In this document: one piece after another, positions 1 through 32,518 of the stretch
Layout of the letters: each line of letters begins with the position of its first letter
How positions within the stretch are numbered: position 1 is the stretch's first letter
Translations under genes and position numbers: made by a program
Notes under the pieces: model-generated
The model's database searches: none
What the model was told of the DNA's origin: nothing
The model's input: only the letters and a program-made list of their open reading frames with translations
Source: Chloroflexota bacterium
GTDB lineage: Bacteria; Chloroflexota; Limnocylindria; Limnocylindrales; CSP1-4
NCBI GenBank assembly: GCA_003141955.1
Contig: PLOC01000062.1
Coordinates: forward strand, 1 to 32,518
Direction: 5' to 3'
DNA: 32,518 bases

Positions 1-36
1 CTAAGGGAGTCACCGTCATCCGGGCTCGCCTGCGGG

Positions 37-336
37 CTAGTGAGCCTGGCCGAGGCGAAGGTATGTGACGACGAGGGTCCCGGGCCGCGGGTTCAGGAGC
101 ATGGCAGCGACCAGCAAGAGGCCGATCCCGACAAGTATCAGCAGGACAGCAATCACGGTGAACCAATAGCCGTACGCGCCCGCGACGTAGTGCTGGCCGG
201 CAGGTTCGAAGCCTTGGACCAGGAGCAACTCGGCGTCGCGCTGGAAGGCCGCGAGTATCTCGTCGTGCGACTTCCCGCGGTATGCCCGAACCATGACCCT
301 GCTTCCCCGGTTTTCGGGCCAGGTGCCGATCGCCAT
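37..336 (-). CDS. Small single-span membrane protein, conserved hypothetical
   Basis: A 99-residue protein of unknown function. The first ~50 residues are soluble and contain a YRG...AAFQRDAELL segment followed by a Gly/Tyr/Trp patch. One hydrophobic span lies at about residues 55-80, and the protein ends in a short tail containing GTLVVTY. This layout (soluble head, one span, GTLxVTY tail) resembles small hypothetical proteins of actinobacteria and Chloroflexota as I remember them, but I know no assigned function. The start is supported by a purine-rich GGGAGGGAGAGGG stretch just upstream of the ATG. It lies downstream of kamA on the same strand with a 125-base gap, so co-transcription is possible but not shown. 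Confidence 0.75.
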   Translation of the reverse strand: MAIGTWPENRGSRVMVRAYRGKSHDEILAAFQRDAELLLVQGFEPAGQHYVAGAYGYWFTVIAVLLILVGIGLLLVAAMLLNPRPGTLVVTYLRLGQAH

Positions 337-461
337 CGCCCTCTCCCTCCCGTAGCTTGCGCCGAGTTGGCTCAGAAGATGGTAGAGCCCGCGACCGTTG
401 CACGCCCGATTCTGCAGATACGGCGCGGGGCCAGCCGTCTGATCCGCGCTGCGGCGTGGGG

Positions 462-2159
462 CTAGAGCAGCTCCCCGTTCGACCAGCCCGTCGGTTCGCC
501 CTCGCGCGGACGGGGCTCCTCGCCGGGGGCGTACTCGAACTTGGGCTCATCCGGCGCCCGGGGCTCGGAGGCGGCGCCCGTGGTCTCCGGCACTGCGGAG
601 CCCGACGCGCCCCCGGCCACCGCGTCCCCCGACGCCTGGCCGTCCGAGCCCGGCTCGAGCCCGGGCAGAGGCTGGCCGGCCTTTCCTTCGATCGGTCCGA
701 CCCCGTAGGGCACCCACTTGCTCGGATCCTGCAGCCGGTGTGCGGCTTCGATGCCGCGGCGGTGCGTCTGCTCGAAGCCGGCCGGCTCGATCCAGAGCCG
801 CTCGCCCTCGAGCAACCCGGTGACGCCCACCTGGCCCGGCTCGAGGCGCGGGTTCTGGCAGTACTTGCAGTTGGCCTTGTCGTGGGGCTGGTAGTGCTCC
901 GGCTCCTCGTAGGTCGTGATGTAGCCCTCGTAGTTGCGTAGGACCACCTTGTGGTCCGAGTAGCTGATCAGGTAGTTGGGCATGACCGGGATCTTCCCAC
1001 CGCCGCCGGGCGCATCGATCATGTACGTGGGCACCGCGTAGCCCGACGTGTGGCCGCGCAGACCTTCCATGATCTCGATGCCCTTGCCGACCGGCGTGCG
1101 GAAGTGGCCGGAGCCTTCGACCAGGTCGCACTGGTACAGGTAGTAGGGCCGGATCCGGTTCTCGACGAGCTTGTGGACGAGGGCTCGCTGGATGTGCAGG
1201 CAGTCGTTGACGCCGGCGAGCAGGACGGACTGGTTGCCGAGCGGAATACCGGCTCGAGTCAGCTTGTCGCAGGCGCGCGCGACCTCGGGCGTCAGCTCGT
1301 TCGGGTGGTTGAAGTGGAGGTTCATCCACAGCGGGTGGTACTTCGCCAGCATCTCGCACAGCTCGTCGTCGATGCGCTGCGGCAGGAAGACCGGCACGCG
1401 CGAGCCGATGCGGACGATCTCGATGTGGGGGATCTCGCGCAGGCCGCGGAGGATCGACTCGAGAAGCTTGGGGGCGAGAGTCAGGCCGTCGCCGCCGGAG
1501 ATGAGCACGTCGCGGACCTGCGGGGTGCGGCGCAGGTAATCCAACTGGGCCTCGACGTCGTGGCGGCTGAAGTTCTGCGTGGCGTCGCCCACGATGCGCG
1601 ACCGCGTGCAGTAGCGGCAGTAGCTCGCGCACTGGGTCGTGACCAGCATCAGGACCCTGTCCGGGTAGCGGTGGACGAGCCCTGGAACCGGGGAGTGGCG
1701 GTCCTCGGCCAGCGAGTCCTCCATCATCGCCGTGAAGGCTTCGTGCTCGCAGTCGGTCGGGATGACCTGGCGGCGGATCGGGTCGTTGGGATCGTCGGGG
1801 TCGATCAGGCTCAGGAAGTAGGGCGTGACGTCGACCCGGAACTTGTCCGGAGACGAGAGCCCGGCGCGCTCGTCGTCGGTGAGGCTGAGGACGCGCCCGA
1901 CTTCCTCCAGGGTATTGACGCGATTGCTGAGCTGCCAGCGCCAGTCGTTCCAGCGCTCGTCGGGGACGTCCGCCCAGATCAGCGCGCGGCGGCTGACGGC
2001 GGGTTTGCCGTCGGGCCCGAGGGCGCGGGCGGGGTCGCGCAGGTTGACGAACGGGGTCTCGTCGCGCGAAGCCAGGCCGTGGGCGGGGGCCGGGTCGTGG
2101 CGCGTGGCGGCGCCACGGCTCGTCGCGAGGTCATGACCTCCGCCTGTGGGACCGACCAT
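462..2159 (-). CDS. kamA: Lysine 2,3-aminomutase (radical SAM, PLP)
   Basis: Radical-SAM, PLP-dependent enzyme that interconverts L-alpha-lysine and L-beta-lysine, used in lysine breakdown or beta-lysine synthesis. The 4Fe-4S motif is C177-x3-C181-x2-C184 (CASYCRYC). The PLP lysine is K389 in PGGGGK. D345 (YQCDL) and D382 (IDAPG) match the two aspartates that hold the lysine side chain in clostridial LAM (D293, D330), with the same 37-residue spacing. This favours lysine over glutamate as substrate. Cysteines in GVNDC and CKYC (C431, C434) fit the zinc site. At 565 residues it exceeds the ~416-residue clostridial enzyme because of an N-terminal extension and a low-complexity, acidic, Pro/Gly-rich C-terminal tail of roughly 100 residues. 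The ATG has GGAGG six bases upstream. No partner such as ablB is adjacent. Confidence 0.93.
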   Translation of the reverse strand: MVGPTGGGHDLATSRGAATRHDPAPAHGLASRDETPFVNLRDPARALGPDGKPAVSRRALIWADVPDERWNDWRWQLSNRVNTLEEVGRVLSLTDDERAGLSSPDKFRVDVTPYFLSLIDPDDPNDPIRRQVIPTDCEHEAFTAMMEDSLAEDRHSPVPGLVHRYPDRVLMLVTTQCASYCRYCTRSRIVGDATQNFSRHDVEAQLDYLRRTPQVRDVLISGGDGLTLAPKLLESILRGLREIPHIEIVRIGSRVPVFLPQRIDDELCEMLAKYHPLWMNLHFNHPNELTPEVARACDKLTRAGIPLGNQSVLLAGVNDCLHIQRALVHKLVENRIRPYYLYQCDLVEGSGHFRTPVGKGIEIMEGLRGHTSGYAVPTYMIDAPGGGGKIPVMPNYLISYSDHKVVLRNYEGYITTYEEPEHYQPHDKANCKYCQNPRLEPGQVGVTGLLEGERLWIEPAGFEQTHRRGIEAAHRLQDPSKWVPYGVGPIEGKAGQPLPGLEPGSDGQASGDAVAGGASGSAVPETTGAASEPRAPDEPKFEYAPGEEPRPREGEPTGWSNGELL

Positions 2160-2231
2160 GACGCGCCTCCGGTCTGTCGCCGTCTCTGCCGGGAGTCGGC
2201 CGGGCGGCTCAACGCATAAACCCTATGCACC

Positions 2232-2560
2232 ATGAATGCCAGCGGATCATACATCGGGGGCCCCGGAATGGCGTTGAATGTCGCCTGGCGGACCGGCGGT
2301 CGAAGCCGACGGTGGCGCTAACGTTCTCGGCGGATGGCTTCAGCCTTTCGGCAACAGGGTCCGATTGGTTCGTGGCAGCCGGCGGAACGGCGACGATCCA
2401 GGGCGCCGCAAAGGTCAACGGCGCGGCCGGATACACGTTCCAGCTAACAGCCGTCGATAGCAAGCCGGACTCTCTGCTACTCCAGGTTTGGAACTCGAAG
2501 GGCGTCCTCATCTACGAGAGCGGCGCGCCGCTGAAGTGCGGCTCCATCACGATCAAGTAG
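2232..2560 (+). pseudogene. Frameshifted fragment of a secreted beta-domain (post-COAP-1-like)
   Basis: Two reading frames join into one sensible domain. From ATG 2232 one frame reads to about 2300 (ASGSYIGGPG...NVAWRTGG) and stops at 2319-2321. The next frame continues from about 2300 (SKPTVALTFSADGF...) to the stop at 2558-2560. Restoring one base near 2300 gives a ~109-residue product. The joined pattern, with GTATIQGAAKVNGAAGYTF and then TAVDSKPD and LQVWNSKG, resembles the post-COAP-1 or similar C-terminal beta-domain of large secreted proteins, as I recall it. A stop lies just upstream in frame and there is no signal peptide or larger N-terminal part, so it is probably the orphaned 3' end of a bigger gene. 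A sequencing error is an alternative for the frameshift but not for the missing N-terminus. Confidence 0.5.
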
Positions 2561-2578
2561 CGCGAGGGCCGGGCGGCC

Positions 2579-3139
2579 TCAGCGCTGCTCGGCCGCCCGC
2601 TCCAGGGCCAGCTGCTGCATGGCCAGGATCGTCATCGCGTCGACGATCTCCCCGTCGGAGATCATGGCCATGACCTCGTCGAACGGGACCCACTGCAGCT
2701 GGAGTTGCTCGGTGCCCTCCGGCGAGGCCGGGCCCGCTTCCAGGCCTGTGGCGACGAACAGGATCGTCACCTCGTCCGTTACTGAGTTGGACAACTCCGC
2801 GCGACAGATCTCGCGCCACTCTCCGCCGATGTAGCCGGTCTCCTCCGCCAGCTCGCGCCGGGCCGCTGCCTCGGGGATCTCGTCGAAGTCGCCGCCGCCT
2901 TCTGGGATCTCCCACGAGTAGTGGTTCATGGTGTAGCGGAATTGCCCCACGAGCAGGACACGATCGCCCGCGTCGATTGGCACGACGCCGATGGCGAGGT
3001 GGCGGAAGTGGACGACGCCGTAGATGCCGGGCTTCCCGTCCGGCCTGACGACATCGTCGTGCAGGATTTCAATCCACGGATTCTCGTAGGCGACGCGCCG
3101 CGCGACGCGGTGCCAGGGGTTGCCTTCGGTCGAGCTCAC
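2579..3139 (-). CDS. Nudix hydrolase, ADP-ribose pyrophosphatase-like
   Basis: A 186-residue Nudix hydrolase, which would cleave a nucleoside diphosphate linked to another group, most likely ADP-ribose or a nucleotide sugar. The Nudix box G-x5-E-x7-RE-U-x-EE-x-G-U is complete: GGGDFDE, then RREL, then AEETGYI. The preceding FRYTMNHYSWEIPEGG is the usual lead-in of ADP-ribose pyrophosphatases, where WE(I/L)P contacts substrate. Substrate choice cannot be fixed from sequence. The open frame extends far upstream, but similarity begins at SSTEGNPWHRVARR. I chose the GTG at 3139, which has a TACGAT -10 box seven bases upstream (leaderless pattern) and no ribosome-binding site. Confidence 0.88.
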   Translation of the reverse strand: MSSTEGNPWHRVARRVAYENPWIEILHDDVVRPDGKPGIYGVVHFRHLAIGVVPIDAGDRVLLVGQFRYTMNHYSWEIPEGGGDFDEIPEAAARRELAEETGYIGGEWREICRAELSNSVTDEVTILFVATGLEAGPASPEGTEQLQLQWVPFDEVMAMISDGEIVDAMTILAMQQLALERAAEQR

Positions 3140-3146
3140 GCCGCCA

Positions 3147-3152
3147 ATCGTA
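3147..3152 (-). promoter_or_regulatory. -10 box of a leaderless promoter, Nudix gene
   Basis: On the minus strand TACGAT is followed by seven bases and then GTG. This places the expected transcription start at or beside the start codon. No convincing -35 was identified. Confidence 0.45.
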
Positions 3153-3302
3153 GCGAGGCGCGAGGCGCGAGGCGTGGGCGCCGGTCGAGGAACCGGCAGC
3201 GCGCCACCGGCGTCAGACGGATGAACCGTCCGCGAGGGGCGAGGCCTGGACGAGCGCAACGCCGCGCGGCCCAATGAGACCCGCCGAAGCCAGGAGAAGA
3301 CG

Positions 3303-4175
3303 ATGAACGACAAGATGGCCAATTCCAAGCACGAACCGAGCGAGCCAGTCGCCGCCGCAGACTCGAGCCGGCCGGGCCCGCTGACGCTGGGCCGCGTCGT
3401 CGCGGTGACCGCGGCCGCGAGCCTGCTCGTCGGTCTGATCGCCGGGCCGATCATCGCCAACCACTTCACCTCGGCGGCCGGCGACCCCGCCACCACTGGT
3501 ACGCCGACCATCGTGGCCGCGGCCACAGACACGACGAGCACGCCGGAACACACCATCACCGTTTCTGGATCGGGCGACGTCAGCGTGGCCCCGGACGTGG
3601 CCGACGTGGTGCTCGGCGTCTCAGCCACCGCGTCGACCGTCAAGGATGCCCGGGCCGCCGCGGCGACCTCCATGACGGCAGTCCTTGCCGCCGTGAAGAA
3701 GGACGGCGTAGCCGACAAGGACATCGTGACCGTCAATCTCAGCCTGAGCCCGAACTACGACTACAGCTCCGGCAAGTCCGTCCCGCCGCTGACCGGCTAC
3801 ACGTACAGCAACACGATCAAGGTCACCGTCCGCGACCTGACGAAGGTGGCCGCCGTCGTTGACGACTCGACCGCCGCCGGCGCCACCACCGTGCAGGGCA
3901 TCTCGTTCCGCCTCGACGACACGACGACGGCCGAGGCCCAGGCCCGCCAGCTCGCGATGGCCGACGCTCGGTCCAGGGCCGATGCGCTGGCCCAGGCGGC
4001 TGGCGTCTCCATCAAGGGTGTGGCCTCGATCACCGAGGTCACGAGCTCGCCGGTCACCTACTACCCGCAGTCCGCGCAGGGTCTCGTTGCCGCCGCTCCG
4101 TCGGTTTCGACGCCGATCCAGACCGGCACGACCGACATCACGGTTCAGGTGACGGTCAGCTACCTGATCGGCTGA
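3303..4175 (+). CDS. SIMPL-domain (DUF541) membrane-anchored protein
   Basis: A 290-residue protein with a short cytoplasmic head, one hydrophobic span at about residues 27-50 (VVAVTAAASLLVGLIAG), and an extracytoplasmic SIMPL domain. The domain starts at TITVSGSGDVSVAPDVADV and includes LSPNYDYSSG, LTGYTYSNTIKV and the final TDITVQVTVSYLI strand, all typical of DUF541. SIMPL proteins (for example BP26 of Brucella and E. coli YggE) form oligomeric envelope structures of unclear biochemical role. The ATG is preceded by AGGAGAAGACG, a good ribosome-binding site. It is divergent from the Nudix gene, and no functional link to its neighbours is evident. Confidence 0.9.
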   Translation: MNDKMANSKHEPSEPVAAADSSRPGPLTLGRVVAVTAAASLLVGLIAGPIIANHFTSAAGDPATTGTPTIVAAATDTTSTPEHTITVSGSGDVSVAPDVADVVLGVSATASTVKDARAAAATSMTAVLAAVKKDGVADKDIVTVNLSLSPNYDYSSGKSVPPLTGYTYSNTIKVTVRDLTKVAAVVDDSTAAGATTVQGISFRLDDTTTAEAQARQLAMADARSRADALAQAAGVSIKGVASITEVTSSPVTYYPQSAQGLVAAAPSVSTPIQTGTTDITVQVTVSYLIG

Positions 4176-4313
4176 CATCCCGGGAAGGCGGGCGGCGAAG
4201 TGCCGCTGGGAGGCTCACCTCGGCGTCTCCAGCGCATCCTGCGGTCAAATCACAATCTAGCTCGGTGCACTTTCTGCCGCGTGGCACTCGATGGCGGGAC
4301 CAACGGCAGGGGC

Positions 4314-4341
4314 TTGCCTCCCGCGGACGGCGCGATACTGT
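4314..4341 (+). promoter_or_regulatory. Promoter of the Rrf2-family gene, leaderless
   Basis: TTGCCT at 4314-4319 and TACTGT at 4336-4341 are 16 bases apart. Six bases separate the -10 from ATG 4348, so the transcript probably starts at the A of the start codon. No Shine-Dalgarno sequence is present. Confidence 0.5.
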
Positions 4342-4347
4342 TTGACC

Positions 4348-4788
4348 ATGCGACTAGATCTGACCAAGCGCAGCGACTACGCCATTCGCGCCATGCTGGC
4401 GCTGACCATGGCCAAGGAAGGCCTCCTGAGCAGTCGCAAGATCGCGGAGGAGATGAAGATCCCGCCGCGGTTCCTGCCCCAGATCATGGGCGACCTCACC
4501 CGGGCCGGCCTGGTCGACGCCCATCCCGGTCGCGCCGGCGGCTACAGGCTCGCGCAACCGGCCTCGTCGGTGACGCTGCTGACGGTCATAGAGGCCGTCG
4601 AGGGCGATCCACACCGCCAGATCTGCGTGATGCGCGGAACGGCCTGCGGTCAGAACGGCGAGTGCGGCGTGCATGATGTCTTCTATGCGGCCGAGAGCGC
4701 GATCCTGGAGAAGCTCCGCGGGGCGACCCTTCAGGGCATCGTCGACGCCTACGATGCCAAGCAGGCGGTCGGCGCAGCGGCCCGGTAG
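4348..4788 (+). CDS. Rrf2-family transcriptional regulator, Fe-S type
   Basis: A 146-residue Rrf2 regulator with an N-terminal winged helix (LTKRSDYAIRAMLAL, RKIAEEM, IPPRFLPQIMGDL, GRAGGYRLA) and three conserved cysteines, C93, C100 and C106. Their spacing is close to the cluster cysteines of IscR (92, 98, 104). This suggests an Fe-S-sensing regulator of the IscR/NsrR/RsrR type rather than the cysteine-free CymR type. Whether it senses Fe-S status, NO or redox cannot be told. No isc, suf or NO-detoxification genes sit beside it, so its targets lie elsewhere or it regulates itself. The start at 4348 is chosen for the MRLDLTKRSDYA family start and the -10 box six bases upstream; the frame is open further upstream. 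Confidence 0.92.
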   Translation: MRLDLTKRSDYAIRAMLALTMAKEGLLSSRKIAEEMKIPPRFLPQIMGDLTRAGLVDAHPGRAGGYRLAQPASSVTLLTVIEAVEGDPHRQICVMRGTACGQNGECGVHDVFYAAESAILEKLRGATLQGIVDAYDAKQAVGAAAR

Positions 4789-4842
4789 CCCGATAGCCCC
4801 CGTGCGCGGTCGACGGCGGTCGGCGCGCGCCACCCCACCGGG

Positions 4843-5424
4843 TCAGCCCGGCTTCTGCCTCGCCTCCCACTCCTCGGCGAGGATGCTCATGTGGATCTCG
4901 GCCCAGAAGCGGCCATCCCGGAAAATCGCGTCGCGCGCACGACCCTCGACCTTGAAGCCGCACTTCTCGTAGGCGCGGATGGCCCGGGCGTTGAACTCGA
5001 AGACGGTCAGCGCCACGCGATGCAGGGTCAGCTGTGTGAACGCATGGGCGATCATCAGCGCGGTCGCCTCGGAACCGTAACCGTGCCCCCAGGCGTCGTG
5101 CTCGCCGATGGTTATGTGGTAGAGCGCGGACCCGTTGTCCCCGTCGAGCTGGCTGAACGCGCAGGTGCCGATCAGCCGATCGGTGTCACGGATGTAGATC
5201 GCCATCGCCAGAAAGTCGGCGCCCATGATGCGGCTGTGGAAGACGCGCTGGATCTCATCCGTGGTCAGGGGCTCTATCTGATAGCGCGTCAACCGCGCGA
5301 CCTCCGGGTCGGAGTACCAGCGCATGAACGCCTTGAGGTTCTCGCCGCGGTGGCGGCGCAGGACGACGCGGTCGCCGACTATCGCCTCCGGCCGCCAGGC
5401 CTGCCGCTCCGGCACGAGGGTCAT
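4843..5424 (-). CDS. GNAT acetyltransferase, RimJ/RimL-like
   Basis: A 193-residue member of the GNAT superfamily in the RimJ/RimL/SpeG-like subgroup, which transfers acetyl groups from acetyl-CoA to amines. Family features in order are VVLRRHRGENLKAFMRWYSDP at the N-terminus, the acetyl-CoA loop at DAWGHGYGSEATALM, and HRVALTVFEFNARAIRAYEKCGF near the C-terminus. The substrate could be a ribosomal protein, polyamine, antibiotic or small metabolite; sequence alone does not decide. It converges on the Rrf2 gene with a 54-base gap and is divergent from the DNA ligase gene. The start ATG lacks a strong ribosome-binding site, though GGCAGG lies five bases upstream. Confidence 0.87.
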   Translation of the reverse strand: MTLVPERQAWRPEAIVGDRVVLRRHRGENLKAFMRWYSDPEVARLTRYQIEPLTTDEIQRVFHSRIMGADFLAMAIYIRDTDRLIGTCAFSQLDGDNGSALYHITIGEHDAWGHGYGSEATALMIAHAFTQLTLHRVALTVFEFNARAIRAYEKCGFKVEGRARDAIFRDGRFWAEIHMSILAEEWEARQKPG

Positions 5425-5537
5425 GCGAGCCTGCCGCTGGGGGCGCCGAACGAGGCGCGGCCGCCGACGTTTCCGGCGTCCGTTCGCCAGAGTGAGTCGC
5501 GGCAGTCGCGTCGGGCGGGTTTCACAGAGCGAAGGTA

Positions 5538-5543
5538 TACCAT
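5538..5543 (+). promoter_or_regulatory. -10 box of a leaderless promoter, DNA ligase gene
   Basis: TACCAT, seven bases, then ATG 5551. An overlapping TATACC at 5536-5541 is an alternative -10. No ribosome-binding site precedes the ATG. Confidence 0.45.
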
Positions 5544-5550
5544 CCCCGCC

Positions 5551-7281
5551 ATGCGTGGCTGGAGCGAGTTAGCCGAGCGCGTCGGCGGAACGACCCGCAC
5601 CTCCGAAAAGACGGCTTTGCTGGCCCGATATCTCGCCCAGCTCACGAGCGACGAGCTTCGGCCGGCGGCCGTCTTTCTCTCCGGGCGGCCCTTTCCTGAG
5701 TCTGACCAGCGGGTCGTCGGCCTCGGCTGGGCGGCGATCTCCGCGGCCGTGACGCAGCTCGCCGGCACGACGGCCGGTGCCCTGGGCGAGGCCTACGATC
5801 GCTCCTCGGACCTGGGCAGGGCCGTGGCCGACGTTCTCGCGTACAGGCCCGAAGAGCCGGACCCGGGCCACTCCCCGGGGATCGTGGAAGTGGCGCAGGC
5901 CTATGCCGCGATGGAGGCCGCCTCCGGAGCCGCGGCCAAGGGTGCGGTCTTCGGCGCGCTGCTCCGGCGCTGCGACTGCCTGACCGCCAAGTACGTGGTC
6001 AAGATCCTCACCGGGGAGCTGCGCATCGGGCTGCGCGACGGGCTGCTGGAGGCGGCCATCGCCGAAGCGTTCGATAGGCCCGCGGCTGAGGTACAGCTGG
6101 CGGGAATGCTCACCGGGGACGTGGGCGAGACGGCCGTCCTCGCCAAAGAGGGGCGCCTGGACGAGGCGCGCTTGCGGCTGCTCCACCCCATCAAGTTCAT
6201 GCTCGCCTCCCCGGCCGAGGACGCGGCCGAGATCATCTCGCGCCTCGGGCCGACGGTCTGGGTCGAGGACAAGTACGACGGCATCCGCGCCCAGCTCCAC
6301 CGGCGGGCCGGCGAAGCGCGCCTGTACTCCCGCGACCTGCACGACATCAGCGACCAGTTCCCCGAGATAGTCGAGGCGGCGAGGAGCCTGCCCTGGGACG
6401 GCATCCTCGACGGCGAGATCCTGGCCTACGCCGACGGCCACGTTCTGCCGTTCCTGACGCTGCAGGCGCGGTTGGGTCGAAAGGAGCCAACGGCGCAAGT
6501 CCAGGCGGAGGTGCCGGTGGTCTACGTCGCCTTCGATCTGCTGGCGGTGGGACCGCGGTCCGCCGACGGGGCCGGGCGCGCTGCGGCCGCGGCCGTGGAG
6601 GTGCTGCTCCAGGTTCCTCTCGCGGAGCGTCGCCGGCGCCTGGAGGCCCTGGATCTGCCGACCGCCGGACAGGGCGGGCGCTTCGCGCTATCGCACCTGA
6701 TGACGGCCGATTCCGTCGAGGCGCTCGATCGGGTGTTCGGGGAGGCCCGGGCGCGCCGCAACGAAGGCCTGATGGTGAAGGATCCCGAGAGCGGGTACTC
6801 CCCGGGCCGGCGGGGCCTGGGCTGGCTCAAGATGAAGCGGGCGCTGGCGACGCTGGACTGCGTGGTCGTCGGGGCGGAGGCGGGGCACGGCAAGCGCCAC
6901 GGCGTTCTGTCGGACTACACGTTCGCCGTCCGCGACGAGGTCAGCGGCCGGTTCGTCACGATCGGCAAAGCCTACACGGGCCTGACCGACGCCGAGATCG
7001 CCACCATGACGCGCTGGTTCGAAGCGCATACCGTCCGCCAGCTCGGCCGCTTCCGCCTGGTCGAGCCGACGGTCGTGGTCGAAGTCGCATTCGACGTCAT
7101 CCAGCGCTCCACGCGCCACCAGTCGGGCTTCGCGCTGCGGTTCCCGCGGATCGTCCGCCTGCGACTCGACAAGGGCGCCGACGAGATCGACACGCTCCAG
7201 ACGGTCGAGCGACTGCACACCGAGCTCCAGACCGGGGCCGAATACCTGGTCACCGCCGAAGCCCGCAAGACTGGTCGCTGA
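5551..7281 (+). CDS. lig: ATP-dependent DNA ligase, LigB/archaeal type
   Basis: A 576-residue ligase that seals nicks through a covalent enzyme-AMP intermediate. Domains in order are an N-terminal DNA-binding domain (about 1-210, with FLSGRPFP and LTGELRIGLRDGLLEAAIAEAF), an adenylation domain with motif I EDKYDGIR, whose nucleophile is K241, plus DGEILAY, YVAFDLL and EGLMVKDP, and an OB-fold with WLKMKR and KRHGVLSDY. The C-terminal RFPRIVRLRLDK is also typical. The architecture matches archaeal ligases and mycobacterial LigB, not the NAD-dependent LigA, so it is probably an accessory repair ligase. A short Ala-rich insert after YVAFDLLAV is unusual. The reading frame is open well upstream, but ATG 5551 has a -10 box seven bases away and gives the expected family start. 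Confidence 0.94.
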   Translation: MRGWSELAERVGGTTRTSEKTALLARYLAQLTSDELRPAAVFLSGRPFPESDQRVVGLGWAAISAAVTQLAGTTAGALGEAYDRSSDLGRAVADVLAYRPEEPDPGHSPGIVEVAQAYAAMEAASGAAAKGAVFGALLRRCDCLTAKYVVKILTGELRIGLRDGLLEAAIAEAFDRPAAEVQLAGMLTGDVGETAVLAKEGRLDEARLRLLHPIKFMLASPAEDAAEIISRLGPTVWVEDKYDGIRAQLHRRAGEARLYSRDLHDISDQFPEIVEAARSLPWDGILDGEILAYADGHVLPFLTLQARLGRKEPTAQVQAEVPVVYVAFDLLAVGPRSADGAGRAAAAAVEVLLQVPLAERRRRLEALDLPTAGQGGRFALSHLMTADSVEALDRVFGEARARRNEGLMVKDPESGYSPGRRGLGWLKMKRALATLDCVVVGAEAGHGKRHGVLSDYTFAVRDEVSGRFVTIGKAYTGLTDAEIATMTRWFEAHTVRQLGRFRLVEPTVVVEVAFDVIQRSTRHQSGFALRFPRIVRLRLDKGADEIDTLQTVERLHTELQTGAEYLVTAEARKTGR

Positions 7282-7355
7282 GGCGTCGCGGCGGACGAAC
7301 GAACGTCCTGTTCGGGGCCTACTGATGGACCATCCAAACGGACGGGGCGCGCCGC

Positions 7356-7361
7356 TATCCT
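7356..7361 (+). promoter_or_regulatory. -10 box of a leaderless promoter
   Basis: TATCCT is followed by exactly six bases (GCCGCC) and ATG 7368. This suggests the gene has its own promoter rather than depending only on the ligase transcript ending 86 bases upstream. Confidence 0.5.
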
Positions 7362-7367
7362 GCCGCC

Positions 7368-7934
7368 ATGTTCGGCTCGTTCAACCCGGTTCAGGAGCTG
7401 CCACTCACTCTCGTGACCGACAGGCTGGTCGTCCAGGGGACGGTCCTGACGCGCGTCCGCCGTCTCACCGACCTGGTCAACGAGCCGGATACCACTCATC
7501 TTATCCTTCAGGACACCACGTTCATGGAGCTCGGCTCGCGACGCGTGGTGGCCAACGGGGGCGCGGCCCAGATCCGGCTCAGCGACGTGCTGTTCGTGCA
7601 TTCGAACGGGCCGACCGAATCGGCCTCGAACATGCGGATGCCCAAGCAGCCGGTCAAGGCGACGCTGCTGCTACCGCCATTCACGGTCGAAGGCACGATC
7701 CACCTGCCATACGAGTCCGAGCTTCGGGTCGCGCTCGACGCTTACGGAGATCGTTTCGTTCCAGTCACGGGCGCCAAGTACTGGGCTTACGGCGTTGCCG
7801 AGTCACCCAACTACGTGGACCTGCTCGTCGTCAACCATGCCCGGGCCCACGTCTGCATCGCGGCGGGCGTCGAATGGCGTGGTGATGCCGGTCCTGCGCA
7901 CTCGGATTCTGACGGCGGCTCGAACCCCTGGTAG
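7368..7934 (+). CDS. Protein of unknown function with two similar beta-type repeats
   Basis: A 188-residue soluble protein I cannot assign to a function. Two segments share a pattern: about residues 18-55 (TDRLVVQGTVLTRVRRLTDLVN, then a beta strand) and about 103-140 (FTVEGTIHLPYESELRVALDAYGDRFVPV). Each reads as V-x-GT, ~10 residues, L-x-x-x-L/V, then a hydrophobic strand, which suggests an internal duplication of a small beta-rich unit. From memory this resembles DUF6812-like proteins, but I hold that loosely. There are no catalytic motifs, signal peptide or membrane span. The Asp/Ser/Gly-rich C-terminus (SDSDGGSNPW) is probably disordered. It follows the ligase by 86 bases but has its own leaderless-type promoter. 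Confidence 0.75.
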   Translation: MFGSFNPVQELPLTLVTDRLVVQGTVLTRVRRLTDLVNEPDTTHLILQDTTFMELGSRRVVANGGAAQIRLSDVLFVHSNGPTESASNMRMPKQPVKATLLLPPFTVEGTIHLPYESELRVALDAYGDRFVPVTGAKYWAYGVAESPNYVDLLVVNHARAHVCIAAGVEWRGDAGPAHSDSDGGSNPW

Positions 7935-7982
7935 GCCGCCCGCCGCGAGTCCCACGCGAACCCCGCGCCGCCCGACGCCGCC

Positions 7983-8831
7983 CTACCGCGCGATCGGCAG
8001 GTCCAGCCGGTCGCCCCACTCCGCCCAGCCGCCGTCGTACACCGCCACGTCCTGGTGGCCTATCAGGGCCAGCGCGAAGGCCAGCTTGCACGCGCCCATG
8101 CCGGTCGCGTCGTAGCAGATCAGGCGCCGCCGGGTGTTGACGCCGGCCCGCCGCAGCAAGGCCCAGATGTCCTCCGCCGGCCGGAAGCGTCCCGTTCGAG
8201 GTTCGGTCGTGGCGGCCGCCGGGACATTGAGGGCGCCCGGGATGTGGCCCAGCCGGCGCGTCGTCCCGGCGTGGCCGGCGTACTCGGACGGGGCCCGCGC
8301 GTCTAGCAGCTGGACATCTAGGGAGTCCAGCATGTCGCGAACCTCGGCCGTGCTGAGGCGCAGGCGCGACTCCATCCGCGGCGTGAACGTGGTCGGCGGC
8401 CGCAGCTCCAGGGCCGCGGAAACCGGCTGCGCCAGGGCGCGCCATGCCTCGATGCCGCCCATCAGGATCCGCGCCGAGTCGAAGCCGTAGACGCGCAGGC
8501 TCCACCAGGCCCGGGCCGTGTAGGAGTTGCCGGTGTCGTCGTACAGCACCGCGACCATGCCGTTGCCCAGGCCGACCCGGGCCAGCGCCGCCGTGACCCG
8601 CTGCGGGCCGGCCAGGAGCAGGAGGTTGCTGTCGTCGTCGGGTTCGACGAGGTCGGCGCGCCAGTCGAGATACGTGGCCCCGGGAATGTGGCCGGCGGCA
8701 TAGACGCGCCGCCCGGAGCCATCCGGCCGCCAGCGGGCGTCGAGAACCTGGAAGCCTGGCCGGGCGATGTTCTCGGCCAGCCATTCGGGCGTCGCCAGCA
8801 GCTCCGGTCGCCGGTATCCGATGATCCCCAA
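7983..8831 (-). CDS. Two-domain rhodanese sulfurtransferase
   Basis: A 282-residue tandem rhodanese of the thiosulfate/3-mercaptopyruvate sulfurtransferase type, which moves sulfane sulfur through an active-site cysteine persulfide. The first domain carries VLDARW and GHIPGATYLDWRADL. The second carries QLLDARAPSEYAGH, GHIPGALNVP and the active-site loop CYDATGMGA with C239. The matching loop of the first domain (LYDDTGNS) has no cysteine, as is normal. CYDATG differs from the CG(S/T)G loop of well-studied members, so the donor is uncertain. I chose TTG 8831 because GGGAGGG lies six bases upstream. The upstream ATG at 8888 would overlap the start codon of the divergent aminotransferase gene. 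Confidence 0.88.
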   Translation of the reverse strand: MGIIGYRRPELLATPEWLAENIARPGFQVLDARWRPDGSGRRVYAAGHIPGATYLDWRADLVEPDDDSNLLLLAGPQRVTAALARVGLGNGMVAVLYDDTGNSYTARAWWSLRVYGFDSARILMGGIEAWRALAQPVSAALELRPPTTFTPRMESRLRLSTAEVRDMLDSLDVQLLDARAPSEYAGHAGTTRRLGHIPGALNVPAAATTEPRTGRFRPAEDIWALLRRAGVNTRRRLICYDATGMGACKLAFALALIGHQDVAVYDGGWAEWGDRLDLPIAR

Positions 8832-8872
8832 GCTCGACCCTCCCGCGAGATGGGACTCCGTGTGCTGCCCTC

Positions 8873-8878
8873 TATCAT
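8873..8878 (+). promoter_or_regulatory. -10 box, class V aminotransferase gene
   Basis: TATCAT precedes ATG 8887 by eight bases, with AGGA inside that gap. Transcription would start within about two bases of the start codon, so the message is nearly leaderless. Confidence 0.4.
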
Positions 8879-8886
8879 AGGAACCC

Positions 8887-10131
8887 ATGGTTGGCCCATT
8901 CATGCCCGACGACGAGAAGCTGCCCGCGATCCGCGAGGCTCTGCCGTCCACGGCCGCGGGCATCTACCTGAACACGGGCACCTGCGGACCGCTGCCGCGC
9001 GAGACGGCCCGGGCGATGGCCGAGCTCGAGGGCATCGAGCTGCGCACCGGCCGGGCCGATATGGCGTACTGGAAGGACTCGGCCGAACGCATGAACGAGG
9101 CCCGCGCGGCCGTCGCGGCGGTGATCGGGACCGAGCCGCGCCGGATGGCGTTGACCCATGCCACGACCGACGGCATGAACGTGGCGACATGGGCGGTCGA
9201 CTGGCAGGCGGGCGACAGGGTGGTCACGACCTCGCTCGAGCACTCCGGCGCGCTGGGGCCGCTGTGGGCGCTGCACAACCGCCGGGGAGTGGATCTGGCC
9301 ATCGCCGACATCGGCACCGGCGGCGACCAGGCCGAAGTGCTCGCGGCGCTGGACCGGGCGATCGCGCCGAAGACACGGCTCGTCGTCCTCTCGCACGTGA
9401 CGTGGGCCACCGGTGCCCGTCTCCCGATCGCAGAGATAGTCGAGCTGGCGCACTCGCGCGGAGCGCTGGTCGCGGTCGACGGCGCGCAGGCCGTCGGCGC
9501 GATCCCCGTTTCGGTCGAGGAGCTGGGCACGGACTTCTATGCCGTTCCGGGCCAGAAGTGGCTGCTCGGCCCGGAGGGGACGGGCGCCCTCTACTGCGCG
9601 CCATCCGTCCTGGATCGGCCGCGCCTCACCTTCGCCGGCTACGCCGCCTTCGAATCGCTCGACCTGGCCGCGGAGGGCAAGGTCTGGCCCGACGCCCGGC
9701 GCTTCGAGATCGCCGGCTACCACCAGCCTTCCGTTCTCGGTTTCGCCCGAAGCACGGCCTGGCTCTCGATGTACGTCGGCCTGGATTGGATCCACGAGCG
9801 AACCGCGCGCCTGGCCGGCGAGGCGGCTGCGATCCTGGCGGAGGTTCCGGGCGTCGAGGTCGTCACGCCGCGCGACCGCATGGCCGGCCTCGTGACCTTC
9901 CGCATCGCCGGCTGGAAGGCCGGTCCCGCCCTCGGCGAGCTGTCGAAGCGGACGCTGTGCATCGCCCGGACGATCCCGCCGCTCGACGCGATCCGGATCA
10001 GCGTCGGCTTCTACAACACGGACCACGAGTTGGGCCGCTTCCGCGATGGGGTGGCGCTGGTCGCGGCCCACACTCCGGAGACCATCCCGCATCGCCCCGC
10101 GATCCAGGTCCTCCGCGGCGGCGTGGAGTAG
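8887..10131 (+). CDS. Class V aminotransferase, SufS/CsdA-like or isopenicillin-N-epimerase-like
   Basis: A 414-residue PLP enzyme of the class V fold. The Schiff-base lysine is K224 in PGQKWLLGPEGTGALY. Other marks are THATTDGMN, SHVTWATGARLPI and VDGAQAVGAIPV, which carries the aspartate under the PLP ring. Near the C-terminus RTLC(358)IARTIPPLDAIRISVGFYNT lines up with the region holding the SufS catalytic cysteine, so a cysteine-desulfurase activity is possible. The histidines beside that cysteine and the SGHK form of the lysine motif are absent, so an epimerase- or lyase-like role is equally possible. It is divergent from the rhodanese gene with under 60 bases between starts, which gives mild support for a sulfur-transfer role. 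ATG 8905 is an alternative start. Confidence 0.85.
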   Translation: MVGPFMPDDEKLPAIREALPSTAAGIYLNTGTCGPLPRETARAMAELEGIELRTGRADMAYWKDSAERMNEARAAVAAVIGTEPRRMALTHATTDGMNVATWAVDWQAGDRVVTTSLEHSGALGPLWALHNRRGVDLAIADIGTGGDQAEVLAALDRAIAPKTRLVVLSHVTWATGARLPIAEIVELAHSRGALVAVDGAQAVGAIPVSVEELGTDFYAVPGQKWLLGPEGTGALYCAPSVLDRPRLTFAGYAAFESLDLAAEGKVWPDARRFEIAGYHQPSVLGFARSTAWLSMYVGLDWIHERTARLAGEAAAILAEVPGVEVVTPRDRMAGLVTFRIAGWKAGPALGELSKRTLCIARTIPPLDAIRISVGFYNTDHELGRFRDGVALVAAHTPETIPHRPAIQVLRGGVE

Positions 10132-10133
10132 GG

Positions 10134-10150
10134 GCGGCCGCTCAGGCCGC
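10134..10150 (+). terminator. Short G+C hairpin after the aminotransferase gene
   Basis: GCGGCC and GGCCGC form a 6-bp stem with a GCTCA loop, two bases after the stop codon. No T-tract follows, so termination is doubtful. A 12-bp palindrome GACGGCGCCGTC lies just downstream at 10151-10162. Confidence 0.25.
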
Positions 10151-10179
10151 GACGGCGCCGTCGGGCTGGCCAGCTGGTG

Positions 10180-10185
10180 TACCAT
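10180..10185 (+). promoter_or_regulatory. Possible -10 box for the tRNA gene
   Basis: TACCAT lies 11 bases before the tRNA, which would leave a leader of about four or five bases. No clear -35 hexamer was found. Confidence 0.3.
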
Positions 10186-10196
10186 CGGGCCCCGGC

Positions 10197-10272
10197 GGGG
10201 GAGTAGCTCAACGGTCAGAGCACGGCTCTTATACAGCCTCGGTTGGAGGTTCGAATCCTCCCTCCCCTACCA
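10197..10272 (+). tRNA. tRNA-Ile, anticodon UAU
   Basis: A complete cloverleaf folds from the sequence. The acceptor GGGGGAG (10197-10203) pairs with CTCCCCT (10262-10268), with a G-U at the first pair. The D stem is GCTC/GAGC. The anticodon stem is CGGCT/AGCCT with one C-U mismatch at its outer pair. The loop CTTATAC gives anticodon TAT at 10230-10232. There is a 5-base variable loop, a T arm GGAGG-TTCGAAT-CCTCC, discriminator A and an encoded CCA. UAU reads AUA (Ile). Most bacteria instead read AUA with a CAU-anticodon tRNA modified by TilS, so this gene is uncommon. Position 38 is C rather than the usual A, so charging identity needs testing. An IS481-type element begins one base after the CCA plus G. 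Confidence 0.85.
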
Positions 10273-10273
10273 G
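10258..10273 (+). repeat. Left copy of the 16-bp target duplication
   Basis: CTCCCTCCCCTACCAG covers the 3' strand of the T stem, the acceptor strand, CCA and one base. It is repeated exactly at 11589-11604, directly outside the element. Confidence 0.9.
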
Positions 10274-10300
10274 TGTCTTGAGTCGCGACATAGGTGACAC
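10274..10300 (+). repeat. Left terminal inverted repeat of the IS
   Basis: Begins TGTCTTGAGT and ends GACATAGGTGACAC. An imperfect second copy of its core, GAGTCGCGACAT, recurs 23 bases further in at 10303-10314. This suggests tandem transposase-binding sites. Confidence 0.8.
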
Positions 10301-10328
10301 ATGAGTCGCGACATGTGCCACACCTGTT

Positions 10329-11531
10329 TTAGCTGGTTTCCTGGGACCCCGGCCATCGGCCGGGGTTTCTTCGTTGGTTGCGCCAGTAGCCCTTGTCGGG
10401 TTCGATCCGGTGGTTCGAGAGGATCTCGCCCGTGTCGAGGGCGACGATCGTCACCTCTTGCTCATCGACGATGGCGAGGACCCGACGCCGGGCGTGGGCG
10501 ACGCCGGCGTTGAGGTGGTAGAGGCGACCGCCGCGCCGGATGGTCATGGCGCCCTTGCCGTCGGTGAGGTCGTAGCGAAGACGGAAGTGGCCGCGGCCAG
10601 AGGCTTCCGATGGCCGCGCCTTCGCTGTCGCCCGGTATGCCTCACCCGGAGTCGCCCGGCCAACCGCACGGTGGGGCCGTTGCTCGTTGTAGGCGAGGTG
10701 GAAGGCGTCGAGTTGCGCCTGGAGCTCCACGAGGCTATTCACCGCTGGACGCTGCCCGAGCCAGCGCTTGAGGGTTTGATGGAACCGCTCGATCTTGCCC
10801 TGGGTCTGCGGGTGACCTGGCGCGCCGTTCTTCTGGCGGATGCCCAAGTAGGCAAGCAGATACTCGAAGCTGTTGCGGCCCCCGGTGAAGCGCGACGTGT
10901 AGACCGCCCCGTTGTCGGTGAGCGTGGCGGCGGGCCAGCCGTGGGCGTCGCCTGCCGCGGTGAACGTGGCCACCACGTCGTCGCCGCTGACGCGCGCGAA
11001 GGCCGTGCAGGCCAGCAGGTAGCGAGAGTGGTCATCGAGCCAGTTGATGATCTCGACCTCGCTGCCGTCGGCGAGGCGCCAGTGGGTGAAGTCGGACTGC
11101 CAGACCTCGTTTGGCGCCGCGGCCTCGAAACGGATCCAGGAGCTGCGCGGGCGTTTGTGTGGCTCGGGTGTGACGAGTCCTGCGCCATGGAGGACGCGCC
11201 GGATGGTCGAGGTCGACGGGACCGGGAGGCCCTCACGCTCGAGGTGCCAGGCGATGGTTGCCGGGCCGGCGTCGAGGCCCCGGGCGACGAGGTCCGTTCG
11301 GAGCTCGATGATCCGGTCGCGCACGGCGACCGACGTCCGCTGCGGGCTCGCATGCGGCCGCCGGGATCGGGGTTCGACGCCTTCGAGCCCACCTTCCCGA
11401 TACCGGGCAAGGAGCCGGTGCAGGTGGCCCCGACTGATGCCGCATTGGGCTGCCGCGGCGGTGACGGACAGCTGCGCTGAGACGACCTTGAGGACGGCGA
11501 CCTGGTGCTTCGACATGCTGCGGACTGTCAC
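10329..11531 (-). CDS. IS481-family transposase
   Basis: A 400-residue DDE transposase that cuts and joins the IS ends. Two N-terminal helix-turn-helix regions (about residues 1-120, e.g. VTAAAAQCGISRGHLHRLLARY) precede an rve integrase core. The catalytic residues are D in WQSDFTHW, D in TLTDNGAVYTS and E in GKIERFHQTLKRWL. The NEQRPHRAVGRATPGEAY segment after the core is typical of IS481. No frameshift or stop interrupts it and the catalytic residues are present, so it should be functional. MSKHQVAV, five codons in, is an alternative start. The gene fills almost the whole element. Confidence 0.95.
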   Translation of the reverse strand: MTVRSMSKHQVAVLKVVSAQLSVTAAAAQCGISRGHLHRLLARYREGGLEGVEPRSRRPHASPQRTSVAVRDRIIELRTDLVARGLDAGPATIAWHLEREGLPVPSTSTIRRVLHGAGLVTPEPHKRPRSSWIRFEAAAPNEVWQSDFTHWRLADGSEVEIINWLDDHSRYLLACTAFARVSGDDVVATFTAAGDAHGWPAATLTDNGAVYTSRFTGGRNSFEYLLAYLGIRQKNGAPGHPQTQGKIERFHQTLKRWLGQRPAVNSLVELQAQLDAFHLAYNEQRPHRAVGRATPGEAYRATAKARPSEASGRGHFRLRYDLTDGKGAMTIRRGGRLYHLNAGVAHARRRVLAIVDEQEVTIVALDTGEILSNHRIEPDKGYWRNQRRNPGRWPGSQETS

Positions 11532-11561
11532 GCATGTCCCGACTCACCAGTAACCGATCAA

Positions 11562-11588
11562 GTGTCTCCTATGTCCTGAACTCTGACA
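11562..11588 (-). repeat. Right terminal inverted repeat of the IS
   Basis: Read inward on the minus strand it begins TGTCAGAGTT and ends GACATAGGAGACAC. A subterminal GAGTCGGGACAT-like copy lies further in, near 11535-11547, mirroring the double site at the left end. Confidence 0.8.
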
Positions 11589-11604
11589 CTCCCTCCCCTA
11601 CCAG
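11589..11604 (+). repeat. Right copy of the 16-bp target duplication
   Basis: CTCCCTCCCCTACCAG, identical to 10258-10273. It is a tRNA 3'-end remnant made by the insertion, not part of a second tRNA gene. Confidence 0.9.
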
Positions 11605-11969
11605 CCCCTCGAGCCGCCGCAGGGCGGGTTCGCATACCGGTCACTGTTCTCAACCGGATCGCCGGAGCCGCCGACTCGATCTGGTCATCTGCAAACCGGG
11701 GTAGCACACGGCCAAATGATCGGCGTCGAAGGCGGCACCGATTGGCCCTGTGCACCAAATCCGCGGCGTGTCTGAGCGTGGGTGGCCAGCCCCGGAGCAG
11801 CACCGGGTGCGCCAGGACGGTCAAGAAGGCCCGTCGTTTCGGACTCGTGCTACCCAGGCTTGCATCTGTCCAGAATGCCGGCGCAAGCCGAGGTCGTGTC
11901 GGGTCGGGGCGCCCCGCCCAGTCGCGCGGCCGCCCGGCGCGGCCCTCGCCCAGCGGGCATCATCTGAGC
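11605..11969 (+). other. Intergenic, 365 bases, no gene seen
   Basis: Originally the sequence downstream of the tRNA, now separated from it by the IS. Frames are open here on both strands but none shows a ribosome-binding site plus a recognisable protein. CATCAT, six bases before ATG 11970, is a weak candidate -10 box for the next gene. Confidence 0.5.
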
Positions 11970-12470
11970 ATGACAGTCCAGCTCGACAACGCCCGCGTTC
12001 TGATTCGCCCGGCGACCGCCGCGGATCAAGCCACTCTGGTCGAGTTCAGGCTCGCGATGCTGACCGACCTTTTTCGCCATAAGGCGAGTACGGAAGCCGC
12101 GCGGCTCGTCGATCCGGGCACGCTGCGCGAAGCCAACGGGCGGTGGATAGGTGAGCACTTCGGGCGCGACTTCGTGGCCTGGATGGCGGACCTCGACGGC
12201 CGGCCCGCCGCCACCGCCGGCCTGCTGTGGTTCGCTCATCCGCCCGGTCCCGCGAACCCCGGCGGTCTCGAGGCTTACATCCTCAACGTCTACACGCGGC
12301 CCGAGGCGCGGCGGATGGGGCTGGCCCGGGCGCTCATGGAACGAGTCGTCGCGCAAGCCAGGGCCGCGGGCGTGCGCCGGATCTGGCTTCGCGCCAGCGC
12401 CGAGGGCCGGCCGCTGTACGAATCGATGGGCTTTCGAACGGGCGACTACCTGCAGCTGACGCCGGAGTAG
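11970..12470 (+). CDS. GNAT-family N-acetyltransferase
   Basis: A 166-residue GNAT enzyme. The start MTVQLDNARVLIRPATAADQ leads into the first GNAT strand. The acetyl-CoA-binding segment is RPEARRMGLARALMERVV, and the C-terminal LYESMGFRTGDYLQL is the usual GF turn and last strand. The central GLEAYILNVYTRP places the catalytic face before the acetyl-CoA loop. The substrate is unknown. It starts 365 bases after the IS right end and appears intact. An open frame continues further upstream, but similarity begins at this ATG. Confidence 0.85.
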   Translation: MTVQLDNARVLIRPATAADQATLVEFRLAMLTDLFRHKASTEAARLVDPGTLREANGRWIGEHFGRDFVAWMADLDGRPAATAGLLWFAHPPGPANPGGLEAYILNVYTRPEARRMGLARALMERVVAQARAAGVRRIWLRASAEGRPLYESMGFRTGDYLQLTPE

Positions 12471-12629
12471 GCCGAAGCTCGGGCCGGCCTCAATCGGCGT
12501 GGTCGCCGCAATCGGCCCGCTGCCGGCAACTCGGTGACCCCACTTTCAGTCCCGTTTCGAATTGAGGGTTACCCTCGATTGAGCGCCGCTTGCCTCCCGC
12601 TCGGTCAGCCGGCGCATTCGAGGAGCGCA

Positions 12630-13427
12630 GTGAGCAATTCGACGTCGATCACCGTTCGGGTTCTCGGCTTCCCGATCACGATCGGCTTCGCCTTCCCGAT
12701 CGTCATGGTGATCCTCGGCTACATCTCCCGGCTGGCGGGCATCGAGATCGTGATCTGGGTGATCTTCGGCACGTTCGCGATCACGGTCCATGAGCTTGGA
12801 CACGCCCTGGCGTTCCGACACTACGGGCTCGAGTCGTCGATCCGCTTCTGGGCCATGGGCGGCCTTGCTATCCCCAACGATCAGGAAGCCGCGGCCAGGC
12901 TTCCGGATCGCCAGTGGCTGGTCGTGTCGCTCGCCGGGCCGGGTGTCGGGCTGGTCCTCGGCTCGATCGGGCTGGCGCTCGAGGGCTTCGTTGCCGGCCA
13001 AAGCCTGGACGTGCGCTCCGCAGTAGGCATCTGGACCTTCGTCAACCTGGGTTGGAGCGTCTTCAACCTGCTGCCGATCACCGGGCTCGACGGCGGCAGC
13101 GCCGTCATGCACGTGATGCAGCTCGCGTTCGGCGCACGCGGTCAGGCCGTCGCCCTGGCGGCGAGCATGGCCTTCAGCGCCGCCGTGGCCGTTTTGGCGT
13201 TCGCGAACGACCTGGCCTTCGTCGGCGTGATCGCCATAGTCTTCGGCCTGGCCAACCCGTACCAGTATCGAGCGCTGCTTGCCGCGCTCTTCCCGGGGTG
13301 GGCCGAGCGCCGTGCGCGCCGCGAGGCCGAGCAAGAGGAGTTGCTGGCGCGGCAGCTCAGATATGAGGATCCGCCTGGCCCCACCTGGCCGCAGGGAGAC
13401 GATCAGGAGCGCTGGCAGCGCCCCTGA
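12630..13427 (+). CDS. Site-2-protease-like M50 metalloprotease
   Basis: A 265-residue multi-span membrane protein of the M50 family, which cuts transmembrane substrates within the bilayer. The zinc motif is HELGH (H54, E55, H58) inside a hydrophobic segment. The third ligand is D154 in LLPITGLDGGSAV, the family's NxxPxxxxDGG motif. Hydrophobic spans flank both motifs. The C-terminus is a charged Arg/Glu-rich tail. There is no PDZ domain or CBS pair, so it is a minimal type. GTG 12630 is preceded by GAGGAG, a good ribosome-binding site. It converges on the esterase gene with only 12 bases between stops. Its substrate is unknown. Confidence 0.9.
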   Translation: MSNSTSITVRVLGFPITIGFAFPIVMVILGYISRLAGIEIVIWVIFGTFAITVHELGHALAFRHYGLESSIRFWAMGGLAIPNDQEAAARLPDRQWLVVSLAGPGVGLVLGSIGLALEGFVAGQSLDVRSAVGIWTFVNLGWSVFNLLPITGLDGGSAVMHVMQLAFGARGQAVALAASMAFSAAVAVLAFANDLAFVGVIAIVFGLANPYQYRALLAALFPGWAERRARREAEQEELLARQLRYEDPPGPTWPQGDDQERWQRP

Positions 13428-13439
13428 GCCGCCGGCAGG

Positions 13440-15101
13440 TCAGCCTCCGCCCGCGACTCGTGGATGGGCCACGAAGAAGTCGGCGATCAGGCGCGAGGCG
13501 TCGAAGTCGTCCGGGTTCGATGGAGTGGGGGACGACGACCTGACCGGCCAGGTGTGCCAGCCCCCATCGACCACTCGCATCGCCACGGTGCTCCCGCCCT
13601 GGCAGGCCCAGCTGGTGGCGGTCGAGGCGCCGTCGACCGTAACGGTCTGTGCCCCGGCGCAGGAATCCAGGGCCCGCCACCTGGCGATCACGTCGACCAG
13701 CGGCGAGAAGGTTATGCCCACCGTCCCGCCGGCTATTGGGATCGTGCCGTCGGCGGTGCCGTGGATCGCCAGCACGGAGACGGGCCGATCGAGATTGCAG
13801 GGCACGTCGACGCTGCCGTCGGCGGTCGCCATGTTGCCTGAAACGGGCGCGATGGCGGCGATTCGATCCGACAGCTCGCAGCCGAGCTTGTAGGTCATCA
13901 TCGCGCCGCGAGACAGTCCGGTGACGTAGACGCGATCCGGATCGACCGCGTCGGTCGCCTCCAGCCGGTCGATCGTCGCCGAGATGAACGCGACGTCGTC
14001 GGCACCGGGGTGCTGGCCCCAGGTCGGGCCGCTGCCGAAGGCGTCCCAGCCGTCGGCCACGCCGTCGGGATAGACGGCGATCCAGCCGAGCCGATCGGCC
14101 TGGGCGTCGAAGCCGCTGTTCGCCTCGATGATGAAGCCGTCGCCGAAGACGCCGTGCAGGACGAAGACGAGGCCGGGGTGGGCGGCGGTTTGGGCGGGCC
14201 GGTAGACGCGATAGGTGCGGTCGATGTCGCCGACGCGTATGGTCTCGACCTGCGTTCGACCGGTCAGCTGGGAGACGATGGTGGGCTCGTAGTCCCGCAG
14301 GAAGGGGGCCGAGACACCGACCAGACCGGCGGCGGCGACGACAGCCAGCGCGAACGAAGCCTTGCGGCCGGGACCGGGAATGACCGCCAGACGCAGGCTC
14401 GGCGGAAGGCCGGGCTTGGGGCGGGAGCGCAGCGACTCCGGCAGGCCGAGCAGCCACAGCCCAGCCAGGGCGCACCAGGCGGCGGCCAGCCCTTCGACCG
14501 GCTCGACGGCCCAGAGCTGGGGCTGGAGCGCACCCGAGCGGAGGCTCCAGATCGTCCAGTCGGCCGCCATCCAGACCATCGCCACGGCGAGCAGGGCCGA
14601 CAGCCAGGCGAGCGTCCGACTTCGCCCACCGAGGGCGGCTGCGACCAGGATCAGCGCGGCCGGCAGGCACGCCAGCACGGCGAGCGCGGCCGGGCCGCGA
14701 GCCTGGCTCACTCCGTAGAGGTGAGGGTCCGGGGCCAGGAGGCTGACACCGTATCTGGCCGCGGCGGCGACGGCCGCGACGGCGAACGCGACCCGGGCGA
14801 CCCGCCGGCGTTCGGCCCGGAGAAGCACGCCGCCCACCAGGAGAAGCTGCAGCACGAGCAGGGCGACGCCTGCGGCCAGCAGCACCGCAAACCAGCGCGA
14901 GTCGAGGGCGCCGAAGAGACGCTCGGGCCGCGAGACAAGGGAGTGGCTCACCTGGCCCTGGCTGAGTTCCAGGGCGACGATCGCGGCCCAGGCGACGGGC
15001 ACCAGCAAGCCGGCGACGCCGGCGGCACGGACCAGGCGCGGACGGCCACTCTTCCGCGCTGCCGGTTCGGGCGTCCGTTCGGTCGTGTTCGCGTCAGGCA
15101 T
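13440..15101 (-). CDS. Polytopic membrane domain fused to a CE1/PHB-depolymerase-like esterase
   Basis: A 553-residue protein in two parts. The first ~275 residues contain several hydrophobic spans (for example VAGLLVPVAWAAIVALEL, WFAVLLAAGVALLVLQLLLVGGVLL). The C-terminal ~275 residues are an alpha/beta hydrolase of the LpqC/poly(3-hydroxybutyrate) depolymerase/feruloyl esterase group. VFVLHGVFGDGF forms the oxyanion region, S397 lies in GLSRG, D451 in HGTADGTIP and H516 in GWHTWP. All three catalytic residues are present. The esterase domain would probably face outside and act on an ester-linked polymer or polysaccharide. Family members are usually secreted, without a multi-span anchor, so the fusion is notable. 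AAAGGG lies about ten bases before the ATG. Confidence 0.85.
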   Translation of the reverse strand: MPDANTTERTPEPAARKSGRPRLVRAAGVAGLLVPVAWAAIVALELSQGQVSHSLVSRPERLFGALDSRWFAVLLAAGVALLVLQLLLVGGVLLRAERRRVARVAFAVAAVAAAARYGVSLLAPDPHLYGVSQARGPAALAVLACLPAALILVAAALGGRSRTLAWLSALLAVAMVWMAADWTIWSLRSGALQPQLWAVEPVEGLAAAWCALAGLWLLGLPESLRSRPKPGLPPSLRLAVIPGPGRKASFALAVVAAAGLVGVSAPFLRDYEPTIVSQLTGRTQVETIRVGDIDRTYRVYRPAQTAAHPGLVFVLHGVFGDGFIIEANSGFDAQADRLGWIAVYPDGVADGWDAFGSGPTWGQHPGADDVAFISATIDRLEATDAVDPDRVYVTGLSRGAMMTYKLGCELSDRIAAIAPVSGNMATADGSVDVPCNLDRPVSVLAIHGTADGTIPIAGGTVGITFSPLVDVIARWRALDSCAGAQTVTVDGASTATSWACQGGSTVAMRVVDGGWHTWPVRSSSPTPSNPDDFDASRLIADFFVAHPRVAGGG

Positions 15102-15427
15102 CTGTCGGGGCCCTTTCAGTCAGGACTCGCCCGGTCCGACTGGTCGAAGACCTTCTTGAGGGAGCCAGCGGCGACCACGAGCCGCGTTGGCCCGGCACTT
15201 TGCCGACATTGGGCGACCCCCCCGCGCTGGCCTCGTTGGCGTTGCGGTGCCATTGTGCCGCGGCGTGGAGAGCCCCGTTGGCTCAGGGCTTGGTTCAGCG
15301 GGCTCTCGATCGATCGATTTGGGGCTCCCCAAGGACCGCTCGCGCCCGTACGATGTGCCCGACGGCGCCAGGCCGTCGATCGGCCGGAGATCCGTCATCC
15401 CGGCTATAAGGAGGAGGTCCGTCCGCG
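15102..15427 (+). other. Divergent intergenic region, 326 bases
   Basis: This lies between two divergent genes and should carry both promoters. TACGAT at 15349-15354 is a candidate -10 for the rightward operon. A small hairpin (GACGGC, 5-base loop, GCCGTC) sits at 15361-15377. A strong ribosome-binding site AAGGAGGAGGT lies at 15408-15418. No gene was recognised. Confidence 0.4.
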
Positions 15428-16291
15428 ATGAGCTCTCTCCCTCCTGACGCGTCCAGCGCTCCTCAACCAGCGGACTCCGAGCCCGACGACGCGGCGGCAG
15501 TGCCGGCCTGGGCCGTGCCGGCCGTGCCACCACCGTGGGCCGGCACGGGCCAGGCTGCCCCCGGTGCCCAGCCGCCGGCATCCCAGCCGCCCGTTGATAC
15601 CGCCCCGGTCGAGCCGGCTCAGGCTCCCGCGACCGCCGGGCCGCCCGCATGGGCCCAGCCTGCGGCCGCCCCCCAGCAGTTCGGCCAGCCAGGCTACGGG
15701 CAGCCGGGCTGGGCCCAGGCGGCGGTCGCCCCTGTCGTCGCGCGCAGGCCGCTGTTCAACCGGCAGAAGTGGCTGCCCACCGTCGTCGTGGCGGCCCTCA
15801 TCGCCGGCGTCGTGCTGGGCGGCATCGGCCTGGACAAGGTCATAGCCGCGCCGAGCATCGGCACCGTGAACATCGGCGGCTCCGTGACGATGGTCGTCGC
15901 GCCCGGTTGGGTTCGCGTCGACACGAGCGACAACGGCGGCACTGTCGAGCTTCAGAAGGCCAACGTGCACCTCACGGTGGCGGCTGTGGCCTACTCCGGC
16001 ACGGCCAGCGCCGCCCTCCAGGAGGCGGAGCAGTCGATCTCATCGGGCGTGGCGCAGATCTCATTCGGTGACGAGCAGGACGGAACCATGTCCGGGCACG
16101 AAACGGCGATGGCCGGCTTCGAAGCGATCGTGACGGGCTCATCGGGATCGGGCACAGTCGACGGCGAGGTCATCTGCCTGATAGACGGCGGCTACGTGGT
16201 CGAGCTCGTGCCGGTCACTTCTCAAGGTGATCTCTCGGACATTGTCGATGACCTCAAGGCCATGATTTCGAGCATTGAGGTGGGTCAATGA
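15428..16291 (+). CDS. Membrane-anchored protein with Pro/Ala-rich head, unknown function
   Basis: A 287-residue protein. The first ~105 residues are Pro/Ala/Gln-rich and probably disordered (repeated PAWAxP and QFGQPGYGQPGW-type segments). One hydrophobic span follows at about residues 118-138 (WLPTVVVAALIAGVVLGGIGL), and the remaining ~145 residues are probably outside the cell. The outer part starts GTVNIGGSVTMVVAPGWVRV and ends with DLKAMISSIEVGQ, resembling small beta-sandwich lipoprotein-like domains (LpqN/DUF1795-like), though I cannot assign a family. An AAGGAGGAGGT ribosome-binding site gives a confident start. Its stop overlaps the next start in ATGA, so it is translationally coupled to the PrsW-like gene and probably works with it. 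Confidence 0.82.
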   Translation: MSSLPPDASSAPQPADSEPDDAAAVPAWAVPAVPPPWAGTGQAAPGAQPPASQPPVDTAPVEPAQAPATAGPPAWAQPAAAPQQFGQPGYGQPGWAQAAVAPVVARRPLFNRQKWLPTVVVAALIAGVVLGGIGLDKVIAAPSIGTVNIGGSVTMVVAPGWVRVDTSDNGGTVELQKANVHLTVAAVAYSGTASAALQEAEQSISSGVAQISFGDEQDGTMSGHETAMAGFEAIVTGSSGSGTVDGEVICLIDGGYVVELVPVTSQGDLSDIVDDLKAMISSIEVGQ

Positions 16292-17976
16292 GCTCCTCCG
16301 TCGCGCCGACCTCTCCCGGCCAGACCGCCGCCCCGCGCTGGGGCGTCCAGGCTTCTTTTGTCCAGCCGCGCCAGCCGGCCTTCTGGCTGTACCTCGTGCT
16401 GCTCGGCATCGGCAGCTATCTCTTCGTCGACGAGCAGTCGTTGTTCAGCCAGCTGCCCACCGCGCTGACCCTTGCCTGGGGCCTGGCCCTGCTCTATGCG
16501 ATCCCCGTCTTCCTGATCATCTATCGGCTCGACCTCTTCGAGCGTGAGCCCAAGCTGATGCTTGCGGCCGCGCTCGTCTGGGGCGGCGTCATCGCCGTGA
16601 GCCTGGCCGGCTACGCCAACGACGCCTGGCTCTCGGTCCTGGGCAAGGTCGCTCCCGCCGACTTCACGGCCGACTGGGGCGCGGCGGTCGTCGCGCCGGT
16701 CACGGAAGAGATACTCAAGCTGACCGGCGTCGTCGTCCTCTTCCTGATCGCCCCGGCCGAGTTCGACGGCGTGATGGACGGGTTCGTCTATGGCGCCATG
16801 ATCGGCCTGGGATTCACCGTGGTCGAGGATGTCTCCTACTTCATCAGCGCTACGGCGGCATTCGGGGGCGCGGATCAGACCGGGCCCGTCATCGACACTT
16901 TCCTCATCCGTGTCGTCGCCGGCGGTCTCTACAGCCACGTGCTGTTTGCCGGCCTGACCGGCATGGGCTTCGCCTACTTCGTGACGCGCCGGCAGGCCGG
17001 GTTGCCCAAGCGCCTGTTTGTATTTGGGGCGCTCGTCGTGGCCGGCGCCGGCGCGCACTTCGTCTGGGACTCGCCGTGGATGATGTCCGTCCTGGACGTA
17101 GCTCCCGGCGTTGACAAGCCGAGCACGTTCCAATGGATCGAGTACGGCTTGATCAAGGGCTTGCCCTTCCTCATCCTGCTGGTCCTGATGGTCCTCTTCG
17201 CCACCCGAAGCGAAGAGAAGAACTTCCGGGCGATCGTCGCACCGGAGCCCGACCCGGAGGTAATCACCGAGGCGGAGATCACATCCCTGGGCAGCCTGTG
17301 GTCCAGGCATGCGGCTCGTTCGGCGGCGGGACGTGTTCGCGGGCCGCTGGGATCGCGACTGACCGGACGGCTGCAGGCGGCCCAGATCGAATACGCGATG
17401 ATCCTGAGCCGAACCGACTCGCTTACCGATCCGACGCTCGAAGCCCAGCGATTGAAGATCCGGACGATCCGGGCGCAGCTCACCGCCGTGCAGTTCACGC
17501 CCGTTCCTGCCACTGCCGCCACTCCGATGGCGGCAACGCTGTATGCCGCTCCGGTGGCGGGAGTTCCGTATGCCGCTCCGGCGGCAGCGGCCCCTTATGC
17601 GGCCCCGATGGCCGCGCCCGTTATGGCCCCCGCCGCCGAACCCACGCTCCCGGCGGAGTCCACGCCCGAGCCCGCCGCGACATCCGCAACGGCCGCACCC
17701 CCGGCAGCGCCCCAGTCGCAACCGCAGCCCCAACCCGCACCGGCACCGATCGTTTCGGCGCCGCCTGCGCCCCCGGCCTGGGCTCCGACCCACCTCGTGC
17801 CACCAGGCGGCTTGGCCGCGTGGAACGCTCCCGACCCATCGAGCCCGCCCCTCCTCATCCTGCCGGAGCGCCTCGAACTGGTCGTGGAGTCGCGCGCGGG
17901 GGCCTGGGCGCTCGTTCGAGCCATCAACGGCTGGCGTGGCTGGGTGGATGGCCGCCGGCTCATCGATCGCGTATGA
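16288..17976 (+). CDS. PrsW-like intramembrane protease with SH3-like C-terminus
   Basis: A 562-residue protein. About residues 28-310 form a multi-span PrsW domain. It holds the catalytic EE-x2-K motif (E140, E141, K144 in PVTEEILK), H217 in LYSHVLFAG and H257/D261 in HFVWD, all expected for this metalloprotease class. PrsW of Bacillus cleaves the anti-sigma factor RsiW. A Pro/Ala-rich linker of roughly 150 residues follows, with repeated YAAP units. The last ~40 residues (LELVVESRAGAWALVRAINGWRGWVDGRRLI) look like a bacterial SH3 domain, which commonly binds cell-wall peptide. The start overlaps the previous stop by four bases. No sigma/anti-sigma gene pair is adjacent; the co-encoded membrane protein is one possible substrate or partner. 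Confidence 0.88.
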   Translation: MSSSVAPTSPGQTAAPRWGVQASFVQPRQPAFWLYLVLLGIGSYLFVDEQSLFSQLPTALTLAWGLALLYAIPVFLIIYRLDLFEREPKLMLAAALVWGGVIAVSLAGYANDAWLSVLGKVAPADFTADWGAAVVAPVTEEILKLTGVVVLFLIAPAEFDGVMDGFVYGAMIGLGFTVVEDVSYFISATAAFGGADQTGPVIDTFLIRVVAGGLYSHVLFAGLTGMGFAYFVTRRQAGLPKRLFVFGALVVAGAGAHFVWDSPWMMSVLDVAPGVDKPSTFQWIEYGLIKGLPFLILLVLMVLFATRSEEKNFRAIVAPEPDPEVITEAEITSLGSLWSRHAARSAAGRVRGPLGSRLTGRLQAAQIEYAMILSRTDSLTDPTLEAQRLKIRTIRAQLTAVQFTPVPATAATPMAATLYAAPVAGVPYAAPAAAAPYAAPMAAPVMAPAAEPTLPAESTPEPAATSATAAPPAAPQSQPQPQPAPAPIVSAPPAPPAWAPTHLVPPGGLAAWNAPDPSSPPLLILPERLELVVESRAGAWALVRAINGWRGWVDGRRLIDRV

Positions 17977-18204
17977 GACTCGGCGGCGGCCCTTCGCCCG
18001 GCCGGTCCTTCAGTCCGAGGCGGGCTGGACGCGACGCATCGGCAGCCTGAGGGCTCATCAGGCCCAGCGGCCCGTCCGCGAACCAGCTCCGGCTCAAGCC
18101 GGGGTCGGCCGCTCGCGGGATTGCCAGCCACGGCCCTGACGACCAAGGCCGCCGCCACCCGCGGCAGACCAGGAGGCCGCGGAACGCTCACGGGTCACAT
18201 TGTG

Positions 18205-18226
18205 GACCAGCACACCGCCGCTGGTC
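18205..18226 (+). other. Hairpin between convergent genes, possible terminator
   Basis: GACCAGC and GCTGGTC form a 7-bp stem with an 8-base loop. It is followed at once by TCTGACTTCAGA, a second small hairpin. It lies between the convergent PrsW-like and ackA genes. No T-tract follows on either strand, so a terminator role is uncertain. The rest of 17977-18271 shows no gene. Confidence 0.3.
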
Positions 18227-18271
18227 TGACTTCAGACGCGCCCGCAACGTCGTGTCCCGGGCGCCCGATTG

Positions 18272-19519
18272 TCAGGGTGCCATGAGAAGAGGCGACGGCG
18301 CTGCCGACTCGGCGATGACGCGCATCGTCTCGCGCGCGATCATCCGCTCCTCGTTCGTCGGGATGAGCAGCACCCGCACGCGACTGGACGCTGTCGCGAT
18401 GTCGACCGCCCGCCCTCGCTCGCTCGCGTTCTTCGCCTCGTCGAGTTCCACGCCGAGGAACCCGAGATGGCGGCACGCGCGTTCCCGCACGACAGGGCTG
18501 TTCTCGCCGATGCCGGCCGTGAACACGATCGCGTCGAGCCCGCCCATGGCCGCCGCGTACGCGCCGACGTACTTGCGGATGCGATAGCAGAACACCTCCA
18601 GGGCGAGCGCTGCCCTCGCGTGACCCTTGCTCGCCGCGTCCTCGATGTCACGCATGTCGCTCGAGAGCCCGGACACGCCCAGCAGGCCGCTCTCCTTGTT
18701 GATGATCCGGTCGATGTCCGACGCCGGCGCGTCGAGCCGGCGGGCGAGGTACACGAGGATGGCCGGGTCGAGGTCGCCCGAGCGCGTGCCCATGACGAGG
18801 CCCTCGGTCGGGGTCAGCCCCATGCTCGTGTCGACGGCCCGGCCGCCGGAAATGGCGGTCATGCTGCAGCCGTTGCCCAGGTGGCACGTGACGATCCGCG
18901 ACGCCTCCGGCGCGATGCCCTGCTTCGCGAGCATGTCGAGCGCGATGCCGGCCACGTACTGGTGGGACGTGCCGTGGAACCCGTATCGCCGCACGCCGAA
19001 CGCCGTGTAGTAGTCGTAGGGGAGCGCATAGATGAAGGCGCAATCGGGGATCGTCGCGTGGAAGGCCGTGTCGAACACGGCGACCTGCGGAATGCCCGGC
19101 ATGAGCCGCATGCAGGCGCGGATGCCGGCGAGGTTGGGCGGGTTGTGGAGCGGCGCGAGCTGGCTCACCTTCTCGACTTCGGCGAGGACCTCATCGGTGA
19201 TGAGCGTCGGCTGGACGAACTTCTCGCCCCCGTGGACGACGCGGTGCCCGACCGCGGCGATCTCGTCGATCCGCTTCACGGCGCCCTTCTCCGGGTCGGT
19301 GAGGAGCGCGAACACCCGGTCCATCGCCTCGTCGTGGTTGTTCATCTCTGTCTCGAACGCGATCTTCCCGGCGAGCTTCGTCTCTGCGACGATCTGGCCG
19401 CATCGCTGGGCGACGCCGATGCACTCGGCGAGGCCCTTCGCGACGACCTCCTCGGTGTGCGCGTCGATGAGCTGGTACTTGAGCGACGAGCTGCCGCTGT
19501 TGAGCACGAGGATCTTCAT
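18272..19519 (-). CDS. ackA: Acetate kinase
   Basis: A 415-residue acetate kinase that converts acetyl phosphate and ADP to acetate and ATP, in the cytoplasm. Motifs in order are LNSGSSSLKYQL at the N-terminus, VGHRVVHGGEKF, VFDTAFHATIP, RYGFHGTSHQYV, CHLGNGCSM, MGLTPTEGLVMGTRSGDLDP and FTAGIGENS. All are standard for AckA, and the length is normal (~400). It lies 96 bases downstream of pta on the same strand, forming the usual acetyl-CoA to acetate pair. No strong ribosome-binding site is seen before the ATG. Confidence 0.97.
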   Translation of the reverse strand: MKILVLNSGSSSLKYQLIDAHTEEVVAKGLAECIGVAQRCGQIVAETKLAGKIAFETEMNNHDEAMDRVFALLTDPEKGAVKRIDEIAAVGHRVVHGGEKFVQPTLITDEVLAEVEKVSQLAPLHNPPNLAGIRACMRLMPGIPQVAVFDTAFHATIPDCAFIYALPYDYYTAFGVRRYGFHGTSHQYVAGIALDMLAKQGIAPEASRIVTCHLGNGCSMTAISGGRAVDTSMGLTPTEGLVMGTRSGDLDPAILVYLARRLDAPASDIDRIINKESGLLGVSGLSSDMRDIEDAASKGHARAALALEVFCYRIRKYVGAYAAAMGGLDAIVFTAGIGENSPVVRERACRHLGFLGVELDEAKNASERGRAVDIATASSRVRVLLIPTNEERMIARETMRVIAESAAPSPLLMAP

Positions 19520-19615
19520 TCGGTGTTCTACCCACTTGTCCTGCTGCTGACCTTCGCTCGTTCCACCCGGATCGCGCCGGAGGCGGAACGCGATCGGGTC
19601 GCCTCGCCGGGATCG

Positions 19616-20617
19616 CTACTGCGTCGCCTGTACCGCCGTGATGGCAGCCACGTTCACGATGTCGAACGCGTCGCACCCCCGCGAGAGGTCGTTCACCGGA
19701 CTGCGCAGGCCCTGGAGGACAGGGCCGTATGCCTTGGCCTTCGCGAGCCGCTCGGTGAGCTTGTACGCGATGTTCCCGGAGTTGAGGTCCGGGAAGATGA
19801 GCACGTTCGCCTTCCCGGCCACCGGGCTGCCGGGCGCCTTCTTCTTGCCGATCCACTCGACGAGCGCGGCGTCGCCCTGGAGCTCGCCGTCGAGCGCGAG
19901 GTCCGGTCGCCGTTCCTTCGCTATCCGGGTCGCCTCGACGACCTTGTCAACGATCGGGTCCCTGGCACTGCCCTTGGTCGAGAGCGACAGCATCGCGACG
20001 CGCGGCTCGAACCCGAGCAGGCTCCGCATGGTATCCGCGCTCTGGATCGCGATCTCCGCAAGCTGCTCGGCGTCGGGGTTGATGACGAGGCCGCAGTCGG
20101 CGTAGATGAACGCACCGTCCTCGCCGTACTCGCAATCCGGAACGATCATGACGAAGAACGCCGAGACCAGCCCGCGGTTCGGGGCGGTGCCGAGGACCTG
20201 GAGCGCCGGCCGAATCGTGTCGGCGGTGGAGTGGGTCGCTCCCGAGACCTGTCCGTCCGCCTCTCCCTCGTGCACCATGAGGCAGCCGAAGAACAGCGGG
20301 TCGAGGACGAGCTGCGCCGCCTTCTCCTCCGTCATCCCCTTGTGTCGACGGAGATCAAGGAGCGTGCCGGCAAACCGGTCGCGCTCGGGCGAGGCTGCTG
20401 GATCGACGATCCGGCATCGGCTGATGTCCGCGCCGGCCTCCTTCGCCGCGGCCTCGATCTTCCAGAGCGGGCTCACTAGGACGACCTCTGCGAGGCCCTC
20501 CTTTACGATCCGCTCGGCCGCGGCCACCGTCCGGACGTCGTCAGCCTCCGGCAGCACGACGGTCTTGTGCGCCGCGCGTGCCCGGGCGTAAACGGTCTCC
20601 ATGACGTTGGACGTCAT
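19616..20617 (-). CDS. pta: Phosphate acetyltransferase
   Basis: A 333-residue phosphotransacetylase that converts acetyl-CoA and phosphate to acetyl phosphate and CoA, feeding AckA. It is the short single-domain form, without the N-terminal regulatory domains of E. coli Pta. Family marks are [69 protein letters not shown] and [15 protein letters not shown]. The frame stays open to 20710, so the start is uncertain. I chose ATG 20617 because the family usually begins 10-20 residues before KTVVLPE and TGAGG directly precedes it; 20602 and an upstream ATG at 20710 are alternatives. It is the first gene of a pta-ackA operon. Confidence 0.95.
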
Positions 20618-21036
20618 CCTCAAGCCCATTCCTGGTGCGGTTGTGTCGTTCGCGCGTCCGGCGCGGAGTCCGGCGACGCGGACGGCCGCTTCGTCGGTCG
20701 GCTTGGCCATCCGTATGCGAACCGACGAACCGTCGCGCAGGTTGCGTCGATGTCGCCGGGTGAGTAGGTCGTGCTCATGCCGCCGCCTTCGTCTAGTGGA
20801 TGGAGCGGGCCTGCGGAGGCCCGACTTCGGCGCCCCCTGCGTGGGAGTGGCTTGCAGGGGACGTCCACGATCTGATGGGAGCTTCGGCGATTCGGAGCGT
20901 CGGCGAGTAGGGCCAATGTGCGCCCGCTGCGGGCCGTTGGTCCCGAGCCTGCTGGACGGGCAGGGGGCCGAAAGACCAGACCCGCGACTGTGCAGGCTGC
21001 CTCAGGAGGCGCCCCGAGCCTCTCTCGGGACGGCGC
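20618..21036 (-). other. Upstream region of pta, 419 bases, no secure gene
   Basis: This separates the frameshifted membrane gene from pta. A 52-codon minus-strand frame (20620-20778, starting MSTTYSPG) ends two bases before the pta ATG as TGAGGATG, an arrangement compatible with translational coupling. It has no recognisable family and only a weak ribosome-binding site, so I do not call it as a gene. No clear promoter was found. Confidence 0.35.
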
Positions 21037-21739
21037 TCAGGAGCGCGGCGACCCGGATGCCAGGCCGGCCAGATACGGCAGGATCTGATCCGGCCTCAGG
21101 ACCGAGGCCCAGGGCGCCCGGTCCCCCTCGTGGGGGGCCGTCACGACCGCGGCGTAGACGTTCACCACGAAGTTGCGATCGTCCGAGCCCAAGTGGGTGC
21201 CGTCCGCTGCCGAGCCGAGGCGAGTCTTCCGACTGGGAAGCTCGAGCGGCATCCACTCGCCCTCGACGTCGACTTCCCAGCGATCGCCGAAGCGGCCGAC
21301 CGAGCCGACGCCTGGGGCTCGGCGGCAGACAACCGCGCCGAAGCGGCCCACGGCCACCTGCGGCGCTACGCACCCGTTGGTAAGGGCGAGCGGGGCGAAG
21401 GGCGTGTCATACCCCAGTCCGCCGGCGGCCACTCGCCGGAGGACGCTGGAGCGCGGCTCCAGGGCGATCCGGAACGCGTCGAGCAGCCGGGCGATGCCGG
21501 CGGTGGCCAGGCTGAGCGGTATCGTGGCGATCGTCGCCACTGCGAGCGCGAAGACCGCGCTGCCGCTTGAAGAGATTTCGGCCCGAGAGGAGGAGGCGGG
21601 TGACGGTCGGCGTGGCCAGGGCCACATACGCGAGAGTCGCGGCGATCGAGAGCCAGCCGGCGCCGAGGACCGTCAACTCCACCGGGTTGGCCCGGTGGCT
21701 GGTCGAAGTGCGAGGGGCCTGAGGGGCGGCCTGAGTCAT
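21037..21739 (-). pseudogene. Frameshifted hypothetical membrane protein
   Basis: Two minus-strand frames join into one protein. ATG 21739 (MTQAAPQAPRTSTSHRANP) has AGGA upstream and reads through a hydrophobic span (VLGAGWLSIAATLAYVALA) to about LLLSGRNLF. The sense then moves to a second frame at about 21555-21585, continuing with GSAVFALAVATIATIPLSL (a second span) and a soluble ~130-residue domain to the stop at 21037. The total length of 703 bases is 3n+1, as expected for one extra base. The soluble part contains RFGDRWEVDVEGEWMPLELP and NVYAAVVTAPHEG; I do not recognise the family. Both halves are protein-like, so either the gene broke recently or the base is a sequencing/assembly error. 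Confidence 0.6.
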
Positions 21740-22080
21740 GCTGCGATCCTGCGCCCGCAGGGCCGGGGAAGCACTACGTGCCATGACCAGTTGCCCGTTG
21801 TCACCGCGTCCGGAGCCGGTGCGTGGGCGCACCTCCCGATGGAACTGGTCCCTGTTGGGCCCATCGGAGCCGTGAGCGGAGAAGGGGAACGGTTCGATGC
21901 GGTCTGGTGCAGTCCGGCGAACCACGCCACTCCACCGCCGTAAGGCGGCCCGACAGGTCCGCCGGCATCGCCCCCCGGACGTGGTCCTGGGTGCCATGAC
22001 GCCCGTACCATTGCCCCCTCCCCCCGGCCGTCCCATTGTCCCGGATAGGACGGGCTCGTGTGCCCGCGGAGGTATCAGAG
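21740..22080 (+). other. Divergent intergenic region, 341 bases
   Basis: This should hold promoters for both the leftward membrane gene and the rightward SH3 protein. The only clear signal is GGAGGT at 22068-22073, the ribosome-binding site for TTG 22081. No -10/-35 pair convinced me. Confidence 0.35.
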
Positions 22081-24072
22081 TTGTCGAAGAAGCGCGTTCG
22101 CGGGCTCCACGCCAGCTGGCTTGTGGCGTCGCCGTTCGCGCTGCTCCTGCTCGCTCTGGCGGTCGGCACCGCCACTGCCAACCACCAGCAGGGCCACCTC
22201 TCCGATCCCTCCGTTGCTCCGCGCCAGGTCGCCGCCGGCGCAACCGTCACCGTCGCGGTGACCTTCACCGACGGCACCGGGGCTGCGCCGAAGGCCGTGG
22301 CGGTGGCGGTGGATCGGACGGTCTCGCCGATGACCGCCGGCTCCGGCTCGTTCCAGACGGGCGTGCACTACGAGACCACCGTTGCGCCGACCGCCGGTCG
22401 GCATGCCATCATCTTCACCGCAACCGACGCCGGGGGCGACAGGGAGACCATCTGGGCGGGCTATATCCAGGTCGAGGGCGGCGATACGCCGGAGCCCAGC
22501 GCCGACGCCACGGTCGCTCCCACCAGGTCGCCCACGCCCGAACCGACCGCCAGGAGCACGCCCGCTCCCACGCCGGTGGCCGGCGGCGGAGGGACTGGTG
22601 GTAAGGGGAAGAGCGGCTCCGGCGATGACGGCGGAGGCGCCACTCCGGCGCCGGGCGGCGGCTCGCCGGTCCCGAGCGCGACTCCGGCGCAGAGCAGCGG
22701 AGCCTCACCCGATCCCACCGGCACCGCCCAGACCGGCCGGAATCCCGGCGCCGCGACCACGAGCGGGCCGAGTGCCGGCGGGCAGGATGGAAATGAGGAG
22801 CCGGCCTGCAGCACCGATCCCAGCGCCGGCGACGGCCAGACGATCGACCCGTCAACCGAGTTGGCCGCCGGGAGCAATGGCGCCGCAGGAGCAGTCGACG
22901 AATCGCAGGGTCCGATCGTCGGGGGCTACGGGCAGGCCGGGATCGATCTTCTGGCCAGCTACCACGCCTCACTGCCGGCGCTGCTCGTCGAGCTGGTGCC
23001 GACGATCGCCACGGCGACGACCGGCGGCTTGGCCTGGGCCGCTTTCGTGATCTTCGGCAAGCGCCGGCGCGATGGAGACGATCCCGAGCCAGACCTGCGC
23101 TTGGCCGCCGCGGCGGCCACCGGGGTTGACACGGGCGCCGCTCAGGGGCTGCGGGTCGTCGACGAGTCGCAGTTGCCGCGCTGGCGCCGGCCGTCGCTGC
23201 AACAGGTCCGCAGGACCGATCCGCTTCGCGTGGTTGCCGAGGCACCGACCATGTCCTTCGCCGGCGCCGGCGTGCGGCCGCTGGAGAGCTACGAGCGCCG
23301 CTACATTCGGTATCGCCTGGTTCGGCTGCTGAACTGCCCGGATGAGGTCCGCGCCTCCGAGATCGGCATTCTCGATCGCGGCGACGAGGTCCAGCTCCTG
23401 GAGCGGCTGGGCGTCTACTGGCGAGTTCTCTGCCCCGACGGGCGAACGGGCTGGGTGCACAGGATGACCCTGTCAGCGCCGGCGTCGGAAGACGCGTCCG
23501 AGGCCGCCGAGGCCGTCGAGGCAGTCGAGCCGGCATGCGAGCCGGACTTCGACCCAGTCGAGCCTGTCTGCGAGACGTCCGAGGCACCAGTCGAGACGGC
23601 GGCCGCGGCGCCGGAGACGAATGTCGATTGTCTCCTGGAGGTCTACATGCGGGCCCGGAGCGACGTCCTGCACTCGGCCGAGGAAGTCGAGGCGGTCGGT
23701 GCGACCGAGGTCGAGCCCGAGCCGGAAGTCCAGCCGACCGTTGCGGTCGAGCCCAAGCCGGCAGTCGGGCCGGCGGTCGCCGCGCTGGCTCGCGACTATC
23801 TGGAACGAGCCGGATTTGCCGTCGTGGGTCCCGAACCGGCGGCCCAGCCCGCAGCCGTGCGCGCAGTAGAGGGCTCCGTCGAGCCGGTCGCCGAGCCCGC
23901 GGTCGGCATGGCGGCCGCTACCGCCCCGGTCGGCCCGCCTTCGAGCGACGTGGCTCCAGCCGCAGAACAAGAACGTGCTGATGGGCGATATTCGGGACAT
24001 AGGACCGGGGATAGCCGTAAGGCCTCAGCCGCGTCCCTGCCTGGTACCAGATCACATCGCCCTTCGCGGTGA
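22081..24072 (+). CDS. Secreted, membrane-anchored SH3-domain protein, unknown role
   Basis: A 663-residue protein. TTG 22081 follows GGAGGT by seven bases and opens a signal peptide (SKKRVRGLHASW, then VASPFALLLLALAVGTATA). A beta-rich region to ~residue 135 contains ATVTVAVTFTDGTG and TAGRHAIIFTATDAGG. It is followed by a long Thr/Pro/Gly-rich stretch, a membrane span at ~300-328 ending in KRRR, an SH3-like domain at ~400-465 (GILDRGDEVQLLERLGVYWRVL, GRTGWVHRMTL), and an acidic, Glu/Pro/Val-rich tail. The order implies an outside N-terminal domain and an SH3 domain placed inside, which is unusual. The last ~50 residues are encoded antisense to the methyltransferase C-terminus and look like non-selected sequence. 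Confidence 0.8.
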   Translation: MSKKRVRGLHASWLVASPFALLLLALAVGTATANHQQGHLSDPSVAPRQVAAGATVTVAVTFTDGTGAAPKAVAVAVDRTVSPMTAGSGSFQTGVHYETTVAPTAGRHAIIFTATDAGGDRETIWAGYIQVEGGDTPEPSADATVAPTRSPTPEPTARSTPAPTPVAGGGGTGGKGKSGSGDDGGGATPAPGGGSPVPSATPAQSSGASPDPTGTAQTGRNPGAATTSGPSAGGQDGNEEPACSTDPSAGDGQTIDPSTELAAGSNGAAGAVDESQGPIVGGYGQAGIDLLASYHASLPALLVELVPTIATATTGGLAWAAFVIFGKRRRDGDDPEPDLRLAAAAATGVDTGAAQGLRVVDESQLPRWRRPSLQQVRRTDPLRVVAEAPTMSFAGAGVRPLESYERRYIRYRLVRLLNCPDEVRASEIGILDRGDEVQLLERLGVYWRVLCPDGRTGWVHRMTLSAPASEDASEAAEAVEAVEPACEPDFDPVEPVCETSEAPVETAAAAPETNVDCLLEVYMRARSDVLHSAEEVEAVGATEVEPEPEVQPTVAVEPKPAVGPAVAALARDYLERAGFAVVGPEPAAQPAAVRAVEGSVEPVAEPAVGMAAATAPVGPPSSDVAPAAEQERADGRYSGHRTGDSRKASAASLPGTRSHRPSR

Positions 24073-24847
24073 AGCCGGCGCGCGTCGCGCGCGCCGCCAG
24101 ATCCGCGCCGGTGAAGATGTAGCGCCCGTCCTGGTAGGCATCCCGGACGATCACGGTTGCATACCGCTCCGGGCGGAGGACGCGTGCGAGTTGCGAGAAG
24201 ACGCTCTCCATCCGATCGAGAAACGTCCCGTAGTCGGCGCTATTGGCCAGGTCGCCGGGATGATCGGTGACCATCGAGTAGTCGGTCCGACGGTTGGCAT
24301 GCCGCTCGGCCAGCTTTCCACCGGCCATCGTGATCGGCAGCTGAATGTTGTAGGGCGGATCGGTCGCGACGAAGTCGACACTGTCGGCCTCGAGCTCGGG
24401 CAGGACGAGCATGGCGTCGCCCAGGCGCATCTGCAGGCCCGAAGGGTCGAACGGTCGCTCGCCGCCCGGGTCGTTCGAGCCGATGTCGGCCAGGACCGGG
24501 CCGCGTCCGTCCCGCTCCGCCGCCAGGCTGCGCAACAGCGATTCGTAGACCGCAACCCAGCGAGCCTCGATCTCGATCCCGATCGCCCGCCGCGGACCGC
24601 GCGCGATTGCTGCCCCGAGCAACGTCCCGCCGACTCCGGCGAACGGGTCCAGGACCACCTCTCCGCTGGTCGTGAAGAACTCGATCAGGCGTGCCATCAG
24701 CCGGGGCGGCTTGTTGGCGCCGTGCTGCTTGCGGAGGTCGTGGCCGAGCTCGGAGGGATAGGCCGTTCCCCACACGGACTTGGTGAAGTACAGCCATTCC
24801 TCGCCCGAGAGCTCGTTGAGGGTGTTGGCGGGGTGTCTGGGGCTCAC
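23918..24847 (-). CDS. Orphan DNA methyltransferase, N6-adenine type
   Basis: A 309-residue SAM-dependent DNA methyltransferase of the N6_N4 family. The SAM-binding motif is DPFAGVGGT (D67) and the catalytic motif is TDPPYN (D163-Y166). A DPPY tetrad is typical of N6-adenine enzymes, whereas SPPY marks N4-cytosine. The SAM motif comes before the catalytic motif, unlike the beta class. The N-terminal KSVWGTAYP and LRKQHGANKPPRLMARLIEFF help shape the SAM pocket in this group. No restriction endonuclease gene is beside it, so it may act in regulation or replication control. The recognition site is unknown. GTG 24847 has TAGGCT six bases upstream (leaderless pattern). Its 3' end overlaps the SH3 gene by 155 bases. 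Confidence 0.9.
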   Translation of the reverse strand: MSPRHPANTLNELSGEEWLYFTKSVWGTAYPSELGHDLRKQHGANKPPRLMARLIEFFTTSGEVVLDPFAGVGGTLLGAAIARGPRRAIGIEIEARWVAVYESLLRSLAAERDGRGPVLADIGSNDPGGERPFDPSGLQMRLGDAMLVLPELEADSVDFVATDPPYNIQLPITMAGGKLAERHANRRTDYSMVTDHPGDLANSADYGTFLDRMESVFSQLARVLRPERYATVIVRDAYQDGRYIFTGADLAARATRAGFTAKGDVIWYQAGTRLRPYGYPRSYVPNIAHQHVLVLRLEPRRSKAGRPGR

Positions 24848-24853
24848 CGAACG

Positions 24854-24859
24854 AGCCTA
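24854..24859 (-). promoter_or_regulatory. -10 box of a leaderless promoter, methyltransferase gene
   Basis: On the minus strand TAGGCT is followed by exactly six bases (CGTTCG) and GTG 24847. No ribosome-binding site is present. Confidence 0.5.
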
Positions 24860-24996
24860 ACAGGCGCGGCCGCCCTTCTCGAGCCGGATACGGAATGGGC
24901 GCCCGTAACCGGGCGTGGAGCGGTTACGCTAGGCGGCGCGAGGGGAACGGCGGAGCTTAGCCATGAGCCGCGCCGCAACTGGGGTCTCGGAATGCC

Positions 24997-27900
24997 ATGA
25001 CGAACAGCATCGAGCGGAGCGGCGGACGCGGCTTCGACGGGCGCCCCTCGCACCACAAGCTCTGGAGCGATCGGTTCGTCGGCCGTGAGCGCCCCCTGGA
25101 GCGAATGGCCGTCGGGCTGCAGAGCGTGGCCGACGGCAGGCCCAACGCGCTCATTCTCTCGGGCACCGCGGGCCTTGGACTGACGCGCCTCCTCGCCGAG
25201 ACGGAGCGGCGTATCGGCGCGCTCGCGGATCCGTTCGCGGCTGTCCACGGGGTATCTATGCAGGCCACCTCGGGCGTGCCCTACGCTCCGATCAGCGCGG
25301 CGCTGGACCGTCTGCTGGAGCCCGTCTCGGATGAGACGCTGGCGGCGCTGGTGGGCCCCACGGGCGACGCGATCGCCCGGCTGGTGCCCAGCCTGCGGCC
25401 GCGCCTCGCGGCGCTGGAGCTGCTGCCCGTGCGGCCGCGCGTCGTCGCCACCGAGTGGCGCGAGGCGCGCATGCTGGAGGCGGTCCTGGGATTGCTGGAG
25501 CGTCTCGGCGAGCGGCAGCCGGTGGCGCTGGTGCTGGAGGACATGCATTACTCCGATGCCGCGACCCGCAGCCTAGCCACGTTCCTGGCGCGTGTGTCGC
25601 GGGGCCAGCGGGTCATGCTGGTCCTGACATACCAGCCCGACCGGTTGCTTCGATCCGATCCATTGCGGGCGACGCTGGCCTCGCTCGCGACCACGCCGTC
25701 CGTCGTCAGCGCCGAGGTTGGGCCGCTGGACCGGGCCGAGCTGGGCCAGCTGATCGAGGCCATCGAGGGCGGACGGCCCTCGTCCACGACGCTCTTGCTC
25801 GTGGCCGAGCGGTCGCGCGGCAACCCGCTCGTCGCCGAGGAGCTGCTGGCGGCCAGGCGCGAGCTCTCCGGCGTCTCTCTGGCGGGCTCGTTCGAGCGGC
25901 TCGTGACGGCCCGCTCGTCGCTCCGCTCCCCGGAGTGCCGCCGGGTGCTGCGGCTTCTGTCCTTGACCGGAGAGCCGGTCACGCGGCCGATGCTGATGGC
26001 GACGGCCACTGAGTTCGAGAGGCGGGCGCCGGCGCGACCGCCGCGCTCGACGAGCGGAGGTCGCAAGGGTGACGGCCTGGACGGGGACATCGCCGCGGGC
26101 GTAGCCGAGGGACTCGAGTACGGATTCCTGGTCGAGACCGGCGACGGGCGGCTCACCGGGGAGGGTCGAGAACGGCGGATCTGGTTCCGCCATGAGCTGA
26201 TCGCCGAGGCGATCGCCGCCGATCTGCTGCCGGCGACGCGGCGGCGCTACCATGCCGCGCTTGCCGCCGCGGCGCGAGGCGATCCGGCGCCGGCAGCCCC
26301 GGTTGCCGACGCGCCGATGGGGCTGCCGGCTCAGGATTACCACCGTTCGAGAGCCGTTTCCCGGGCTTCCCTGTCATCGGCCGCGGAGGCGGCCTCAACG
26401 TACGCCGTTGCGGCCATTCCACCGCAGCCGGCAGCCGCCCTGGCGCATCACTTCGCCGCCCACCAGCTGGCCGAGGCCGAGCAGGCGGCCCTGGCCGCCG
26501 CCGCGGCGGCGGAGGCCCTCGACGCCGGAGCGGACGCGCTCGCCCACTACGAGAAGGCTCTCGCCCTTTACGAGATCGTGCGCCTGGAGGACGATGCGCC
26601 GCCTCTCTCCGACCTGTACGTCAGGGCCGCCGAGGCTGCCTTCGCCGCCGGCGACCCGGCTCGTGCGTCGGCCTACTGCGAAGCCGCCGCGGCCGCTCTG
26701 GACGATCCGCACGAGCGGCTCGCACTCGGCCTGGTGATGGAGCAGCTGGGCCGCTACCGCCGAGCCTCGGGCGACCAGGAGGGTTCGCTCGCGGCATACA
26801 AGCGGGCCGTCGATCTCGTTCCCCGCGAGCCGACAGCGGCTCGGGCTCGCGTTCTGGGCTCGCTGGCCCAGTTTCGGATGCTCGAAGGAGTCTTTTCGGA
26901 AGCGCGGCGGTACGCGCAGGAGGCCGTCTCGGTGGCGACCGCCGTCGGAGATGAGGCTCGCCAGGAGCTTCTCCATGCGACGTGCACGCTGGCGGTGGCC
27001 GAGGCCTGGGGAGAAGAGCCCGAGCCTGCCGTGGAGATGCTGCGCCAGACGCTGGTCGACGCCGCGGCACTCGGCCGACTCGACGACCTGTTCCGGGTCT
27101 ACGCCAACCTGACCACCGTCCTGGACCTGCTCGGGCGCCGCGAGGAAGCGATCGCGATGGCCTACGAGGGGATCGCCGAAGCGGAGCGGGAGGGCCAGGC
27201 CACGGTGTACGGCAACTTCCTGCGGGCCAACGCCTCCGAATCGCTGTACTTCATGGGCCGCTGGCCCGAGTGCCGCCGTCTTTGTCTGGACGCCCTGAGC
27301 TGGAACCCGGTGGGCATCTGGTTCCTCTCGCCTCTCCTGAATCTGGCGACAGTAGAGGTCGCCATGAGCGCGGGCGAGTCGGCCGGCAGACTGCTGGGGC
27401 AGCTCCTGCTCGCGCTCGAGACCGTGCAGGATCCGCAGTTCGCCGTACCGGCCCAGCAGACGGCGGCTGCCTACGCCCTCTGGCAGGAGGACCTGGCCGA
27501 TGCTCGCCGGGCGGCAGAGCGCGGCTGGCAGAAGGTCAGCGACACGGAGGACTGGCTGCTCATGGCGCGCATGGCGTCGACCTGCCTGGAGGTGGACGCC
27601 ACCATCGCCGAGGACGCCCACCGCCGCCGCGACCTCGCCACCCTCGCGGCTGCCCGCGAGCGAAGCCTCCCGATCGTCCTGCAAGCCGAGGTCGTGGTGA
27701 AGGGCTGTGGGGTTCCGACCAGGTTCGGGTCGCGTCGTCAGGCAGATCTGGCGATCCGAGTGGCCCGCGCGTTCCGGGCCCGCATCGAGGGTCACGACGA
27801 TCCGGCCACCTGGACGCAGCTCGCCGCGGACTGGGCCGAGCTGGGCGATCCGTACGAAACCGCCCGCGCCCACTGGCGGGAGGCCGAGGCTCTGCTCGAT

Positions 27901-28470
27901 CGGGCCCGTGGCCGGTCAACTCGGACCGTGGCCAGGGATCCGCTGACCGCCGCCGCGGAAGGGGCCTATGTCCTCGGGGCGTGGCCGCTCCTGCGGGCCG
28001 TGGCCGAACTATCGCGGCGCGCCATGCTGCCGCTCCCAAAGCAGATAGAGACGGCCCTGGAGGGACGCCTCGAGCCTCCGGCCGCCCCCTCCCGGTCGAT
28101 CGGTAACCGGCCCGGCGCTCCCACCAGGCCGGTGGGGCCGTCTCCTGCCGGCCACGGAGGCACGACGAGCCAGACTGCCGTCCAGTCGGCCGGCTCCGCC
28201 GCGCCCCGATGGGAGTCGGGGATAATGGCCGACTTCGCCGCGTCGGCGGTCCATCAGGCGCAGCGTGACTTCGGTCTGAGCAAGCGCGAGCTGGAGGTTC
28301 TGGCGCTGATCGCCGAGGGGCGGAGCAATCCAGAGATCGGCCGGCAGCTCTACATCACGCGCAAGACGGTGGCCGTGCACGTCAGCAACATCCTGACGAA
28401 GCTCGGGGTGTCGGGACGGGTGGAAGCGGCCGCCGCGGCGATCAGGCTGGGGCTCACCGAGCGCGGATAG
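24997..28470 (+). CDS. Large LuxR-type ATPase regulator (LAL-like) with degenerate Walker A
   Basis: A 1,157-residue regulator of the LAL/MalT-like layout. It has an N-terminal AAA/STAND-type ATPase (from [10 protein letters not shown]), a long helical TPR-like middle (about 430-1000), and a C-terminal LuxR helix-turn-helix (about 1090-1152: [33 protein letters not shown]). The P-loop reads GTAGLGLTR: the usual lysine of GxxGxGK(T/S) is Leu62. The Walker B LVLED (E181, D182) and DMHYSD are kept. ATP hydrolysis is therefore doubtful, and nucleotide-free or binding-only control is possible. The Ala-rich middle and an 80-residue Pro/Ser linker before the DNA-binding domain are consistent with the family. 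ATG 24997 lacks a clear ribosome-binding site. Its target genes are unknown. Confidence 0.9.
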
Positions 28471-28539
28471 GGCGCCGGCGGCTGGCAGGCCTCGTCGACT
28501 TCGCTCCGTTGTCTCCGTCCGTCGCGGTCCCCGGACACA

Positions 28540-28570
28540 AAGAAACCCGGACTCAAGGCCCGGGTTTCTT
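28540..28570 (-). terminator. Bidirectional intrinsic terminator
   Basis: AAGAAACCCGG and CCGGGTTTCTT form a perfect 11-bp stem around a 9-base loop. Read on the minus strand the stem is followed by TTTGTG, giving a T-rich end to the mini-protein transcript. On the plus strand it would stop the LuxR-type gene 70 bases after its stop codon. Confidence 0.75.
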
Positions 28571-28584
28571 GCGGCGTATCCGGT

Positions 28585-28653
28585 CTACCAGCGCTTGCCC
28601 CAAATGATCACGAGCAGCGCCAGGGCGATCGGAGCCAGGTTGGTGAGGTCCAC
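28585..28653 (-). CDS. 22-residue hydrophobic mini-protein
   Basis: A minus-strand frame starts at GTG 28653 and encodes 22 residues: a short polar head (VDLTNLAP), a hydrophobic run (IALALLVIIW) and a basic/aromatic end (GKRW). The ribosome-binding site is near ideal, AAGGAG six bases before GTG. A candidate promoter lies upstream (-35 TTGAGT, 18-base gap, -10 TATGGT), and a perfect terminator stem starts 15 bases after the stop codon. The product would be a single-span or surface-seeking membrane peptide, possibly a small regulator of a membrane complex or a toxin-like peptide; no function can be assigned. The complete transcription unit is the main evidence, since the frame itself is short. 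Confidence 0.6.
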   Translation of the reverse strand: MDLTNLAPIALALLVIIWGKRW

Positions 28654-28717
28654 AGCCGACTCCTTGTTTGGGCTCCCCCGAAAGAAGTTGCCGCGCAGGC
28701 CGCGTGCAGCGTGCGCA

Positions 28718-28747
28718 ACCATATCCCTTCCGGCCCGAGAAACTCAA
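28718..28747 (-). promoter_or_regulatory. Promoter for the mini-protein gene
   Basis: On the minus strand TTGAGT (28747-28742) and TATGGT (28723-28718) are 18 bases apart. Transcription would start near 28711, giving a leader of about 58 bases. Confidence 0.45.
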
Positions 28748-28876
28748 TCGCTCATCCGTACGGAGGGTACCGGCCGGGCTCATGGCGGGGTACTGCCGGA
28801 TCCGCAGCCGAATGGGGCAAGGGTGTTTCCCTAGAGAATCGGCCCCGGCGCCGACCTACACTGCGGCCAGCAGAGT

Positions 28877-28904
28877 CGAGACGGCGCCGCGCGGCGCCGT
28901 CTCG
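28877..28904 (+). other. Perfect 12-bp hairpin in the mgtC-like leader
   Basis: CGAGACGGCGCC and GGCGCCGTCTCG pair fully around a GCGC loop, 25 bases before GTG 28930. A TACACT at 28857-28862 could be a -10 box placing this hairpin in the 5' untranslated region. It has no T-tract, so it is not a standard terminator. It may be a leader regulatory structure or a protein-binding inverted repeat. Confidence 0.5.
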
Positions 28905-28929
28905 CCTGCCCAGTTCGAGGTGACGTGGC

Positions 28930-29616
28930 GTGCCCACCGATCTGCAGTTTCAGGTGGACATCTCGGCGCGGCTCGTTGTGGCCGCCGTCTTCGGGGCGAT
29001 GATCGGCCTGGAGCGCGAGATCCACGGCCACCAGGCGGGCGTGCGAACCCACATGCTCGTGTCGCTTGGCTCCGCGATATTCACCGTGCTCTCCATCTAC
29101 GGCTTCCACGCGGTCGCGGGCACTGGCAGCGTTGACCCGAGTCGCATCTCGGCGCAGATCGTGACCGGAATCGGCTTCCTGGGCGCCGGCGCGATCATCA
29201 AGTTCGGTATGAACGTGCGCGGCCTCACCACCGCCGCAAGCCTGTGGGTCGTCGCGGCGGTCGGCTTGGCCGCCGGAACCGGGTCCTACTTCGTGGCGGC
29301 GGTCGGGACCGCGCTGGCGATGCTCTCGCTGTGGCCAGTTCATCGCCTGGTCGCCAAGCTCGAGCTGTCCGGTGGGCGAGTTGTGCGCGTCCGGCTCGGC
29401 CTCAAGAAGCTCGATTCGTTCGCCGCGGTGTCGCGGGTCCTTCTTTCCAACCGGGTCGAGATCTTGAGCGTACAGAGCGAGAAGTCGAAGGGCGGCCACT
29501 TCATGGACCTGGAGCTGCGGCTGCCGGTTGGGGGGCTCGACCACAAGGTCCTTTCGGAGCTGGGGCAGCTGGCCGGCGTCGAGGTCGAGACGATGACCGC
29601 GGCCGAGGAGGCCTGA
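28930..29616 (+). CDS. MgtC/SapB-family membrane protein
   Basis: A 228-residue protein with about four or five spans and a soluble C-terminal domain. The family signature is complete: GAMIGLEREIHGHQAGVRTH, MLVSLGSA, GIGFLGAGAI and VRGLTTAASLWVVAAVG. MgtC in pathogens inhibits F-ATP synthase and helps survival at low Mg2+, while many environmental members are uncharacterised and are often called Mg2+ transport proteins, without proof. The C-terminal part (VVRVRLGLKKLDSF to GVEVETM) is probably an ACT-like fold. The frame starts at GTG 28930, with GAGGTG seven bases upstream. Its leader carries a strong hairpin. It converges on the kinase gene with 12 bases between stops. Confidence 0.92.
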   Translation: MPTDLQFQVDISARLVVAAVFGAMIGLEREIHGHQAGVRTHMLVSLGSAIFTVLSIYGFHAVAGTGSVDPSRISAQIVTGIGFLGAGAIIKFGMNVRGLTTAASLWVVAAVGLAAGTGSYFVAAVGTALAMLSLWPVHRLVAKLELSGGRVVRVRLGLKKLDSFAAVSRVLLSNRVEILSVQSEKSKGGHFMDLELRLPVGGLDHKVLSELGQLAGVEVETMTAAEEA

Positions 29617-29628
29617 CGCCCCGGTCGG

Positions 29629-32518
29629 TCAGTCGTCCGAATCCTCCGATGCCGCGGGTTTCCCGGGCGGGACGGCCAGAACTGTATCCACGGCCGAGAT
29701 CAGTTCTTCGGATTTGAATGGCTTGGCCAGGAAGTCGATGCCGGCCTCCAGGATGCCATCGCGGACGATGCCCATGTCCGTGTGGCCCGACATGTACAGG
29801 ACCCGGATGCCGGGCTGGATGGCGGCGAGCCTGGTGGCCACCTCGCGCCCGCTCATGCCTGGCATTCTCATGTCGGTGAGGAGCAGTTGCACGACCGTGT
29901 CGCGCGCCGTTTCGAGTGCCGCCGGGCCGTCCTCCGCGGTCAGGACCCGGTAGCCGGCCGTCTCCAGGACGCGACTCGCGAATCGCCGCACCCCGTCGTC
30001 GTCTTCGACGAGCAGGATCGTGCCCGGCCTGGCGCCACGGATAGCAGTCGTGGGCGGTGGATCCGGTTCGGCATCGATGGTCGCCTCCACCGCCGGCAGG
30101 TAGACGGTGAAGGTCGATCCCCGCCCCGGCTGGCTGCGAGCGGCAACGGTCCCTCCGGACATGCGGACGATGCCGTAGACCGTGGCCAGTCCCAGTCCCG
30201 TGCCCTTGCCCGGCCCCTTGGTCGTGAAGTACGGCTCGAAGAGGTGGCCAAGCGTCTCGTCGTCCATGCCGACCCCGGTGTCGGTCACCGACAGCGTCAC
30301 CAGCGGCCCGGCCGGCGCGCCCTCGGCGGGCGCCTGGGTCGCGTCCGAAGTCGTGCCGTCGGCGATCTCGATGGTCAGTGTCCCGCCGTCGGGCATGGCC
30401 TCGCTGGCGTTCACGGCCAGGTTGAGGATGATCTGATCCATCTGGGCGGGGTCGGCCATGACGCCGCCTATGCTGTCCGGGGCGATGGTCACGAGCTTGA
30501 CGTCTTCGCGGATGAGCCGCCGGAGCATCGGTTCCAGGCGTCGAACGACCGCGCTCAGGTCGACCACCTCCGGTTGGAGGACGGTTCGCCGAGCGAACGC
30601 CAGCAGCTGGCGGGTCAGCCTGGTCGCACGATCCGCGTCCTGCTCGATTTGCTCCAGGTCTTCGTGCGGCCCCTCGCCGGGCGGCAGTTCGGCAAGGGCG
30701 AGGCTGGCCATGCCTCGGATCGAGGTCAGGAGGTTGTTGAAATCGTGGGCTATGCCACCCGCGAGCCGCCCGATCTCCTCCATCTTCTGAGCCTGCCGCA
30801 GCTGCTGCTCCAATGCGATCCGCTCGGCCTCGGCGCGACGCCGCTCGGTGAGATCGCGGGCGATCTCCAGGATCGCCGTCTTGCCGCCGAGCTCGATCGT
30901 TGTCGCGATGACCTCGGTCGGAATGACTGTTCCGTCCCGAGCCAGATGCGCGGACTCGAACGACAGGCTGCCCCGTTCGGCCAGGGAAGTCATCCTCTCT
31001 CGAAACCGAGTCGCGAACTCGGGCGTGTCGATCTGGTCGGCGGTCATCGACGCCAGCTCGTCTCGCGTGTACCCCAGGCGCTCGCAGGCGGTCCGGTTGG
31101 CATCCAGGAGACGACCGTCCGCGTCCAGAATCAGGAGGGCGTCGCCGGCGCTCTCGAAGAGGGTCCGGAAGCGCTCTTCCGACTGGCGGAGCGCCTGTTC
31201 GCCCCTGTAGCGGTCCGAGATGTCCAGGCCGGCGGCGACGATTCCGGTTATCTTTCCGTCCTTTGATCGGAGAGGGGCCTTCGTCAGGAGCTGGCGTCGC
31301 GCCGTACCGTCGGGGAGGTACAGGTTCGCCTCGTACGTCTCGACCGCCCCTTCCTCCAGGACCGGGCGGTCGTGGGCCGCGTGCATCTCGGCGTCGGCCT
31401 CGTCGAGTTCGCCGTACTTCCTGCCGTCGGTCCCTTCGCGGAGACGGCCGGGGCCGGCGGTGAAGGCGGCATTGGCAAGGTGGGGGCGACCATCGGTATA
31501 GTTCGCGAATATCGGGATGGGGATCGCGTCGAGGAGCTGCTGCATGAGGCTGGCCTGCTCGCGGAGGGCCTCCTCGGACCGTTTGCGCTCGGTCAGGTCG
31601 CGGTACACCGTGAGGATCGCCGGCCGGCCGCGGAACTCTATGCGACGGGACACGGCCTCGATGGGGATCTCTGTTCCGTCTCGTCGAACATGCGTCGCCT
31701 CGATGGCGCGGACGCGGCCGCCCCGGATCATCACCTGGACGCGTTCCGGGATCGTGGCCGCTGACTCGGGCGAGTTGATCGCCCCGACTGGCATCGCCAG
31801 GAGCTGCTCGCGGGTATAGCCGAGACTTTCGCAAACGACACGGTTGACCTCGAGGAAGTTGCCGCCAGGCTCGGAGATCGCCACGCCATCGCCCATGCTG
31901 TCGAAGATGATGCGGAACTGCTCCTCCGATTGGCGTACGGCCTCCTCGGCCTCGTGCCGGGCGGTGATGTCTCGAACGGACGCGATGACTCCGATGATCT
32001 GCCCGCTGGCGTCGCGATGAGGTCGGTGCGTGTTCAGGGACCAGCCACCTCGACCAGTCTGAGGGACCGTGTATTCGAACTCGCGCGACTGTGGCCGGCC
32101 CGTCTCTATGACTCTGCGGAGGTTCTCTTCGATGCCGGCGGCCATGGCCTCGGGGAAGACGTCGCGCGCTCTTCGGCCGAGAACGAGGTTCGCAGCCAGG
32201 CCCGTCATCTCCTCCATCCTGGGGTTCCAGACGACATAGCGGAGGTCGCGGTCGAAGACGACCAGCCCTTCGCCGGAGCTGGCGATGATCGTCTCGATGA
32301 AGGCATTACGGTCGCGAGTGACGGCCTCGGCGCGGCGGCGATCCGTCACGTCCTCGATCATTGCCATTACCCAGGTTGGGCCCACCCGCGAGAGGTGGAT
32401 GAGCACAGAGCGGTCGGTCTCCGCGTCGTGCCCTTCGAACTCCTCCGATTGCCCGCTGACCGCGACCCTGCTCAATCGCTCGATCAGTTCCGGCCTCAGC
32501 TGGGGGTTGACCCCTAAA
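29629..32518 (-). CDS. Multi-PAS hybrid histidine kinase, 5' end beyond the window
   Basis: The frame stays open through 32518, so the N-terminus is missing. From the edge inward come the end of one PAS domain (to IEDVTDRRRAEA), then four PAS domains, each ending in a DITAR/DLTER/DISDR-type linker. A HisKA domain follows (AGGIAHDFNNLL, with phospho-His at about 30745-30747), then an HATPase domain (NLAVNASEAMPDGG, DTGVGMDD, GKGTGLGLATVYGIV) and a C-terminal receiver domain (LLVEDDDGVRR, phospho-Asp at 29872-29874 in LLTDMRMPG, KPF near the end). It should sense a signal through PAS domains and transfer phosphate from its own receiver to another protein. No membrane span or cofactor residue is obvious in the visible part. 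The pairing partner is not in the window. Confidence 0.95.
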   Translation of the reverse strand, partial: LGVNPQLRPELIERLSRVAVSGQSEEFEGHDAETDRSVLIHLSRVGPTWVMAMIEDVTDRRRAEAVTRDRNAFIETIIASSGEGLVVFDRDLRYVVWNPRMEEMTGLAANLVLGRRARDVFPEAMAAGIEENLRRVIETGRPQSREFEYTVPQTGRGGWSLNTHRPHRDASGQIIGVIASVRDITARHEAEEAVRQSEEQFRIIFDSMGDGVAISEPGGNFLEVNRVVCESLGYTREQLLAMPVGAINSPESAATIPERVQVMIRGGRVRAIEATHVRRDGTEIPIEAVSRRIEFRGRPAILTVYRDLTERKRSEEALREQASLMQQLLDAIPIPIFANYTDGRPHLANAAFTAGPGRLREGTDGRKYGELDEADAEMHAAHDRPVLEEGAVETYEANLYLPDGTARRQLLTKAPLRSKDGKITGIVAAGLDISDRYRGEQALRQSEERFRTLFESAGDALLILDADGRLLDANRTACERLGYTRDELASMTADQIDTPEFATRFRERMTSLAERGSLSFESAHLARDGTVIPTEVIATTIELGGKTAILEIARDLTERRRAEAERIALEQQLRQAQKMEEIGRLAGGIAHDFNNLLTSIRGMASLALAELPPGEGPHEDLEQIEQDADRATRLTRQLLAFARRTVLQPEVVDLSAVVRRLEPMLRRLIREDVKLVTIAPDSIGGVMADPAQMDQIILNLAVNASEAMPDGGTLTIEIADGTTSDATQAPAEGAPAGPLVTLSVTDTGVGMDDETLGHLFEPYFTTKGPGKGTGLGLATVYGIVRMSGGTVAARSQPGRGSTFTVYLPAVEATIDAEPDPPPTTAIRGARPGTILLVEDDDGVRRFASRVLETAGYRVLTAEDGPAALETARDTVVQLLLTDMRMPGMSGREVATRLAAIQPGIRVLYMSGHTDMGIVRDGILEAGIDFLAKPFKSEELISAVDTVLAVPPGKPAASEDSDD

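Follow-up and report, generated by a model that had tools for sequence, protein, structure and literature searches.

What allows an insertion sequence to sit inside the 3' end of a tRNA gene and leave that gene intact, and is this an accident of one locus or the habit of a lineage? The question is raised by a stretch of 32,518 nucleotides from a Chloroflexota bacterium, here called the window, in which an IS481-type element has entered a gene for tRNA-Ile(TAT). A first-pass annotation had placed a 16-bp duplication at both outer edges of a complete 1,315-bp element, with the tRNA intact, and had suggested that, should other copies in the genome also lie in tRNA 3' ends, this would be an IS481 lineage that selects its target and does it no harm.

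The element and its tRNA gene

The features of the locus are as follows, in the coordinates of the window.

10197..10272, plus strand: tRNA-Ile(TAT) gene (ARAGORN), intact, its 3' end supplied by the left duplication copy
10247..10259, plus strand: T-arm target motif AGGTTCGAATCCT (RGGTTCRANTC|CY), cut after C10257, which is tRNA nucleotide 61 (sequence and target alignment)
10258..10273, plus strand: target-site duplication, left copy, 16 bp (tRNA nucleotides 62-76 and one further base); exact repeat, single copy in congeners
10274..11588, minus strand (that of the transposase): IS481-family element, 1,315 bp, TGTC...GACA
10274..10316, plus strand: left, tRNA-side end, with terminal repeat TGTCTTGAGTCGCGACATAGGTGACAC and then a second, similar repeat ATGAGTCGCGACATGTG (sequence)
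10329..11531, minus strand: transposase of 400 amino acids, with HTH domains, RNase-H DDE core (D147, D206, E248) and C-terminal beta domain (ORF, Pfam, NCBIfam, alignment, structure model)
10347..10373, plus strand: terminator-like hairpin ccccggccatcggccgggg and TTTCTTCG, facing transcription from the tRNA (fold about -25 kcal/mol; class-wide enrichment)
11525..11588, minus strand: right end, with terminal repeat TGTCAGAGTTCAGGACATAGGAGACAC and internal repeat TGAGTCGGGACATGCGTGACAG at a spacing other than that of the left end (sequence)
11589..11604, plus strand: 16-bp duplication, right copy, an orphan tRNA 3' end (exact repeat)

The exact repeats are present as described: the 16-mer CTCCCTCCCCTACCAG, which corresponds to tRNA nucleotides 62-76 plus one downstream base, is found at 10258-10273 and 11589-11604 and has no third site in the window. 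The annotation had also considered 16 bp long for the family. Published IS481 duplications range from 2 to 15 bp, are mostly 6 bp and reach about 15 bp in a minority (PMC10045372), so that the present one lies just past the recorded top, and the 15-16 bp of its clade lie at that top or one base above it.

The element carries a single gene, which encodes a DDE transposase and matches transposase and HTH families only. The protein scores 257.9 bits against the NCBIfam IS481 model (cut-off 224) and also exceeds the cut-off of the LZ_Tnp_IS481 model, while the generic NCBIfam ISNCY_2 model gives 83.8 against a cut-off of 250. The triad D147, D206 and E248 is invariant in an alignment of 22 sequences, the terminal inverted repeats are of the TGT...ACA type, and the element belongs to a lineage of the IS481 family that we call group A, with clade-specific residues in the window protein at, for example, positions 81-96, 150-160 and 317-339. 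A structure search with the modelled transposase points to a general kinship with TnsB, IstA, Mu and retroviral integrases, TnsB being among the top matches, and does not explain the choice of target. The element is the sole copy in its own 2.8-Mb genome, where a second match proved to be a chance match of 35 bp, and phage records gave no match.

Of 21 genomes from this genus, 19 gave a match to a tRNA-Ile(TAT) query. In all readable congeners except one the tRNA 3' end (CTCCCTCCCCTACCA or CTTCCTCCCCTACCA) is single within the fetched stretch and is followed directly by unrelated DNA. The 16-bp repeat is therefore a target-site duplication, and these empty sites rule out a repeat that was there before the element, the comparison for which the first-pass annotation had called. 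The exception, G054, holds an internally deleted copy of about 0.7 kb at the same tRNA-Ile(TAT), with a 16-bp repeat of its own.

Insertion sites of group A and of other IS481 lineages

Relatives were collected by a transposase scan of GTDB genomes, from which the best 80 of 292 were taken, and further loci came from DNA searches of the family and from protein searches of 14 genomes with those loci and of 296 actinobacterial genomes. Distinct junctions were gathered with profiles of both element ends. Among the collected relatives, 90 distinct left ends (the end at the 3' side of the transposase gene) lie 15 bp (n = 37), 16 bp (n = 50) or 17 bp (n = 3) after tRNA nucleotide 61. At a stricter cut-off 89 left-end junctions are in the T-arm register, as against 0 of 84 right-end flanks, and the polarity is thus fixed, the transposase gene always being antisense to the tRNA. 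Twelve tRNA isotypes are targeted (Arg, Ser, Ala, Leu, Pro, Ile, Tyr, Lys, Gly, Val, Thr and Asn), and the hosts of these junctions are mostly Actinomycetota and Chloroflexota; among plasmid records, 5 of 72,556 contain a relative at E <= 1e-40. Both ends were available for 59 loci, 34 of which have exact duplications, of 16 bp in 19 cases, 15 bp in 14 and 17 bp in one. The duplicated stretch is nucleotides 62-76 or 62-77, so that the copy adjoining the tRNA body completes the gene.

The idea of a target-selective lineage that spares its target thus holds across the relatives. Where a genome has several copies, these lie at different tRNAs, and the relatives do not show the random scatter with short duplications that had been set against the idea. 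What had been claimed did not extend to the precise register and single polarity, to the terminator described below or to the existence of a second tRNA-targeting lineage.

On inspection of the 36 left-type junctions that lacked a T-arm match, 12 proved to belong to tandem arrays, as second copies bordered on the outside by the end of another copy, 12 were lineages outside the clade or weak calls, 8 were relics or ambiguous junctions, and at 2 (L026, L039) the T-arm had been narrowly missed by the search pattern. The remaining two are clear insertions outside tRNA 3' ends and are viable off-target copies. One of them, L054 (other contig end L064), lies at GGGGTCAAGTC|CC, a T-arm mimic outside any tRNA that is able to pair GGG with CCC, and it shares the register and has a duplication of 16 bp. 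The second of these insertions, L073 (fetched again as L185), is well supported and has no likeness to a T-arm. L251, found on a plasmid, occupies the same register as group A in a tRNA 3' fragment, with no whole tRNA detected.

Several loci bear on mobility. Enteractinococcus coprophilus has four copies with no difference over 1,440 bp, of which three lie at tRNA-Leu(TAG), Leu(TAA) and Ser(GGA) and one is off target; such identical copies at several tRNAs suggest that the elements may have been active recently. In Agrococcus baldri an internally deleted derivative of 416 bp, without most of the transposase gene, is found at tRNA-Ser(GGA), Ala(GGC) and Ala(CGC) (L034 at 2941-3356 in tRNA-sense orientation, L328 and L329). 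The three copies are 99.5-100% identical and each has its own duplication, and the ends together with a transposase supplied in trans therefore appear to suffice. The tandem arrays indicate that a regenerated tRNA end was hit again. Further whole or partial duplication copies lie beyond the element in the right flanks of L003, L006 and L021 and are possibly scars of earlier, lost insertions. At about seven loci from MAGs, judged as such by record titles (L004, L013, L026, L027, L038, L042 and L046), the left and right flanks are the 3' ends of different tRNAs, a pattern that chimeric assembly, or recombination between copies located at separate tRNAs, may explain.

A GC-rich hairpin with a T-run was detected on the tRNA-sense strand within the first 180 bp of 47 of 84 elements (about 56%), starting mostly 45-60 bp from the tRNA-side end, and was not detected in the other 37. 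Dinucleotide shuffles gave 4.6%, the opposite strand 5 of 84 and the right end 1 of 52. The position of the hairpin is conserved while its sequence varies between genera. The hairpin of the window element (10347-10373) has a modest T-run and was rejected by a stricter scan. Where present, the terminator would end the tRNA transcript in place of the displaced natural one and would shield the transposase gene from antisense transcription.

The group-A tRNA sites form one clade (SH-aLRT 93) when 88 IS481-type transposases are placed in a tree. Three members of this clade had initially been given another label; they are degraded copies, and on re-inspection L212, one of the three, was found at a T-arm. 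Most other sampled IS481 elements do not target tRNAs. Among about 29 further IS481 elements of the phylum the group-A arrangement was seen only in L129, which is itself group A; the ordinary members L112 and L140 have 6-bp CCTAGG duplications, and further elements have 14-16-bp duplications away from tRNAs, some of them within inverted repeats (L291, L294, L296). At L291, L294, L296 and L215 the duplications, of 14-15 bp, lie inside perfect or near-perfect inverted repeats resembling terminators or REP-like palindromes, which suggests a palindrome-targeting IS481 lineage. Separately, L280-L284, L286 and L287 encode IS481-like transposases of about 590-630 amino acids, with about 200 extra residues, and L280-L282 have duplications of 14-15 bp away from tRNAs.

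A second set of about 19 loci, group B, also adjoins tRNA 3' ends, those of Arg, Met, Thr and Lys (loci include L223, L191, L229, L256, L257, L259, L260, L262, L226 and L269-L279). Their transposases, mostly of about 400 amino acids, are 36-39% identical to that of the window and are co-directional with the tRNA, and the duplication of 15-16 bp begins 5-6 nt further downstream than in group A. A terminator was found at one of nine tRNA-facing ends checked, and one might speculate that group B uses read-through from the tRNA for expression. A remote IS481 relative, L125, combines the group-A register (nucleotides 61|62) with the group-B polarity, at tRNA-Arg(TCT) and with a 15-bp duplication.

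Recognition of the tRNA gene

When 89 targets are aligned at the cut they read R51 G52 G53 T T C R A N T C61 | C62 Y63. Nucleotides 53-61 were part of the search pattern, while nucleotides 51, 52, 62 and 63 lay outside it; these four match in 89, 88, 89 and 89 of the 89 targets, compared with 41, 43, 44 and 41 of 48 other tRNAs from the same loci, a small background. The T-stem pairs 51:63 and 52:62 are thus constrained beyond what is seen in other tRNAs, and T-stems with pyrimidine-51:purine-63 occur in 0 of 89 targets and 7 of 48 other tRNAs. Each of seven genomes contains RGGTTCRANTCCY 34-42 times and a reversed control 0-4 times. The count for the motif is near the expected number of tRNA genes per genome, and recognition of the motif DNA alone would therefore give the observed specificity.

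We consider it very probable that the group-A transposase selects tRNA genes by the DNA of the T-arm, with the left end joined on the tRNA side, a stagger of 15-16 bp and no harm to the gene. The transposase would contact the motif RGGTTCRANTC|CY directly and join the left end, at the 3' side of its own gene, to the tRNA side, with strand transfer between nucleotides 61 and 62 of one strand and, on its partner, 15-16 bp beyond that point. Gap repair would duplicate nucleotides 62-76/77; the copy that adjoins the tRNA body would rebuild the gene exactly, and the second would remain as a harmless orphan past the element. The target site would then stay open to new insertions, giving tandem arrays. 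Polarity is probably set by the differing layout of the transposase-binding repeats at the two ends, and in many members the intrinsic terminator just inside the tRNA-facing end would act on the tRNA transcript.

Recognition could also be indirect, by way of a host protein, the tRNA transcript, an R-loop or the transcription complex, much as Pol III factors guide the tRNA-targeting retroelements of eukaryotes. Nearly all insertions are in whole tRNA genes, and tRNA-targeting retroelements of eukaryotes provide a precedent (PMC5006619), but the same register recurs at the non-tRNA mimic L054 and in the fragment L251, the motif by itself is nearly tRNA-specific and the identical site is used across different phyla, so that we regard this as unlikely. 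It is likewise improbable that a DNA hairpin or cruciform formed by the T-arm stem-loop is recognised in place of the base sequence. The T-arm is a hairpin, the mimic at L054 can pair as well, and related lineages lie in inverted repeats (L291, L294, L296); a hairpin is common to every tRNA, however, and yet the pyrimidine-51:purine-63 stems are avoided, which recognition of structure alone would not lead one to expect.

Tolerance of insertions that leave the tRNA whole is to be expected, but random insertion followed by survival of only the harmless cases is refuted, since a single-base register and a single polarity exceed what survival alone would give, the phyla that host group A also retain other IS481 elements away from tRNAs, and the off-target copies L054 and L073 are viable. 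The tRNA 3' end is a classic attB site and the 16-bp repeat resembles an att site, but an integrase island with an incidental IS can be ruled out, as the repeats abut the IS ends exactly and enclose no integrase, only a DDE transposase; near-identical elements occupy many tRNA types, the 416-bp derivative, whose transposase gene is incomplete, behaves alike, and no integrase gene or larger island bounded by the same repeats was seen in relatives.

Relation to known systems and meaning

With direct recognition of T-arm DNA as the preferred reading, group A can be compared with described elements. It shares with the IS481 family, which includes Bordetella-type elements with 6-bp duplications and the archaeal ISMac4 and ISA0963-1 with about 15 bp, a common DDE transposase, TGT...ACA ends and a single gene. 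It differs in its T-arm target, fixed register and polarity, 15-16-bp duplication and tRNA-facing terminator; tRNA is not mentioned in the account of the family cited above (PMC10045372). Elements of the IS1202 family and ISAjo2 group at dif/pdif sites are likewise target-specific, with a fixed orientation and a fixed distance from a conserved site, but they have another transposase family, another target and a 5-bp duplication and are proposed to act via bound XerC (PMC10132070); the target of the window element is a tRNA T-arm, not dif/pdif, and its duplication is 16 bp, not 5. For TnGBS, ISLre2 and ISKra4, Mutator-like elements that insert upstream of sigma-A promoters, orientation has been attributed to unequal ends (PMC3942029), although both their transposase superfamily and their target are unrelated to those of the window element.

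Tn7-like elements and CASTs at tRNA genes have a related DDE fold and TGT/ACA ends and use tRNA genes as safe sites (PMC11406308). They require TniQ/TnsD or a guide RNA, together with TnsC, whereas in group A one protein accepts many tRNAs, and the single-gene window element has no accessory target selector or AAA+ regulator. The harmless tRNA-gene niche has evolved repeatedly and is also used by the Dictyostelium elements TRE, Skipper and DGLT-A and by yeast Ty3 (PMC5006619), but these retroelements are eukaryotic and insert at a distance up- or downstream of the tRNA, while group A inserts inside the T-stem, with repair.

In the open-access library searched, with PMC10045372, PMC10132070 and PMC11406308 among its papers, we found no description of tRNA-targeting IS481 elements, and an earlier description elsewhere is possible. 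On balance we think it likely that group A is a widespread and most likely undescribed IS481 clade that uses the universal T-arm DNA of tRNA genes as its attachment site, at one base and in one polarity, with 15-16-bp repair and often a replacement terminator, and that a second IS481 lineage targets tRNAs with the polarity reversed and the register displaced by 5-6 nt.

For most IS elements, insertion is scattered and damaging to the host. If the reading is true, bacteria have single-protein DDE transposases with built-in specificity for tRNA genes, and a compact enzyme of this kind that enters essential genes and leaves them undamaged would be an unusual solution, parallel to that of the eukaryotic tRNA retroelements. 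The lineage would account for orphan tRNA 3' ends and tandem IS arrays, which can mislead searches for integrase att sites. With one protein, a 13-base target and a fixed register and polarity, it would make target recognition by DDE transposases directly testable, and it could suggest a tool for insertion at safe sites.
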